Part shown: positions 1 to 64,000 of the stretch, piece after piece | Layout of the letters: each line of letters opens with the position of its first letter | Position numbering within the stretch: the first letter of the stretch is position 1 | NCBI RefSeq assembly: GCF_030733385.1 | Contig: NZ_JASHJC010000007.1 | Location: 124,001 to 188,000 of the forward strand | Direction of reading: 5' to 3' | DNA: 64,000 bases | Source: Roseovarius sp. MMSF_3359 | GTDB lineage: Bacteria; Pseudomonadota; Alphaproteobacteria; Rhodobacterales; Rhodobacteraceae | The notes under the pieces: generated by a model | What the model was told of the DNA's origin: nothing | The model's input: only the letters and a program-made list of their open reading frames with translations | Databases searched by the model: none | Program-made: the position numbers and the translations under genes

Positions 1-263
1 TTCAGGCGCAGAAATATGGCTGCCTGATGCACGGGGTTGGGCTTTGTGACGAATGGCCTCTTGTCGCTTATCCCGATCAGGCCGTTGAGGGGGCGTTCGA
101 CTACCCGCTGGAACCCGGCATGGTTCTGTGTGTCGAGGCCGCGGTTGGCGCGGTCGGCGGGGATTTCTCGATCAAGCTGGAGGATCAGGTTCTGATTACC
201 GAAACCGGCTATGAAAACCTGACCGCCTATCCGTTCGATCCGCGCCTGATGGGGCAGGCCTGA
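1..263 (+). CDS. dddP: DMSP lyase DddP, C-terminal fragment
   Basis: The gene enters the window already open; reading from base 3 gives 86 residues up to TGA. The fragment has the C-terminal signature of DddP: LMHGVGLCDEWPLVAYPD, then CVEA, then FSIKLEDQVLITE. DddP has the M24 metallopeptidase fold but cleaves dimethylsulfoniopropionate to dimethyl sulfide and acrylate in the cytosol. The His of the first motif and the Glu residues of the second and third are metal ligands in the family, and all three are present. The N-terminal half lies outside the window. A plain M24 aminopeptidase is the alternative, but the wording of these motifs is that of roseobacter DddP as I recall it. Confidence 0.85.
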   Translation, partial: QAQKYGCLMHGVGLCDEWPLVAYPDQAVEGAFDYPLEPGMVLCVEAAVGAVGGDFSIKLEDQVLITETGYENLTAYPFDPRLMGQA

Positions 264-290
264 GCCCGCCCCACTGGTCATCGGCCGGGC

Positions 291-497
291 TCACCGAACG
301 CCGTGGGACCGGCGGACGTTGCCGTGCCAATCCTCGATCATGGGATCGGCAACTTGTTCTTGTGATCCGTTTTCGGCGCCGCTCCCGCTAATCGCGAGCA
401 AGGCAATCAGCACCAGAAATACGGCAATAAACCCGCCCTTTGCGCGCCCCGCGAGGCGGGCGGCGGCGGGACGTTGTATGTAAATGTCATGTGCCAT
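291..497 (-). CDS. small single-pass membrane protein, unknown function
   Basis: A 68-residue protein starting MAHDIYIQRP, with one hydrophobic segment at about residues 21-37 (GFIAVFLVLIALLAISG) and a short acidic then basic tail. I chose the ATG at 497 because GGAGAG lies seven bases upstream; a longer reading to 584 has no such site. It is convergent with dddP, with 27 bases between the stop codons. No family is recognised, and the small size limits certainty that it is a real gene. Confidence 0.5.
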   Translation of the reverse strand: MAHDIYIQRPAAARLAGRAKGGFIAVFLVLIALLAISGSGAENGSQEQVADPMIEDWHGNVRRSHGVR

Positions 498-751
498 TTC
501 AGTCTCTCCATCAAAGGTTGACAGAGGCAACATAGGCGCGCCGGAAACATGAAAAAAACGAATATATGTGAGATTATATATCACGAAATATGATTATCAG
601 GTTGGTCGCTGATCATCCCGATCGGCAATTACCCTTTCGCACCATGTGCCTAAGCCGAGAACGTCCCAGGCTTCAGGTAATGAACCACAATTCCGCTGTC
701 TCTTGAATCCGTCGACGGCCGTCTCCGGCAGCGTCTTGCCCCTGCCCGCTC

Positions 752-1498
752 TCAGGCCGCCACTTGCGGTGTTACCACCTCACCATCCTTTTCGGGATCG
801 TAAAGGCACACCTGATCCCGGCCTTCCCGCTTGGCACGATACGCGGCCAAGTCCGCTTTCTGAAAAGCCTCCTCGACTTGCGAGACGGACGTCATTGCCG
901 CCACGCCGAAACTGGCGGTGATCTTCAACTCATGCCCGTCCGCATAGATTTTCTTGGCCCGAACGCAGTCGCAGAGGCGTTGTGCCGTGGCGACCCCCTC
1001 GTCCTCGCGGACGCCGTTGAGCAGAATGATGAATTCTTCACCGCCAAACCGTGCCACGACGTCGTCTTCCCGGCAATTACGCACCAGGGTGCCGGTAAAC
1101 TGCCGCAACGCAACGTCACCAACCTTGTGGCCGTACCGGTCATTCACCTGCTTGAAATGGTCGATATCCGCAACGATCACCACAAGATCCTGATCCTCGA
1201 TCCGCTCCAACCGCTGATAAAAGCTCGCCCGGGTGCAGGCACCGGTCAGGTTGTCGTGATTGACCGCATGTTCCAGTTTTTCCGCCAAAACATTGATGTC
1301 CAGTAACTTCAGCCCCACGAAATAGCTGATCGGCGCGGACAGCATCGCCGCGATGCAACAGCCTTCTACGAGAATCTCCCGCACGATCTCCATCGGCAGC
1401 ATCAGGCTCAAGAGGACCAGGTTGCCGAATATCACCACGCTTGTGATCACAAGCGAGAACATCCTGACCTCAAAATGGTTTTTCAGCCGTAACTGCAT
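752..1498 (-). CDS. membrane-anchored diguanylate cyclase (GGDEF domain)
   Basis: A 248-residue protein that makes cyclic di-GMP from two GTP. Two hydrophobic segments at about residues 14-35 and 43-66 anchor it in the inner membrane. The GGDEF domain follows from about residue 75: NHDNLTG at its start, DIDHFKQVND, and the active-site RFGGEEF near residue 150. The allosteric product-binding I-site RxxD (REDD) sits five residues before GGEEF, the canonical spacing, so feedback inhibition is expected. There is no recognisable periplasmic or PAS sensor domain, so any signal must act through the membrane part or an unseen partner. It appears monocistronic. Confidence 0.88.
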   Translation of the reverse strand: MQLRLKNHFEVRMFSLVITSVVIFGNLVLLSLMLPMEIVREILVEGCCIAAMLSAPISYFVGLKLLDINVLAEKLEHAVNHDNLTGACTRASFYQRLERIEDQDLVVIVADIDHFKQVNDRYGHKVGDVALRQFTGTLVRNCREDDVVARFGGEEFIILLNGVREDEGVATAQRLCDCVRAKKIYADGHELKITASFGVAAMTSVSQVEEAFQKADLAAYRAKREGRDQVCLYDPEKDGEVVTPQVAA

Positions 1499-1793
1499 GG
1501 CACCGACATGACCTAAACAAATTTTGATACTTGCATCTGGCGGTTAAGGTCCAATTGCCATAGCCGCTTTTCAACTTTCAATACATAGAAAATTTTAACA
1601 GCTCAGCCAAAAGTGGCATCGCCATCCGCAACAGACGACAGGGCCGCTGGAAAACTTCAAGAGCCGCCGGATCACAATAGAGACAGCCCCGCATTTCATA
1701 CTGTCACCTTAGCGTGACGGCGCTGACACAATACTGGTGCACCCGCGGCACTCTGATTACCCTCAAAACACGCCGAAAACCTAAGGACGTCCC
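1499..1793. other. intergenic region between divergent genes
   Basis: About 295 bases separate the divergent cyclase and hydrolase-OsmC genes, so promoters for both should lie here. The cyclase side is AT-richer (around 1510-1600). AAGGACGTCCC before the ATG at 1794 provides the ribosome binding site for the hydrolase-OsmC gene. I see no gene and no strong inverted repeat. Confidence 0.4.
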
Positions 1794-3008
1794 ATGCCGA
1801 CCGAACGCCTCACCTTCACGGGTCACGATGGCAGTACCCTTGCCGCCCGTCTGGATCTGCCCGAAGGCCCCCTTCTGGCCACCGCCCTCTTTGCGCATTG
1901 CTTTACCTGTTCCAAGGACATCCCCGCCGCCCGCCGCATCGCGGCGCGCCTAGCCGGAGCAGGCATCGCGGTGCTGCGGTTTGACTTCACCGGACTGGGC
2001 CATTCCGAAGGCGAATTCGCCAACACGTCCTTCTCCTCCAACATCCGTGACCTGGTCCTCGCGGCAGAGGCCCTTGCCGAGCGCAAGATGGCGCCCAGCC
2101 TTTTGATCGGCCACTCCCTCGGTGGCGCGGCGGTGCTGGGCGCGGCCGGCGATATCGACAGCGTCAAGGGCGTGGTCACCATCGGCGCGCCCTATGATCC
2201 CGGTCACGTCACCCATAATTTCGGCGACGCCCTGGCGGAGATCGAAACCGAAGGCACGGCCGAGGTGATGTTGGGCGGGCGCCCCATCCGCATCGGTCAA
2301 GGGTTTGTCGAAAACGTCAAGGCAGAAAGCCTGACCGACAAGATCGCCAACCTGCACCGCGCCCTCCTGGTGCTGCATGCCCCGCGCGACGCGACAGTGG
2401 GCATCGAAAACGCCGGCGAAATATTTAGCGCCGCCAAGCACCCCAAGAGTTTCGTGACTCTCGACAACGCCGATCACCTGATAACCGATCCCACCGATGC
2501 GGAATACGCCGCCGAGGTGATCGCTGCCTGGGCCACGAAATACCTCGAACTGCGCCCCCCCGCACCGCCCCCCGGCGCGCCCGAAGGGATCGTTTGCGTG
2601 TCCGAGGCCGATGCCGACGGCTTCCTGCAGGATATCAATTCCGGCCCGGATCATCACACCTTGGCAGATGAACCGCTCGCCTATGGCGGGACCAATCGCG
2701 GCATGTCGCCTTATGGGTTCCTGTCGGCGGGTCTCGGGGCGTGTACCTCGATGACGATCCGCATGTACGCCCGCCGCAAGGGCTGGCCGCTCGATCATGT
2801 GCAGGTGGCCGTCAGCCATGACAAGGTCCATGCACAGGATGCCAAGAGCGGCGGCGGAAATGCCCAGGCGGATACGTTCAAACGGGTCATCAAGCTCACG
2901 GGCGACCTCAGCGACGAACAACGCGCGCGGCTCTTGGAAATCGCGGATAAGTGCCCGGTCCACCGCACGCTAGAGCAAAGCTCGACCATCATCACAGAGG
3001 CCGGCTGA
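1794..3008 (+). CDS. bifunctional alpha/beta hydrolase / OsmC family protein
   Basis: A 404-residue two-domain protein. Residues 1-250 are an alpha/beta hydrolase with the nucleophile elbow GHSLGG (about residue 105) and a late His in DNADHLI that can complete the triad. Residues 260-404 are an OsmC/Ohr-type domain, with the first redox Cys in GLGACTSMTIRMYARRKGW and the second in KCPVHRTLEQS. OsmC proteins reduce organic hydroperoxides with these two cysteines. The fusion suggests a hydrolysis step coupled to peroxide detoxification, for example of peroxidised esters, but that is inference. AAGGACG precedes the ATG. The same fusion is known in other proteobacteria, so it is not an assembly artefact. 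Confidence 0.88.
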   Translation: MPTERLTFTGHDGSTLAARLDLPEGPLLATALFAHCFTCSKDIPAARRIAARLAGAGIAVLRFDFTGLGHSEGEFANTSFSSNIRDLVLAAEALAERKMAPSLLIGHSLGGAAVLGAAGDIDSVKGVVTIGAPYDPGHVTHNFGDALAEIETEGTAEVMLGGRPIRIGQGFVENVKAESLTDKIANLHRALLVLHAPRDATVGIENAGEIFSAAKHPKSFVTLDNADHLITDPTDAEYAAEVIAAWATKYLELRPPAPPPGAPEGIVCVSEADADGFLQDINSGPDHHTLADEPLAYGGTNRGMSPYGFLSAGLGACTSMTIRMYARRKGWPLDHVQVAVSHDKVHAQDAKSGGGNAQADTFKRVIKLTGDLSDEQRARLLEIADKCPVHRTLEQSSTIITEAG

Positions 3009-3056
3009 GTTATCGACACCTCACGAGAGGCTGCATTGCGGACAAAGCAGACCTTG

Positions 3057-3241
3057 GATCGCCATTGAAACAAAGGGCAGCGCCCGATCGCGGGTGGGCG
3101 CACTTAGATGGTTCATGGCGCTTTATGGTGACGTGTACATCCAACGATAGTTGGGATTGAGACGGCGACGAAGCGCCCGCCCATGGGGCGGTCGGGCGCT
3201 GCCCGGCGGTGCTGCGCACCTTGATTCCGGGCGCGGGCAAT
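3057..3241 (+). repeat. dispersed structured intergenic repeat, copy A
   Basis: A 185-base element matching 42121-42305 with about 20 substitutions and no gaps in my hand alignment. The left arm 3075-3091 pairs with 3188-3204 (17 bp, one G-T wobble). The inner arm 3092-3101 pairs with 3173-3182, with a 5-base bulge between the two stems on the 3' side and a loop of about 71 bases. A second small hairpin follows, GGTGC-tgc-GCACC at 3208-3220, then the conserved box TTGATTCCGGGCG. It lies between the convergent 3' ends of the hydrolase-OsmC gene and acnA. Function is unknown; candidates are a mobile miniature element, a terminator/RNA-processing element or a structured RNA. Confidence 0.8.
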
Positions 3242-3268
3242 GTCCGGTTTGCGCCCCAACCAAAATGT

Positions 3269-3298
3269 CAAAAGCCCCGCGTGATGCGGGGCTTTTTC
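3269..3298 (-). terminator. bidirectional Rho-independent terminator
   Basis: A hairpin AAAGCCCCGC-gtgat-GCGGGGCTTT is flanked by A and T runs on both sides. It lies 18 bases beyond the acnA stop codon and also downstream of the hydrolase-OsmC gene and repeat copy A. The stem is GC-rich and perfect. Either strand gives a stem followed by a U-tract, so it can end both convergent transcripts. Confidence 0.85.
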
Positions 3299-3315
3299 GG
3301 TGCTTGAGTTGTTCC

Positions 3316-6003
3316 TCAGGCGGCTTTGGCGAGGTTTCGGAGCACGTAATGCAGCACCCCGCCATGTTTGATGTAGTCGATCTCGATCGCCGTATCGATC
3401 CGGCATTTCAAGGTGATCTCCTTGACCGATCCGTCTGCCATCTTGATCGTGCAGGGAACCTCCTGCAGCGGCTTGATCGTATCAAGACCCGAGATCGACA
3501 CCTCCTCTTCGCCGGTCAGGCCAAGGGATTTGCGGGTGTCGCCACCGGTGAACTCGAACGGGATCACCCCCATGCCGACGAGGTTCGAACGGTGGATGCG
3601 TTCGAAATTCTCGGCGATGACCGCCTTCACGCCCAAAAGCGCCGTGCCCTTGGCCGCCCAGTCACGTGACGAGCCCGCGCCGTACTGCTCGCCGCCAAAG
3701 ACCACCAGTGGCGTACCATTGGCCTGATGCGCCATCGCGGCCTCATAGATCGAGGTCTGCTGACCATCGGGGCCTTTGGTGTAGCCACCTTCAACGCCGT
3801 CGAGCATCTCGTTCTTGATGCGGATATTGGCAAAAGTGCCGCGCATCATCACCTCGTGGTTGCCACGACGGGAGCCATAGGAGTTGAATTCGCGCACCGG
3901 CACCTGACGATCGGTCAGGTATTGACCGGCGGGCGTGGTGTCCTTGAACGAGCCTGCGGGCGAGATGTGGTCGGTGGTGACCATATCGCCCAGAAGCGCT
4001 AGAACACGGGCGCCTTCGATGTTTTCGATCGTGCCGGGCTCCTTGGACATGCCCTGGAAATAGGGCGGGTTCTGAACATAGGTCGATTGCGGCGGCCAAT
4101 CGTAAACCTCGCCTTCGGACGTCTCGACGGCGCGCCATTTTTCGTCGCCCTTGAAGACATCCGCGTATTTTTCCTGGAATGCCTCACGGGTCACGGTTTT
4201 TTCGACCAGTTCGGCAATCTCCGCCTGGCTCGGCCAGATATCCTTGAGGTAGACATCCTTGCCGTCCGGCGTCTGCGCGATCGGGTCAGAGGCGAGGTTG
4301 ATGTCCATGGTGCCGGCCAGCGCATAGGCCACGACCAGCGGCGGCGAGGCCAGGTAGTTGGCGCGCACATCCGGGCTGATCCGGCCCTCAAAATTGCGGT
4401 TACCCGACAGGACCGATGTCGCCACCAGGTCGCCCTCGGCAATCGCCTCTGAAAGCTCTTTCTGGATCGGACCGGAGTTGCCGATGCAGGTGGTGCAGCC
4501 ATAGCCCACGAGGTTGAACCCGATGTTGTCGAGGTCGTCCTGCAGCCCTGCCGCTTCAAGGTAATGCGACACGACCTGCGAGCCGGGCGCAAGCGACGTC
4601 TTGACCCAAGGCTTGCGGTCCAGTCCCAACGCCGCAGCCTTGCGCGCCACCAATCCCGCGCCGATCATCACGTAAGGGTTCGATGTGTTGGTGCACGAGG
4701 TGATCGAGGCGATCACCACGTCACCGGAGCTCAGCGTATAATCCTCGCCCGCGACGGGGACTTCCTTGTCCATCGGACGTTTGAAGGTCTCCTTCATCTC
4801 GCGATTGAAGGCCTCTTTCGCATCGGTCAGGGCCACGTAATCCTGCGGGCGTTTCGGACCGGAGATTGCCGGGACAATCGTCCCCATATCGAGATGCAGC
4901 GTATCGGAGTAGACAGGTGCATAATCCGCATCGCGCCAGAAACCGTTTTCCTTGGCATAGGCCTCGACCAACGCGACGCGATCCTTATCACGGCCCGTGC
5001 TGGTGAGATAGCGCAGGGTTTCGTCGTCAATCGGGAAGAAGCCGCAGGTGGCGCCGTATTCCGGGGCCATGTTGGCGATGGTCGCGCGGTCCGCGAGCGG
5101 CAAGTTGTCGAGACCCTTGCCGTAGAACTCGACGAATTTGCCGACAACGCCGCGTTCGCGCAGCATTTCAACGACTTTCAACACGAGGTCGGTGCCGGTG
5201 GTGCCTTCAACCATCGCGCCGGTCAATTCGAACCCGACCACTTCGGGGATCAGCATGGAAATCGGCTGACCGAGCATGGCGGCCTCGGCCTCGATCCCGC
5301 CGACACCCCAGCCAAGCACTGCCGCGCCGTTGACCATTGTGGTGTGGCTGTCGGTGCCCACCAGCGTGTCGGGATAGGCGACTTCTTCGCCATTCTGGTC
5401 CGTATCGGTCCAGACGGTTTGCGCCAGGTATTCCAGGTTCACCTGGTGGCAGATGCCGGTGCCCGGCGGCACCACGCGGAAATTGTTGAACGCGCCCTGC
5501 CCCCATTTGAGGAACTGGTAGCGTTCCATGTTACGCTCATATTCGCGATCCACATTCATCTGGAAAGCGCGGGGGTTGCCGAATTCGTCGATCATCACCG
5601 AGTGGTCGATCACGAGGTCAACGGGGTTGAGCGGGTTGATCTGCTGCGCGTCGCCGCCAAGAGCCACGATCCCGTCGCGCATCGCGGCGAGGTCCACGAC
5701 CGCCGGAACGCCGGTGAAATCCTGCATCAGCACGCGGGCGGGGCGATAGGAAATCTCGCGCGGGTTCTTGCCGCCTTTTTCGGCCCATTCAGAAAAGGCC
5801 TTGATGTCATCGGTCGTCACCGTGTTGCCGTCTTCGAACCGCAGCATGTTTTCCAGCACGACCTTCAAGGCAGCAGGCAGGCGGGAGAAATCGCCAAGGC
5901 TCGCAGCCTCGGCCGCGGCGATGGAATAATACGACACGGAGGCGTCGCCTACACTCAGGGTCTTGCGGGTTTTGGCTGTATCCTGTCCGACAACAATAGG
6001 CAT
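3316..6003 (-). CDS. acnA: aconitate hydratase A
   Basis: An 895-residue aconitase, the usual AcnA length. It isomerises citrate to isocitrate through cis-aconitate in the TCA cycle. Visible [4Fe-4S] ligands are the Cys of [16 protein letters not shown] and the two in [13 protein letters not shown]. The substrate-binding [11 protein letters not shown] and the C-terminal swivel-domain motif [22 protein letters not shown] are intact. I start at MPIVVGQD (ATG at 6003), with AAGGAAGG just upstream; an extension to 6111 would run into the promoter region. It is divergent from the DUF1223 gene. In many alphaproteobacteria acnA sits next to the ccm genes, as here within a few kb. Confidence 0.97.
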
Positions 6004-6223
6004 CCGGGCCTTCCTTTCAGAGTGGGTTCCGATAAAGTTGTCCCGCTTCTGACCGATTTCAAACAGGCAATCAAGAGGGGGAGCGGTATTTTTGTATACT
6101 ATTGCACACAATGGTCAATGTTTCAAGTTTCACTATTCTCTCGCGAAACCTTGATTGGCCATTGATTGCTTGTTTCCTTAGGTACGTCTTGTGACATAGA
6201 AGCTGAGTCCATCGGAAGATAAC
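6004..6223. promoter_or_regulatory. acnA / DUF1223 divergent promoter region with imperfect inverted repeat
   Basis: A 220-base, AT-rich spacer between divergent genes. ACAATGGTCAAT (6108-6119) is matched in inverted form by ATTGGCCATTGA (6154-6165) with two mismatched pairs, a possible operator for a dimeric regulator. TATACTATTGCACACA upstream looks promoter-like. No regulator family is recognised from the site, so this is a weak call. Confidence 0.35.
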
Positions 6224-6919
6224 ATGCGTAAGATCGCCACCCTGCTTGCCGCCGCGTTCCTGTTGGCAAGCCCCGCCCAGGCCGACGACACCCCCGTGGT
6301 GGTCGAGCTATTCACCTCGCAAGGGTGCTCGTCCTGCCCACCGGCAGATGCGTTCCTGCACAAGCTGGCCGACCGGGAGGATGTCATCGCGTTGGCGATG
6401 CATGTGGACTACTGGGACTACATCGGGTGGAAGGACATCTTTGCCAGCGCCGAGAACACCAAGCGGCAGCGCGCATATGCTCGGGCCGGTGGTCGCAAGA
6501 TGATCTACACCCCGCAGATGATCATCAACGGGCGCGAACATGTGGTCGGCAACCGGCCGCGCGATGTGGTGGACCTTATCAACAAGCATAAATCCGGGGC
6601 CGGCGATGTGGACCTTGATGTGGCCCGCGACGGCAATACCCTGCGGATTGATGCCACAGCCGGGAACGGCCAGAAAAACACGTTGGTGGTGCAGCTCATT
6701 CGCTACAAGCCGAAATCGACGGTGGACATCAAACGCGGCGAAAACGCCGGACGGCGGCTCAGCTATGCCAATGTCGTCACCGAGTTCAACGTGCTGAGGG
6801 AATGGGACACCCGCAAACCCCTGTCGATGACGACCAAGGTCGAAGGTGATGCACCGGTTGTCGTCCTGGTCCAGCACAAGGGCGTCGGACCGATCGCCGC
6901 CGTGGCACGGGTTCGGTGA
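6224..6919 (+). CDS. DUF1223 thioredoxin-fold periplasmic protein
   Basis: A 231-residue protein with a clear Sec signal peptide (MRKIATLLAAAFLLASPAQA, cleavage near residue 20). The mature start VVVELFTSQGCSSCPPADAF is the hallmark of DUF1223, a thioredoxin-like family with a CxxC pair (CSSC). YTPQMIINGR carries the cis-proline-like turn of thioredoxin folds. The family's reaction is not established. The CSSC pair and periplasmic location suggest a redox or metal-related role, which would fit the nearby cytochrome c maturation genes. It is transcribed divergently from acnA. The family call is firm; the role is not. Confidence 0.85.
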   Translation: MRKIATLLAAAFLLASPAQADDTPVVVELFTSQGCSSCPPADAFLHKLADREDVIALAMHVDYWDYIGWKDIFASAENTKRQRAYARAGGRKMIYTPQMIINGREHVVGNRPRDVVDLINKHKSGAGDVDLDVARDGNTLRIDATAGNGQKNTLVVQLIRYKPKSTVDIKRGENAGRRLSYANVVTEFNVLREWDTRKPLSMTTKVEGDAPVVVLVQHKGVGPIAAVARVR

Positions 6920-6980
6920 TGGGGTCGCCCTAAACTGACAAGCCCGTTTGGCTCGCCTTGCGGACACGGACGGCAAAGCG

Positions 6981-7355
6981 TCATCTTCGCACTGTCCAGA
7001 AGCAACATAAGATCATTGCCCAACCCAGGACGCCCTTTCCATGGTTCGATAAGCTGATCTCATCGGTGAAGCTCAAAACCTTCAACACCTCGGACGGGCT
7101 TGGTGGCGGTTGCACGACGTTTTGCCAAGGGAGGCCATCAAACAGCATGAGGTAGTAGAGGTAGTAGATCTGCGGAGAGAGCCAGAGGAAGGCCCAGAAG
7201 AGGAGAAACGCCAGTAGAATGCGCAAGGCAATGCCCCTCCCACGCCCCGCTATCCGAACGACCCATAGCATCAACATCGCAAGGCAGAGCGACAGGATCA
7301 CCAACCCGACCCTGCCCCACGCCCCAAGTGTCAGAAACGAATCCTCCTGATACAT
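6981..7355 (-). CDS. conserved small membrane protein, unknown function
   Basis: A 124-residue protein with hydrophobic segments at about residues 15-37 and 46-72 and a short one near the C-terminus (GVLGWAMILCCFW). The two main segments are separated by a basic loop (RIAGRGRG). No catalytic motif is seen. The proline-rich stretch VVQPPPSPSEVLKVLSF and the GKGVLGWAMI ending look conserved in roseobacters as far as I remember. It is convergent with the DUF1223 gene and downstream of the DUF3857 gene on the same strand, 195 bases away. Confidence 0.6.
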   Translation of the reverse strand: MYQEDSFLTLGAWGRVGLVILSLCLAMLMLWVVRIAGRGRGIALRILLAFLLFWAFLWLSPQIYYLYYLMLFDGLPWQNVVQPPPSPSEVLKVLSFTDEISLSNHGKGVLGWAMILCCFWTVRR

Positions 7356-7549
7356 CGAAAACCCCGCTATCCTTCACCGTTCCTCAATCGACCAACGGAT
7401 GGAAAGAAGAAATGGCACCAAGGGCTGCCAAAAGAGTGATCTTGTGGCGATTGGTCCCTGAAAGCGAGCCGGCACATCACCTTTGCTGTTCGGCTACAAG
7501 CGGTCAGCACCGTTTTCCGCCAAGCGACATCGGGACAGCCGACAGGTTC

Positions 7550-9550
7550 TTACTCTCCGAGAAGCAGGCGGCGCAGGTTTTGCATCACCTCTCCCGTCTC
7601 CGGAACATCGCCGCGCAGGGTGTAGCTGGAGATCCGGCGTAGATCGCGCAGGGCAGTTCGGCCCGCGCGGATATCCTGCGGCTCAATCCGCCCCGCCTTG
7701 GAGACATAGGTAAAGCGCCGGTTGAGGATCCCGTCGCGAAACTCCGTCCGCAGCCCGACATCGAAGGCCGGGTGTTCGAACCGGTCGTTTTCCGGCTCAA
7801 GCTCCCAAGTGTCATCCAACACCACCTCGACCTCGACCCGGGTGCGGACCGGATGCGCAATGGCCCGGGCGGTCTGGCGCGGTGTCGCGTCCAACTCGGG
7901 AAGCTGGTCGAAGAAACCATTGGGCTCGACCGAGAGGTATCGCCAAAGCTCGCCATCATCATCCTCGCGATGCTCCCAACCTTCGGGGATGCGGTAATCC
8001 GCGGTCAGGCGCACCTTCCCTTCCTCTTCGAACACATCCACCTCCAGCGGGCCCGTCGGCTCCAGCCCATCGAAAAGCCCCTGGTAATACTCCAGAAAAC
8101 GCCGCTCAACATCCTGTTTCCCGTCGGATTTTATCCAGCTCATGATCTTGTCGGCCTCGCCCATGTAATATTCAGACGTGCTGATCAGGCGGATGGCATC
8201 CATGTCGGGCGAGGTCACGAACCGGTCCTTGAACACCTTGAAAAACGGCGGCACCGGTGCGCTGACATCTACAAGGCCCGGACTGTCGGGCGCAATGATG
8301 AGCCCTTTGCCGAAATTGCCCTGCTGCAGATTGTGCAGATCACCCAGTTGTTCGCCGCGCGTCGGGTCGAGGAAGTAGGTCTTGCCATCGAGCCGGGCGG
8401 CAACGATCACGTGATCGAAGGCCTCGTAGGTCGGGCCAAGCAGCGCCACACCGCCCTTGGTCCCGGAATTGACCAGCAGGGGTGCGGCCTCGATATCAAG
8501 TGCACTGAGCAGGCTTGTCACGAGGACCACCATGTCCTTGCAATCACCGAACCTCCGGTCCAGCACCTTCTGCGCCGGACGTGGGATATAGCCGCCTGCC
8601 CCAAGCTCGATCCCGAGGTAGCGGATCTCGCGCTGCACGAAGCCGAGCGCCGCCCTGAGGCGTGCCGCATCGCTGCGATGGGCTTGCTTGATCGTCGTAG
8701 CGATTTCATTGATCCGGTCAGATGCCATGCCTGTCGTGTCATAGAACGGTGCGAAATACCGGCCGACCTCTTCCCAGCTCTCAAAACTGCTGACTGTCGT
8801 CCCGGCATAGCTGATCGCATCCCCGGGCTGTTCCCCTTCGACGTGGCGCGCAGCAACATCACGCGCAATCCAGGAATAAACCGAGTCTTTGCCCAATGTC
8901 TCCCGCTTGGGCATCGCTGCCCCGGCCAAGGGCGTGGTCCTGATCTGGTAATCCGCGGGGAAAATCAGCCGATCTCGGAGGAAACGGACCGGAATGGCAT
9001 ATTCATGCTGCACATGCTCGGAGAAATGCCACCCGATCGCGGGGTTCTTACCCACGACGCTGAAAGAGTAGTCCAGAACATCGCCGACCCGAAGGTCTGG
9101 CACGATGTAAGAAAGCTGCAACGTGCCGTTGTAGATCAGGTTGTCGCGATCGGTTTCGGCCCGGTAGATGCTGAAATCCGACAAGTCGAGCAGCGTGCGG
9201 ATTTCGTCGCCTCGGACCACCTTGAGCGTATGCAGCACGACCCTCTGGTATTCGGGATCGAAGTTCACGATCACGGTCGAGTTTTCTTCGACGGCGACGG
9301 TCGTATTCAGCCGGAACGCATAGCGGGCATAGGAATGGCGGTTTTCGGCATCGGCGCGGGTCTGTCGGTCCGCGATGAGATATTGCAGCGGATAATCGCC
9401 ATCGGGATCGGCCTGCACTTTTTCGGCCTCTGCAACCTCGACCCAAGGGGGCGGCGCGGCTTGGCTGGCATAGGTTGATATCTCTTGCGAAGTCGCGGGA
9501 AAACCAAATGAAAACAAAAATGTGCAACACACAACAAATCTTACGAACAC
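7550..9550 (-). CDS. exported DUF3857 / transglutaminase-like protein
   Basis: A 666-residue protein with a signal peptide (MFVRFVVCCTFLFSFGFPATSQ). The first part (about residues 50-220) is the DUF3857 beta-rich domain. A transglutaminase-like core follows (about 285-400): RRFGDCKDMVVLVTSLL gives the catalytic Cys, AFDHVIVAARL the His and FLDPT the Asp, so the triad is complete. The remaining 250 residues form another beta-rich region. Members are thought to act in the periplasm as proteases, amidases or cross-linking enzymes; the substrate is unknown. There is no gene within 195 bases on the same strand, so it is probably monocistronic. Confidence 0.82.
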   Translation of the reverse strand: MFVRFVVCCTFLFSFGFPATSQEISTYASQAAPPPWVEVAEAEKVQADPDGDYPLQYLIADRQTRADAENRHSYARYAFRLNTTVAVEENSTVIVNFDPEYQRVVLHTLKVVRGDEIRTLLDLSDFSIYRAETDRDNLIYNGTLQLSYIVPDLRVGDVLDYSFSVVGKNPAIGWHFSEHVQHEYAIPVRFLRDRLIFPADYQIRTTPLAGAAMPKRETLGKDSVYSWIARDVAARHVEGEQPGDAISYAGTTVSSFESWEEVGRYFAPFYDTTGMASDRINEIATTIKQAHRSDAARLRAALGFVQREIRYLGIELGAGGYIPRPAQKVLDRRFGDCKDMVVLVTSLLSALDIEAAPLLVNSGTKGGVALLGPTYEAFDHVIVAARLDGKTYFLDPTRGEQLGDLHNLQQGNFGKGLIIAPDSPGLVDVSAPVPPFFKVFKDRFVTSPDMDAIRLISTSEYYMGEADKIMSWIKSDGKQDVERRFLEYYQGLFDGLEPTGPLEVDVFEEEGKVRLTADYRIPEGWEHREDDDGELWRYLSVEPNGFFDQLPELDATPRQTARAIAHPVRTRVEVEVVLDDTWELEPENDRFEHPAFDVGLRTEFRDGILNRRFTYVSKAGRIEPQDIRAGRTALRDLRRISSYTLRGDVPETGEVMQNLRRLLLGE

Positions 9551-9784
9551 GGTGCTTTCCTTCTAATTCCCCCGGGGAAAACTAGCGATAATCAGGTCAT
9601 CCCGCAATAGCTCCGCGCGACTAGGAAACAATCATCGGTTGCGGATCGGCATTGTCCGCAAACCACCCAGCAGGCCGATATCCGCCCGACACCAAATTGT
9701 GAGGTATTTTCTGCATTCTTCCCCTTTGATCCGCGCGCTGAAACCCCATCTTGGCCGGAACGAAAAACACAAGCAGGCACGCAA

Positions 9785-9919
9785 ATGCGCATCTTTCTCA
9801 TCACGATACAGGCCGCCGCCCTTTCGCTCTTTGCCGTTCTGGGTGCCCAAGGGGATACGACGGATACCTCTGACTGCCCGGTCACCGCGCCGGTGGCTGA
9901 ACGGAATTGCGGCAAGTGA
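9785..9919 (+). CDS. possible small secreted peptide (44 residues)
   Basis: The ATG at 9785 opens 44 codons. The N-terminus resembles a signal peptide (MRIFLITIQAAALSLFAVLGAQG) and is followed by a polar tail with two cysteines (TSDCPVTAPVAERNCGK). It lies alone in the 446-base spacer between the DUF3857 gene and ccmG, on the opposite strand to both. The ribosome binding site is weak (AAGCAGG), so the gene is uncertain. The rest of this spacer shows nothing I can name. Confidence 0.35.
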   Translation: MRIFLITIQAAALSLFAVLGAQGDTTDTSDCPVTAPVAERNCGK

Positions 9920-9996
9920 CCAGAGCGACGATGCTTTGTGGTGGGTCGGTCCCGAATCTTCCCTGCGCTTTCCAGCCCTGAACGGATCGCTGGACG

Positions 9997-10530
9997 TCAG
10001 CGGGCGGATTCGATGGCCGGTCGAATGGTGCTTTCCAACGCCCGCTCCGTGATCGGCCCGGCAAAGCGCAGAACAATATTGCCGTCACCGTCGATCACAT
10101 AGGTCTCCGGCACGCCGTAAACGCCCCAATCAAGCGCCATGCGCCCGCTGTCATCGGCGCCAATGGCGGTGTACGGGTCGCCCAACTCTTCGAGGAAGCC
10201 GAGCGCATTTTCCGGCTTGTCCTTGTAATTCGCCCCATAGATGGTCACCCCCTCCTCGGCCAGCAGTTCAAGGTTGGGATGCTCGGCGCGGCAAGGCCCG
10301 CACCAACTGGCCCAGTAATTCACCAGTTTGACATTACCGTCCCGCAGATCACCGTCGGTGAAGGGTTGTTGATCTCCCAATTGTGTGAGCGCGACCGCCG
10401 GTGCCTGCTTGCCGACAAGCGCCGAGGGCAGCCCGTCGGGATCTTCGCGCTGCATCCCCACGAAGAACAAGGCGGCGAGCCCCAGAAAGACCACCGGCGG
10501 AAGCACCATCAAAGGGGATATCTTAGCCAT
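9997..10530 (-). CDS. ccmG: CcmG/DsbE thiol:disulfide oxidoreductase
   Basis: A 177-residue membrane-anchored thioredoxin. An N-terminal anchor (residues 5-26) precedes a periplasmic thioredoxin domain with the active site WASWCGPCRAEHPNLELL and the family marker GVYGVPETYVIDGDG, which includes the cis-Pro. It keeps the CXXCH haem-binding cysteines of apocytochrome c reduced for haem attachment. Its start overlaps the end of ccmD by 8 bases, so it is the last gene of the ccmABCDG run. Confidence 0.95.
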   Translation of the reverse strand: MAKISPLMVLPPVVFLGLAALFFVGMQREDPDGLPSALVGKQAPAVALTQLGDQQPFTDGDLRDGNVKLVNYWASWCGPCRAEHPNLELLAEEGVTIYGANYKDKPENALGFLEELGDPYTAIGADDSGRMALDWGVYGVPETYVIDGDGNIVLRFAGPITERALESTIRPAIESAR

Positions 10531-10681
10531 TGTTTTTCACTTTATCTTCAATCTCTTGAAGCTGCTTCTTCACTTTACCCGCGCGAAGCAGACTGACCGC
10601 GACCAGTCCGAGGATCAGCAGGATCGACACCGCATAGGCCGAAAGCACGGTATCGGCGTATTTCCCCAATTCCGGCATCAT
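10523..10681 (-). CDS. ccmD: haem exporter protein CcmD
   Basis: A 52-residue protein beginning MMPELGKYADTVLSAYAVS, with one membrane segment followed by a charged coiled tail (LRAGKVKKQLQEIEDKVKN), the standard CcmD layout. CcmD helps release holo-CcmE from the CcmABC complex. The start ATG overlaps the ccmC stop as ATGA, so translation is coupled. A longer reading to 10789 would run through ccmC and is not credible. Confidence 0.9.
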   Translation of the reverse strand: MMPELGKYADTVLSAYAVSILLILGLVAVSLLRAGKVKKQLQEIEDKVKNNG

Positions 10682-11409
10682 CCCATCCTCTCCCGTGCCA
10701 AAAGCGCCCGCATCCGGCGCGCGCGGATTTCCGTGCGGGTGCGCAAGAGCACCAAGGCAATGAAAAGCAGCACGAACCCCGCGATACAAATCAAAAGCGG
10801 GTGATAGAACACATCCGCCACGTTCTCCTCCTTGTCGAGGCTGAGCGATGCGCCCTGGTGCAGGCCCTGGTTCCAGAAATTGACCGCATAGCGGCTGAGC
10901 AGCGCAAAAACCGACCCCACGAGGCAGAGAACGCTGGTCAGGTCGGCCGCCGTATCGTCATTTTCAATCGCGGCCCAGAGCGCCATGTAACCCAGGTAAA
11001 AGAGGAACAGGATCAGGAAGCTGGTTAGCCGCGGGTCCCAGGCCCACCATGTCCCCCACATCGGCTGCCCCCAGATCGCGCCCGTTACCAGTGCGATCAC
11101 GGTCATTATCATGCCCACCGGCGCCGCCGCGCGGGCCGCAAGGGCGCTCACGTGATGGCGGCGCACGATCCAGATGAGTGACGCCACCAGCATCATCAGC
11201 CAGGCATTTATCGCCATCAGCGCGCTTGGCACATGCAGGTAGATGATCTTGACAGTCGATCCCTGCCGGTAATCGTCGGGCGTGAAGAAAAAGCCCCAGA
11301 TCAGGCCGATGACCAGCGCCAACGCCGACAGGATCGACACCCACGGCAAGACCTTGTCCGTGGTCTGAATGAACTTCTTGGGGTTGGCATATTCCCAGAT
11401 CGAACTCAC
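10678..11409 (-). CDS. ccmC: haem exporter / CcmE-interacting protein CcmC
   Basis: A 243-residue, six-helix inner-membrane protein. The tryptophan-rich haem-handling motif WGTWWAWDPRLTS is intact, with the conserved His residues in YLHVPSA and near NQGLHQGASLS. CcmC presents haem for covalent attachment to CcmE in System I cytochrome c maturation. It lies 28 bases after ccmB and overlaps ccmD. CcmE, CcmF and CcmH are not in this window. Confidence 0.95.
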   Translation of the reverse strand: MSSIWEYANPKKFIQTTDKVLPWVSILSALALVIGLIWGFFFTPDDYRQGSTVKIIYLHVPSALMAINAWLMMLVASLIWIVRRHHVSALAARAAAPVGMIMTVIALVTGAIWGQPMWGTWWAWDPRLTSFLILFLFYLGYMALWAAIENDDTAADLTSVLCLVGSVFALLSRYAVNFWNQGLHQGASLSLDKEENVADVFYHPLLICIAGFVLLFIALVLLRTRTEIRARRMRALLARERMG

Positions 11410-11437
11410 CGGGCTTCCTTCCTTTTCGTCACGGTCC

Positions 11438-12094
11438 TCACCGCAGATTGACCCTCAATGCTGCCGCCGACGCAAAGGGCAGCAGCGCGATTGTGCCACA
11501 GGTGATCCCGGCCAACATTGACATTGGTGTGGTAATGTCCAGCCCCGCGACACCACGTCGCGCCATTTCCGCGCCGAAAATCAGCGTTGGCACGTAGAGC
11601 GGCAGCACCAGCAGGCTCAGGAGTAACCCGCCGCGTTTGAGCCCCACGGTCAGGGCCGCGCCGAACGTGCCGATCACGCTCAGCGCCGGCGTGCCAATAA
11701 GAAGTGACAGGATCAACGGCGTGTATCCCGCCAGGGGCAGGTTCAACAGCAGGCCGAAAACCGGCGTGGCCAGCACCAGCGGCAACCCGGTTGTGAGCCA
11801 ATGGGCGAGCGCCTTGACGCTCACGATCGCCTCCATCGGCAAGGGGGCCGTGGCCAGCAGATCAAGGCTCCCGTCCTCCCAATCGAGCGCGAAAATCCGA
11901 TCCAGCGACAGAAGGCAGGCCAGAAGCGCGCCGAGCCAGAGGATGCCCGGTGCAATGGCGGCCAGAAGCGAGCTTTTGGGGCCAACGCCGAAGGGTACCA
12001 GCGTCACAACGATCAGGAAGAAGGCGAGCCCGAGGCCAAACCCGCCCCCCGCGCGCATCGCCAGTTTCAGATCACGGATCAGGAGCGCAATCAA
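11438..12094 (-). CDS. ccmB: haem exporter permease CcmB
   Basis: A 218-residue, six-helix permease starting [18 protein letters not shown]. It is the membrane partner of CcmA and has the family's usual length. The start overlaps the ccmA stop by 4 bases (ATGA), which supports a strict CcmA:CcmB coupling. With CcmA and CcmC it forms the ATP-driven complex that releases haem-loaded CcmE. Confidence 0.94.
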
Positions 12095-12708
12095 AGGAAC
12101 GCCCCGTCAAAATCATCCGGCGCCGGGGCCTTGGCACGGAACCCCGCGATGTCCAGCGTGTCGGCCTCCGTCAGCCCAAGATCAATATGCGTGGCCATCA
12201 GCGCGGAACCACCCCCCGCCAGATGCGCGCGCACAGCGCCGGCAAACATCGCCACCGCATCTACATCGAGCGATACGGTCGGCTCATCGAGGATCCAGAT
12301 CGGACGCCCGGTCACCAAGAGGCGCGCAAGCCCCAACCGGCGCTTTTGCCCGGCCGAAAGCGCGCCCGCGGGCCGATCTGCCAGGGTGGTCAAATCAAAG
12401 GCCGCCATCGCCGGTGAAATATCCTTGGTTCCAAAGACCTGCGCCCAAAATGTTAGGTTCTCCACCACGCTGAGCGTTGCCTTCAACCCATCCGCGTGAG
12501 CGGCATACACAAGGCTATCCGGGGCGCAGCTGATCGTCCCGCCAAGCGGCGGTTGCAACCCGGCAATCGCTCGCAACAGGGTTGTCTTGCCAATGCCATT
12601 CGGCCCACGCAGGATCAGCACCCGGTCGGGGGCCAACTTGAAGCTCACCCCTTCGAGCACCTTGATGCCCCCCCGGGCAACGGAAAGATCGGAAACCTCT
12701 ATCCCCAT
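12091..12708 (-). CDS. ccmA: haem exporter ATP-binding protein CcmA
   Basis: A 205-residue ABC ATPase: Walker [20 protein letters not shown], signature [15 protein letters not shown], Walker [13 protein letters not shown] and the switch His in MATHIDLGL. The short length and the position immediately before ccmB identify CcmA. ATP hydrolysis drives release of holo-CcmE. It is the first ccm gene of the run and follows the Mth938-domain gene after 65 bases. Confidence 0.95.
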
Positions 12709-12773
12709 GGCCCCGTGCTTAGCGCAATCGGCTGCAAGGGAAAAGCGCGATCACCAGCGGCAATCGCCCCATG

Positions 12774-13127
12774 TCAGACCGGCAGCAGGGCGGCGGCGAC
12801 ACGGCGTCCTTCGGACAGAAGCACGTTGAAGGTGCGGCAAGCGGCCGGAGAGTTCATCGCCTCGACGCCAAGGCCCGCTTCCTCCAGCGGCTGGCGTAAA
12901 TCGGCAGGAATATGGGCGATATCCGCCCCGGTGCCGACAAAGATCACGTCAACCTCCCCCGCCAGCGCCAGCAGCGCCTCAGCGTCCTCATATCCGCCCC
13001 AGGAGCGCGCGCCGGAGGCGGTCACGCAGACCGATCCCTCGACCACCTGCCCGCCAACGCGGAAGAACCCAGGGCCGTAGCCATCAATCGGCGTGGCCTG
13101 CGAGAAGGTGATTTCAGTCAATTGCAT
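12774..13127 (-). CDS. Mth938-like domain protein (DUF498/DUF598)
   Basis: A 117-residue protein with the Mth938-fold pattern: YGPGFFRVGGQVVEGSVCV, then DVIFVGTGADIAHIP and GVEAMNSPAACRTFNVLLSEGRRVAAALLPV. The human member (NDUFAF3) helps assemble respiratory complex I, while many bacterial members sit beside secDF as here. The molecular role in bacteria is not known. It is 12 bases downstream of the TauE/SafE gene, in the same transcript as secDF and upstream of ccmA. Confidence 0.85.
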   Translation of the reverse strand: MQLTEITFSQATPIDGYGPGFFRVGGQVVEGSVCVTASGARSWGGYEDAEALLALAGEVDVIFVGTGADIAHIPADLRQPLEEAGLGVEAMNSPAACRTFNVLLSEGRRVAAALLPV

Positions 13128-13139
13128 CGCAAACGGTCC

Positions 13140-13892
13140 TTATGTCCAGAGCGGCAGGCCACTGACCACCGCAAGGCCGATGACGCCATAAGCCACCCAA
13201 CGGTACAGCCTCTCGTGTTTCGGATCAAACAGCGCCTGCCCGATCATAGTGGTGGTGAAATAGGGCACGGCGAGCGTGATGGCCAGTGCGACCTCGCCCC
13301 AACCGATGACGCGCCCGAAAAGCAGGTTGGCGACAAGCACCACGTCGAGCGCCGCAAGAAAGAGGATCGTGTTGGCCCGGACCCGCTGCGCCACCGATTG
13401 GCCGGCGAGGTAGAAGAGGATGACCACCGGCCCGGTAAGGCCCGTCATGCCGCCCACGACGCCGGCCGCGGCACCGATGGCCATGAGCCCAATGAAGTTG
13501 ACACTACCGGAAAACCGCCAGCCTGCGACCAAAACCGCCAGCGTGCCCCCCGCGATGAAGGCCACGATCCAGCGCACGGTAATCTGATCGAGGATCGTCA
13601 ATATCCAGAGGCCCACCGGCACGGTCAGCATCGCCGCCAGCGCCAGAAGGCCCACCTCGGCGCGGGCCGCCTGCCGCCAGGCCCGCGGGATCAGGGCAGC
13701 GGTGCTGGCGATGCCGGTCAGGGCCATCACGGCAATCACCGTCTGCGGCGGCAGGAAGATGCCCGCGACCGGGACGAAGATTAGCGCCGTGCCGAACCCC
13801 GAAAACCCGCGCACGATACCCGCGAGGCTAATCACCAGGATGATCCAGAACAGGCCGGGCGTGGCCCAGACCTGCGCCAGGATGTCAGGCAT
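13140..13892 (-). CDS. TauE/SafE-family membrane transporter
   Basis: A 250-residue protein with about eight hydrophobic segments and the two internally repeated glycine-rich motifs of the family (GIVRGFSGFGTALIFVPV near the N-terminus and GGMTGLTGPVVILFYLAG near residue 155). Members export sulfite, sulfoacetate or related anions; the substrate here cannot be told from sequence. Its start overlaps the secDF stop by 8 bases. Co-transcription with secretion genes is probably a matter of layout. Confidence 0.82.
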   Translation of the reverse strand: MPDILAQVWATPGLFWIILVISLAGIVRGFSGFGTALIFVPVAGIFLPPQTVIAVMALTGIASTAALIPRAWRQAARAEVGLLALAAMLTVPVGLWILTILDQITVRWIVAFIAGGTLAVLVAGWRFSGSVNFIGLMAIGAAAGVVGGMTGLTGPVVILFYLAGQSVAQRVRANTILFLAALDVVLVANLLFGRVIGWGEVALAITLAVPYFTTTMIGQALFDPKHERLYRWVAYGVIGLAVVSGLPLWT

Positions 13893-16518
13893 CTACGTTT
13901 GCGAACTGGTTGCCGGTATTGGCATCCGGCTTGCTCCAGTCGCGTTTCACACCCAGCCACAAGAGGATCGTGCTGGCCACGAAGACCGATGAGTACGTCC
14001 CCACGATCACACCCCAGATCATCGCAAAGACAAAGCCGCGGATCACATCCCCGCCCAGCACGTAAAGCGCCAGCAGCGCAAGAAGCGTGGTCACAGAGGT
14101 CATGATCGTCCGGCTCAGCGTCTCGTTGATCGAGATGTTGAGCACCTCGGCAAGCGGCTTTTTCTTGTATTTCCGCAAGTTCTCCCGAACGCGGTCAAAG
14201 ACCACAACGGTGTCATTGAGCGAATAGCCCACGATGGTCAGAAGCGCCGCGATGATCGCAAGGTCAAACTGTATCTGAAGCTCGGAGAAGATGCCGATGG
14301 TCAGAACCACGTCATGCACCAGGGCGGCCACCGCGCCCACGGCAAACTGCCACTCGAACCTGAGCCATATATAGATCAGAACGGCGGCAATCGCGAGGCT
14401 GACCGCGATAATCGCCGCGGTGATGAGTTCGCCGGACACCTTTGGTCCGACACTTTCGACCGCGGTGAACTTGAGGTCGGGCAAGGCCGCCTGCAACGTG
14501 TCTTCGATCTTGAGGATCACGTCGTTCGACACGCTTTCCTCGCCCTCCTGCGCCTGCACCTTGATCATCGCGACATTCTCATCCGGGCCGAAGGTCGGAT
14601 CGAACACCTCCGTGATCGACACATCGCCCAACTCAAGCTGCCCGATGGCATCGCGATACTGCCCGACATCGATGGGCTGCGCGCTTTCGGTGCGGATCGT
14701 CGTACCGCCGCGGAAGTCGATCCCGAAGTTCAGCCCCTGCAGCATGAACGACCCGAAAGCGATCACGATCAGCACCGCCGAGATACCAAGCGACATGCGC
14801 CAGCGGCGGAAGAAATCCCACTTGGTGTCTTTCGGCACCAGGCGCAATGCCCGCCCCTGCAACACGGTCTTGGGCCGTTTGCGTTCGTACCAGATGACCA
14901 CGATCAGGCGGGTCACGAAGATCGCGGTAAAGACCGAGGTGATGATGCCGAGGCCAAGGGTAATCGCAAATCCACGCACCGGGCCGGAGCCCATCGCATA
15001 GAGGATCAGCGCGGTGATGAAGGTGGTGATATTGGCGTCGGTGATTGCGCTCAGAGCCTTTTCATAGCCCAGTTCAATCGCCCGCGCCGGACCTTTGGCG
15101 GTCCTGATCTCTTCGCGGATCCGCTCGAAGACCAGCACGTTGGCATCGACCGCCATCCCGATGGTCAACACGATCCCCGCGATCCCTGGCAGGGTCAACG
15201 TCGCGCCAATAAGGCTTAGAAGACCGAAGATCAGCCCCACGTTCACGATGAGTGCAATATTGGCGAAGAGGCCAAAGGTGCCATAGCTCAGGAACATGAA
15301 AATCAGCACCAGCGCGAAAGCCACGATGCAGGCGATCTTGCCCGCCTCGATGCTGTCCGCGCCAAGTTCCGGGCCGATGGTGCGCTCTTCGAGGAACTCA
15401 AGCCCCGCAGGCAACGCACCGGCGCGCAGCAGGACGGCGAGATTGGTCGATTCCTCAACCGTGAACCGTCCGGTGATGATGCCCGAGCCGCCCGCGATAT
15501 GGCTCTGGATCACCGGCGCGCTGATGACTTCCCCATCCAGCACGATGGCGAAGGGGTTACCGATATTCTCGGCGGTGTAGTCGCCGAACTTCCGCGCGCC
15601 GGTCGGGTTGAATCGGAATGACACCGCAGGGCGCCCATTCTGATCGAAGTCGGGTTGCGCGTCGACCAGTTCTTCGCCGGTAACAACCGCGGCGCGTTCA
15701 AGGATGTAAAATGTGCCCTCTTCATCAAGGGATGGCAGGATTTCATTGCCTGCGCCGGGGTTTTCCGCGGAATTCGACGTGCGGCTGACCACCGGCTGGA
15801 AGGTCAGTTGCGCAGTCGTGCCGATGATTTCCTTCAACTCCGCGGCACTGCCCACACCCGGCACTTGGATCAGGATACGGTCGGCGCCCTGCCGCTGGAT
15901 CGTGGGTTCGCGAGTGCCAACCTCGTCGATCCGGCGGCGGATGATCTCAAGCGCCTGCCGCACGGTCCGCTCATCGGTGGCAAGCTGTTCGGCCTCGCTG
16001 AGCCGGACGACAATGCTGTCGCCCTCGGTAGTCACGTCAATGTCGCTCGCACCCACGCCGGTCAGCGTTGTGACGGGTCGCGCCAGCCCACGAACCAGCG
16101 CCGCGGCCTCCTCGACCTGATCGGGGTTTTCCACCAGCCGGACACGTAGTTCCGCGTCATCGGTGGGTTGCAGGCGGATCGGGCCAATGGTGGCACGTTC
16201 TTCGCGCAGCAAATCACGCACTTCGGGCCACATGCCCTCGACCCGCGCCTGGTAGACGTCGCTAACCTGCACCTCGGCCAAAAGATGCGCCCCACCGCGC
16301 AGATCAAGCCCCAGATTGACCAGCCCCGAGGGCATCCAACTGGGCCAAAGCGCAATATCGTCGGCCAGGTAGGCATCGGTCTGCCCGGCCTCCATCGCCG
16401 CGACGGCATCGTTATGGGTCTCGACCCGCGTGTAAAACCCGTTTGGCAGGGCCATCAGCAGACCAAGGGCCACCATGCCCCAGATCACAATGCGTTTCCA
16501 CAGGTCGATTTGAAGCAT
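13885..16518 (-). CDS. secDF: fused protein translocase subunit SecDF
   Basis: One 877-residue reading frame carries both subunits. SecD occupies about residues 1-555: LVNLGLDLRGGAHLLAEV, then a large periplasmic domain, then AGIVLTIGMAVDANVLVFERIREE. SecF follows from about residue 570: WRMSLGISAVLIVIAFGSF, GLNFGIDFRGGTTIRTE and TIVGYSLNDTVVVFDRVREN. The complex uses the proton gradient to pull preproteins out of SecYEG on the periplasmic side. In E. coli these are two genes; here no stop or restart separates them. It follows yajC by 43 bases and overlaps the TauE/SafE gene. Confidence 0.95.
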   Translation of the reverse strand: MLQIDLWKRIVIWGMVALGLLMALPNGFYTRVETHNDAVAAMEAGQTDAYLADDIALWPSWMPSGLVNLGLDLRGGAHLLAEVQVSDVYQARVEGMWPEVRDLLREERATIGPIRLQPTDDAELRVRLVENPDQVEEAAALVRGLARPVTTLTGVGASDIDVTTEGDSIVVRLSEAEQLATDERTVRQALEIIRRRIDEVGTREPTIQRQGADRILIQVPGVGSAAELKEIIGTTAQLTFQPVVSRTSNSAENPGAGNEILPSLDEEGTFYILERAAVVTGEELVDAQPDFDQNGRPAVSFRFNPTGARKFGDYTAENIGNPFAIVLDGEVISAPVIQSHIAGGSGIITGRFTVEESTNLAVLLRAGALPAGLEFLEERTIGPELGADSIEAGKIACIVAFALVLIFMFLSYGTFGLFANIALIVNVGLIFGLLSLIGATLTLPGIAGIVLTIGMAVDANVLVFERIREEIRTAKGPARAIELGYEKALSAITDANITTFITALILYAMGSGPVRGFAITLGLGIITSVFTAIFVTRLIVVIWYERKRPKTVLQGRALRLVPKDTKWDFFRRWRMSLGISAVLIVIAFGSFMLQGLNFGIDFRGGTTIRTESAQPIDVGQYRDAIGQLELGDVSITEVFDPTFGPDENVAMIKVQAQEGEESVSNDVILKIEDTLQAALPDLKFTAVESVGPKVSGELITAAIIAVSLAIAAVLIYIWLRFEWQFAVGAVAALVHDVVLTIGIFSELQIQFDLAIIAALLTIVGYSLNDTVVVFDRVRENLRKYKKKPLAEVLNISINETLSRTIMTSVTTLLALLALYVLGGDVIRGFVFAMIWGVIVGTYSSVFVASTILLWLGVKRDWSKPDANTGNQFANVDA

Positions 16519-16561
16519 TATCCTGCCTTTTCAAAGATTTGTTGTGCGGTATTGAACTTAG

Positions 16562-16840
16562 TTAATCAGCCGGCTCAGTCTTCGACAGGACTTGCGCGAT
16601 CGTGTTCCGGACCAACCGCACCTTGACGCCAGAAGCGATCTCGATCTCGACCTCATCGGCGTCCTTCACCTTCGAGATCTTGCCGATCAGGCCGCCCTGA
16701 GTAATCACCTGGTCCCCCTTGCGCACGGCATCAACCATCGCCTTGTGTTCCTTCATCTTTTTCTGCTGCGGGCGGATCAGCAGGAACCACATAATGGCAA
16801 AGATCAGAATGAGGGGAACGAATTGTGCAAATGCGTCCAT
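16562..16840 (-). CDS. yajC: preprotein translocase subunit YajC
   Basis: A 92-residue protein with one N-terminal helix (FVPLILIFAIMWFLLIRPQQ) and the conserved RPQQKKMKEHKAMVDAVRKGDQVITQGG region. YajC associates with SecDF in the inner membrane. It is the first gene of the minus-strand yajC-secDF run; GGAAG precedes the ATG. Confidence 0.95.
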   Translation of the reverse strand: MDAFAQFVPLILIFAIMWFLLIRPQQKKMKEHKAMVDAVRKGDQVITQGGLIGKISKVKDADEVEIEIASGVKVRLVRNTIAQVLSKTEPAD

Positions 16841-17184
16841 GAGCGAGGCTTCCTTCGTGTCAGAGGGCGGGGAGGCCCCCGCGAATTTTGACGGAACCTA
16901 TGGCCGGAACCGCCCATTTGCAAGGTACGAAACGGCGCGCGCGCCGCTCGGTGGGGCCTTGTCGCGCCGGTTCCGCTCATTTGCGGTTTTTGAGGCACGA
17001 TTTAACGCGGATAGGTTGTGCCGCGGACAAGGCTGCGCCATCATCGGCCGGTACGGGGCCCGCCTGCAGGCAGCGACTGATTGAACGCGGCCGCCCATTC
17101 CCGTTCACAAACCCTACACCCCGCCGGATTTCTGGTGCATAACCCGCGAAATTCGACTCAGCAGATCCAGAAGGACGACCCAAG
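16841..17184. other. divergent intergenic region yajC / serS
   Basis: 344 bases between divergent genes, holding promoters for both the yajC-secDF-ccm block and serS. It is mostly GC-rich, with a short palindromic run GGCGCGCGCGCC near 16936. AGAAGGACGACCCAAG gives the serS ribosome binding site. I see no T-box-like or other leader structure and no gene. Confidence 0.4.
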
Positions 17185-18477
17185 ATGCATGATATCCGTG
17201 CCATCCGCGAAAATCCCGCCGCTTTCGACGCCGCCATGGCCCGCCGGGGGGTAGACGCGCCGTCGTCGGAGATCCTGCAGATCGACGAAGCGCGCCGGGC
17301 GCATATCCATGCGGCTGAGACCGCGCAATCCGAGCAGAACAAGGCCAGCAAGGAAGTGGGCGCGGCCAAGGCCAAGGGCGACGACGCCGAATTCGAGCGT
17401 CTGCGGGGCCTTGTTGCCGAGAAGAAGGCCGAGGTTGCCGCGATGCAAGCCGAGGCCAAGAAGATGGACGCGCAGCTCAACGAATTGCTGATGGGCCTGC
17501 CCAATCTGCCCTTTGACGACACGCCCGATGGCGAGGACGAAGACGACAACGTGGAAATCCACCGCTGGGGCACCCCCGGCAGCTTCGACTTCAAACCCAA
17601 GGAGCATTACGAGCTTGAAGGCGTGAAACCGGGCATGGATTTCGAGACCGCCGCCAAGCTCAGCGGGGCGCGTTTCGTTGTCATGTCGGGTGCCGTGGCG
17701 CGCATCCACCGGGCGCTGGCGCAGTTCATGCTTAACACGCATATCGACGAAAACGGCCTGACCGAAACCTGGACACCGGTTCTGGTCCGGCCCGAGATGA
17801 TGTTCGGCACCGGGCAATTGCCGAAATTCGGCGAGGACAGCTATGAGACCACCAATGGCTGGTGGCTGGTGCCGACCGCCGAGGTGACGCTCACCAATAT
17901 CGTGAATGGCATGACGGTCGAAGAAAGCTACCTGCCCCGCCGGTATGTCGCACACACCCAATGTTTCCGCTCCGAGGCTGGTAGCGCGGGGCGTGACACG
18001 TCGGGGATGCTGCGCCAGCACCAGTTCGAGAAGGTCGAGATGGTGAGCATCACCCATCCCGACCATTCCCGCGATGAGTTGGACCGGATGACCGGATGCG
18101 CGCAGGGCATCCTGGAAAAGCTCGGCCTGCCCTATCGCACCGTCGTGCTTTGCGTGGGAGACATGGGCGCCGGCGCGCGCCGGACCCACGACATCGAGGT
18201 CTGGTTGCCCGGGCAGGATACCTATCGCGAGATCAGCTCGGTTTCCGTATGCGGTGAGTATCAGGCGCGGCGGATGAACGCGCGGTTCAAGCCCAAGGAT
18301 GGCGGCAAACCGCAATTCCTGCACACACTCAATGGCTCGGGCCTCGCGGTTGGGCGGTGTCTGATCGCGGTTCTGGAAAACGGGCAGCAGGCCGACGGCT
18401 CCGTCGACCTGCCCGAAGTGCTGCATCCGTATCTTGGCGGCAAAACCCGCCTCGGCGCGGATGGTCTGCTCGCCTGA
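17185..18477 (+). CDS. serS: seryl-tRNA synthetase
   Basis: A 430-residue class II synthetase of normal length. The N-terminal coiled-coil arm (about residues 30-100, rich in A, E, K) contacts the tRNA-Ser long arm. The catalytic core shows motif 2 [21 protein letters not shown], here quoted to 20 residues or fewer as [18 protein letters not shown], and motif 3 [17 protein letters not shown]. It charges tRNA-Ser, and tRNA-Sec where present. It is monocistronic and convergent with the next gene; only four bases separate the stop codons. Confidence 0.97.
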
Positions 18478-18481
18478 TCGC

Positions 18482-19078
18482 TCAGAACTCCTCGGCGACC
18501 TCGCTGAACTCGACCCGCTGGAAGGATGCGGATTCGAGATTGGCGAGGGCCGTGAGCTCCTTGAGGTAGTCCTGCTCGCGCAGCGACAGCTCATGCGTCG
18601 CCCGTGAGTTGCCGCCGCCCAGCATCGCGTTCAGGACCTCGTCAATGAAGTCGATCAGTTTCTTGATCCAGCCGAAACCGAAATCGAAGGTCTGGATCAG
18701 CCAGTCGATCAACTTTTTGACAAGCTGGACGATCTGCGCCACGCCAAGCGCGCGGGGGAAACTGCCCTGACTTGCGGCCATCTCGCCCGCCTGCCGCATC
18801 AGCGTGTCCGAGGCCATGGTGCTGAACATGCGCTCGGCGTCTTCGATCATCACCTTGTCGGCCCGGCGCTTGCCCTCGGCCAAAAGGTCAGCGGTGCGGG
18901 CCATGCTGTCGATCAGAACAGGGCCATAAACATCGACGATCTTGACCGCGTCGTCATCGCCACGTTGCTGCGCCGCGCGATGGGCGCCCTTGACGATCGC
19001 CTTGGGCAAATCGCGCAGCCCGTCGATAAACTCATCAATCCGGGACACGGGGCCATTGGGTGTTGTAGGTTTTGCCAT
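18482..19078 (-). CDS. helical protein of unknown function
   Basis: A 198-residue protein starting MAKPTTPNGPVSRIDEFIDG. AGGAG lies eight bases before the ATG at 19078; the upstream in-frame GTG at 19087 would abut that site, so I rejected it. Most of the chain looks helical: charged helices (about 15-105), then an amphipathic or hydrophobic stretch (LGVAQIVQLVKKLIDWLIQTFDFGFGWIKKLIDFIDEVL) given here only by position, about 115-155, and an acidic tail. No signal peptide. It could associate peripherally with membranes. I do not recognise a family. Confidence 0.65.
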   Translation of the reverse strand: MAKPTTPNGPVSRIDEFIDGLRDLPKAIVKGAHRAAQQRGDDDAVKIVDVYGPVLIDSMARTADLLAEGKRRADKVMIEDAERMFSTMASDTLMRQAGEMAASQGSFPRALGVAQIVQLVKKLIDWLIQTFDFGFGWIKKLIDFIDEVLNAMLGGGNSRATHELSLREQDYLKELTALANLESASFQRVEFSEVAEEF

Positions 19079-19243
19079 AATCTTCACTCCTAAAATTGAT
19101 TAACAGTGTCATAGACACGGTGAGACTCGCGGATAAGTTGCAGAACGACGATGGTTTTCGGCTAAGCCCCCGTGCTGGCGCAAAAAAGATCTGCCGAAAG
19201 TGAACCAAAACCCCTCCCTGGCCGTTACAAAGGCATGGATACG

Positions 19244-19942
19244 ATGAGAATGAAGGCCATCTTGGTGGCGGTCGCGGCCCTTGCGTTCGCTGTGTCGCCT
19301 TTTTTCGTGCCGTTTGACGGCTTTGACCAGAACAAATACCCGATCCCGCAAGACAACCCGCCGGTGCAGCCCGCGGGATACGCGTTTTCGATCTGGGGCC
19401 TCATTTACCTATGGCTTCTGGGGCATGGTGCGTTCGGCTTGTTGAAGCGTGACACCGATGAGGCGTGGGACCGCACGCGCTGGCCACTTTTCATCAGTCT
19501 TGCGGTCGGCGCCTCGTGGCTGTCGGTCGCAGAGACCAGCCCGGTCATGGCGACCATACTGATCTGGGTCATGCTGATCACGGCGCTGATGGCGCTCTTC
19601 CGCTCCGCTGGCCCCGACCGCTGGCTCCTGCAGGCGCCGCTCGCGATCTACGCGGGCTGGCTGACCGCCGCCAGTTTTGTCTCCATCGGCCTGCTTGGCG
19701 CCGGATATGGCATAGGGTTTGGTGAGGTCGGATGGGCCTGGGCCGCGCTTGTTGCGGCGCTTGTCTTTGGCGCAGGCATACAGACAAGTCTTGCGCGGGC
19801 GCCGGAGTACGGGGTCGCGTTGATCTGGGCGCTCATTGCCGTGGCCATCGCCAATTGGCCGGACCAGATCGGCATCGCAGCACTGGCCATTGCCGGGGCG
19901 ATCGGCATCGGTGTCCTGGCGCTCCGCGCGCGTGTCCGCTAG
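19244..19942 (+). CDS. TspO/MBR-like membrane protein
   Basis: A 232-residue protein with about seven hydrophobic segments and many tryptophans. PAGYAFSIWGLIYLWLLG resembles the PxxxFxxxW region of TspO/MBR proteins, which bind porphyrins and related ligands in the membrane. It is longer than the typical 160-residue TspO, so it belongs to the wider tryptophan-rich group. I chose the ATG at 19244 for its spacing from AAAGG; ATGs at 19235 and 19250 are alternatives. It is convergent with the DUF2235 gene: the palindrome CTAG at 19939-19942 contains both stop codons. Confidence 0.65.
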   Translation: MRMKAILVAVAALAFAVSPFFVPFDGFDQNKYPIPQDNPPVQPAGYAFSIWGLIYLWLLGHGAFGLLKRDTDEAWDRTRWPLFISLAVGASWLSVAETSPVMATILIWVMLITALMALFRSAGPDRWLLQAPLAIYAGWLTAASFVSIGLLGAGYGIGFGEVGWAWAALVAALVFGAGIQTSLARAPEYGVALIWALIAVAIANWPDQIGIAALAIAGAIGIGVLALRARVR

Positions 19943-21084
19943 GTGATCCGGCTTCGGCTCTGCGGCCAGAGATCGGGGCGCAGGCTGGCCATGGACCGCG
20001 GCCGATAGAGCGGGTCCGCCGCGAGCCGCTCATCCACCGACGGATGCCGGTCCGCGTCCTGAAGCGGCCCCGTGCGCCAGCCAAGTAAACCGGGCTGGAG
20101 CTTGTAAAACCCCTTCGGGTTGTTCATCTCGGGTGCCGCCTGCATTGCATTGGGCGTATCTTTCGGGAGCCGCACATTGGATTTTAGCTTCATATTGTAA
20201 TTCGTGGCCCCATCAATGATCCATTGCAGCGGATAGGAGACAAGCCCCCCCGCCGTGCTGCGCCCGCCGAGGACCCGGTGATCGCCGATAAACCACATCT
20301 GCTGGAACCGCCGCGCGGCGCCCGTCTTGCCATTGTTGAGCCCGCCACCCGGGCCGCTATCGAGGTTCTCCCACAGGGACGGCAGGTAAAACTTGCGGCG
20401 CTCATCCAGGGCCACCGCATGGCGCGCGGATTTCACCATCTTGGTCAGGTGAGTATCATGAAACTGGTGCCGGCTGTTGACGTGCCGTGAAAACGTCCCC
20501 AGCAGGTTCGAAGGAATGCCAAGCGCGCCCACGGTGTCCCAGATCCCGAGATACTCGATATGCAGGATGAAGGCGTTATCGCCCCGCTTGGTCTGATCGG
20601 TCTTGGACGTGGCGTAGGGTGAAATGCGCTTGCGTCTGGGCCAGATCTTGTCGGCATCAGGCCGGTGTTTGGTGCCGCGCTTGCGGTAAATCCGGAAGGC
20701 CTTGTTGACCGTGGCTTTTGTCACCTTGTTCTTGGCGGGCAAGCCGCATTTGCGTATCATGCCGACCAAGGAACGCGCCGTGTAGGCCCCGCGCGAAAAG
20801 CCGAAGATCATGATCTTGTCGCCGGGGTTGTATTGCTCCGCCAGGGCCGCATAGGCCACCTTGATATTCTGGTTCAGACCCCAGCCGAAGGCCCCGCCCC
20901 CGATCTTGTTCATCCACTTGCCCACAAAGGTGGTCCACCGCCCGCCGGTCCCGACCCCGGGGATGTAGATCACGGTTTGATTTTCATCCTCCACCACCGC
21001 ATTGCGCAGGTTGACCACGTTGGTCACCCGCGCGTCATCCGGGGAATTCCACGTCCCGTCACAGAAAATCAGTATGCGTTTCAC
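19939..21084 (-). CDS. DUF2235 alpha/beta hydrolase
   Basis: A 381-residue protein. VKRILIFCDGTWNSP at the start and FGFSRGAYTARSLVGMIR near residue 115 are the DUF2235 hallmarks; the Ser in GFSRG is the expected nucleophile. The family includes type VI secretion phospholipase effectors (Tle1), but no VgrG, PAAR or immunity-like gene lies nearby, so a housekeeping hydrolase is equally likely. I start at GTG 21084, preceded by AAGGGGGG at good spacing. An extension to 21138 adds an unlikely N-terminus. Confidence 0.78.
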   Translation of the reverse strand: MKRILIFCDGTWNSPDDARVTNVVNLRNAVVEDENQTVIYIPGVGTGGRWTTFVGKWMNKIGGGAFGWGLNQNIKVAYAALAEQYNPGDKIMIFGFSRGAYTARSLVGMIRKCGLPAKNKVTKATVNKAFRIYRKRGTKHRPDADKIWPRRKRISPYATSKTDQTKRGDNAFILHIEYLGIWDTVGALGIPSNLLGTFSRHVNSRHQFHDTHLTKMVKSARHAVALDERRKFYLPSLWENLDSGPGGGLNNGKTGAARRFQQMWFIGDHRVLGGRSTAGGLVSYPLQWIIDGATNYNMKLKSNVRLPKDTPNAMQAAPEMNNPKGFYKLQPGLLGWRTGPLQDADRHPSVDERLAADPLYRPRSMASLRPDLWPQSRSRIT

Positions 21085-21562
21085 GATGTCCCCCCTTGGA
21101 CCGGTTGTCCCGGCTTGTGCGGCAAACATCGACCACAACCAAGGGCTGCGTCAAGGTAAGGGAAACCGGAAAAGCGGGATTTCGAGCCGGGCATGTCGAA
21201 ATCCTCACGCGGCCCGTTGGCGAGGGGATGCGAATGGTTGGTTCCGGCTTATTGACAGGATGCGGGTGAGATCTGGCCTGCGGACAAAGCGGACGGTTGA
21301 GAGCAAGCCGCGGGAGCGCCAGACCGCGGGATGGCGAACTTCCTGTAGTGGAATGCACTTTACCTTAGCCAAGTCCGAAAAACCTCAATTCGTTGCGCAA
21401 CCTCTCCAAATCGCCAGCCCTTGCGGGCGGTCTGGCGATCGCGCGGCGGCGCTGCGCGCCTTGATTCCGCGCGGGGTTCGAACTCAACTGACTGCTTTGG
21501 GCTCGAGTACGACCAACACATTTCGCCGAATCCGAATGGCGGGCATGGCTGTCCCGCTGCCT
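21085..21562. other. intergenic region der / DUF2235
   Basis: This 478-base spacer on the 3' side of der contains repeat copy C (21278-21478). The remaining sequence (21085-21277 and 21479-21562) has no ORF I would support. Because both neighbours run on the minus strand, the repeat sits in the 3' region of der and upstream of the DUF2235 gene. Confidence 0.45.
21278..21478 (+). repeat. dispersed structured intergenic repeat, copy C (diverged)
   Basis: It shares layout with copies A and B but much less sequence. It opens with CTGCGGACAAAGCGGAC (compare TTGCGGACAAAGCAGAC just upstream of copy A). The outer stem CGCCAGACCGC (21317-21327) pairs perfectly with 21427-21437. The inner stem GGGATGGCG (21328-21336) pairs with 21412-21420 with one mismatch. 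A six-base bulge, then the small hairpin GGCGC-tgc-GCGCC (21448-21460) and the box TTGATTCCGCGCG follow. Where it differs from A and B in stems, both partners have often changed, so structure is kept. Confidence 0.65.
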
Positions 21563-23020
21563 TCAGGATTTCGGGCTGGGTTTGCCCAGATGCTTGCGCA
21601 GGCGCGAAGGGGTCGATTTTTTCTTGGCCTTATAAGGGTTCTTGTCCGACTGGCTGCGCATGTGCAGGCGAATGGGCGTGCCGGGCATGTCGAAATCCTC
21701 GCGCAGCCCGTTGACCAGGTAGCGCGAATAGCTCTCGGGCAGCTTGTCGGGGTGCGAACACATCACCACGAACCCCGGAGGCCGCGTCTTGGCCTGGGTC
21801 ATGTAGCGCAGCTTGATCCGTTTGCCGCCGGGTGCCGGGGGCGGGTGTTGTTCCAGCATGCCGGTGAGCCAGCGGTTGAGCTGCGCTGTGGTGACCCGCC
21901 GGTTCCAGACCTCGTTGGCCTTTTCCACCGCCGCGCGCAGCCGGTCGAGGCCCCTGCCCGTCTTGGCCGAGACAGTGACCAGCGGCGCGCCCCGCAATTG
22001 CGGTAGCAGACGCTCGAAGGCTTCGCGCAGATCACGCAGCTTCTGCTGCTTTTCCGGCTCCACGTCCCATTTGTTCACCGCGACCACCACCGCGCGGCCC
22101 TCACGCTCGGCCAGATCGGCGATGCGCAGATCCTGCTGCTCGAAGGGGATCGCCGCATCGAGCAGGACCACAACCACCTCGGCGAACTTCACCGCCCTGA
22201 GCCCGTCGCCGACCGACAGCTTTTCGAGCTTGTCCTGCACCTTCGCCTTCTTGCGCATTCCGGCCGTATCGAAAATCCGCGTGGGCATGCCATCCCAGTC
22301 GATCTGGAGCGAGATTGAGTCGCGGGTGATCCCGGCCTCTGGCCCGGTCAGAAGGCGATCTTCGCCCAGTATCTTATTGATGAGAGTTGATTTTCCCGCA
22401 TTGGGCCGCCCCACAACGGCCACTTGCAGCGGGCGCGCCTTGGTGGGGACGCGGACCCCGTCCTCGCCCTCTTCATCAACCGCCACATCGGTCTCTGGCG
22501 CCTCAGACGCGGCGCGTTTTTCGAACTGATCGGCCAGCGGCATCAGCTGCGCATAGAGGTCGTTCAACCCCTCGCCATGCTCGGCGGAGAGGCGAATGGG
22601 CTCGCCCAGACCCAGGCTATAGGCCTCGATCACGCCCGCATCCGCCGCCGCCCCTTCGGCCTTGTTCGCGGCCAGAATGACATGATCGGAGCGTTTGCGC
22701 AGAATGTCGGTGAACATCTCATCCGTAGGCGTCACTCCGGTGCGCGCGTCAATCATGAAAAGGCAGACATCAGCCATGTCCACGGCGCGTTCGGTCAATT
22801 TGCGCATCCGGCCTTGCAGCGACTCGTCCGTGGCCTCTTCGAGGCCGGCTGTGTCGACCACCGTGAAGCGCAGATCGCCCAGACGCGCCTCGCCTTCGCG
22901 CAGATCACGCGTCACGCCCGGCTGGTCATCGACCAGCGCCAGGCGTTTGCCGACAAGGCGGTTGAACAGCGTGGATTTGCCCACATTGGGGCGGCCCACG
23001 ATGGCAAGCGTGAAAGACAT
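21563..23020 (-). CDS. der: ribosome assembly GTPase Der (EngA)
   Basis: A 485-residue tandem GTPase. The first G domain has [12 protein letters not shown] and VVDTAGLEE; the second (from about residue 195) has [22 protein letters not shown] and NKWD; a C-terminal KH-like domain ends in a basic tail ([15 protein letters not shown]). Der is needed for 50S subunit maturation. I start at MSFTLAIVG (23020). Upstream lie bamB and a YfgM-like gene, the same order as in E. coli (yfgM-bamB-der). Confidence 0.96.
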
Positions 23021-23072
23021 GGCCAAACGGCTCCGGTTTGTAATCAGGTCGCCCTGTTACAGCATCCCGCGC

Positions 23073-24401
23073 CTAACGGAAAGCGGCCAATTGCCCCTTG
23101 GTTGTGACCACGTAAAGCGTGTTGCCCGCCACCACGGGATTGGTCGTGGCACCGCCGGGCATCGACACCGCGCGGCGCAGCGCACCGGAGGCCGGATCAA
23201 ACAGCCGCAGTTGCGCGTCACTTGAGGCCACGATCAGGTTGCCACCGGCAATGATCGGCCCGTGATGGGCAAAGATCTCGGCCTGACGGCGCGGGCGGTC
23301 CTTGACGAAGAACGGCAGTTCCTCGCCCCAAATCTTGGTACCGTCCTCGGCGTTGAGGCGCATGAGTTCGTTGCGATCCGACACCATGAAGATCGAGTCG
23401 CCCGCGGGCCAGACCGGGTTCAACGCCCCGTCCCGCGCCGTCCAGATACGTTTGCCGTTGCCGATATTCATCGCAACGGTCCGGCCCGAATGGCTTCCGA
23501 CATAGAGCCTGTCGCCCACGACAACCGGATCGCCGGTGATGTCGCCGATACGCGCCGCGGAGTAACCCGGACGCTGACCGGCCACCTGCGCGTCCCAAAG
23601 CCGCAGACCGCCCTTGCGGAACGCGCCCTGCATCTCGCCGGAGCCGAACGCGAAAATCGCGTATTTGTCGGTAATTGCCGGGGCCGGGCCGCCCATGACG
23701 TTGTTGATGTCGGGCGTTGCGGAGAGTTGCCATTGGATGCGCCCGTCCTTGCGGTCAAGCGCCCAGGCGACCTCGTCCCCGGCCACCAGGTAGACCAGAT
23801 CGCCACTCACACTCGGCGCGCCCGAGCCGGTGGCGCGCAGGTTCTGCTGCCAGACCTCGGCACCGGTCGCGGCATCCAGCGCGGTCATCAGGCCAAAGCC
23901 GGAGGAGACGTAGACAACGCCATCCGCGTAGGCGAGACCACCGCCGCTTGCATCCTTGCTGGCATCGTTGACCGGCACCAAGTCGGTCGACCAGAGCACC
24001 GCACCGTTGGTGGAGACGGCGGTAACGCGCGCCTCGGCGTCCAGGGTGAACACCCGGCCATTTCCGACAACCGGATCGGCGGTGATGCGGTTCTTGCGGC
24101 CATCTCCTGCCCCGATCGGCACCGACCAAGCCAGCGACGGCGCCGACGAAAGCGCCGGATGCGCCGTGCGGGTTGCCGGCGAGCTGATGCTCTGGGTCCA
24201 GTTGGCGTTCGATGTCACAGGCGGCAGGGCCAGCGGGCGATTGGTGTTCTGGGCAACCTCGGGCGCCGGAATATCCGCCGGATCGACGATCACATCGCGG
24301 ATGCCTTCACGTTTGCCCGGCAGGATCGGGTCTTCCTTGGCGCAGGCCGCAAGCGCGATGGCGCCCGCAAGTCCCAGCAAGATACCACTTGGTTTAAACA
24401 C
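23073..24401 (-). CDS. bamB: outer membrane assembly lipoprotein BamB (PQQ beta-propeller)
   Basis: A 442-residue lipoprotein. The GTG at 24401 gives an N-terminus VFKPSGILLGLAGAIALAAC, with the lipobox ending at LAAC, so it is lipidated and tethered to the outer membrane. The rest is an eight-bladed PQQ-like propeller with repeats such as LDAATGAEVWQQNL and LDRKDGRIQWQL. BamB supports the BamA complex that inserts outer-membrane beta-barrels. Its position between the YfgM-like gene and der supports the name over a generic PQQ enzyme, and no dehydrogenase active site is visible. Confidence 0.85.
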   Translation of the reverse strand: MFKPSGILLGLAGAIALAACAKEDPILPGKREGIRDVIVDPADIPAPEVAQNTNRPLALPPVTSNANWTQSISSPATRTAHPALSSAPSLAWSVPIGAGDGRKNRITADPVVGNGRVFTLDAEARVTAVSTNGAVLWSTDLVPVNDASKDASGGGLAYADGVVYVSSGFGLMTALDAATGAEVWQQNLRATGSGAPSVSGDLVYLVAGDEVAWALDRKDGRIQWQLSATPDINNVMGGPAPAITDKYAIFAFGSGEMQGAFRKGGLRLWDAQVAGQRPGYSAARIGDITGDPVVVGDRLYVGSHSGRTVAMNIGNGKRIWTARDGALNPVWPAGDSIFMVSDRNELMRLNAEDGTKIWGEELPFFVKDRPRRQAEIFAHHGPIIAGGNLIVASSDAQLRLFDPASGALRRAVSMPGGATTNPVVAGNTLYVVTTKGQLAAFR

Positions 24402-24463
24402 GTTACGCCCCCACTTGTCCCCTGTTTCTCTTCGTCCCGGCGACGCCCGGACCAAGACAGTGT

Positions 24464-25129
24464 CTATTCGTTTGCCGACGCCCCGGAAGGTTCGCCGCCA
24501 AGAGCCACAATCACCTGCGATGCCCGCGTGCGCAAGTCCTGCGTCACTTCGGCATCGGCGACCAGTTGCTGCAGCCGTGCAATGGCCGCGTCCTTGTCGC
24601 CCAGTTCAACCTCGATCAGCGCAAGCTGCTCTTCGGCCAGAAGGCGCACGATACCGCTCCCCAGGGCCAGTCCCTCCATGCGGCTGCGGCGATCGTCGAT
24701 CGACAGGCCGGACTTGGGGATGCTGACCGCTTTCAGCGTTGCGATCTGGCGATAGACCGTGTCGATGCCGCTGCGATCCGCGAGGGCCAGAAGCCGTTCC
24801 GCCGCCTCGGCGGGCGCGTCCGAGGCTAATTCCCCCGCCGCCAGAAGGTCGATCATTGCCTGGCTGGCCTCACTTGGTGCCGCAACGGCCGACAGGGCAT
24901 CCGCACGATCCGAAGCGTCCGGCACAGCCAGCGCCGCCAGCATCTGATCGCCGAATTCCTCGGCAGCGGCCCGCGCCTGCGCCTTGTTCCATTCGTTCCA
25001 GGCCGCACCGCCGACGATGGCAATCACGGCCAGAACCGCGATCCATCCATACTTCCGCATCGCCTTGAACAGCCGGTCGCGGCGCACCTCTTCGGTGACC
25101 TCATCAATAAAACTGTCGGTATCGCTCAC
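24464..25129 (-). CDS. YfgM-like tetratricopeptide membrane protein
   Basis: A 221-residue protein starting at GTG 25129 (VSDTDSFIDEVTEEVRRDR), with GAGG upstream. One membrane helix (about residues 30-45, YGWIAVLAVIAIVGGAAW) is followed by a periplasmic TPR-like region of helices with regular Ala/Leu spacing. E. coli YfgM works with periplasmic chaperones at the Sec translocon. Synteny with bamB and der makes this the likely counterpart, although similarity is low and judged only from layout. Confidence 0.75.
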   Translation of the reverse strand: MSDTDSFIDEVTEEVRRDRLFKAMRKYGWIAVLAVIAIVGGAAWNEWNKAQARAAAEEFGDQMLAALAVPDASDRADALSAVAAPSEASQAMIDLLAAGELASDAPAEAAERLLALADRSGIDTVYRQIATLKAVSIPKSGLSIDDRRSRMEGLALGSGIVRLLAEEQLALIEVELGDKDAAIARLQQLVADAEVTQDLRTRASQVIVALGGEPSGASANE

Positions 25130-25359
25130 GCCGCTTGCCTCTTTGACTTTCCGACCCCTCTTAACCTGTCCCTCTGGCCCTGCCAAGGGGTCCGCAACCA
25201 GCATGGAAATCGCCACCTTGCAGGGGGGGAGCGAAAAGTTTAATCTGAACTGGATAGTTTAGCGTATAGGGTCATTGATTTCTCCGGCATCGTGGTCATC
25301 TATCACGGTAGGAATTTCAGGGTTAGCCCTCTGCGCTCTTGGTTTTTGAAGGTTTCGAG

Positions 25360-26592
25360 ATGCGACTACTTCCGATTCTGGTGGCGATTCTGGTGTCCGC
25401 CCTGATCTATGTGTTCATCTTTCAGCGCGATGCGCTGACCGCGGGGGATGCCCCCGATGCCACCGTTGCGCAAGAAAATGCCGATACCGGGACCGCGAAC
25501 GAGAGCGATGAGAGCGCCGATCAGGTCGGTGTCGTCGCTGTTCGCTCGGTCGCCCGTGCCATCGACAGTGCGGTCGTCCTGCGCGGTCAGACCGAGGCCG
25601 ACCGGCAGGTGGACCTGCGCGCCGAAACATCGGGTCAGGTCGCCTCCACGCCGCTGCGCAAGGGCGCGTTCGTGGAAAAAGGTCAGCTTTTGTGCCGCCT
25701 TGACCCCGCTGCGCGCGAAGCGACCCTGGCCGAAGCACAGGCCCGCCTGCAAGAGGCCCGCTCGCGTATCCCCGAAGCGCAGGCCCGGCTTGACGAGGCC
25801 ATCGCGCGGCTCGAAGAGGCGCGGATCAACGACAACGCTGCCGCGCGGCTTTCCGAGGGCGGTTTTGCGTCCGAGACCCGCGTTGCCGCCACCAAGGCTG
25901 CCGTTAGCGCCGCGATGGCCGGCGTGGAAACGGCCCGATCGGGACTTGAGAGCACCCAATCCGGCATTCAATCCGCCGGGGCCGCCGTGGCCGCCGCGGA
26001 AACCGAAATCTCGCGCCTGTCGATCAAGGCCCCGTTTGCCGGATTGCTGGAATCCGATACCGCCGAGCTTGGCAGTCTCCTGCAGCCCGGCGATCTCTGC
26101 GCGACGGTCATGCAGCTTGATCCGGTGATGCTGGTGGGATTTGTCCCTGAAACCGAGGTGAACCGCGTCGAATTGGGCGCCCGCGCCGGGGCGCGCCTGG
26201 CTGCGGGTAACCAGGTCGAGGGCAATGTGACCTTCCTGTCTCGCGCCGCCGATCCCGAAACCCGCACCTTTCGGGTGGAAATCGAGGTCCCGAATGCCGA
26301 CCTAACGCTGCGCGACGGTCAGACCGCCGAAATCGTCATCGCCGCCGACGGCACAAACGCGCATCTTCTGCCGCAATCGGCCCTCACCCTGAACGATCAG
26401 GGCGACCTCGGGGTTCGTATCGTCACCGGGGAATCAACCGCTCAATTCATCCCCGTGACCCTGCTGCGGGATACGATGAACGGTGTCTGGCTCGGCGGAT
26501 TGCCCGACGAGGCCGACGTTATCATCATCGGCCAGGAATTCGTGATCGACGGCGTCCGCGTCGCCCCCACCTACCAGGAGGTCGGTCAATGA
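25360..26592 (+). CDS. RND efflux periplasmic adaptor (membrane fusion protein)
   Basis: A 410-residue adaptor starting MRLLPILVAILVSALIYVF, an uncleaved anchor or signal. It has the usual order: beta-barrel/lipoyl half (VDLRAETSGQVASTPLRKGAFV, cited by its first 20: VDLRAETSGQVASTPLRKGA), a long Ala/Glu-rich coiled hairpin (about 110-215), the second lipoyl half (LSIKAPFAGLL) and a beta-barrel domain. It links an inner-membrane RND pump to an outer-membrane channel. GAAGG lies seven bases before the ATG; a start at 25339 is less likely. Its stop overlaps the start of the permease gene by 4 bases. Confidence 0.92.
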   Translation: MRLLPILVAILVSALIYVFIFQRDALTAGDAPDATVAQENADTGTANESDESADQVGVVAVRSVARAIDSAVVLRGQTEADRQVDLRAETSGQVASTPLRKGAFVEKGQLLCRLDPAAREATLAEAQARLQEARSRIPEAQARLDEAIARLEEARINDNAAARLSEGGFASETRVAATKAAVSAAMAGVETARSGLESTQSGIQSAGAAVAAAETEISRLSIKAPFAGLLESDTAELGSLLQPGDLCATVMQLDPVMLVGFVPETEVNRVELGARAGARLAAGNQVEGNVTFLSRAADPETRTFRVEIEVPNADLTLRDGQTAEIVIAADGTNAHLLPQSALTLNDQGDLGVRIVTGESTAQFIPVTLLRDTMNGVWLGGLPDEADVIIIGQEFVIDGVRVAPTYQEVGQ

Positions 26593-29500
26593 CGGGCCTT
26601 GTCGACTGGGCCGCCGCCCGGGCGCGGATGGTCATCGCCTTTATCGTGCTGTCGCTTCTGGCGGGCAGTCTTGCCTATGTGGGCCTGCCGAAAGAGGGTG
26701 AGCCGGATATCGAAATCCCGGCGCTTTTCGTCTCAGTCCCTTTCCCCGGTATCTCGGCCGAGGATAGCGAAAAACTGCTGGTCAAGGTCATGGAGACCGA
26801 GCTGAGTGATCTTGACGGGCTCAAGAAGATGTCCGGCACGGCGGCAGAGAACTACGCCGGTGTCGCGCTGGAGTTCGAATTCGGCTGGGACAAGACCAAG
26901 ATCCTCGCAGATGTGCGCGACGCGATGAGCACCGCCGAGGCGGATTTCCCGGAAGGCGCCGAGAAATACACGATCAACGAGATCAATTTCAGCGAATTCC
27001 CGATCATCATTGTGAACCTTGCAGGCGCAGTGCCGGAGCGCACCATGGCGCGGCTGGCCAAGGATTTGCAGGACCGGCTTGAATCGCTTGAACCGGTGCT
27101 GGAAGCCGGGATTGCGGGCAATCGTGACGAGATGGTCGAGGTGGTAATCGACCCGGTGCGGCTTGAGGCCTATAACGTCACCGCCAACGAGCTCATCAAC
27201 GTGGTGCGCAACAACAATCAGCTCATTGCCGCCGGTGAGGTTGAGACCGAGCAAGGCACATTTGCTGTCAAGATCCCCTCCTCCTTCGATGAAACCCGCG
27301 ACATCTATGACCTGCCGGTCAAGACCAATGGGGATCGCGTGGTCACCCTGGGCGATCTGGCCACGATCAACCTGACCTTCGAGGATCGCATCGGCACCGC
27401 GCGGTTCAACGGCGAAAACACCGTTGCGTTACAGGTGGTCAAGCGCAAGGGGTATAACGTCATCGACACCGCCCAGCTTGTGCGTGAGACCGTTGCCGCG
27501 GCAGAAAAGACCTGGCCGCCGGAGCTGCAGGCCGCAATCAATGTCGGCACCTCCAATGACCAATCGCGCATCATCGCCTCAATGGTGCGGCAACTCGAAG
27601 GCTCGGTCCTGACGGCGATTGCACTGGTGATGATCGTGATGTTGGCCACGCTGGGCATCCGCCCGTCGCTGCTGGTGGGTTTCGCGATCCCGACCTCGTT
27701 CCTTTTGTGTTTCGCGCTGCTGGCGCTGATGGGGGTCGCGGTGTCGAACATGGTGATGTTCGGGCTGATCCTCGCCGTGGGCATGCTCGTCGATGGCGCC
27801 ATCGTGGTGGTGGAATACGCCGACAAACGCATCCGCGAAGGCTCGGGCCCGATGCACGCCTATGTTGAGGCCGCCAAGCGGATGTTCTGGCCCATCGTCA
27901 GTTCGACCGCGACAACGCTCTGCGCCTTCATGCCGATGCTCTTCTGGCCCGGGGTCCCGGGCCAGTTCATGCGGATGCTGCCCGTGACCCTGATCTTCGT
28001 TCTGTCGGCCTCGCTGCTGGTGGCGCTGGTCTACCTGCCCGTCGTGGGCGGCGTGACCGGCCGGTTGGAGCGGTGGTTCAACGAGCGCATGGACCAGATC
28101 GCCGGCGCAAGCTGGTACTGGCACGTGATGCTCTTCGGTGTGACGGCCGTGACCTTCCTGATCGCGGGGACCGCTGTGCCGCTCCTGCTCGAAGCCGTCA
28201 GCGCACAGTTCACAGGCATGGACGGCACCCGCATCCTTGGGTCGGTCTTGCCGACACTTGTCATGGCCTTCGCGCTGCTGGTTTGTGTCATGGGGTTTGC
28301 CATGGCCGGGCTGGCCGCCGTGGTGGCAACGCTTCTGGGTCTGCTGGCCCTGCCCCGACGGTTCGGCAACCTTCTGGGTCGCCTGCGCGAACGGGTCTTT
28401 CCACACCGCCGGGCGCGGGTCAACGCGGGATACCGGCGCACACCTTTCGGCCATTTCATCCACCTTATCGCCGCCAACCCAATTGCGCCGCTCCTCTCGT
28501 TCTGCGCGATCTTCGTGCTGGTCGGCTCTGTGACGATGTATTTCATCAACAACAACCGCGGTGTTGAGTTCTTTGTCGATAGCCAACCGGAAAATGCCCT
28601 CGTCTATGTCAAGGCGCGCGGCAACCTCTCGCTGGATCAGAAAGACGCACTGGTAGACCAGGCCGAAAAGATCGTGCTGGCCCATCCCAACATCAAAAGC
28701 GCGTTTGCCTTCGCGGGGGATGGTGGCCTCAACAATAATACCGGCGGGGCCGAGGCGCCGCTCGATACCGTGGGCCAGGTGCAGATCGAGCTTTACCCTT
28801 GGGAGGAACGCCCGACCGCCTATGAGACCTGGTTCACGATCCCGATCCTGGGCATCGACATTGACCGCAAGGTTTCCAGCCCCGAAACCGATGGCAACAA
28901 GACGATCGACGAGCTGACCGCCGCGCTGAAGAAGATCCCCGGCGTGCAGATCGAAATCCTCGCGCTTGAGCAAGGACCGGCATCTGCCAAACCGGTGCAC
29001 CTGCGCCTCAAGGGCGATGACTGGGAAGTGCTCAAGGACTTCACCGAAGTGGCCCGCGCGAAATTCGACGAAACCTACGGGCTGAAACTTGTCGAAGACA
29101 CCCTGCCCCTGCCCGGTATCGACTGGCAGATCGATGTCGATGTGGAAAAGGCCGGGCGCTATGGCGCGGACGTGGCCACCGTGGGCGCGATGGTGCAACT
29201 GGTCACGCGCGGTATCCTGCTCGATACGATGCGGGTCGACAGCAGCGACGAAGAGATCGACATTCGCATCCGCCTGCCCGAAGAGGACCGGGTGCTGAGC
29301 ACGCTTGATACGCTGAAGCTGCGCACGCCGAACGGCCTTGTGCCGCTGAGCAACTTCATCAGCCGCCAGCCCGTGCCGCAACTGGCGCAGATCAACCGCG
29401 TGGATCAGACACGGTATTTCGACGTCAAGGCCGCGATTGTTGACGGGCTGATGTCACCCGCGACCGACGAAAACGGCAATCCGACCGAGGTGCCGCTGAC

Positions 29501-30338
29501 CGCCAATGAACGTATTGCCGAACTGACCAAATGGCTCGACAGCGGCGTGATCCCGGCGGGGATCGACTATGAATGGACCGGAGATGCGGAGGATCAGGAG
29601 GAATCCGGTACCTTCCTGCAACAGGCCTTCCTGGGCGCGCTCGGGCTGATGTTCATCATCCTTTTGGCGCAGTTCAACAGTGTCTATAACGCCGTGCTGG
29701 TGCTTCTCGCAGTGGTGCTGTCAACCACCGGTGTGCTGATCGGGATGCTGGTCATGAACCAGCCGTTTTCGATCATCATGACCGGGACCGGGATCGTGGC
29801 GTTGGCGGGGATCGTGGTGAACAACAATATCGTCCTGATCGACACCTATCAGGATTTCAGCCGCTACATGCCCCGGATCGAGGCGATCACCCGCACCGCC
29901 GAAGCGCGGATCCGGCCGGTTCTGCTGACGACGATCACGACGATGGCAGGGCTTGCGCCGATGATGTTCGGCCTCAGCCTGAACTTCGCCGATGGCGGCT
30001 ATTCCTTCAACAGCCCCACGGCGCTCTGGTGGACGCAACTGGCCACGGCGGTGGTTTTCGGCCTGGGCGTGGCGACGGTGCTGACCCTGATCTTCACGCC
30101 GTCGATGCTGGCGCTGCGGATCTGGGCGGGTGTTTATGTCAAATGGATTTCCCTGGGCCTCGCCAAGCTCTCGCTTGGCCGTGGCAGCCGGGTTGCGCGG
30201 GACTGGGCGCTGAATATCGAGGCGCGCCGCGTCAAGGCGCCGGAGATCATTTGGGGGATTGAACCCGCTTTTGAAACCAGCACCGGCGACGAGGCACCGG
30301 TACCGCCACCAGGCAAGCCCCTGAAAGCCGCGGAGTGA
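26589..30338 (+). CDS. RND efflux inner-membrane pump
   Basis: A 1249-residue RND permease, about 200 longer than typical AcrB-type pumps. Usual features: LPKEGEPDIEIPAL near residue 35, FGLILAVGMLVDGAIVVVEY (TM4 region) and TGIVALAGIVVNNNIVLIDT (TM10 region). Between TM6 and TM7 (about residues 490-640) lies an insertion with hydrophobic runs at about 513-537 and 549-590, followed by an Arg-rich loop (LGRLRERVFPHRRARVN), not found in standard pumps. It forms a two-gene operon with the adaptor; no TolC-like gene is nearby. The substrate is unknown. Confidence 0.92.
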   Translation: MTGLVDWAAARARMVIAFIVLSLLAGSLAYVGLPKEGEPDIEIPALFVSVPFPGISAEDSEKLLVKVMETELSDLDGLKKMSGTAAENYAGVALEFEFGWDKTKILADVRDAMSTAEADFPEGAEKYTINEINFSEFPIIIVNLAGAVPERTMARLAKDLQDRLESLEPVLEAGIAGNRDEMVEVVIDPVRLEAYNVTANELINVVRNNNQLIAAGEVETEQGTFAVKIPSSFDETRDIYDLPVKTNGDRVVTLGDLATINLTFEDRIGTARFNGENTVALQVVKRKGYNVIDTAQLVRETVAAAEKTWPPELQAAINVGTSNDQSRIIASMVRQLEGSVLTAIALVMIVMLATLGIRPSLLVGFAIPTSFLLCFALLALMGVAVSNMVMFGLILAVGMLVDGAIVVVEYADKRIREGSGPMHAYVEAAKRMFWPIVSSTATTLCAFMPMLFWPGVPGQFMRMLPVTLIFVLSASLLVALVYLPVVGGVTGRLERWFNERMDQIAGASWYWHVMLFGVTAVTFLIAGTAVPLLLEAVSAQFTGMDGTRILGSVLPTLVMAFALLVCVMGFAMAGLAAVVATLLGLLALPRRFGNLLGRLRERVFPHRRARVNAGYRRTPFGHFIHLIAANPIAPLLSFCAIFVLVGSVTMYFINNNRGVEFFVDSQPENALVYVKARGNLSLDQKDALVDQAEKIVLAHPNIKSAFAFAGDGGLNNNTGGAEAPLDTVGQVQIELYPWEERPTAYETWFTIPILGIDIDRKVSSPETDGNKTIDELTAALKKIPGVQIEILALEQGPASAKPVHLRLKGDDWEVLKDFTEVARAKFDETYGLKLVEDTLPLPGIDWQIDVDVEKAGRYGADVATVGAMVQLVTRGILLDTMRVDSSDEEIDIRIRLPEEDRVLSTLDTLKLRTPNGLVPLSNFISRQPVPQLAQINRVDQTRYFDVKAAIVDGLMSPATDENGNPTEVPLTANERIAELTKWLDSGVIPAGIDYEWTGDAEDQEESGTFLQQAFLGALGLMFIILLAQFNSVYNAVLVLLAVVLSTTGVLIGMLVMNQPFSIIMTGTGIVALAGIVVNNNIVLIDTYQDFSRYMPRIEAITRTAEARIRPVLLTTITTMAGLAPMMFGLSLNFADGGYSFNSPTALWWTQLATAVVFGLGVATVLTLIFTPSMLALRIWAGVYVKWISLGLAKLSLGRGSRVARDWALNIEARRVKAPEIIWGIEPAFETSTGDEAPVPPPGKPLKAAE

Positions 30339-30351
30339 CACACGCGCAGTG

Positions 30352-30391
30352 CCGCCGAACCTGACGGCGAGACGTCAGGTCCCACCGGCGG
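30352..30391. terminator. two-tier hairpin between convergent genes
   Basis: CCGCCG (30352-30357) pairs with CGGCGG (30386-30391). Inside it ACCTGACG (30359-30366) pairs with CGTCAGGT (30373-30380), with a six-base loop. It lies just after the RND pump stop and overlaps the last codons of the opposing gene. There is no long T-run, so it may be a weak or Rho-assisted terminator or an RNA-stabilising 3' hairpin. Confidence 0.5.
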
Positions 30392-30767
30392 TTTCGAGCG
30401 TGAACAGCTTGAGGTCAAACACGCGCATCAGCGTACCAAAGGGGCGCGCCCGTAGTTGCACCCGTGATCCGATCTGCAGATCGCGCCACAGCTTCGGGAA
30501 ATCCTCGCGGTAGGCCACGCATAACGGTACCTCCCCCAAGACACACCAGATATGCGCAATCTTGCCACCCGGCGAAAAGAACAGAACGACACCTTCGATC
30601 ATTCCAACCACTCCAAATAAAATAATGCCCTTACCGGCCCGTCCCAGACCGACTGATCCGGCATCCAATCCACCGGAACCACGAAATTCATGTGATGGAG
30701 AGGTCATGCGCCCAGAGAGGCGCTCACCAAAGGGGAAAAACGGCGCGTTGAAATCAAAAAACGCCAA
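30375..30767 (-). CDS. hypothetical protein with one hydrophobic segment
   Basis: Up to 130 residues. The C-terminal two-thirds look protein-like: a hydrophobic stretch GIILFGVVGMIEGVVLFF, then GGKIAHIWCVLGEVPLC and a basic end. The start is unsure: TTG at 30767 has AGGG upstream, while the ATG at 30707 has no clear site. I know no family. It is convergent with the RND pump and follows the Atm1-type exporter's 3' side. Confidence 0.45.
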   Translation of the reverse strand: MAFFDFNAPFFPFGERLSGRMTSPSHEFRGSGGLDAGSVGLGRAGKGIILFGVVGMIEGVVLFFSPGGKIAHIWCVLGEVPLCVAYREDFPKLWRDLQIGSRVQLRARPFGTLMRVFDLKLFTLETAGGT

Positions 30768-30797
30768 ACAACCCTGAGGCGTCCTTGTGACGTTACG

Positions 30798-32624
30798 TCA
30801 CTCTGCAGCTTTTTCGGGACTGCGTTCGCTGGCCTGGCGCTCCCAGAGGCTGGCATAGCGCCCCTGCCGGGCCAGTAATTCCGCATGTGTCCCCTCTTCG
30901 GCGATCTGGCCATTCTCCAGGACAACGATCCTGTCGGCATCCGCAACAGTGCTCAGCCGGTGCGCGATGGTGATGACCGTACGACCCTTGCCGGCCACGG
31001 CCAGGGCCTGCTGAATGCCTTGTTCGGTCTCGCTGTCGAGCGCACTTGTCGCCTCGTCCAGCAGCAGGATCGGCGGGTTCTTGAGCAGCGTCCGGGCAAT
31101 CCCCACCCGCTGCTTCTCGCCGCCCGAAAGTTTCAGGCCACGTTCCCCTACAAGGGTCTCGTACCCCTCGGGCAGCGCCGCGATGAAGTCATGGATCTGG
31201 GCCGCCCTTGCCGCCTCTTCGATCTGCGCCTGCGTCGCACCGTCCAGCCCGTAACCGATGTTGTAGCCGACCGTGTCGTTGAAAAGCACCGTGTCCTGCG
31301 GCACGACGCCAATGGCAGCATGCAGGCTTTCCTGGGTCACGTCGCGGACATCCTGCCCGTCAATGGTCAACGCGCCAGCCTGCACATCGTAGAACCGGAA
31401 GAGAAGCCGCCCGATGGTGGATTTGCCCGAACCGGACGGCCCGACGACGGCGACGGTTTCACCGGGACGCACCGACAGCGTGACCCCTTTCAGGATCGGC
31501 CGCTCGGGCTCGTATCCGAAATGAACATCGTCAAGGCTCAAATCCCCGCCATCGACCCGGAGCGGTTGGGCATCGGGCTTGTCCCTGACATCGGGGGTTT
31601 GCTCCAGGAGGTCGAACATCTCGCCCATATCCACCAGCGACTGGCGGATCTCGCGGTAGACCGTGCCCAGGAAATTAAGCGGCATGGTGATCTGGATCAT
31701 GTAGGCGTTAACCATCACGAAATCGCCCACGGTCAAGGTCCCGGCCTGCACCCCGACCGCCGCCATGACCATCACGACAACCAGCCCGCCGGTGATCAGG
31801 AACGACTGCCCGAAATTCAGCGCCGCCAGCGAATAGCTCGAATTCAGCGCCGCCTTCTCATACCCGGCCATGGCCGCGTCATACCGCGACGCCTCGCGGC
31901 CCTCGGCATTGAAGTACTTGACCGTCTCGAAATTGAGCAGGCTGTCGATCGCCTTCTGGTTGGCATCGGTGTCCTGGTCGTTCATCTCCTTGCGCAGCTT
32001 CACGCGCCATTCGGTCACCTTGAAGGTAAAAAGCGTATAGGCCGCGATGACGCCCACCACGACGGCCACGTAGCGAAAATCAAAGAGCGTCCAGAGCACC
32101 ACCGAGATCATCAGAAGTTCGAGGATCAGAGGGCCGATGGAAAACAGCAGGAACCGCAGCAGGAACTCCACCCCCTTGACGCCGCGCTCAATGATGCGGC
32201 TGAGGCCGCCGGTCTTGCGGGTGATGTGATAGCGCATCGACATGGCGTGGATATGGTGGAAGGTCTTGAGCGCCAGGGACCGCAGGGCGCGCTGCGCCAC
32301 GCGCGCGAAAATCGCATCGCGCAATTGCTGGAAGCCCACGACCATGAGCCGCGCCATGCCGTAGGCGACGGTGAGGCCAATCGCACCAAGCGCCAGCGCC
32401 CAGGCCTCGCCGCCCCCCTCGCCGGCCAGCGCATCCACCGCCGCCTTGTAGAAAAGCGGGGTGCTGACCGCGACCATTTTGGACAGGACCAGCGCCACAA
32501 GGGCAAAGATCACGCGGCGTTTGACCCATCCCTGCCCGTCGGGCCAGAGATAGGGGGCCACCCGCCGGATGGTGCGCCATCCGTTCTTGGGGGTTTCGGT
32601 GGTGGTCAGGCTGGATCGACGCAT
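30798..32624 (-). CDS. Atm1/HMT1-type ABC exporter (fused permease-ATPase)
   Basis: A 608-residue half-transporter. Six membrane helices occupy about residues 35-330, with an Atm1-like loop MRYHITRKTGGLSRIIERG. The ATPase has Walker A VVGPSGSGKSTIGRLLFRF, signature LSGGEKQRVGIARTLL, Walker B ILLLDEATSALDSETE and switch His ITIAHRLSTVAD. The group exports glutathione-linked or persulfide compounds used in Fe-S cluster and metal homeostasis. It should act as a homodimer in the inner membrane. A general multidrug role is possible but the N-terminal half favours Atm1. Confidence 0.9.
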   Translation of the reverse strand: MRRSSLTTTETPKNGWRTIRRVAPYLWPDGQGWVKRRVIFALVALVLSKMVAVSTPLFYKAAVDALAGEGGGEAWALALGAIGLTVAYGMARLMVVGFQQLRDAIFARVAQRALRSLALKTFHHIHAMSMRYHITRKTGGLSRIIERGVKGVEFLLRFLLFSIGPLILELLMISVVLWTLFDFRYVAVVVGVIAAYTLFTFKVTEWRVKLRKEMNDQDTDANQKAIDSLLNFETVKYFNAEGREASRYDAAMAGYEKAALNSSYSLAALNFGQSFLITGGLVVVMVMAAVGVQAGTLTVGDFVMVNAYMIQITMPLNFLGTVYREIRQSLVDMGEMFDLLEQTPDVRDKPDAQPLRVDGGDLSLDDVHFGYEPERPILKGVTLSVRPGETVAVVGPSGSGKSTIGRLLFRFYDVQAGALTIDGQDVRDVTQESLHAAIGVVPQDTVLFNDTVGYNIGYGLDGATQAQIEEAARAAQIHDFIAALPEGYETLVGERGLKLSGGEKQRVGIARTLLKNPPILLLDEATSALDSETEQGIQQALAVAGKGRTVITIAHRLSTVADADRIVVLENGQIAEEGTHAELLARQGRYASLWERQASERSPEKAAE

Positions 32625-32693
32625 CAGGGCCTTCGTTCAAATCCCGTCGCCCAGACATAGGCCGCAGGCGGGGTGATTGCCACCCCCGGGGCG

Positions 32694-33866
32694 CTATTGC
32701 GGGATGGTAAAGACCTGGCCGGGATAGATCAGGTCAGGATCACGAATCCGGTCCTTGTTGGCCTCGAACACGCGGACGTAGAGCACGCCATCGCCATAGG
32801 CCGCGCGGGAGATCGCCCAGAGGGTCGAGCCCTTAACGACCGTGACAGCGGTTACCTGCGTCTGATTGCCCGCGCCTTGGGTCTCGGTCACGACGATATC
32901 GCCTTCGCGTTTGAACGGGGTTTCGACCCGCGATGTCACGTTGCCCTCGGCATCGACCTGGTCGATCCTGAGCGTGTAGACGCCAGTATCGACCTCCGGC
33001 AGGTCCGAGCGCCAGTTGCCATCCTCCGCAATCGGCGTGGTCGTGATCGGCGCGTTATCGAGGTAAACCCGCACATGCCCGTCACCCTGCGCCCGGCCAG
33101 AAATCTGCACCTGCCCATCGTCGGAATAGGCAATCGCATCAAGTGCAACGGTTGACATGAGTTCAGGACCATCCTCCGACGGCTCCGGCGGCTGCAAGAC
33201 GCGCACACCGCTTTCGTCGCTCAGCAAGACGGCGGTCTGGCCCGGTTCCGGCGCTGCATTTTCTGCGCTGGCAACCTCTGGATCCGACGCTGGTTCGGCG
33301 ACACCTCCCTCTGGTGTATCGGCGGGATCGGTTTGCGCTTCGGCAATTGCGGCGGGGGACGGCGCGATGATGACCTCTTCAACCGATGTGATCACTGTGT
33401 CGCCATCGCGCATCGACAATGACAACACCCGCGGCTGATCGCTGTGGGCGATGTCGACAAACTCGGCAAATTGCCCCCCGGCATCGGCCTGCGCCACGCG
33501 GATCTCATCCCCGTCCAGCAGGATCGAGGTTTCCCAGTCGGGCTGCGACCGCCCCGAAATCAGCATCCGGCCATCAGCGTCTAGCCGGAACGTGTCAATC
33601 GTCGGCGGCTCAGGAAGGGTCGCGGTTTCGGTGCTATCATCGGGTGTCGCGGCGGTATCTTCGGTGGTCTGGGCTGGCTCTTCCGGTTCGGGCTGCACTG
33701 CCGGATCGGCCTCGGCGGGCTGTCCCACGGCGACCACATCGGAATCGGGCGTGTTGCCGGGCGTCAGGAAACCACCGAAATACGCCCCTGCGACGGCAAC
33801 AACCACTACGCCGGCAGCCACAAACCCCAGGGTCGCCCCCTGGGACAAACCATTGCCTTCGCTCAT
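32694..33866 (-). CDS. LysM-domain peptidoglycan-binding membrane protein
   Basis: A 390-residue protein with an N-terminal anchor (LGFVAAGVVVVAVAGAYFGGF), a long acidic Pro/Glu/Thr-rich low-complexity part (about 35-130), beta-rich Ig-like segments and a C-terminal LysM (VVKGSTLWAISRAAYGDGVL, then VFEANKDRIRDPDLIYPGQV). LysM binds the glycan chain of peptidoglycan, so the protein probably spans from inner membrane to cell wall. I start at 33866, where AAGGGAAAAG precedes the ATG. Confidence 0.85.
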   Translation of the reverse strand: MSEGNGLSQGATLGFVAAGVVVVAVAGAYFGGFLTPGNTPDSDVVAVGQPAEADPAVQPEPEEPAQTTEDTAATPDDSTETATLPEPPTIDTFRLDADGRMLISGRSQPDWETSILLDGDEIRVAQADAGGQFAEFVDIAHSDQPRVLSLSMRDGDTVITSVEEVIIAPSPAAIAEAQTDPADTPEGGVAEPASDPEVASAENAAPEPGQTAVLLSDESGVRVLQPPEPSEDGPELMSTVALDAIAYSDDGQVQISGRAQGDGHVRVYLDNAPITTTPIAEDGNWRSDLPEVDTGVYTLRIDQVDAEGNVTSRVETPFKREGDIVVTETQGAGNQTQVTAVTVVKGSTLWAISRAAYGDGVLYVRVFEANKDRIRDPDLIYPGQVFTIPQ

Positions 33867-33970
33867 CTTTTCCCTTCCATGGCCCGCGTCCAAATCCCTG
33901 CACGGTTGTCGGACGATAACAACAAGGGTATCACTGGTCAAAACAACGCTGCGCGAAACGGGGGTAATTC

Positions 33971-34528
33971 ATGGTAGCACGCTCAGTCTGTGTCTTTTGC
34001 GGCGCACGTTCGGGCGTGCAACCGATATTCGAAGAAGAAGCCAGGGCCGTGGGGCAGATGTTGGCCGATCACGGCTGGCGGCTGGTCTATGGCGCAGGGG
34101 ATGTGGGGCTGATGGGGGTCACGGCCCGCGCGGCGCAGGATGCCGGTGGCCGGACATTTGGCGTCATCCCCGAACACCTGATGCAGGCGGAGGTTGGCAA
34201 GGAAGACCTCAACGAGTTGATCGTCACCGCCACGATGCACGAGCGCAAGGAGCTGATGTTCAAGAACTCCAGCGCCATCGTGGTCCTACCCGGCGGCGCC
34301 GGAACCCTTGACGAGTTCTTCGAGGTGCTCACATGGCGGCAACTGGGCCTGCACGAAAAGCCCATCTTCCTGCTCAATACCGAGGATTTCTGGCAGCCGC
34401 TCATCCAGATGCTGGGCCATGTCATCGCCGAGGGCTTTGCCGAGGCGTCCCTGCTCGACTACGTGCAGGTGGTGGGGTCGGTCAAGGAACTGTCGGTCGA
34501 CCTGCGCAAGGCGCTGAAACCAGCCTGA
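33971..34528 (+). CDS. LOG-family (TIGR00730) Rossmann-fold protein
   Basis: A 185-residue protein with MHERKELMFKNSSAIVVLPG and GGAGTLDEFFEVLTWRQLG, the PGGxGTxxE signature of the LONELY GUY family. Members are cytokinin-activating nucleoside 5'-monophosphate phosphoribohydrolases, cleaving N6-modified AMP to base and ribose phosphate. In bacteria the physiological substrate is often uncertain. It is cytosolic and convergent with the PII-like gene, 4 bases apart. Confidence 0.9.
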   Translation: MVARSVCVFCGARSGVQPIFEEEARAVGQMLADHGWRLVYGAGDVGLMGVTARAAQDAGGRTFGVIPEHLMQAEVGKEDLNELIVTATMHERKELMFKNSSAIVVLPGGAGTLDEFFEVLTWRQLGLHEKPIFLLNTEDFWQPLIQMLGHVIAEGFAEASLLDYVQVVGSVKELSVDLRKALKPA

Positions 34529-34532
34529 GCCC

Positions 34533-34844
34533 TTAGAACCGCTCGGCCCGCATCACGTGGGCATCGGTCACGTTCACCACGCCGATGTGACGCTCAAGCA
34601 CGGGCATCACCGCCTCCAGCAGCCCGTCAAGCCGATCCGGACGGATCATGCACACCACGCAGGACATGCCATCGGCGCGGCCTATGGTGCCTTCGCGCGT
34701 CCAATGGCCCGATCGCCCCGACCCGCCCTTGACCGGCAGGACCGAAAACCCGGTGACGCCGCTGTCCATCAACAGATCGGTGAGCCGCTTGGTCATGATC
34801 GCCTCGATAATGATCTCGACCCGTTTTGCCTCGTGCATCTCCAT
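34533..34844 (-). CDS. PII-like protein (SbtB type)
   Basis: A 103-residue protein starting MEMHEAKRVEIIIEAIMTKR, with GGAGG seven bases upstream. Size, the ferredoxin-like alternation, the flexible Gly/Ser loop GGSGRSGHWT and the C-terminal VTDAHVM fit the PII superfamily. It starts 3 bases after the SbtA-type permease gene. That pairing is known from cyanobacteria, where SbtB binds adenine nucleotides and controls SbtA. It lacks the uridylylation-loop sequence of GlnB, so it is not the classical nitrogen PII. Confidence 0.78.
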   Translation of the reverse strand: MEMHEAKRVEIIIEAIMTKRLTDLLMDSGVTGFSVLPVKGGSGRSGHWTREGTIGRADGMSCVVCMIRPDRLDGLLEAVMPVLERHIGVVNVTDAHVMRAERF

Positions 34845-34847
34845 CGC

Positions 34848-35837
34848 CTATCCTCCGATCACCGCTGTTGCCACTGCAATATAGATCGGAATGCCGATCG
34901 TGACATTGAAGGGGAATGTAATGCCTAGGGAAACCGTCAGGTAGACCGCCGGGTTGGCCTCGGGCAAGGCCACGCGCATGGCCGCCGGGACGGCGATATA
35001 GCTGGCCGAGGCCGAGAGCACCATCATAAGCGCCACCCCCCCTGCCGAGAGGCCGAGGAGCGCCCCCGCGCCCAAGCCAAACATTGCGCCTGCCAGGGGC
35101 ATGATGACCCCGAAAAGGACCAGCCCGCGGGACATCGCACCCTTCGACTCGCGCAGGCCCCGGCCCGCGACCAGCCCCATATCGAGCAGGAAGAGACAGA
35201 GCACGCCTTTGAACGGCGCAGTGATGAACGGGTCGATTTCCGCCTTGCCTTCTGCCCCGGTGATCCAGCCGATGGCGAAGGCGCCCACCAGAAGCACGAT
35301 GGAGCCGTTAAGCAGGATTTCCCGCATCAACTCGGCACTCATCCCGCTTTTCTGCGCGCCGGAATCGCCCCGCTGCGAGATGAGCCAGAGCGCCGAGACA
35401 ATTGCAGGTGCTTCCATCGCCGCGGCCACGGCCACCATGAACCCTTCGGAGGCCACGCCCTGCGCCTGCAGGACAGAGGTTGCCGCCACGAATGTCACGA
35501 TGGAGATCGAGCCGTAATGCGCCGCCACCGCCGCCGCATCAAGCGTACTGAGCCGGGTCATCACCTTGAGCAGGAAGAATGCCAGGAACGGAAGCCCCGC
35601 CGAAAGGATCACCGCCGCAATCAGCGTCATGATGAGCAGCGCATCAACCCCGTGATCGGCCACGCTGGCCCCGCCCTTGAAGCCGATGGCAAAGAGGAGG
35701 TAGAGCGACATGCCCTTGGCAACGGCCTGCGGAAAGCTCAGATCCGATCGCGCAAGAGCGGCAGCCAATCCCAGCAGAAAACATAAAATAACCGGCGAAA
35801 CGAAGTTGTTTACCGCGAGTTCAAGTGCCGATCCCAT
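34848..35837 (-). CDS. sbtA: SbtA-type sodium-dependent bicarbonate permease
   Basis: A 329-residue protein with about ten membrane helices. LGLAAALARSDLSFPQAVAKG and FAIGFKGGASVADHG are typical of the N-terminal half; the GLSAGGVALMMVLSASASYIA region of the second half is also present (each cited in 21 residues or fewer by start; key parts are ALARSDLSFP and VLSASASYIA). It probably imports bicarbonate with sodium, feeding carboxylases in a heterotroph. The ATG at 35837 has AGGGGG upstream. A PII-like regulator gene follows directly. Confidence 0.82.
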   Translation of the reverse strand: MGSALELAVNNFVSPVILCFLLGLAAALARSDLSFPQAVAKGMSLYLLFAIGFKGGASVADHGVDALLIMTLIAAVILSAGLPFLAFFLLKVMTRLSTLDAAAVAAHYGSISIVTFVAATSVLQAQGVASEGFMVAVAAAMEAPAIVSALWLISQRGDSGAQKSGMSAELMREILLNGSIVLLVGAFAIGWITGAEGKAEIDPFITAPFKGVLCLFLLDMGLVAGRGLRESKGAMSRGLVLFGVIMPLAGAMFGLGAGALLGLSAGGVALMMVLSASASYIAVPAAMRVALPEANPAVYLTVSLGITFPFNVTIGIPIYIAVATAVIGG

Positions 35838-35944
35838 CAAATCCCCCTAAAATTTCGCTTCACCTATGAATGATCCGCGCCCGTTCAACCGGCCGTTACT
35901 GCGCCAAAACATCGCATTCTGACCAATCGTCGTGCGGGTGCGGT

Positions 35945-36193
35945 CTAGCTTTTGTCACTATCTTCGGCATCGGGGTCTGCTTGCCCGACACCCTTGAAAA
36001 TCGGTTTGAGCGGGACAATCCACAAAAACCCGAGCACCACGAACACCACCAGCTCCAGAAGGATTTGCGGACCGTCATAGACATTGGCCCGCAACCAATC
36101 CGTCAGGGTCACCGCCACCACGATGTAAATGGGCAAGCCCACCAGCAGGATGATGAGCGCCCAGCGCCGACGGGCTTTGTAGCTCAGCGCCAT
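35945..36193 (-). CDS. DUF2842 small membrane protein
   Basis: An 82-residue protein, MALSYKARRRWALIILLVG, with two hydrophobic segments (about 11-30 and 46-64) and an acidic tail ADPDAEDSD. The basic YKARRRWALIILLVGLPIYI start matches DUF2842 of alphaproteobacteria. Function unknown. It starts 4 bases after purA and is probably co-transcribed with it. Confidence 0.75.
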   Translation of the reverse strand: MALSYKARRRWALIILLVGLPIYIVVAVTLTDWLRANVYDGPQILLELVVFVVLGFLWIVPLKPIFKGVGQADPDAEDSDKS

Positions 36194-36197
36194 CGCG

Positions 36198-37493
36198 TCA
36201 ATCCGCGAACGGGTCGGTGACGAGGATCGTGTCTTCGCGCTCGGGACTGGTCGACACCATCGCCACCGGGCAGTCGATCAATTCCTCGACCCGGCGCACG
36301 TATTTGATCGCGTTGGCGGGCAGATCGGCCCAGCTCCGCGCGCCTTCGGTCGATTCCGTCCAGCCGGGCAATTCCTCATAGACCGGCGTGCAGCGCGCCT
36401 GTTGGTCGGCAGCAGTGGGCAGGTAGTCGAGTTGTTCGCCATCCAATTCGTAGCCGACGCAGACCTTGAGCGTCTCGAACCCGTCGAGCACGTCGAGCTT
36501 GGTCAGCGCGATGCCATTGACGCCGCTGGTCGCGCAGGTCTGACGCAGAAGGCACGCATCGAACCAGCCGCAGCGGCGCTGACGCCCGGTGGTCGTGCCA
36601 AACTCGTGACCGCGCTCACCGAGGCGCTGCCCATCTTCGTCTTCAAGCTCGGTCGGGAACGGCCCCTCGCCCACGCGGGTCGTGTAGGCCTTGACGATGC
36701 CCAGCACATAGTCGACCCCGCCGGGCCCAACCCCCACACCGGTGGCCGCCTGCCCCGCGATCACGTTCGACGAGGTGACAAAGGGATAGGTGCCGAAATC
36801 AATGTCGAGAAGCGCGCCCTGCGCCCCTTCGAACAGGATCCGTTTGCCGGACTTTCGTTTCTCGTTAAGCACTTTCCAGACCGGCGCGGCATAGGGCAGT
36901 ATCTGCGCCGCGATCTCCTGCAACTGCGCGACAAGCGCGTCGCGGTCCACCGGGTCGATGCCGAGGCCCTTGCGCAGCGGGTCGTGATGCTGAAGCGCGC
37001 GGTCCACCCGCGCCTGCAACGTGGCATCATCCGCCAGGTCCGCCACACGGATCGACCGGCGGCCAACCTTATCCTCATAGGCGGGGCCAATGCCACGGCC
37101 AGTGGTGCCGATCTTTGTCCCCTTGCTGGCGGCCTCTTCCCGGGCGCGGTCCAACTCGCCATGGATCGGCAGGATGAGCGGCGTGTTCTCGGCAATCATC
37201 AGCGTCTCAGGCGTGATCTCCACCCCTTGGGCGCGGATCGTCTCGATCTCCTTGATCAAATGCCAGGGGTCAAGCACCACACCGTTGCCGATCACGCTCA
37301 ACTTGCCACCCCGCACAACGCCCGAGGGCAGCGCGTGCAGCTTGTAGACCTTGCCGTCGATGACCAGCGTGTGACCGGCATTATGGCCGCCCTGGAACCG
37401 CGCGATCACATCGGCACGCTCGCTCAGCCAGTCAACGATCTTGCCTTTTCCCTCGTCACCCCACTGGGCTCCCACGACGACGACATTTGCCAT
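36198..37493 (-). CDS. purA: adenylosuccinate synthetase
   Basis: A 431-residue enzyme of standard length. It joins IMP and aspartate with GTP to give adenylosuccinate, the first committed step to AMP. Visible motifs: [16 protein letters not shown] (P-loop), [13 protein letters not shown] (catalytic His), [34 protein letters not shown] and a C-terminal [15 protein letters not shown]. It appears to head a short minus-strand unit with the DUF2842 gene. Confidence 0.97.
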
Positions 37494-37646
37494 TCCAGCC
37501 TCCTGAACGCCAGTTCAAAACCGCGCGACGTATAGCGGGGTGCGCTCGGCTGTGAAACCCCAAAATGCCCAAGACTTGCCCCGACATCCGCCACATTGCT
37601 CGCCGATGACGCATTGAGCATTGTTCAGAACGGCATAGAGGCAGAC

Positions 37647-38381
37647 ATGTTTCACAGTGAAGGTATCAAACCACCCTACGGTGACATCCGAAAACTCTTT
37701 TGGGGCCGCGTCTGCGGGATGATTTTTCTGGCCCACCACCTGATTTTCGGCGCGCTGATCGTGTTCGACAGCCCCGATACCGCCTTCATGTTCATCTTGC
37801 TTTCGACATCGGGGTTCTGGGCCTTGATCGCGGTCGTTGCAGGATGTGCGGCAACGACAAAGGGGGTTTTGATATGGCATTTCCGCGAAGTGCCCGAAAA
37901 TACCCCTGCCCCGGGCCCAACGGCAGCGCAGATCTATGCCCGCCGGTGGAGACGGTTGCTGAGCTACCTGACAATCGGACAGGGCGCGATAGGTGTTGGC
38001 CTGCTATCGGCCGACGTCTTTCCCGCCTTTGGCGTCTGGTGCATCATCGGTGCCGTTGCAAGCCTTGGGTACCTCGCGTCTTTCAGCCTGGCCATTCCCG
38101 CGCAAAAACGCAGCCGCAAAGCGCAGCGTGACCTGGATGCTGCCCGGCGCAACACGCCCAGGGCGCGCCGGCGTGCCAGCAAGGACCTGACTGGCGAAGC
38201 GGTGTTTGCTGGCATCTTGGTGACACTTGTCACGCATAAGCTACTCCTTGGCCTCTTGGGCATGGCCGCACCACAAGGCGCCCTTTCATCCACACTGTAT
38301 TTCGGCACCGCCATCATCGTCTTTTTGGCCAGTGCGTTTGGCTGGTTCCGGCATCGGCAACAAAAGACCCCTGATTTCTGA
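37647..38381 (+). CDS. hypothetical multi-pass membrane protein
   Basis: A 244-residue protein starting MFHSEGIKPPYGDIRKLFWG, with GAGG six bases before the ATG. Four or five hydrophobic segments are visible (about 20-42, 45-68, 107-130, 135-152, 200-235), separated by a basic loop (AQKRSRKAQRDLDAARRN). No enzymatic motif or family is recognised. It diverges from purA. Base composition is like that of its neighbours. Confidence 0.6.
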   Translation: MFHSEGIKPPYGDIRKLFWGRVCGMIFLAHHLIFGALIVFDSPDTAFMFILLSTSGFWALIAVVAGCAATTKGVLIWHFREVPENTPAPGPTAAQIYARRWRRLLSYLTIGQGAIGVGLLSADVFPAFGVWCIIGAVASLGYLASFSLAIPAQKRSRKAQRDLDAARRNTPRARRRASKDLTGEAVFAGILVTLVTHKLLLGLLGMAAPQGALSSTLYFGTAIIVFLASAFGWFRHRQQKTPDF

Positions 38382-38497
38382 GCAGGCGCGGCTGGTAGCA
38401 GCGCAACGCAGACCAATTGATAATTCGTCACGGGCACTGGACAGAGGCCCCGCGATTGGAACAGGTTGGCCACAACTAGCAGACCGGAGGCTGTAAA

Positions 38498-38893
38498 ATG
38501 GGATTCGTGCTCCGCTGGCTGGTGGCTTTCGTGCTGCTGGCGGCGACTTTCAACCCGACCGAATGGAACTACGCCCGGTGGGTGCAGGCCAACTGGAACG
38601 AACAGATGCCACTCGCCGTGCTTTTCGGACTGCTCTTGCTGGTGGGCTACATCATCTACCTGCGCGCCACGCTGCGTTCCATCGGCGCGTTCGGTATGGG
38701 GCTGGTGCTGGCGCTCGTCGCGGCGCTACTGTGGGTGCTCTACGATTTCGGTTGGCTCCGACTGGAGAACCGGTCGGTCAATCTCTGGATCGGGCTGATC
38801 GCCCTGTCACTGATCCTCGGGGTGGGCCTCAGCTGGAGCCATGTCCGACGCAAACTCTCCGGCCAGGCCGACATGGATGACGTTGATGAGTGA
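38498..38893 (+). CDS. DUF6524-like membrane protein
   Basis: A 131-residue protein with four predicted helices. The start MGFVLRWLVAFVLLAATFNP followed by TEWNYARW, and the YIIYLRATLRSIGAFGMGLV segment, fit the DUF6524 family as I remember it. Function unknown. GGAGG lies upstream of the ATG. Confidence 0.7.
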   Translation: MGFVLRWLVAFVLLAATFNPTEWNYARWVQANWNEQMPLAVLFGLLLLVGYIIYLRATLRSIGAFGMGLVLALVAALLWVLYDFGWLRLENRSVNLWIGLIALSLILGVGLSWSHVRRKLSGQADMDDVDE

Positions 38894-39002
38894 GTGTTGC
38901 CCAAGTCCGCATCGAGCCCAAAGTGACACCAGCCACGAGTTGTGCGAATGTCACCTTTGCGGCAGTCGTTAATTTGAGGCGAACGGTAGGCTAGGAGCAC
39001 CG

Positions 39003-39362
39003 ATGCCTGCAGGTAGGCTATTTTTGAAGTGGATAGCAGCGGTGATTGCCGCGCTCATCGTGATATACATTGCTTGGTTTACTGTCTTTTTGGTCTGCTT
39101 TTACTACGTATCGGCTAAGTATGAGCAGATAAGCTCTGGAAACACACGTGCGGTCATAGAGGAGCGCAAAGGTCTTTTGTTTTCGCGTCAGGTAGACCGG
39201 TCATTCTTGGGAGGTTACCAATTCGTGGCCCCATTTCAGGAGCTAATTGCTGACCCCGAAAATCAAATCGTTGGCTACTCACTCTTCGGCGCTTTCTTTG
39301 CCGTGATTTACGACAGCGAAGGCAGCTTACTGGCGATAATCGACAACGGACTTGATGGCTGA
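39003..39362 (+). CDS. hypothetical protein with N-terminal membrane helix
   Basis: A 119-residue protein, MPAGRLFLKWIAAVIAALIV, with a long hydrophobic N-terminal stretch (to about residue 36) and a soluble C-terminal part with YSLFGAFFAVIYDSEGSLLA. GC content is clearly lower than in the surrounding genes and codons end in A/T more often, suggesting later acquisition. AGGAG precedes the ATG. No family is recognised. Confidence 0.55.
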   Translation: MPAGRLFLKWIAAVIAALIVIYIAWFTVFLVCFYYVSAKYEQISSGNTRAVIEERKGLLFSRQVDRSFLGGYQFVAPFQELIADPENQIVGYSLFGAFFAVIYDSEGSLLAIIDNGLDG

Positions 39363-39869
39363 AATTCCTCGAGGCCTTGTCTTGGACAAAAAACAAAACC
39401 GTGAAACCAAATGCAACGCGATTGGTCGTGTCATTATCGATAGTTGCCATTCACGGTGCTGAGGCAAACGGCGACTATGTCCGCAAACCGGCCTTTGACG
39501 CAAAATTAGCTGACAGAAATCATCAGATGGCCGCTTGTAGCCCAAGGTGGACCTTCGAGTTTAAACCAAGCGCGGAATCGAGGGCGAAGCCCGCCGCGCA
39601 TCGCCGACGCACCCCCACGCGGCGGCGATTGGGTCAGGTCTGTGCGATACAGGAAGGTTTTTCGGGACGGCAGGGATAAAGTACCGGTCACATACGTTTG
39701 GATCGCCACCGCGCGCGTCGTCAATGCGCGGCTTGTGTTCAAATTAGGAATGACGGCCATCGGTCCACCGCCCCCTCGCGACACGATCAACCATATTGCC
39801 GGGTTGCGGGGCGCGCGGGAATTGCATAGATAGCGCGCTGAGCCCTTATCACATGACAGGCCGTGCTAC
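39363..39869. other. non-coding region with repeat remnants
   Basis: This 507-base spacer holds no ORF I support. It contains the probable reverse repeat copy at 39571-39629 and, at about 39478-39550, a stretch with ATGTCCGCAAACCGGCC and AGATGGCCGCTTG that resembles degenerate roseobacter intergenic repeat sequence. It looks like a landing place for small repeats rather than a lost gene. Confidence 0.45.
39571..39629 (-). repeat. probable reduced copy D of the structured repeat, reverse orientation
   Basis: Read on the minus strand: ATCGCCGCCGC - gtgggggt - GCGTCGGCGAT (39629-39600, one mismatch) is followed by GGGC-ttc-GCCC (39592-39582) and TCGATTCCGCGC. That is the same order of long hairpin, short triloop hairpin and TTGATTCCG box as in copies A-C, but the roughly 70-base loop is replaced by 8 bases. 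Similarity is limited to short blocks, so membership is likely but not proven. Confidence 0.45.
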
Positions 39870-40229
39870 ATGGAAAACGTCGTCCTTACCGTTCACCTTC
39901 TTCTGGCCCTCGCCCTGATCGGCGTGGTGCTGCTGCAACGCTCTGAGGGCGGCGGTCTTGGCATGGGCGGCGGTGGCGGCGGTGCGATCTCGGGTCGCTC
40001 TGCGGGCACCGCGCTTGGCAAGCTCACCTGGATCCTGGCAATTGCCTTCATCTGTACGTCAATGGCGCTGACCATCATCGCGGCAAGAAACGCCTCGGGC
40101 AGTTCGGTCCTCGACCGGATCGTCGATGCGCCCACACCCGCCGTCGAAGCCGAAGAGCCAACCGGAGATGACGACAGCCTGACCCCCTCGGCAGACGGCG
40201 ATGCCCCCCTGACCCCCACGGCGGACTGA
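39870..40229 (+). CDS. secG: preprotein translocase subunit SecG
   Basis: A 119-residue, two-helix membrane protein: ENVVLTVHLLLALALIGVVL, the conserved LLQRSEGGGLGMGGGGGGAI loop and a second helix LTWILAIAFICTSMALTII. The tail is acidic and Ala/Pro-rich, making it a little longer than the minimal SecG. It is part of SecYEG. It precedes pyrG by 162 bases, a common order in this group. Confidence 0.93.
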   Translation: MENVVLTVHLLLALALIGVVLLQRSEGGGLGMGGGGGGAISGRSAGTALGKLTWILAIAFICTSMALTIIAARNASGSSVLDRIVDAPTPAVEAEEPTGDDDSLTPSADGDAPLTPTAD

Positions 40230-40391
40230 CCACAACCGCTTGAGGCTCCAGAAGGTTAACGCAACATCATCTTGCGGCTGTCTTGCGCGAGAGATGCGAA
40301 TCCTATATATGTCGAGTCCCGTGGTGCTGCGGTCTTTCAGACCCGCTCAGGGCCTCATTAACTGCTGAATATCACGGGGGATGCCGCGCCT

Positions 40392-42035
40392 ATGGCACGC
40401 TTTATTTTCATTACCGGTGGCGTTGTTTCTTCCCTCGGAAAAGGGCTGGCCTCGGCCGCCTTGGGCGCGCTTTTGCAGGCGCGCGGGTTCTCCGTCCGGC
40501 TGCGTAAACTCGACCCCTATCTCAACGTCGATCCCGGCACGATGAGCCCGTTCGAACATGGCGAGGTGTTCGTGACCGACGACGGGGCCGAGACCGATCT
40601 CGATCTTGGCCATTACGAACGGTTCACCGGCGTACCCGCGCGCATGACCGACTCGGTCAGTTCGGGCCGCATCTATTCCACCGTGCTGGAGCGTGAACGC
40701 CGCGGCGATTACCTCGGCAAAACCATTCAGGTGGTCCCACATGTCACCAACGAGATCAAGGAATTCATCTCGATCGGTGAGGATGAGGTCGATTTCATGC
40801 TCTGCGAAATCGGCGGCACCGTGGGTGACATCGAAGGCCTGCCGTTTTTCGAAGCCATCCGCCAGTTCAGCCATGACAAGCCGCGCGGCGAGTGCATTTT
40901 CATGCACCTGACCCTACTGCCTTATCTGGCAGCGTCGGGTGAATTGAAAACCAAACCGACGCAGCACAGCGTCAAGGAATTGCAATCCATCGGCATTGCG
41001 CCCGATATCCTCGTCTGTCGTTCCGAACAGCCGATCCCGGACAAGGAACGCGAGAAGATCGCGCTTTTCTGTAACGTCCGCAAAGAAGCCGTGGTGGCCG
41101 CCTATGACCTCAGTTCGATCTACGAAGCACCGCTCGCCTATCATCGCGAGGGCCTCGATCAGGCCGTTTTGGATGCGTTCAACATCTCGCCTGCGCCGCA
41201 GCCGAACCTCAGCATCTGGCAGGATGTCTATGACCGCATTCACGTGACCGATGGCGAGGTCAACGTGGCGATTGTCGGCAAATACACGCAGCTTGAAGAT
41301 GCCTATAAGTCGATCAAGGAGGCCCTGACCCATGGTGGCATGGCCAACCGCGTGAAGGTCAATGTCGAATGGGTCGATGCCGAGATTTTCGACACGCAGG
41401 ACCCCGCCCCGCATCTCGAAGGCTTCCATGCGATCCTTGTCCCTGGCGGTTTTGGCGAGCGCGGCACCGAGGGCAAGATCAAGGCGGCCGAGTTCGCCCG
41501 CACCCATAAGATCCCCTATCTGGGCATTTGCCTCGGCATGCAGATGGCCGTGATCGAGGCCGCCCGGAACGTGGCCGACCTGCCCGATGCCGGCTCTGAG
41601 GAATTTGACCACGAGGCCGGGGAAAAGCGTTTCACTCCGGTGGTTTATCACCTCAAGGAGTGGGTGCAGGGCAACGAGAAGGTCAAGCGCAAGGTCAGCG
41701 ACGACAAGGGTGGTACGATGCGATTGGGCGCCTATAACGCTACGCTGGCCGAAGGATCAAAGGTGGCCCAGGTCTATGGGACAACGGCGATTGATGAGCG
41801 TCACCGCCACCGCTATGAGGTCGACACCAAGTACCGCAAGGCGCTGGAAAAACAGGGGCTGCAGTTTTCCGGCATGTCGCCGGACGGCCGCCTACCCGAG
41901 ATCGTGGAATGGAAAGATCACCCTTGGTTCATCGGCGTGCAGTTCCATCCGGAGCTCAAGTCGAAACCCTTTGAGCCGCACCCGCTCTTTGCCGATTTCA
42001 TCCGCGCTGCGGTCGAGACGTCAAGGCTGGTCTGA
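40392..42035 (+). CDS. pyrG: CTP synthase
   Basis: A 547-residue enzyme of normal length that aminates UTP to CTP using glutamine. The synthetase domain begins [20 protein letters not shown] (P-loop region). The glutamine amidotransferase half has the nucleophile Cys in [14 protein letters not shown] and the His/Glu of [17 protein letters not shown]. It forms a tetramer or filaments in the cytosol. Repeat copy B lies 85 bases beyond its stop. Confidence 0.97.
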
Positions 42036-42120
42036 AAGACGCTTTCACGTGAGTTTTCAAGCGTTGGTTCAGGACTACAAGCTGTCAGAGATGGCCGTAA
42101 AGCGAACATAGCAGCCCTTC

Positions 42121-42305
42121 GATCACCATTGAAACAGAGGGCATCGCCCGACCGCGGGTGGGCGCACCCACGTGGTTCATCGCACTTTATGGTGACGCAT
42201 ACCTCCAACAATCGCTGGGATTGAAACGGTGACGAAGCGCCCGCCCATGGGGCGGTCGGGCGCTGCCCGGCGGTGCTTCGCACCTTGATTCCGGGCGGGG
42301 GCAAT
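42121..42305 (+). repeat. dispersed structured intergenic repeat, copy B
   Basis: The closest relative of copy A (same length, about 20 substitutions). The outer stem 42139-42155 pairs with 42252-42268 with one mismatch; the wobble pair of copy A is here a C-G pair. The inner stem 42156-42165 pairs with 42237-42246. The small hairpin GGTGC-ttc-GCACC (42272-42284) is followed by TTGATTCCGGGCG. Like copy A it lies between converging 3' ends (pyrG and the next minus-strand gene). Confidence 0.8.
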
Positions 42306-42420
42306 TTCCTCGGAGTACTCGAAACGGTCGTTGCACTTCTTTGACACACAGACGTTGAAGGCGTACGACCTCCTGCGTTACCGCGTATCGACGATCCAGT
42401 GGCGGTCCGGTTGGCGGCGT

Positions 42421-43002
42421 TCAACCTCTTTCGGACGCGGGTTCGGGTTCGTCGTCGATCACCCGCTTGGTCGCCAGATCGATTGCCGGGCTGAGGATAT
42501 CCATCAAGAGGTTAGGCTGCTTTTGCTCCTCTTCCGGCACCTCGAGGCGCAGCGTGTCGTTCAGGAGAGGTTCGAGTATGCACTCATCAAGCTGCCAGCG
42601 GCCTACACTGCCCTCATCGCGGTCAAATGCCTGGTAGGCGACCCATTTGGTGATGCGGCGCCGGTCGCTTAACGGGCTGTTGGGGTCCGCAAGGTAAAAG
42701 CCGCTGTTGAGGCGTTGGCAGATATTGTCCAGAAGCCGCACAACGCCACGATAGCCCTCGGGGATGTCACGCTTAGGCATGTAGTTGAACCGCTCCGGCT
42801 CGCCGTTCAGAAACACCGTTAGCGCGGTACCGAGATCGACGCATTTCTGCGCCATGATCCACCCGAGCACCCGTTCGGGATGTTGGAACCAGCTATATTC
42901 CCTGGCCAGCGCGCAGATCTGATCCGCGCTGCCCAAACGGGCCATCGCAAGGTGCTCATCGGCACTCCCCTGGTGCCAGTCGAAATTCTCGAACTCTTGC
43001 AT
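42421..43002 (-). CDS. uncharacterised soluble protein
   Basis: A 193-residue acidic protein starting MQEFENFDWHQGSADEHLAM. The ATG at 43002 is preceded by GGAG at seven bases; longer readings are GC-rich spacer. A conserved-looking core is FQHPERVLGWIMAQKCVDLG followed by TALTVFLNGEPERFNYMP, which faintly recalls DUF4274-type proteins (cells being counted off by position and status), but I would not assign it. No signal peptide or membrane segment. Confidence 0.7.
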   Translation of the reverse strand: MQEFENFDWHQGSADEHLAMARLGSADQICALAREYSWFQHPERVLGWIMAQKCVDLGTALTVFLNGEPERFNYMPKRDIPEGYRGVVRLLDNICQRLNSGFYLADPNSPLSDRRRITKWVAYQAFDRDEGSVGRWQLDECILEPLLNDTLRLEVPEEEQKQPNLLMDILSPAIDLATKRVIDDEPEPASERG

Positions 43003-43503
43003 TGCGTTTCTCCGAACCTGCGCCGCTGCTGCCTCTGGGACCAGATGTGCAGGAGCAACGCGAAAATTCTTGGGTGCAAATGTGACGCTCTTATGGCGTT
43101 TCGGCCCCGGCTGTTGCGTCGGCGGAAACCTGCCGTTTCCAAATCGTCTTTTCCTCACTGTCCAGCACCGGATTCAGGAGCCGAGAAGGTCGAAAAAAGA
43201 CATTTTTACAGTAATTTACTGGACAAATCTCCTCCGCAAAACCATAGAAAACGCACCTCTCGGCGACATAAGAATTGCACAACCGCAGACCAATCCCGTG
43301 ACGGCCAAGATCGCTGTTCATCGCGGGGACATCATCCATCGCGTTTGTCCCCGAAACACGGAGGCGCTTGCGACGTGCGTCGGTCTTGTACCGCCCTATC
43401 TCACTGCCAGCCCCCGAAAGTTGTGGCGCATGCGCATCAAGGCAGGCATTTACTGGCAAAAAACGCTTGGCTGGACGGTCGGCGCCGTGCTTATTCTGCG
43501 CCT
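43003..43503. other. intergenic region, no supported gene
   Basis: 501 bases between divergent genes. Several short ORFs overlap here but none has a credible start, composition or motif. The middle part (about 43170-43290) is AT-richer and probably carries promoters for the TerB-type genes and the minus-strand gene. I see no repeat. Confidence 0.4.
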
Positions 43504-43941
43504 ATGCTGAACCGTATCCTGCACGCCTTTGCGGCCCCAAAACCAGAGCCATTGCCCGAACCCGACGAAAAGCTCGCGCTCGGCGCCCTGATGGTGCGGG
43601 TAGCGAAATCCGACCAGCATTACCAGTTCGAAGAGATCAGCCGCATTGACCGGCTCCTGACGCGGCTTTTCGGGCTCAACCCGGTCGAGGCGGCCAAGAC
43701 CCGTGCGATTTGCGAAAAACTCGAGCGCGCCGCCCCCGAGACCGACCATTTCGCCCATGTCATTCGCGAAACGACCAGTTTCCAGGCACGTATCGACGCG
43801 CTTGAGGCGATGTGGGAGGTGTTGCTGGCCGATGGTGAAAGCCATGACGAAGAGAAGGAAGTGATCGAGGCCGCCCGCGTTGCCATGGGCCTCAGCGTTT
43901 CCGACAGCGATACGGCTCGTGCGACCGCCGAGGGTCTATGA
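43504..43941 (+). CDS. TerB-fold protein (first of a pair)
   Basis: A 145-residue all-helical protein: LGALMVRVAKSDQHYQFEEI, then IDALEAMWEVLLADGESHDE, the two acidic motifs of the TerB/DjlA-like fold that bind metal ions. TerB proteins are linked to tellurite resistance and to envelope stress complexes, but stand-alone members have no proven task. The ATG at 43504 has a poor ribosome binding site. Its paralogue follows 39 bases later. Confidence 0.8.
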   Translation: MLNRILHAFAAPKPEPLPEPDEKLALGALMVRVAKSDQHYQFEEISRIDRLLTRLFGLNPVEAAKTRAICEKLERAAPETDHFAHVIRETTSFQARIDALEAMWEVLLADGESHDEEKEVIEAARVAMGLSVSDSDTARATAEGL

Positions 43942-43980
43942 CCTCTTGGACATGGCCGCAAGCGGCCCTATAACACCTGC

Positions 43981-44421
43981 ATGTTTGGTTCATTCCTCAA
44001 AAGACTTTCCGAGCCCGCCCCTGTCCCGTTGAACGATGATGACGCGCGCCTGGCGCTGACCGCCCTTCTGGTCCGGGTGGCCCGCACCGACGGCGATTAC
44101 GCGCCCGAAGAAAAAGACCGGATCGACCGGATCACCGCCGCACGCTATGGCCTGTCGCCGTTCGAGGCGTCGGAACTGCGCCAGCATGCCGAAACGCTCG
44201 AGGCCGAAGCGCCGGATACCGTCGTCTTCACCGAGGCGATCAAGCAGGCGGTGGACTATGACAACCGGTTGGGCGTTGTCGAGGCGCTTTGGCAGGTGGC
44301 CCTAGCCGATGGCGAACGCGATGCGGACGAAGACGCGCTGCTGCGGCTGGTGGTCAAGTTCCTCGGCGTCAGCGACATGGACAGCGCCCGCGCCCGGCAA
44401 CGCATGGCCGGCACGGCATAA
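43981..44421 (+). CDS. TerB-fold protein (second of a pair)
   Basis: A 146-residue paralogue of the preceding gene: LTALLVRVARTDGDYAPEEK and VEALWQVALADGERDADEDA repeat the same two acidic motifs at the same spacing. The two genes probably arose by tandem duplication, now well diverged. Its end lies 22 bases before the TPR-protein start, suggesting one transcript with that gene. Confidence 0.82.
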   Translation: MFGSFLKRLSEPAPVPLNDDDARLALTALLVRVARTDGDYAPEEKDRIDRITAARYGLSPFEASELRQHAETLEAEAPDTVVFTEAIKQAVDYDNRLGVVEALWQVALADGERDADEDALLRLVVKFLGVSDMDSARARQRMAGTA

Positions 44422-44443
44422 GGTCGGCAACAGGAATGGCCCC

Positions 44444-45739
44444 ATGACCGTCTGCACCGATCTCTACGACAACCCGCTCAGCACCAGCAACCAGACCGCA
44501 GCGGAGGCCTATTCCACCGGTCTGCACCGCCTGCTTGCAGCCCAGGTCGACATGATCGCCCCGTTCCAGGAGGCCATCGCCCAAGACCCCCATTTCGCGC
44601 TGGCCCATGTCGGGCTGGCCCGGGCCCTGCTCAACATCAACGATGGCCTCGCGGCGCGCGCGGCGATGCAGCAGGCCAAGGCGCTTGGCGCAAACGGCAC
44701 CGAGCGGGAGCAAAGCCATATCCACGCGCTTGACCTGCTGATCTCGGGCAAGACGGCAGAGGCCTATGCCGCCATCCGCGCCCATATGGATGCCTATCCC
44801 CGCGACGCGATGGTAGCTCAGACCTGTAGTTCGATCTTCGGGCTGATCGGTTTCTCCGGCCAACCGGGGCGCGAAGCCGAGATGCTGGCCTTCAACGCGG
44901 CACTCCTGCCCCATTACGGCGAGGATGATTGGTGGTGCCTGAGCCAATATGCCTTTGCGCTTTGTGAAACCGGCAACCTGGCCAAGGCCGACCGGATGAT
45001 CGACCGGTCGCTGGCGCTCAACCCCGACAATGCCAATGGCGCCCATATCCGCTCGCATATCTGGTACGAGGTGGGCGAAACCAAAGCTGGCACCGATTAC
45101 CTTACCGACTGGCTGGCAGGCTACGACCGCAGCGGCGTCATGCACGGGCATCTGTCATGGCATGCCGCGCTCTGGTCACTGGAACAGGGGGAAACCGACC
45201 GGATGTGGCAGATCGTCGATGCGGACGTGGCCCCCGGGGCGGCGCTTGGCCTGCCGATCAATATCCTGACCGACACGGCCTCGATCCTTTTCCGCGCGGA
45301 GGTGGCCGGGGAGACCGTCGCGCCCGAGCAATGGCAAAAGGTCAGCGACTACGCCCGGCAGCATTATCCGAAATGCGGCAATGCTTTCATCGACATGCAC
45401 GCCGCGCTTGCCCATGCGATGGCCGGGGCGAGCGAACCGCTGCAGGAGATCATCAGCAATCCGGCCGGACCCGCCGCCGATCTTGTGCCCGATGCCGCCC
45501 TTGCCTGCCGTGAAATCGCGGCGAAGAACTGGGCGCAAGCGGCCCGTCACCTGACCGCATGCATGGCCGATCACGCCCGTATCGGCGGCAGCCGCGCGCA
45601 ACGCGACCTTCTGGAACATGCGCTGTTGACCTGTCTGCTGAAACTCGGTCGGTCGGGGGAAGCCCGGCACCTGCTTGCGCTGCGCCGTCCGATCCTCGCG
45701 CAATCCGCCGCGTGGCGGGGTCTGGTGGCAGAGGCTTGA
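44444..45739 (+). CDS. TPR protein of the TTC38-like type
   Basis: A 431-residue soluble protein made of tetratricopeptide-like helical pairs, e.g. FQEAIAQDPHFALAHVGLAR, LSQYAFALCETGNLAKADRM and DRSLALNPDNANGAHIRSHI. The N-terminal DNPLSTSNQTAAEAY and the HGHLSWHAALWSLEQGE segment recall eukaryotic and bacterial TTC38-like proteins, whose function is unknown. The ATG at 44444 has CAGGA upstream. No signal peptide. Confidence 0.75.
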   Translation: MTVCTDLYDNPLSTSNQTAAEAYSTGLHRLLAAQVDMIAPFQEAIAQDPHFALAHVGLARALLNINDGLAARAAMQQAKALGANGTEREQSHIHALDLLISGKTAEAYAAIRAHMDAYPRDAMVAQTCSSIFGLIGFSGQPGREAEMLAFNAALLPHYGEDDWWCLSQYAFALCETGNLAKADRMIDRSLALNPDNANGAHIRSHIWYEVGETKAGTDYLTDWLAGYDRSGVMHGHLSWHAALWSLEQGETDRMWQIVDADVAPGAALGLPINILTDTASILFRAEVAGETVAPEQWQKVSDYARQHYPKCGNAFIDMHAALAHAMAGASEPLQEIISNPAGPAADLVPDAALACREIAAKNWAQAARHLTACMADHARIGGSRAQRDLLEHALLTCLLKLGRSGEARHLLALRRPILAQSAAWRGLVAEA

Positions 45740-45756
45740 GGCTGCCGCCCCCTCGC

Positions 45757-46293
45757 CTAGCTTGCTTTCGCGAAGCTCATCACCCTGAGGTCCACCCGAG
45801 GCCCCTCTGACTGCCCGCCAATCCGCGAGAGCACCTTGCCGTAGGATTGCGTTGCAAGGAACACCCGGGCGAGTTCCGCCTTTGACCGGACCCGTGCCTT
45901 GGTGGGTCCACCTGGCGCATTCGCAGCCTGCCTGTTGGCGTCGCGTCGCGGTTCTTCCTGCCGGGGGCGGGCGTCGGTGTGCTGGCGCTCCGTCTTCGGT
46001 TTGGTTCTTTTCGAACGGGCCGAGGAAGCCTCGGCGCCTTTATGTGCAGAATGACGGCCAGCCGCCCCATGGCCCCCTTGCGGACGCACGGCCTCCCGCT
46101 TTTTCAGAAACGCGATCAGCGTGTCGGCCGCCGCATTGATGCGCGCCATGTGCCGTGTCGATCGCGCCTGATCGGTCGAGCGGTCCGGATGATACTTGAG
46201 CGCCATCTTGCGCCGCACCCGCCTGACATCATCAAGCGTCGCATCAAGGCTCAAGCCTAAAACCCTTGCGGCATGTTCTGGTGTCGCGGCCAT
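45757..46293 (-). CDS. J-domain protein
   Basis: A 178-residue protein with an N-terminal J domain (about residues 3-70): HAARVLGLSLDATLDDVRRV and the Hsp70-stimulating HPD in ALKYHPDRSTDQ. The rest is a basic, Ala/Arg/Lys-rich disordered region (about 75-140) and a short conserved end. It lacks the zinc and client domains of DnaJ, so it is a type C co-chaperone that recruits DnaK to one site. The ATG has GGAG upstream. A 14-bp perfect inverted repeat lies 23 bases before the start. Confidence 0.82.
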   Translation of the reverse strand: MAATPEHAARVLGLSLDATLDDVRRVRRKMALKYHPDRSTDQARSTRHMARINAAADTLIAFLKKREAVRPQGGHGAAGRHSAHKGAEASSARSKRTKPKTERQHTDARPRQEEPRRDANRQAANAPGGPTKARVRSKAELARVFLATQSYGKVLSRIGGQSEGPRVDLRVMSFAKAS

Positions 46294-46627
46294 GTTCGCT
46301 CCAACAACATAAGATACGTCTAAAGTTTTCTCAGTCTAATTCGGAAAACTTTAGACGAATACGCCTACATTTGTTCTTGGTTAACCAACGAGCCTTGCGC
46401 AGAACCCGCGACATGGCTCCTGACCGGACGCGCGATCGCGCGAAAACGGCCCGCCAATCTCCGTCCCGCCGAAGGTTTCCGACGCCACCCTGCACTTCCG
46501 AAACGGACTTACCCAACGTCAATTCGGAACTTAATCGTCGCATTCTACCGTTTTGCAAGTTGCATTATGCCATTTTTTCGGCCCTATTACCTTCCTGAAG
46601 CTGCTTGCAACCATTCGGGATGCCCCC
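46294..46627. promoter_or_regulatory. divergent control region with 14-bp perfect inverted repeat
   Basis: CGTCTAAAGTTTTC (46317-46330) and GAAAACTTTAGACG (46344-46357) are perfect inverted copies around a 13-base loop. On the minus strand the structure sits 23 bases before the J-domain start, so it could be an operator or a leader hairpin. The loop motif AATTCGGAAAACTT recurs in part as AATTCGGAACTTAA at 46520-46533, nearer the ABC importer genes. It does not match the CIRCE element. Confidence 0.6.
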
Positions 46628-47404
46628 TTGACCGATCAGACACCCGTCATCGAAATCCGCAATCTTCACAAGGCCTATGGCGCGCTCGAGGTGATCAAGG
46701 GCGTCGACATTACCGCCCACAAAGGCGATGTCGTGTCGCTCATCGGATCGTCGGGCTCCGGCAAATCAACCATCCTGCGCTGTGCCAACCTCCTCGAAGA
46801 AAGCCAGCAGGGCGATATCCTGTTCAAGGGCGAGCCGGTCAAATGGAAGGGTGAAGGCCTGAACCGTCACCCCGCCGATCCGAAACAGGTGCTGCGCATC
46901 CGCACCAATCTCAGCATGGTGTTCCAGCAGTTCAACCTCTGGGCCCATATGACGATCCTGCAAAACGTGATGGAGGCCCCGGTCACCGTCATGGGCCGTG
47001 AGCGCAGCGAAGTGGAAGACAAAGCGCGGCACTACCTCGACAAGGTCGGCATCGGCGACAAATGCGACGTCTATCCGGCGCAGCTTTCGGGCGGGCAGCA
47101 ACAGCGCGCCGCCATCGCACGCGGCCTCTGCATGGAGCCGCAGGCGCTTCTTTTCGACGAACCGACCAGCGCCCTCGACCCAGAGCTGGAGCAGGAAGTC
47201 GTCAAGGTTATCAAGGACCTGGCCACCGAGGGCCGGACGATGATGATCGTCACCCATGACATGAAAATGGCCGCTGATGTGTCGGATCACGTCGTGTTCC
47301 TGCATCAGGGGCTGATCGAGGAAGAAGGCGCACCCAAAGACCTCTTTGGCGCCCCGAAATCCGAGCGGCTGCAGCAGTTCCTCAGCTCGACAATGGCCGC
47401 CTGA
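46628..47404 (+). CDS. polar amino-acid ABC importer, ATP-binding protein
   Basis: A 258-residue HisP/ArtP-type ATPase. Walker A SLIGSSGSGKSTILRCANLL, Q-loop MVFQQFNLWAHMTILQN, signature LSGGQQQRAAIARGL, Walker B ALLFDEPTSALDPELEQEVV and switch His IVTHDMKMAAD are intact. I prefer the TTG at 46628 (LTDQTPVIEIRN), which gives the family length with GGGAT upstream; an ATG at 46553 would add 25 unlikely residues. It opens the importer operon: ATPase, binding protein, an inserted small gene, two permeases. Confidence 0.92.
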   Translation: MTDQTPVIEIRNLHKAYGALEVIKGVDITAHKGDVVSLIGSSGSGKSTILRCANLLEESQQGDILFKGEPVKWKGEGLNRHPADPKQVLRIRTNLSMVFQQFNLWAHMTILQNVMEAPVTVMGRERSEVEDKARHYLDKVGIGDKCDVYPAQLSGGQQQRAAIARGLCMEPQALLFDEPTSALDPELEQEVVKVIKDLATEGRTMMIVTHDMKMAADVSDHVVFLHQGLIEEEGAPKDLFGAPKSERLQQFLSSTMAA

Positions 47405-47438
47405 GACAACAAAAAACCAAGCTAACGGGAGATAGCAC

Positions 47439-48155
47439 ATGAAGAAACTGATCCTTACTACCGCCGCTTTCGCGCTCAGCGCGGGCATGGCTTTTGGCGC
47501 CGATGTGGTCCGCATGGGGACCGAGGGCGCCTACCCTCCGTGGAACTTCATCAATGACGCGGGTGAAGTCGACGGGTTCGAGCGTGAGCTGGGCGATGAG
47601 CTCTGCAAACGCGCGGAGCTGACCTGCGAATGGGTGACCAACGAGTGGGACAGCATCATTCCGAACCTCGTGTCGGGCAACTACGATGTGATCATCGCCG
47701 GCATGTCGATCACCGACGAGCGTGACGAAGTAATTGATTTCACTCAGAACTATACGCAACCTGATCCGTCTGCCTACCTGGCGATGTCTTCGGATGTTGA
47801 CGTCAGCGGCGGTGTTCTGGCCGCGCAGACCGGCACCATCCAGGCGAGCCACATCGCCTCGACCGGCGCCACGCTGGTGGAATTCGCCACGCCCGAGGAA
47901 ACCATCGCCGCCGTCCGTAACGGCGAGGCCGACGCAGTTCTGGCCGACAAGGGCTACCTCGCCCCGATCGCGGATGAGGACTCCGAACTGGTCCTGCTTG
48001 AAAAGACCGAAATGCTCGGCGGTGGCGTCGGCATGGGGGTCCGCGAAAGCGACGGTGAGCTGAAGGCCAAGTTCGACGCGGCCATCCAGTCGATGAAGGA
48101 CGATGGCTCGCTCAACGAGCTGATCACCAAATGGGACATCGGCGAAACCTTCTGA
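47439..48155 (+). CDS. amino-acid ABC importer, periplasmic binding protein
   Basis: A 238-residue binding protein with a signal peptide (MKKLILTTAAFALSAGMAFG). The mature start MGTEGAYPPWNFINDAGEVD and FERELGDELCKRA are typical of the HisJ/ArgT/LAO family (bacterial extracellular solute-binding protein family 3). DSIIPNLVSGNYDVIIAGMS and ITDERDEVIDFTQNY follow. It captures a basic or polar amino acid and hands it to the two permeases; the exact ligand cannot be read off. CGGGAG lies upstream of the ATG. Confidence 0.92.
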   Translation: MKKLILTTAAFALSAGMAFGADVVRMGTEGAYPPWNFINDAGEVDGFERELGDELCKRAELTCEWVTNEWDSIIPNLVSGNYDVIIAGMSITDERDEVIDFTQNYTQPDPSAYLAMSSDVDVSGGVLAAQTGTIQASHIASTGATLVEFATPEETIAAVRNGEADAVLADKGYLAPIADEDSELVLLEKTEMLGGGVGMGVRESDGELKAKFDAAIQSMKDDGSLNELITKWDIGETF

Positions 48156-48173
48156 TCTGAACTTGGAGCAATC

Positions 48174-48476
48174 ATGTCGAAGAACGAGATGGTTGCTCCA
48201 CCTATGTCCCAGGCTGGAATTGGCGTTTTTTGTGACGTGCAACTGATACAACCGAACCATCATGGGCCAGAAGGCAGCAGTGCGAAAGGATACTACGTTT
48301 GGGTAGGTGTCCGTGGTTTAAACGAAGAGCTTGCGCTAGAAAGTGCTAAATCGTTTCTAGATTCGGCTGATGTTCTCAGCGTGGAGATCGACGATGCGGT
48401 TGTTTTGGATGAAGAAGATTTCAAAGAACCAGACAAGGTTCAGCAGTTGGGCGGTCGAGTCTATTATGCAAGCTGA
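48174..48476 (+). CDS. small acidic protein of unknown function inserted in the importer operon
   Basis: A 100-residue protein (MSKNEMVAPPMSQAGIGVFC) with an acidic C-terminal half (VEIDDAVVLDEEDFKEPDKV). GC content is visibly lower and codons are more A/T-ending than in the flanking transporter genes. It lies on the same strand, 18 bases after the binding-protein stop and 23 bases before the first permease. No signal peptide, membrane segment or known family. It looks like a later insertion that kept the operon transcribed. Confidence 0.6.
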   Translation: MSKNEMVAPPMSQAGIGVFCDVQLIQPNHHGPEGSSAKGYYVWVGVRGLNEELALESAKSFLDSADVLSVEIDDAVVLDEEDFKEPDKVQQLGGRVYYAS

Positions 48477-48499
48477 TACGCAAAGATAGGGGCGAGAGC

Positions 48500-49384
48500 G
48501 TGTTCTCTTACTGTACCGATCCCTCGACGCTTTCCGGCCTGACCTGGCTGAGTTGCTACCTGACCACGGGCAAGCACATGGCGTTCTACCTGTCCTTCGG
48601 GACAGTGCTCCTGCTTCTGGCGATTACCGCGCCCACGGCGCTTCTCTTCGGGTATTTCGGGGCCACGGCCGCGCGGTCGCAAATCGCGCCGCTGCGCTGG
48701 ATCGGCAAGACCTGTATCGCGATTGTCCGGGGTGTGCCTGACATCGCGTTTTTCCTCTTCTTCGTCATCGCACTCGATCAGGCGATCGAATGGACCCGCC
48801 ACAAGCTCCTCTGCCCGGAATGGACGGAACCGGTGCGCCAGGGCAATGACTTCGTCGTCTGTGCCGCGGCCAAGATGCCACTTGGCACCGCCCCGCAATG
48901 GGTGCACGAGACCTATGGATTTTTCCTCGCGATCTTTACCTTCGCGATCGTTTTCGGCGCCTTTGCCGCCAACGTCCTCTTCGGGGCCATGCGCGCCGTG
49001 CCGCGGGCACAGATGGAAACCGCCGAGGCCTATGGCATGACCCGCAAACAGGCCTTTCGCCGGATCATGGTGCCGCAGATGTGGGTCTATGCCCTGCCCG
49101 GCCTTGGCAACCTCTGGATGGTGCTCATCAAGGCGACACCGCTTCTGTTCCTGCTCGGCGTCGAAGATATCGTCTATTGGGCGCGGGAGATGGGCGGATC
49201 GAAAACCGCCAAGTTCACCGACTATCCCCATGGCGACTGGCGCATGTGGTACTTCCTGGCGCTTCTGGTCTTCTACCTCGCCTTCACGCGGGTCTCCGAG
49301 ATCTTCCTTGAGCGCACGATGAAACGCCTCACCAAGGGTCAGGCCACCACCGGCGGCGAAGCCCAGAGAAAGGTTGCGGCATGA
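48500..49384 (+). CDS. amino-acid ABC importer, permease 1 (HisQ-like)
   Basis: A 294-residue permease starting at GTG 48500 (AGGGGCGAG upstream). About five membrane helices are present, with the EAA loop ETAEAYGMTRKQAFRRIMVP contacting the ATPase. CIAIVRGVPDIAFFLFFVIA is the family's RGxP region. An insertion of about 50 residues (near 100-145, containing several Cys) enlarges the periplasmic loop. Its stop overlaps a mini-ORF start as ATGA. Confidence 0.9.
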   Translation: MFSYCTDPSTLSGLTWLSCYLTTGKHMAFYLSFGTVLLLLAITAPTALLFGYFGATAARSQIAPLRWIGKTCIAIVRGVPDIAFFLFFVIALDQAIEWTRHKLLCPEWTEPVRQGNDFVVCAAAKMPLGTAPQWVHETYGFFLAIFTFAIVFGAFAANVLFGAMRAVPRAQMETAEAYGMTRKQAFRRIMVPQMWVYALPGLGNLWMVLIKATPLLFLLGVEDIVYWAREMGGSKTAKFTDYPHGDWRMWYFLALLVFYLAFTRVSEIFLERTMKRLTKGQATTGGEAQRKVAA

Positions 49385-49470
49385 TGTTGGTGTCCCGATC
49401 AGCGGCGCACGCGATTGCTTCGCAACCGCTTTCGCGCCATCGGGCGCTCTGCCGGAGGGCCCTTGCATGA
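49381..49470 (+). CDS. possible 29-codon coupling mini-ORF
   Basis: ATG at 49381 overlaps the permease 1 stop (ATGA). The frame encodes 29 residues (MMLVSRSAAHAIASQPLSRH and nine more) and ends at 49470, where its stop again overlaps the permease 2 start (ATGA). The peptide has no recognisable function. The arrangement could let ribosomes travel from permease 1 to permease 2, or may be chance. Confidence 0.25.
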   Translation: MMLVSRSAAHAIASQPLSRHRALCRRALA

Positions 49471-50273
49471 GCTGCTGGCAAACCATTCAGGACTATGCCC
49501 TGCGCTCCGTGGGCTATGGCGAGCGCCTGCTCCCGCGCGATGACTTCACGCTGTGTCAGCAATTCACCCTGATCGGCTCCGGCATGATCTGGAACGTCTA
49601 TTTCGGGGTGCTGGCCCTGATCGCCGGGTTCTTCTTTGCCACGGCGCTGGCCCTGGGCAAGGGGTCGCGCAATGTCTGGCTGCGCAAACCGGCGGAATGG
49701 TTCATCTTCCTCTTCCGCGGCTCACCGCTTTTCGTGCAGTTCTTCTTCGGCTATTTTCTCTTTCTCAGCCTGAAACAGCACTACGCGTTCTTCGAACCCT
49801 TCACCGCCGCCTGGCTCGGCGCGCTGGTGGTGCTCTTCCTCAACACTGCCGCCTATTCCGGCGAGATTTTCTATGGCGCGCTGCGCTCGATCCCCAAGGG
49901 TGACGTGGAGAGCGCCGATGCCTATGGTTTCTCCGGCTGGCCGCGCTTCAAGAAAATCGTATGGCCCACCATGCTACGCCTCGCCTGGCCCGCCTATACG
50001 AACGAGGCGATCTTTCTTTTCCACGCCACGGCACTGGTCTTCTTCTCGGGCTTCCCGGCCTGGCAACAACGGGGCGACGCGCTCTATTACGCCAACTACT
50101 TCGCGGACAAGACCTTCAACCCGTTTGTCCCCTACCCGATCCTGGCGATGTATTTCATCATCCTGACCCTCATCGTCGTCAGCATCTTCGGCCTCATCAA
50201 CGCCCGGCTCAACAAACACCTGCCGCAAGAGGTCAAGCGCAAGATCAAACTCAGGATGAACTTGATCCGGTAA
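49467..50273 (+). CDS. amino-acid ABC importer, permease 2 (HisM-like)
   Basis: A 268-residue permease starting MSCWQTIQDYALRSVGYGER, with GGAGGG seven bases before the ATG. It has membrane helices from about residue 40, the RGSPLFVQFFFGYF region and the EAA loop VESADAYGFSGWPRFKKIVW. It pairs with permease 1 to form the membrane channel. A longer frame from 49374 lacks a ribosome site and overlaps permease 1. Confidence 0.9.
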   Translation: MSCWQTIQDYALRSVGYGERLLPRDDFTLCQQFTLIGSGMIWNVYFGVLALIAGFFFATALALGKGSRNVWLRKPAEWFIFLFRGSPLFVQFFFGYFLFLSLKQHYAFFEPFTAAWLGALVVLFLNTAAYSGEIFYGALRSIPKGDVESADAYGFSGWPRFKKIVWPTMLRLAWPAYTNEAIFLFHATALVFFSGFPAWQQRGDALYYANYFADKTFNPFVPYPILAMYFIILTLIVVSIFGLINARLNKHLPQEVKRKIKLRMNLIR

Positions 50274-50313
50274 GCTGCCACCCCGCAAGCCGCGCCGTCA
50301 TGCTGTCCGTAGA

Positions 50314-51270
50314 TCACCCGCGATGGTGCAGCATCCGCCCGATCGTGTTCATCAGGATCTGCGCCGCCAGAATGGCCGTAGTCCCGGTGTGGTCGTAATC
50401 CGGTGCGACCTCCACCAGGTCAAGCCCAACGATGTTCCCGCGCTTGCAGAGTCCGTCCAGCAATTCCAGCACCTCGTAATAGAGAAACCCGCCATGGCTG
50501 GGCGTGCCGGTTCCGGGCGCAATGGAAGGATCGAACCCGTCAATGTCGATGGTCACGTAATACCGCACACCCTCGGGAATGCGCGACAAGACCTGCTCAA
50601 CGCCCAGCTTGCGGAACTGCCGGACCGACAGGATATCCGACCCCATCGCACGAGCATCATCATAGCCTTCCTTTGCAGTGGACGACACATTGCGAATGCC
50701 GATCTGGCTGAGGCCCGTCACATAACCCTTCTCCGCCGCACGCCGCATCGGGTTGCCATGGCCGTAACGCACCCCGTGCCGTTCATCGACGAAATCGAGA
50801 TGCGCGTCGATCTGCACGATATGGATCGGCTCCTGCCCCTCGAAGGCGTTTACGCAAGGGATATTGACCGAATGATCGCCGCCCAGCACCACGGGGATTG
50901 CCCCAGCCTTGAGGATCTGGCGCACACCATGTTCGATATTGGCGTGGCTCTTGATCGTGTCCGTATGCACGATATCGGCGTCCCCGATATCGACGATCCT
51001 GACCTCACCCGCGGGCATGTAGGTGATGTCATCCTCATGGTCATAGGCGCCACCATGACCGAAGGAAAAGAGCGTCGAGGCCTCGCGGATCGAACGCGGC
51101 CCAAACCGCGCGCCGGACCGGAATTGCGTGCCGAAATCGAACGGCGCACCAAGTATGGCCACATCCGCGTCTATGGCGCCCCAGTCCTGCACATAGGGGG
51201 ATTTGCCGAAGGTCGAAATACCAACAAAGGGCAGGTTCAGACGCCCTGCTTCGTATCCATGTCCGCTCAT
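50314..51270 (-). CDS. speB: agmatinase-family ureohydrolase
   Basis: A 318-residue Mn-dependent hydrolase. Metal ligands are in VVLGGDHSVN, QIDAHLDFVDE and TIDIDGFDPSIAPGTGTPSH. The family removes urea from agmatine or other guanidino compounds (guanidinobutyrate, guanidinopropionate, guanidine); sequence alone does not decide which. It is convergent with the amino-acid importer, 40 bases between stops, so the importer may supply an arginine-derived substrate, which is inference. I start at MSGHGYEAG (51270), with GGGAGGGAG upstream; the TTG at 51291 is less likely. Confidence 0.85.
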   Translation of the reverse strand: MSGHGYEAGRLNLPFVGISTFGKSPYVQDWGAIDADVAILGAPFDFGTQFRSGARFGPRSIREASTLFSFGHGGAYDHEDDITYMPAGEVRIVDIGDADIVHTDTIKSHANIEHGVRQILKAGAIPVVLGGDHSVNIPCVNAFEGQEPIHIVQIDAHLDFVDERHGVRYGHGNPMRRAAEKGYVTGLSQIGIRNVSSTAKEGYDDARAMGSDILSVRQFRKLGVEQVLSRIPEGVRYYVTIDIDGFDPSIAPGTGTPSHGGFLYYEVLELLDGLCKRGNIVGLDLVEVAPDYDHTGTTAILAAQILMNTIGRMLHHRG

Positions 51271-51487
51271 GCCGCTCTCCCTCCCGGTCAATCTGCCGTC
51301 GCCGGAAGGCCAAAAGCCACGCGGCGTCCGTTACGGATCACTGTCCGAAACAGACGCCGCCCGTCAACCGAATTCGGCGGGCAACCTAGTGTATCAGTTT
51401 TGGATCTGTGTCAGGAGAGAGGCTCTGACATATTGATCCGGCGCCTTCTACGAGCCGGAAATCAGTTCTGATTTTCCCGCCGTCGCT
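51271..51487 (-). promoter_or_regulatory. agmatinase-gene leader with several small hairpins
   Basis: In this 217-base spacer GCGGCGTC (51321-51328) pairs with GACGCCGC (51353-51360) over a 24-base loop. TGTCAG (51410-51415) pairs with CTGACA (51425-51430). AAATCAG (51459-51465) pairs with CTGATTT (51468-51474), just after the stop of the upstream minus-strand gene and possibly its terminator. I looked for a guanidine riboswitch core and did not find one. Confidence 0.35.
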
Positions 51488-51736
51488 TCAGAACCAACGG
51501 GGCTTGCGAAACCTGACATCCGGGAAAAACAGCTTGGTGGTCAACATCGACGCCGGCGGGCAGACGCAGGACATGAAAAACCACTTATGCCCTAGGTCGA
51601 TGGCTGGCGGTCCGTATTCCTCCTCCTGAAACGCCTGCCAGACCCCCATCGCGTGGATGCCCGTCACCACCCCGGCAAAGATCCAGACAACGCCGATCAG
51701 GTAGAGGTCGAGATAAGGAAGAAGATTTTCGATCAT
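51488..51736 (-). CDS. small membrane protein, unknown function
   Basis: An 82-residue protein, MIENLLPYLDLYLIGVVWIF, with one clear membrane segment (about 10-30) and a second weaker one (FFMSCVCPPASMLTTKLFF) that has two Cys. No family recognised. It follows no close gene and precedes the agmatinase gene by 217 bases on the same strand. Confidence 0.6.
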   Translation of the reverse strand: MIENLLPYLDLYLIGVVWIFAGVVTGIHAMGVWQAFQEEEYGPPAIDLGHKWFFMSCVCPPASMLTTKLFFPDVRFRKPRWF

Positions 51737-51936
51737 GAAAGGGCCTCCGGGCAGCTACCGCGTCTGCAAACGCTTTAAGCCGATCAGGATGCCCCGACAC
51801 CGTTACCAGTCCGCGCAGGCGGCGTACGGTGCGTTATAGCTATGGCCCGTATCCCCCGGAGGGCCATGGGATCATTGGGTATGCAGGATCAACCGCATCA
51901 CAAGCGGCGCGCCAGGATGACGAACGATCAGGGAGA

Positions 51937-52317
51937 TCAGTGATTTTGGTTCAAGGACGCCTCTGAAACCGGCGCATCCGCCATCTCTCCGCTGAAGGCC
52001 CTGGCGATGTAAGCCAGCATCAGGGAGATGAAGATCATTTCGCCGCCGTCTTCCAGCAACAGCAGGAGACCAGAGACGACGGTCTTTTCACCGGTGAAGT
52101 TGTGGAAGAAATCGACAACGACACCGCTTGCGACGACACCGCAGAAGAGCCAGAGCGCGGGCCAGAGTCTCCTGCGGATATCGGCCGGCGTTTTCCGCCA
52201 GGCCGCCAGGATGACGCCAAGACAAAGCAGCCCGAGGACGCGCCGGAAAACGATGTCGCTATAAGAGGTGAGAGGTGGTCCTAGATTTAAGACCAGTTTG
52301 CAGCTTGTTTCGTGCAA
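51937..52317 (-). CDS. membrane protein, possibly truncated at its N-terminus
   Basis: Up to 126 residues with three hydrophobic segments: VLGLLCLGVILAAW, LWPALWLFCGVVASGVVVDF and VVSGLLLLLEDGGEMIFISL. The first 25 residues (MHETSCKLVLNLGPPLTSYS) do not look like the rest, and their DNA lies right at the edge of the integration scar (about 52268-52340). The original N-terminus may therefore have been replaced. No family recognised. Confidence 0.5.
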   Translation of the reverse strand: MHETSCKLVLNLGPPLTSYSDIVFRRVLGLLCLGVILAAWRKTPADIRRRLWPALWLFCGVVASGVVVDFFHNFTGEKTVVSGLLLLLEDGGEMIFISLMLAYIARAFSGEMADAPVSEASLNQNH

Positions 52318-52341
52318 TCACATGCGCAAGTCGTGGCGGTT

Positions 52342-53714
52342 TCAGGGGGTCAATGGTGTTAGCCTTCGTGCCATCGTGCCATCGCGAAACAGCGGGCCAG
52401 CCACGCTCCTCTCAACAAAGTCCAAAAGCCCTTGGCCAATCAAGTGCTCATGATCCGGGATTTCGCGATAGGTGTTGCCCTTAACGTCACCTGCCTCCGG
52501 CATGATCTTGATGACCCAAAAGCCATTCCTGTGCCTTATGAAATCCTCCTTGCGAAGCTGCGTCATCTCTCCGCCTCTGGCCTCCGTATAGGCACACAGC
52601 CAGGGCACCCAGCCATAGGTCGCCCTAAGCTTCGCTTGAATACGTGTCGACATGGGTTTCAGACTTGCCTGAAGGAGCTTCGCGATCTCATCCTCAGTAA
52701 ACTCCGGCTCTCTGGTCTTCAGCGGCTGGTTCGCCCCGGCAACCTTCACACCCTCCAGAGGGTTCACCTTAATCTTCTTCCGAGTTTTGACCCATTCAAA
52801 CACTGTGCGGGCAGACGTAAGCCAAACCTCGTTGATGGTTCTTGTCCCCCTGCCGCCAGTCACGAGCGAGTTCTTTCCGGCACCGCATCATCTTCCGAGA
52901 ACAGTACTACATCACGGTGCTCATGGAATGCGTTCAAGTTCTCAAAAACGCCCCTCCAACGGTTCACTTTAGCTGCTGCAGGCTTGCGCTCTGTCACCCA
53001 ACTCTCGAAAGCTTGCCAGATGGTCATGCCTGTATGGCCTCGATTGGCCTGCACCTTAGATATTATCTGGTCCTCGGGGAACGCCTTGAGGCGCTCGTCT
53101 GACGAATAGTCCCCATCAGCACGCCGCCTCAGCAGACCCAGCGCGGCCACGAAGTCGCTCTCTAGGTTATCTATAGGGCATCACGAGCGCTCTCAGATAG
53201 GGTGACACCCTCGGCTGCCATGAAGAAGTCTATCTCGGAGAACGCCGCCACGAAAGCCCTGACGCGTGCTGCGTGGACTGCCGACCGTTCTTGGTCATCG
53301 TCATCTTCATCCAAGACCGGGTCAAGAGATACGATGCTGCTTTCGACGACATTGCGGTATCGCTCGTAGATGTCTTCTACCGCTTCCGCATTGAGTCCCT
53401 CATCGGCCTTGTTGGTCGTGAGCCAGTCCGTACCAGCGGCCTACCAAAGCGTGCGCCTGACGCTGTGTGAGAGCCTCCTTGGGGGCATCCCCAGACGATC
53501 GCAGCCGATCTATTCGGTCTTCGATTTCTGCCAGCCAATCAGCAAATTCCATCTTCGCCCTATTCGATGGCAAAGATGCTTCCCGCCGAAACCGCTCTTC
53601 CTGTGATTTGCCATAGGCAAGCTTGTAGGCCTTTCGAACGCCCGCAGGGATACCCTTGCGAGCGAACCAGTCACCATTTGGTTTACGTGAAAGCTTGGTC
53701 ATTCTGATAGACAT
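52342..53714 (-). pseudogene. degraded tyrosine-recombinase integrase
   Basis: Read from ATG 53714, the N-terminal segment MSIRMTKLSRKPNGDWFARK resembles the DUF6538-type start of phage integrases. The frame then breaks three times. An extra G (about 53427-53431) splits WYDWLTTNKADEG. An extra TA (about 53167-53176) splits RDALDNLESDF. A CTCG duplication (about 52860-52872) precedes TGGRGTRTINEVW. Each break is a short tandem duplication. The catalytic ARGGEMTQLRKED region survives, but the protein stops at 52342 without the HxxR and Tyr region. It lies 87 bases from tRNA-Leu, a common integration site. Confidence 0.85.
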
Positions 53715-53800
53715 TTTGTAGCGCCCTTTGTAGCGATAGGGCATCTACAACTCATTGAAACCGCGTAACTTTCTGAGATTTCAGGAGAAACCTGAAGGTA

Positions 53801-53886
53801 TGGTGCGGTCGAGAAGACTCGAACTTCCACGGGTTTTACCCCACAGCGACCTCAACGCTGCGCGTCTACCATTCCGCCACGACCGC
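53801..53886 (-). tRNA. tRNA-Leu (anticodon GAG)
   Basis: The 86-base gene folds as a type II tRNA. The acceptor GCGGTCG pairs with CGACCGC; the D arm includes GGAATGGTAGACGC; the anticodon stem CAGCG/CGCTG encloses TTGAGGT with anticodon GAG; a long variable arm carries TGGGGTAAAACCCG; the T arm is GGAAG-TTCGAGT-CTTCT. The 3' CCA is encoded. The long variable arm and GAG anticodon give leucine (CUC/CUU codons). Confidence 0.95.
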
Positions 53887-54035
53887 ACGTCTAGGCTTGG
53901 TGGCGAGGCTATATCAATGCGCCCGGCGCTTGTGAAGCGTTTTTTGCCAGAATTTGTGCGGCGCGCCTTTCTGTGTGGAATTGAACCGGCGATTGGGCTT
54001 TGAAACTCGCGACACCAGCGGCTAGATAGCGGGTG

Positions 54036-54764
54036 ATGGCGCACCACATGACCCGCTCAAGGAACCCTGAATTGCTCCTGCCCCTGCCAACCGATCTGCA
54101 AGGTGGTGCCGTCCAATGGCATGTCTCGACCGGGCTGGTCGGGTATGAGGCGGCGGTGGCGGCGATGGAGGACCGCGTGGCGCTCATTGCGGCGGGCAAG
54201 GCGCCGGAGGCCATCTGGCTATTGGAGCACCCTGCCCTCTACACCGCAGGTACCAGCGCGAAACCACAGGACCTGACCGCGCCGGACCGCTTCCCGGTCC
54301 ATGTCAGCCAGCGCGGCGGGCAGTACACCTATCACGGCCCGGGACAACGGGTGATCTACGTGATGCTGGACGTGGGCCGCCGGGGCCGCGATGTGCGCCG
54401 CTTCGTGCAACAGCTCGAAACCTGGGTGATTACCACCCTCGATCAGTTCAACGTGACCGGTGAGATACGCGATGGCCGCGTGGGCGTTTGGGTTACACGG
54501 GATGACAAACCTCTGTCGCCAACCGGTGCAAAACCCGAAGACAAGATCGCCGCCATCGGCATTCGCCTGCGGAAATGGATCAGCTTCCACGGCATTTCGA
54601 TCAATGTGGAACCCGACCTGGAGCACTTCAGCGGCATCGTGCCCTGTGGCATTACCGAACATGGTGTGACCAGCCTCGTGGATCTCGGCCTGCCGGTGAC
54701 CATGGCGGATGTTGACGTGGCGTTGCGTCGGACGTTTAGCGATGTGTTTGGCAAGCACGAATGA
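54036..54764 (+). CDS. lipB: octanoyltransferase LipB
   Basis: A 242-residue enzyme that moves octanoyl from acyl carrier protein to the lipoyl domains of 2-oxoacid dehydrogenases and GcvH. Motifs: [45 protein letters not shown], and the nucleophile Cys in [14 protein letters not shown]. The start is uncertain among GTG 54033, ATG 54036 and ATG 54048, none with a strong ribosome site. LipA is not in the window. Confidence 0.94.
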
Positions 54765-54879
54765 CCATCTTGCGCGCCATGCGGACGGTCCCCCCGGGGG
54801 TGGCGCGATGTCATCGGCCCCTTGAGGTCAGTCATAGTCGTATTGCATGTTTCTTCGCTGCAGCAGCTATAACAACAAC

Positions 54880-55425
54880 ATGAGTCTGAACAGGTTTTTC
54901 AAATCACTTGCGATCTCCGTCTGCGCCACCCTGATGGCATGGAATGTCTCGGGCACGGTCGCAAAAGCGTGTGAGATCGACCTTAAACTTACCACCAAAA
55001 AGGATGCGTTGATGCTAGATACCGCGTTTTTCGATGTCGTCACCGACGGCACGAAAATCGGCGAGATCAATCTCACCGTACGTGGTCGCGCGAGGACCAG
55101 CCAAAAGGCCTATACACGGGATGATAAACGTGTGCGTTTTGTCCAGGGTATTGCCCTTGCGATCGAAGGGTTGCGGCGCCGAGAAAAGGGCAATACCGGT
55201 CTTGGCTTCTATGCCGAAAACAAGACATTTACCGGACGCTTGTTTGCCGACAACATTCGCAAGAACCATGCGTCTGGTGCAGAGATCAAGATAGCCGACA
55301 TCAACGGCCGCGCCGCCGACGTGATGGTGCGGTACGATCCTCCAAGGCTCCAGCCGGACGCGCTCAACGATGCCGTTTGCATTTTCAAGGCATTGCCTCG
55401 AATGATGGAAAAGTCCGGCCTCTAA
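54880..55425 (+). CDS. putative exported protein, unknown function
   Basis: A 181-residue protein. From ATG 54880 it has a signal-peptide-like start (MSLNRFFKSLAISVCATLMA, cleavage near AKA-C), and the first mature residue region CEIDLKLTTKKDALML begins with a Cys. The rest is beta-rich and basic, with a second Cys near the end (NDAVCIFKALP). A start at 54847 would bury the signal. No family recognised. Confidence 0.55.
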   Translation: MSLNRFFKSLAISVCATLMAWNVSGTVAKACEIDLKLTTKKDALMLDTAFFDVVTDGTKIGEINLTVRGRARTSQKAYTRDDKRVRFVQGIALAIEGLRRREKGNTGLGFYAENKTFTGRLFADNIRKNHASGAEIKIADINGRAADVMVRYDPPRLQPDALNDAVCIFKALPRMMEKSGL

Positions 55426-55611
55426 AGCGATGGCACGACAGTCGGAAACGGTTCTTTGCGCGGGAATTGCAACCTTTCCATAATCGCCTGGCCCGCAAAA
55501 GGTGGTGCCAAAGCATCACCTTCCGACCATCTGGTGTTCAACGTCACCGGCCACCCGGCGCAATAAACGCCGGACCCGGCAGCCGTTGCAAAACGTCCCT
55601 TGTGGATCAAG

Positions 55612-57309
55612 TCACTTGACCCGATACCAGTCCGCCGCGTTCCAAAGTTCGCTGTCCCAGATGTTGAGCACGACACCGCCCAATGCGTTGGAGTGACCCG
55701 ACGTGCGGCCCCTGTCGACAAGCGGTAGGATGGCGTATTCCTGCATCAGCACATCGTTCATCGCCTTGGCCAGCCGTGCACGCTCATTCAGATCCGCGGT
55801 CGTGGCCATTTCCGCCACAAGTGCATCGTATTCAGGTGAGCAGAACCGCCCCATATTGTTGCCCTGCCACTGATTTTCCGGGGCCGGTGCCTGATCGCAG
55901 GCCCAGCGTGCCATGTAATTCTCGGGGTCGGTGCCATCGAAATTATTGGCGTACATTTCGACATCGGCAAAGAACTTCTGGAACGTGTCCGGGCTGCCCG
56001 GATCACCGCCGAAGAATACTGACCCGTCGATGTTGCGCAGCTCCGTCTCGATACCGATCTCGCTCCACCATTGCTTGATGAGCGCCTGGAAATCCTGGCG
56101 CACGGCGTTGGTCGAGGTCTGGAACAGCAGTGACAGGCGCACACCGTCCTTGGCCCGGATGCCATCACTGCCCTTGGCCCAGCCAGCCGCGTCCAGAAGC
56201 GCGTTGGCACCGGCAATATCCTGCGTCTTGCAGGCGTCATTGGCGGTCGAGGCATAGATTTCCGGCGCAGGCAGCACGTTGCACGTCACCCGGCCCGCAT
56301 TGCCATAGCCGATTTCGACCAGCAATTCGCGGTCGATGGCCATCGACAGCGCCTGTCTGACCGCCTTGTCGGTGAGGAAAGGATGCGGGTGCTTTCGCGT
56401 CCCGCGTTCATCCCCGAGCGCCGGATCCGGGTTGGTGAAGTTGATCATGATCCGCTCGACCAGCGTGCCAAAGGTCGACACGACCTTGCCCTTGCCCGCG
56501 GCTTCCATGTTCTTGAGGACATCCGGGGCCAATTGCAGGTTCCAGGCATAGTCGAACTCGCCCGTTTCAAGAACCGCGCGGCCCGCAGCGGTGGCATCGC
56601 CGCCGCCTTTGAAAAGGATCGTCTGGAACGCGGGCTTGGCCGGATCGCGGTAATTCTCGTTCGCAGTCAGTTGGATGACGTCATTGGGCCGAAAATCGGT
56701 GACGGTGAAAGGGCCGGTGCCGATCGGGTTGAAATTGGCCTCTGTGCATTCCGGCGCCTTGGGGCCGAGGCAATCGGCAAACTGGGCTTTCTGGATGATC
56801 GGCGCCTGCCCGCCCACGAAAGGACCATAGGGGAAGGGTTTCGGCACACCGAAATTCACCACCACGGTCCGGTCATCCGGGGTCTCGACCGAGGTCACAT
56901 CAATGTACTTCTCGGCCTGCGCACATCCGCCACCCTCGGCGGTGCAGTATTCCCAGGTGAATTTCACGTCCTCGGAGGTCACCGGGCTGCCATCGGACCA
57001 TTTCAACCCCTCTTTCAGCACCCAGGTGATGGCGGTGAGGTCCTTGCGGACGCCGCCATTGCCGACAGTCGGGATGTCCTCCGCCAGCCAAGGCACGAGG
57101 TTGCCGCCCTCGTCATAGCGCGCCAGCGGTTCGATCACGAGGCTTGCGGCCTCCATGTCCTTGGTTCCGCCCGACAGGTAGGGGTTCATGATCGAGGGCG
57201 CCTGCCAGTAAAGAATACTCGCCTGCCCATCGGCCCCGCGTTCCGCCTGCGCCATCGTTGCAAAGGTCAACACCGCGGCAGCGGTGATTGAGGTTGGGAT
57301 AGTCCGCAT
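55612..57309 (-). CDS. peptide-type ABC transporter substrate-binding protein (family 5)
   Basis: A 565-residue periplasmic protein with a signal peptide (MRTIPTSITAAAVLTFATMAQA). WVLKEGLKWSDGSPVTSEDV and FTWEYC match the SBP_bac_5 signature (DppA/OppA group), with the long two-lobe length expected. It binds peptides or related compounds for import. The ATPase gene lies divergently 298 bases away; no permease gene is adjacent on either side. GGGAG precedes the ATG and is part of a leader hairpin. Confidence 0.9.
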   Translation of the reverse strand: MRTIPTSITAAAVLTFATMAQAERGADGQASILYWQAPSIMNPYLSGGTKDMEAASLVIEPLARYDEGGNLVPWLAEDIPTVGNGGVRKDLTAITWVLKEGLKWSDGSPVTSEDVKFTWEYCTAEGGGCAQAEKYIDVTSVETPDDRTVVVNFGVPKPFPYGPFVGGQAPIIQKAQFADCLGPKAPECTEANFNPIGTGPFTVTDFRPNDVIQLTANENYRDPAKPAFQTILFKGGGDATAAGRAVLETGEFDYAWNLQLAPDVLKNMEAAGKGKVVSTFGTLVERIMINFTNPDPALGDERGTRKHPHPFLTDKAVRQALSMAIDRELLVEIGYGNAGRVTCNVLPAPEIYASTANDACKTQDIAGANALLDAAGWAKGSDGIRAKDGVRLSLLFQTSTNAVRQDFQALIKQWWSEIGIETELRNIDGSVFFGGDPGSPDTFQKFFADVEMYANNFDGTDPENYMARWACDQAPAPENQWQGNNMGRFCSPEYDALVAEMATTADLNERARLAKAMNDVLMQEYAILPLVDRGRTSGHSNALGGVVLNIWDSELWNAADWYRVK

Positions 57310-57607
57310 CTTTTTCTCCCGTCTGAGACGGAACTGCGTGGTTCCGCCTTCTGCACAAAAGGCTTTTGCAACGCCACGATCGCATGAACCCGAAAACCCG
57401 TAACCTCATGCAGACCGAAATAACGCTGTTAACCCTTATTTCCTTGCTGTCCTCCCCATCTCAGACCGGTTGGAGAAAAAAAGCAAGTCTTCCGTGGCAG
57501 CCCTCTCGTTATGGTAGTGCTAGATGGCGGTGCGAGCGGTTTGACGACCCGATGCCGCGTCTGTAGCGTGGCGCCAGTTTCTGGAATGAAAAAGGCCGTT
57601 GCAAAGC
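57310..57607 (-). promoter_or_regulatory. binding-protein leader with mutually exclusive hairpins
   Basis: On the minus strand CGGAAC-cacgca-GTTCCG (57346-57329) and CCGTC-tca-GACGG (57331-57319) share the bases CCG, so only one can form. The second includes part of the GGGAG ribosome site of the binding-protein gene. A palindrome CAAAAGGCTTTTG lies at 57356-57368. The remaining 240 bases must hold promoters for both divergent genes. Confidence 0.4.
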
Positions 57608-59422
57608 ATGGTGGCGCACCCCATTGCCCGGATCGAAAATCTGCGGGTCGCGTTCGAGACGCGCGACGGCCCGGTGGTGGGTGTCGAGGACCTGTCATTC
57701 GAGGTCGGCCCCGGCGAAACGGTCTGCGTGGTCGGTGAATCCGGCTCCGGCAAATCGGTCTCCTCCCTCTCGCTGATGCGGCTCGTTGAATTTGGCGGTG
57801 GCGAGATTGCGGGCGGGCATTTGATCTTTGACCGAAAGGATGGCGGCACGGTTGACCTCGCCAAAACCGAACAGGGCCTGATGCGGCAGATCCGCGGCAA
57901 TGAGATCGGGATGATCTTCCAGGAACCAATGACCGCCCTGAACCCAGTTTTCACGATCGAGCGGCAACTGACCGAGGGGCTGCGCCTGCATCGCGGGATG
58001 GATCGACGTGCCGCCCGCGCCCGGGCGATCGAATTGCTGCGCGAAGTCCGCATTCCCGAACCCGAACGCCGCCTCAGGCAATATCCGCACGAGCTTTCCG
58101 GCGGGATGCGGCAACGGGTGGTGATCGCGATGGCACTCGCCTGTCGCCCTCGCCTTCTGATCGCGGATGAACCGACAACGGCGCTCGACGTGACCATCCA
58201 GGCCGAAATCCTGGCCCTCATCGACCGATTGAAACAGGAAACCGGCACCGCGGTGGTCTTCATCACCCATGACATGGCGGTCGTGGCGCAGATGGCGGAC
58301 CGCGTGGTAGTCATGTACCGCGGCCGCAAGGTCGAAGAGGGCCGCGTCGAAGAGATCTTCGAGGCGCCGCAGCATGACTACACCCGTGCGCTGCTGGCCG
58401 CCGTGCCGCGCCTCGGCGAAATGCGGGGCAAATCCGCGCCGGAACCGATGCGGCTGGTCGGCAGTGATACCGTGGCCCGGCCCATCCCCGGCACCGACAC
58501 GCCGCTTTTGCAGGTCGAGGGTCTGATCACGCGCTTTGCCGTGACCGGCGGCCTCATGCGCCGCGCGGTCGCCAATGTGCACGCGGTCGAGGACGTGTCG
58601 TTTACGCTCAACAAGGGCCGCACCCTGTCGCTCGTGGGCGAAAGCGGCTGCGGCAAGTCAAGCGCGGGCCGGTCGATCCTGCGCCTGGTGGAGCCGCTGG
58701 CGGGGCGAATCATGCTCGATGGCGTCGATATCATGGCCCTTGACGGCCCTGACCTGCGGCGCGCGCGCGCCGACATGCAAATGGTATTCCAGGATCCGTT
58801 CGCCAGCCTGAACCCGCAGATGTGCCTGGCCGATCAGGTTGCCGAACCCCTGTTGAATTTCGGCGTGTCCGCAGCGGAGCGTCAGACCCGCGTGACGGAG
58901 CTTTTCGACCGCGTTGGCCTGCCGCGCAGTTTCCTGCGACGGTTTCCCCATGAACTCTCCGGCGGGCAGCGGCAGCGGGTCGCGATTGCCCGCGCCCTTG
59001 CGCTCAAGCCGAAACTCATCGTCGCCGATGAGGCCGTCAGCGCGCTCGACGTCAGCGTGCAGGCTCAGGTGCTGAACCTGATGATGGAATTGCAGGCCGA
59101 GCTGGGCCTTTCCTATCTCTTCATCAGCCACGACATGGCCGTGGTCGAAAGGGTCAGCCATGACGTGGCGGTGATGTATCTTGGCCGGATCGTCGAAAAA
59201 GGCCCCCGCGCGGCGATTTTCGAGAACCCGCAGCACCCCTATACCCAGGCCCTGATGCGCGCTGTGCCGATTGCCGACCCGCGGCAGCGAAAACTGGAGA
59301 AGGACCTGAATTTCAAGCCGATCCCGTCCCCGATCCACCCGGTGGATCATGCGCCCGGCCCGTCCGAATATGCCGAGGTCACCCCCGGCCATTTCGTCCT
59401 GACCAGTGAGAGTGGATATTGA
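57608..59422 (+). CDS. double ATP-binding ABC protein (DppD-DppF fusion)
   Basis: A 604-residue protein with two complete ATPases. First half: GESGSGKSVSSLSLMRL, LSGGMRQRVVIAMALA and LLIADEPTTALD. Second half (from about residue 310): GESGCGKSSAGRSILRL, LSGGQRQRVAIARALA and LIVADEAVSALD. The order and the ENPQHPYTQAL tail mark the peptide/nickel importer group. Walker B of the second half has DEA where most members have DEP, a common variant. It overlaps the next gene by 4 bases (TTGA). I start at ATG 57608. Confidence 0.9.
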   Translation: MVAHPIARIENLRVAFETRDGPVVGVEDLSFEVGPGETVCVVGESGSGKSVSSLSLMRLVEFGGGEIAGGHLIFDRKDGGTVDLAKTEQGLMRQIRGNEIGMIFQEPMTALNPVFTIERQLTEGLRLHRGMDRRAARARAIELLREVRIPEPERRLRQYPHELSGGMRQRVVIAMALACRPRLLIADEPTTALDVTIQAEILALIDRLKQETGTAVVFITHDMAVVAQMADRVVVMYRGRKVEEGRVEEIFEAPQHDYTRALLAAVPRLGEMRGKSAPEPMRLVGSDTVARPIPGTDTPLLQVEGLITRFAVTGGLMRRAVANVHAVEDVSFTLNKGRTLSLVGESGCGKSSAGRSILRLVEPLAGRIMLDGVDIMALDGPDLRRARADMQMVFQDPFASLNPQMCLADQVAEPLLNFGVSAAERQTRVTELFDRVGLPRSFLRRFPHELSGGQRQRVAIARALALKPKLIVADEAVSALDVSVQAQVLNLMMELQAELGLSYLFISHDMAVVERVSHDVAVMYLGRIVEKGPRAAIFENPQHPYTQALMRAVPIADPRQRKLEKDLNFKPIPSPIHPVDHAPGPSEYAEVTPGHFVLTSESGY

Positions 59423-60765
59423 GCACCTTCCCGATTTCCGAAGAGACCCCCATCGAACATGACACCGGCCTGCCCGATCGCGCAGATGTGGCGATCATCG
59501 GCGGCGGTGTGATTGGCGTGATGACCGCCTATTTTCTCGCGCGCAAAGGCCGGAAGGTCGTGCTGCTCGAGAAAGGCCGGATCGCCGGGGAACAATCCTC
59601 GCGCAACTGGGGCTGGGTCCGCCAGACCGGGCGTGATGCGGCGGAACTCCCGATCATGGTCGAGGCCAACCGCCTCTGGCCGGAATTGCAGCGTGAGATC
59701 AACGAAGACCTCGGGCTGGTGCAATCAGGTCTGACCTATCTGGGCGTGACCGCAAAGGACATGGCCGAGTTCGAGGAATTTCTGCCGCTTGCCCGTGCCA
59801 ATGGTGTCGATAGCCGCATCCTGAGCGCGCAGGAGGTTGCCGAAATGCTGCCCGGCGCGTCGCGTGGCTACTTGGGCGCGCTCCACACGCCATCGGATTA
59901 CCGGGCCGAGCCCTGGGTCGCGGTGCCACGGCTGGCCCGGGCAGCGGTGCGCGAAGGCGCCACCCTGATCGAAAACTGCGCCGTGCGGGGGCTTGATCTG
60001 GCCGCCGGACGCATTGCCGGGGTGATCTCGGAGAAAGGCCGGATCGCCGCTGATCAGGTCCTGGTTGCCGGTGGCGCCTGGTCCTCGTTGCTGCTGCGCC
60101 GGCACGGGGTGAAGATCCCGCAGATCTCGGTCAAGGCCACGGTTGTTGCCACCACGCCCGTTGAAGAGGTTTATGCCGGCGGGGCGGCGGATCATACGCT
60201 GGCCTTCCGGCGTCGGCGCGATGGCGGCTACACCCTCGCCCCCGAGGGATTTCACGAGTTTTACATCGGCCCCGACGGCCTGCGCGGGCTGCCAACCTAT
60301 CTGCGTCCGCTGCTCAAAAGCCCGTTCAGCCGTCATTACCTGCCCGCGGCGCCCAAGGGGTTCCCCGATGCCTGGGGCACATCACGGCGCTGGTCGATGG
60401 ACGCGCCGTCACCGTTTGAGGCGATGCGGGTGCTCAACCCTGCGCCGCATCAGGGTCGCGTAAAACGACTCCTGTCGGATTTCCAGACCCTCTTTCCCAG
60501 GCTCGGACCGGTCGGGATGCAGGCCAGCTGGGCCGGGATGATAGACGTGATGCCCGACGTGGTGCCCATCGTCGACAAGGTCCCCACCCTGCCCGGCCTG
60601 TGGGTCGGCACCGGGATGAGCGGCCATGGCTTTGGCATCGGTCCGGCCTTCGGGCGCATCCTTGCGGATATGATGACCGGTGCGGAGCCCGGCCACGACA
60701 TGGCCCGGTTCCGATTTGGGCGGTTCACCGACGGCAGCAAGCTGGTCATGGGACCGGGGATGTAA
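59419..60765 (+). CDS. FAD-dependent oxidoreductase (DadA-like)
   Basis: A 448-residue flavoprotein. The N-terminal Rossmann motif DVAIIGGGVIGVMTAYFLAR binds FAD; WGWVRQTGRDAAELPIMVEA and the C-terminal GLWVGTGMSGHGFGIGPAFG complete the DAO family pattern. It probably oxidises an amine or D-/N-methyl amino acid. It starts at TTG 59419, overlapping the ATPase stop, so the two are translationally coupled and the substrate may be what the importer brings in. Confidence 0.85.
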   Translation: MSTFPISEETPIEHDTGLPDRADVAIIGGGVIGVMTAYFLARKGRKVVLLEKGRIAGEQSSRNWGWVRQTGRDAAELPIMVEANRLWPELQREINEDLGLVQSGLTYLGVTAKDMAEFEEFLPLARANGVDSRILSAQEVAEMLPGASRGYLGALHTPSDYRAEPWVAVPRLARAAVREGATLIENCAVRGLDLAAGRIAGVISEKGRIAADQVLVAGGAWSSLLLRRHGVKIPQISVKATVVATTPVEEVYAGGAADHTLAFRRRRDGGYTLAPEGFHEFYIGPDGLRGLPTYLRPLLKSPFSRHYLPAAPKGFPDAWGTSRRWSMDAPSPFEAMRVLNPAPHQGRVKRLLSDFQTLFPRLGPVGMQASWAGMIDVMPDVVPIVDKVPTLPGLWVGTGMSGHGFGIGPAFGRILADMMTGAEPGHDMARFRFGRFTDGSKLVMGPGM

Positions 60766-60865
60766 GGGCACGCGGTCCGGGAAATGTGATACGGTGGCCC
60801 TTGCCGGGGACCCTGCTTTGCGTCAGGTTGCGCGCAAATGCCGCGAACCCCCGAGGAGAAACCCC

Positions 60866-62026
60866 ATGCCCGTCAAGAACCGCTTTGCCGAACTGCATGA
60901 CCAGATCACCGAATGGCGGCGCGACCTGCACGAACACCCGGAGCTGATGTTTGACACGCACCGCACCTCGGCGTTGGTCGAGGAAAAGCTGAAGGCGTTC
61001 GGCTGTGACGAGGTGGTCACCGGGATCGGCCGGACGGGTGTTGTCGGCGTCATCCGCGGCAAGGCCACCGGGTCCGGCCGGGTGATCGGATTGCGGGCCG
61101 ACATGGACGCATTGCCCATTCACGAGGAGACCGGAGTGGACTATGCCTCCAAAGTGGACGGCAAGATGCACGCCTGCGGCCATGACGGGCATACGGCGAT
61201 GCTTCTGGGCGCCGCGCAATACCTGGCCGAGACCCGGAATTTCGACGGCACCTGCGTGGTGATCTTTCAGCCCGCCGAAGAGGGCGGCGGCGGCGGCCGC
61301 GAAATGTGCGAAGACGGGCTGATGGACCGCTTCGGTGTGCAGGAAGTTTACGGCATGCACAACTGGCCCGGCATCGCCGAGGGGCAGTTCGCCATCCGTC
61401 CCGGCCCGTTTTTTGCCGCCACGGACGTGTTCAATATCGGGATCGAAGGTCTCGGCGGCCATGCGGCGAAACCCAATGAAACCATTGACCCGATCGTGAT
61501 GTCCGGGCAGTTGATCTCGGCCCTGCAGACCATCACATCACGCAATGCCGACCCCACGGAGCAGCTTGTGGTGTCGGTGACGTCGATCCAGAGTTCTTCA
61601 AATGCTTTCAACGTGATACCGCAATCTGTTCATCTTCTTGGGACGGTCCGCACGATGAGTGCAGAGATGCGGGATCTGGCGGAGACGCGGATGCAGGCGC
61701 TTTGTGACGGGATGGGCGCAGGCTTCGGCGGGTCGATCACGCTGGACTACAAACGCAGCTATCCGGTCATGGCAAACCACGCCGATCAGACCGATTTTGC
61801 CGCCGATGTCGCCCGCTCGGTCAGCGGCCAGTGCGACGAGGCGCCGCTTATCATGGGCGGCGAAGACTTTGCCTACATGCTCGAAGAACGCCCCGGCGCC
61901 TATATCCTCATGGGCAATGGCGATACCGCCAAGGTCCACAGCCCCGACTACAATTTCAACGATAACGCCATCCCCGCCGGGTGTAGCTGGTGGGCAGGCA
62001 TTGTCGAACAACGCATGCCTGCCTGA
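60866..62026 (+). CDS. M20-family amidohydrolase
   Basis: A 386-residue zinc hydrolase of the HipO/AbgB type. Metal-binding motifs: KMHACGHDGHTAMLLGAAQ, FQPAEEGGGGGREM, HNWPG and the C-terminal PLIMGGEDFAYMLEERPGAY. The group cleaves N-acyl amino acids, hippurate or indole conjugates. AGGAG lies upstream of the ATG. It lies 100 bases after the oxidoreductase and probably shares the transcript, forming an import-and-catabolism set with the ABC genes. Confidence 0.9.
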   Translation: MPVKNRFAELHDQITEWRRDLHEHPELMFDTHRTSALVEEKLKAFGCDEVVTGIGRTGVVGVIRGKATGSGRVIGLRADMDALPIHEETGVDYASKVDGKMHACGHDGHTAMLLGAAQYLAETRNFDGTCVVIFQPAEEGGGGGREMCEDGLMDRFGVQEVYGMHNWPGIAEGQFAIRPGPFFAATDVFNIGIEGLGGHAAKPNETIDPIVMSGQLISALQTITSRNADPTEQLVVSVTSIQSSSNAFNVIPQSVHLLGTVRTMSAEMRDLAETRMQALCDGMGAGFGGSITLDYKRSYPVMANHADQTDFAADVARSVSGQCDEAPLIMGGEDFAYMLEERPGAYILMGNGDTAKVHSPDYNFNDNAIPAGCSWWAGIVEQRMPA

Positions 62027-62246
62027 CGGCAGCGATAAGGTTGCGGCGACCCTGTGTCTGGAGGATCTGCGGCAGCCCCCCCCGGGCCAATCTCATCGCC
62101 GGGCGCGGTACGCCGCCCAACCGGGTCATGATCCCCTCGGTAACACAAACGCCCGAAATGACGGCACAACCAACAGCGAAGACCATTGCGACACGCGCGC
62201 ATTTGTGCTGCTATTCTTCCCAGTTAGGTTAAAATTGGGGAAATTC

Positions 62247-63023
62247 ATGAAGTTATTTGCAAAAACGGGTATTGTTTTCGGCCTCGCCGCTTGCCTTTTG
62301 GTGCCGGACCGGGCGGCTGCGCAGAACACTATTTCGCAGACAATGTCGAAAATTAACTCCTATAACTGCTCGATCTATCCATATGCCAATCACAAGCGGC
62401 GGGTCGCCGGTATCGGGGTGATGTCGTCGCAAAAGGGCATGCGTGCAAAGCTGCTGAAGGGCGTCAAGGAACCGGCGCTCGCCGAAAACTGTGCCAGTGA
62501 CGTGGCCGAAAACTTCTGCGACAGCGAGTTGCTGGCTTTCGCAAACGCGGTCATGACGACCGGCGGCCCGGTCACACCAGCCGGTAAAGCCTTCTACAAC
62601 ATCCTCTCCGCGGCGGGATTGGTCAGTGGTGGTGGCAACGCCACAACCTCCTCGGATCTTCTCGCGGGCGGCGGGGGCGCCGTGTTGGGCGGCAAAGTCG
62701 GGAACTGGGTAACGGGCGGTTCGACCCTCGGCACATTGGGGGGCATCGGTGCCGGGGCGTTGGGCGGCATTGCGTTGAACAATACGCATCAGGCCCACAA
62801 GGCCTGCACCGCAACGCAGGCGCAATTCGACCGGCTGACGAAAATGCTCATCGCGCTCAAGCTCAAGGGACAGAGCAATGAACGCGCGTTCTACCAGGAT
62901 ATCCTGAACAAGGCCGCCATTTTGGATACCAACCCGCAGGTGGTCAGCAAGCTGGCCGCCAAACCCACAGAGATTGCCACCCTGATGATACGGACAATGA
63001 AGAAAACCGCCGACAGGTTCTGA
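62247..63023 (+). CDS. exported glycine-zipper protein, unknown function
   Basis: A 258-residue protein with a signal peptide (MKLFAKTGIVFGLAACLLVP, cleavage near AAA-Q). A central Gly/Ala-rich part (about 130-175) reads like a glycine zipper (GAVLGGKVGNWVTGG, GGIGAGALGGIAL), often membrane-associated. Four Cys are in the mature protein. GGGGA precedes the ATG. No family recognised; an outer-membrane or toxin-like role cannot be excluded. Confidence 0.6.
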   Translation: MKLFAKTGIVFGLAACLLVPDRAAAQNTISQTMSKINSYNCSIYPYANHKRRVAGIGVMSSQKGMRAKLLKGVKEPALAENCASDVAENFCDSELLAFANAVMTTGGPVTPAGKAFYNILSAAGLVSGGGNATTSSDLLAGGGGAVLGGKVGNWVTGGSTLGTLGGIGAGALGGIALNNTHQAHKACTATQAQFDRLTKMLIALKLKGQSNERAFYQDILNKAAILDTNPQVVSKLAAKPTEIATLMIRTMKKTADRF

Positions 63024-63090
63024 TCCGGCATCCTTTTCGAAAACTCCGAATTCTGGTTGGTTCAGCGGTGTTCCTGCTCAGCGGCCCAAT

Positions 63091-63112
63091 CGGGCGGCGC
63101 ACTCGCCGCCCG
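63091..63112. terminator. hairpin between convergent genes
   Basis: CGGGCGGCG-cact-CGCCGCCCG is a perfect 9-bp stem with a tetraloop, 67 bases beyond the glycine-zipper gene and 18 bases beyond the cupin gene stop on the other strand. There is no T-run, so it may pause or protect transcripts rather than terminate strongly. Confidence 0.5.
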
Positions 63113-63130
63113 AACGGTGCTTGGCCGCCG

Positions 63131-63805
63131 TCAGACCGCCGGTGCCCTGGGGTCTTCGCGCAGATGGTCCCGTTTGATCCACACGCGCGCACCCTCCGGC
63201 CCGGTTGTCGCGGTGGAGCGGCTATCGCGCGGCAGGCGGAGCCAGCTGTCCTTGCGGAAGACCTCACCGGCTTCGGTAAACGCGCCCTCGAGAACCAGCA
63301 CTTCCATCCCGCCTGAGGCATCAAGCGTCACCTCCGCACCCGGCGCCCAGCGTTCCAGCACCACATCCTCGCGCGCGTCGTGAAAGAGCGGCATGACCTC
63401 GACCCCGTCTCGTTCCGCCACGAAGCGCATCTTGCCGGTGTCGACGCGCACATGGGTGCGGTCGGCCAGATCGAACTGCCAGAGTTTCACAAAGATCGTG
63501 CAGCCCGGCTCGGACCCCGGCGTGTGCGACGATTCCGGCGGGTTGCGGATATAGCTGCCCGCGGGGAAATCCCCATGTTCATCCTGGAACACCCCATCAA
63601 GCACAAGAAATTCCTCGCCGCCGGTGTGGACGTGGGAGGAGAATTTGCTGCCCGGCGCATAGCGAACGATGGTCGTGGCGCGCGCCACCTCGTCACCGAT
63701 ACGGTCGAGCATCCGGCGGTCGACACCGGCCATGGGCGACGCGACCCATGGCTCCTCGGCACTGTGCACCGCGGCGCGTTTGGAAAAATCGTCATGTCGT
63801 CCCAT
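63131..63805 (-). CDS. double-cupin protein (ChrR-like)
   Basis: A 224-residue protein with two cupin halves. The first has KFSSHVHTGGEEFLVLDGVF with PPESSHTPGSEPG, the metal-binding His/Glu set; the second has ASGGMEVLVLEGAFTEAGEVF (first 20 residues ASGGMEVLVLEGAFTEAGEV). The layout is that of the ChrR cupin that senses singlet oxygen as an anti-sigma factor, but there is no N-terminal anti-sigma domain and no sigma gene here, so it is more likely an enzyme or storage-type cupin. Confidence 0.8.
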   Translation of the reverse strand: MGRHDDFSKRAAVHSAEEPWVASPMAGVDRRMLDRIGDEVARATTIVRYAPGSKFSSHVHTGGEEFLVLDGVFQDEHGDFPAGSYIRNPPESSHTPGSEPGCTIFVKLWQFDLADRTHVRVDTGKMRFVAERDGVEVMPLFHDAREDVVLERWAPGAEVTLDASGGMEVLVLEGAFTEAGEVFRKDSWLRLPRDSRSTATTGPEGARVWIKRDHLREDPRAPAV

Positions 63806-63823
63806 GGTCGTTCCCCTTTTCGG

Positions 63824-64000
63824 TCAGGCCGCGATTGACGGGCGGCTGGAAACCCGCGCATGCCAGTTCTTGAGATTGGCACAGTCCTCCGGCACGGCGA
63901 TCTCGGCGAAACCTGCAAAGACCAGCCCCGCATAGGCGGTGATGTCAGCGACGGTAAAATCCTCACCGGCAAGATAGGGCTGATCCGACAGCACGCCGTC
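63824..64000 (-). CDS. glutathione S-transferase family protein, C-terminal fragment
   Basis: The last 58 residues of a gene that runs off the window: DQPYLAGEDFTVADITAYAG is the C-terminal GST helix signature with the N-capping box (FTVADI), followed by LKNWHARVSSRPSI. GST-fold proteins conjugate glutathione or act as reductases; the type cannot be told from this end. It sits 18 bases upstream of the cupin gene on the same strand. Confidence 0.82.
   Translation of the reverse strand, partial: DGVLSDQPYLAGEDFTVADITAYAGLVFAGFAEIAVPEDCANLKNWHARVSSRPSIAA

Follow-up and report, generated by a model that had tools for sequence, protein, structure and literature searches.

The 185-nt sequence at positions 3057–3241 of the analyzed window (a 64,000-nt stretch, C35:124001–188000 of the source genome, G000) belongs to a large and apparently unnamed family of structured intergenic elements, which occurs in two thirds of the sampled genera of Rhodobacterales, a major marine bacterial group, and in many cases reaches tens of copies per genome. 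It is probably a new REP/BIME-like, non-autonomous family confined to Rhodobacterales, and we infer its mobility, in which copies would spread as a folded single strand. The element can adopt two covarying folds and could therefore show whether bacteria retain extragenic hairpins because they move, because they serve RNA processing, or for both reasons. Its mobility, if real, would point to a mobilising enzyme other than RAYT. In the annotation of Rhodobacterales genomes, many intergenic gaps can be attributed to this element.

The covariance model detected the element in 100 of the 150 genomes of the bacterial family (one genome per genus), with at most 19 copies tallied per genome in this survey, and fuller counts in five other genomes gave 64, 43, 30, 17, and 12 copies. 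According to genome BLAST, the source genome carries about 20 full-length copies at unrelated sites (identity 82–90%) and about 20 or more partial copies, most of which keep the 3′ part (query positions 115–180). In a class-wide sample of 192 genomes, matches were found only in the source genome and in one member of the same family, with none in other alphaproteobacterial families. When 84,980 species genomes were scanned for an exact pattern, at least 111 stretches matched, and among the matches listed all titles were those of Rhodobacterales, except for one unplaced ‘Alphaproteobacteria bacterium’. The element is carried by plasmids of Pseudosulfitobacter, Leisingera, Salipiger, and others; a phage origin was rejected because a search of 50,697 phage records yielded nothing. 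The element corresponded to no Rfam 15 family above the gathering threshold in the scan of the window, and an E-value scan with copy A returned sub-threshold matches only. The sole Rfam match in the window was a tRNA at 53804–53886 (minus strand). No description of the element was found in the open literature, with ISfinder, RepBase-type collections, and the subscription literature lying outside this comparison. Thus, as judged against Rfam 15 and the open literature, the family apparently has no counterpart among catalogued RNAs and repeats.

Copies A (3057–3241) and B (42121–42305), reported as a repeat in the preliminary description, were 89% identical over 185 nt (genome BLAST), and the repeat proved to be larger than was stated there, since within the window it extends without gaps as a direct repeat from 3029 to 3245 and from 42093 to 42309 (217 nt, identity 87%). 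Copy C, which had been listed as diverged, genuinely belongs to the family (covariance-model score 129.7 bits) and represents a second sequence type, or subfamily, whose arms are altered jointly relative to those of A and B (CGCCAG for CGCCCG and GCGCGG for GCCCGG). The conserved cores, all on the plus strand, were located at 3068–3232 in copy A (model positions 1–168; match L001:1512–1676, 148.3 bits), at 42132–42296 in copy B (L002:1512–1676, 149.5 bits), and at 21303–21472 in copy C (L026:1395–1564). As described earlier, copies A and B are each flanked by converging genes, namely, 1794–3008 (+) and 3316–6003 (−) for copy A and 40392–42035 (+) and 42421–43002 (−) for copy B, while the codon-usage gene caller placed copy C between two minus-strand genes. 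The stem of copy A had z = −6.25, and none of 200 shuffles was equally stable. A terminator-like hairpin (AAAAGCCCCGCGTGATGCGGGGCTTTTT), separate from the element, is situated directly 3′ of copy A at window positions 3268–3305.

The covariance model R1 (168 positions) was built from A1, an alignment of 34 copies from several species, in which the conserved core is about 165–170 nt long and consists, in order, of arms a, d, and e, the central region, arm f, a bulge, arms g and b, a small hairpin, the unpaired TTGATT, and arm c. All features of the preliminary description were recognized: the two-part stem, the 71-nt central part, the hairpin with a triloop, and the box TTGATTCCGGGC. In copy A (plus strand), arm a (3075–3079, GGGCA; GCCGCGCG or GGGCA in the family) pairs with b, being 96% paired at the variable column with 54 double changes. 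Arm d (3080–3091, GCGCCCGATCGC) pairs with g (3188–3199, GCGGTCGGGCGC) in the long stem, where 96% of cells are paired and 10 of 12 pairs show double changes, and arm e (3092–3101, GGGTGGGCGC) pairs with f (3173–3182, GCGCCCGCCC), with 93% paired and double changes in six pairs; d:g and e:f together form a 22-bp two-part stem (12 nt each in d and g, 10 nt each in e and f). Arm f can also pair with g as a local hairpin, so that g has two possible partners, d and f. Arm b (3200–3206, TGCCCGG) is complementary to both a and c and shows three-way covariation (G-C-G in 41 copies, C-G-C in 38, T-A-T in 11). It is followed by the triloop hairpin GGTGC-TGC-GCACC (3208–3220; 99.8% of cells paired, double changes in four of five pairs), the unpaired TTGATT box (3221–3226), nearly invariant in A1, and arm c (3227–3232, CCGGGC), whose pairing with b reaches 99.7%. 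The central region (3102–3172) was previously described as a 71-nt loop; its length is correct, but in A1 this region of about 70 nt contains a weak helix (GCAACG:CGTTGC) and an invariant TTTAT, located at about 3122–3126 in copy A. Short variants of about 75–90 nt have this region deleted. In copies L017 and L019, the outer part of the g arm gives way to some 40 nt of additional sequence, which itself contains a hairpin-like stretch.

The arms allow two mutually exclusive folds, one combining d:g, e:f, and a:b in a long stem that encloses a loop of about 70 nt and the other consisting of the local hairpins f:g and b:c (with a weaker d:e), in which TTGATT is bulged out of b:c, and the aligned sequences provide covariation that backs both predicted folds. 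In A1, 18 of 39 pairs had changes on both sides, a number reached by none of 500 shuffles. In A3 (99 copies), compensatory changes affected 27 of the 39 pairs; both sides had changed in 501 cells vs. 188 in shuffles (0/500 shuffles reaching this value), and 89.5% of cells were paired in the given structure compared with 37–44% in slid structures. It should be noted that the fitting of A3 to the model biases it towards the given structure, whereas A1 was not so fitted. Among the inner d:g pairs, which are specific to the long stem, columns 21:151 showed all four Watson–Crick types and were paired in 98% of copies vs. 46% in shuffles. The outer f:g pair was formed in 99 of 99 copies (GC 41, TA 57, AT 1), whereas at the same position d paired with g in 84% and e with f in 91%; consequently, selection seems to act on the local hairpin as well. 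In arm b, column 163 matched a in 96% of copies and c in 99%. The covariance-model search thus yielded many intergenic matches across Rhodobacterales, overwhelming covariation, and no Rfam counterpart, which supports the readings suggested at the outset (miniature mobile element, 3′-end element, or structured RNA family); the position at gene 3′ ends and the high turnover described below are likewise in keeping with them.

Mismatches within the helices were strand-asymmetric. In d:g, e:f, b:c, and the small hairpin, 64 G·T and 12 A·C mismatches were counted (one poorly paired e:f column excluded), and when each genome and pair was counted once, the numbers were 48 and 12, respectively; the model search slightly favours G·T, although the counted matches were far above the threshold. 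The excess of G·T over A·C indicates that the TTGATTCC (top) strand is the folding strand, either as RNA or as single-stranded DNA.

The copies are located predominantly at the 3′ ends of genes. Among 96 copies placed with the codon-usage gene caller, 46 were in convergent, 46 in tandem, and 4 in divergent spaces, and a gene 3′ end adjoined 92 of them; this tally combines the source genome with other genomes and pools several species and some adjacent copies, which leaves the counts not fully independent. Intergenic spaces of at least 150 nt in the window comprised 9 divergent, 8 tandem, and 6 convergent ones. Of four copies on annotated plasmids, three were between converging genes. At tandem sites, 20 copies were in sense and 26 in antisense orientation; therefore, a transcript of the neighbouring gene would not contain the sense strand for many of the copies. 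No U run followed any hairpin in the alignments of the source-genome copies and A1, and a plain intrinsic terminator was rejected because of the missing U-tract and the occurrence of both orientations at tandem sites.

Comparison of copies within and between genomes, and of orthologous sites in close relatives, revealed considerable turnover. Similarity within a genome was mostly higher than between genomes (0.85 vs. 0.62 for G172 and 0.82 vs. 0.62 for G068, but not for G067), which suggests amplification or homogenisation within lineages; gene conversion could be an alternative source of intragenomic homogenisation. In G019 and G024, which represent two species of one genus, one site was occupied in G019 and empty in G024, another orthologous site carried different subfamilies in the same orientation, two sites had a truncated vs. 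a full copy, and at one site the flank was replaced near the end of the element. Three related plasmids of P. pseudonitzschiae (91–97% identical) had one site with a full copy in one plasmid and an internally deleted copy in two, one site with a second element nested inside the first, and one intergenic site with three different elements of differing orientation (L141:9360, L143:24703, L145:14460). Among close relatives, a given site could thus be vacant, hold a truncated or inverted copy, or carry a member of another subfamily. No fresh insertion flanked by a clean target duplication was observed; the only near-clean empty site, that of G024, had ambiguous boundaries and could also have arisen by deletion. 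At the site of copy A, orthologous acnA ends were identified in 58 of 60 genomes of one genus; no clean empty site was found in the 29 genomes examined, where the gene order downstream differed, and one other species of the genus had a diverged copy of a different subfamily next to acnA. In a related species (L140), CGTC-type REP-like repeats (GGTCGTCCGGTCAAGCCGGACGATGACGGG) adjoin acnA. By comparison, a copy between genes read as cysS and cimA was common to several species of one genus (L041, L043, L048, L049); here, the element seems to have persisted over a long time instead of moving continually.

Mobility would be the cause of the turnover, and a folded single strand the intermediate. According to the proposed mechanism, a trans-acting enzyme other than a standard RAYT would recognise the hairpins and the TTGATT box of the single-stranded top strand, presented as single-stranded DNA or as RNA that is copied back, and would insert new copies into intergenic space; selection would then purge copies from promoters, leaving those at gene 3′ ends. 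By analogy with REP/BIME sequences, the stem at 3′ ends may have an additional effect on transcripts. The search for a mobiliser revealed no partner enzyme. Of 35 genomes, 30 lacked the Y1 transposase (PF01797, RAYT), among them most of those with 16 or more copies, and the PF01797 match of the source genome was a 113-aa IS200-like fragment. Since PF01797 is missing in most high-copy genomes, RAYT is not the general mobiliser, and the RAYT/Y1 transposase was rejected in this role. The top strand was on the lagging side in 49 cases and on the leading side in 20 in three genomes with clean GC skew, whereas a fourth genome with irregular skew had 24 lagging and 31 leading copies; a replication-strand bias of the top strand is therefore suggestive only and is not claimed. 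Orientation clustering was significant in the source genome only (p = 0.01). A stronger version of the mobile-element reading can be put forward tentatively, and we lean against it: the element would be a bistable hairpin module in which the alternative folds (a:b vs. b:c and d:g vs. f:g) are both required for propagation, constituting a new class of mobile elements in most Rhodobacterales genera, mobilised at the replication fork or via RNA by an enzyme unrelated to RAYT.

The main rival, which may also coexist as an added role, is a 3′-UTR RNA element, the top-strand fold of which would protect or trim mRNA 3′ ends or mark Rho-dependent ends where genes converge, with selection acting site by site and occasional recombination providing the spread. 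The location of copies at 3′ ends, the strand-asymmetric tolerance of G·U, the maintained structure, and the cysS–cimA site common to several species are consistent with such a role. However, the mixed orientation at tandem sites (20 sense and 26 antisense) makes it unlikely to be the sole reason for the strand asymmetry, the acnA-side copy has a counterpart, of a different subfamily, in only one other examined species of the genus, and turnover between strains is strong; as a complete explanation, we therefore consider it unlikely.

Two short hairpins, FL (loop GCGGAC) and FR (loop GGGCTC), frame the core in the source genome, and the unit is therefore nearer to 3029–3268. In copy A (plus strand), FL (GCTGCATT-GCGGAC-AAAGCAGAC) occupies 3029–3052 within the left flank conserved among source-genome copies, and FR, which is degenerate (AATGTCCGGTTTGCGCCCCAACC...), occupies 3239–3268 according to the alignment of these copies. 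The absence of terminal inverted repeats noted at first thus holds for the family core and not for the extended element of the source genome, with its GCGGACA/TGTCCGC flanks. If these flanks were terminal inverted repeats, the element could be a MITE of a conventional DDE insertion sequence, and the framing of the core by GCGGACA/TGTCCGC-type sequences fits this, as does copy L155 (G000:C32, near 302381), whose core is inverted relative to both framing hairpins. However, the frame, present in many source-genome copies, is not family-wide and is lacking in many other species, FR also stands without a core at L150 (G000:C11:328951) and L152 (G000:C22:134120), no target duplication was seen, and covariation of the folds is not expected of a plain MITE, so that this origin is improbable. 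The lone FR has the form TCCGC-N3-GGGCTC-N2-AGCGG and may be a separate short repeat, since it is also found alone. The strand of L155 is the same as that of the other copies on its contig. Tandem copies of the element in the source genome have a conserved linker in common.

Still less probable is a family of genes for trans-acting small RNAs, each with its own promoter, that has multiplied by duplication. The strand asymmetry and the strong, RNA-like covariation speak for this reading, whereas no conserved upstream region was evident in the alignments across genera, the copy number is very high, and turnover is high.

Ends of the IS200/IS605 family and their non-autonomous derivatives have top-strand hairpins with unpaired conserved bases. 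The element resembles them in this respect and in a possible lagging-strand bias, but it has no associated TnpA or TnpB, and no defined cleavage site or ends were seen. Bacterial MITEs (RUP, Correia/NEMIS, ERIC) are small, non-coding, multicopy, intergenic, and hairpin-forming. The element shares all of these features; in contrast to MITEs, it lacks terminal inverted repeats common to the whole family, no target duplication was observed, and its stem letters are swapped wholesale with compensation. The HRC-8-4 RNA motif, a terminator-like single stem tied to cco operons of Rhodobacterales (PMC8632094), is likewise structured and restricted to this order, whereas the element is dispersed and has another architecture; identity with HRC-8-4 was rejected, since the latter is a single stem that is cco-tied and not dispersed (PMC8632094). 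REP, BIME, and REPIN sequences are palindromes tagged with GTAG and CGTC (PMC3733652, PMC3116915). The least credible reading, a known REP/BIME family mobilised by RAYT, agrees with the hairpin pairs folding singly or together and with the 3′-end location, as in REP dimers (PMC3733652), but not with the lack of a GTAG or CGTC tag among the invariant columns or with the missing Y1 transposase. Such tags, as defined for REP sequences (PMC3733652), were found in neither the invariant nor the near-invariant columns of A1. The element further differs from REP/BIME/REPIN sequences in its core of about 168 nt with three covarying hairpins and a TTGATT box, in having no RAYT in most carriers, in being seen here only in Rhodobacterales, and in the bistable strand swap of a, b, and c. 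The likeness to these sequences lies in dispersed extragenic hairpins in tens of copies, paired units that fold singly or jointly, a bias towards convergent and unidirectional spaces, and G–T pairs in the stems. REP dimers, which fold singly or jointly and are located in convergent and unidirectional spaces (PMC3733652), appear by analogy to be the most similar to the element in their way of working.
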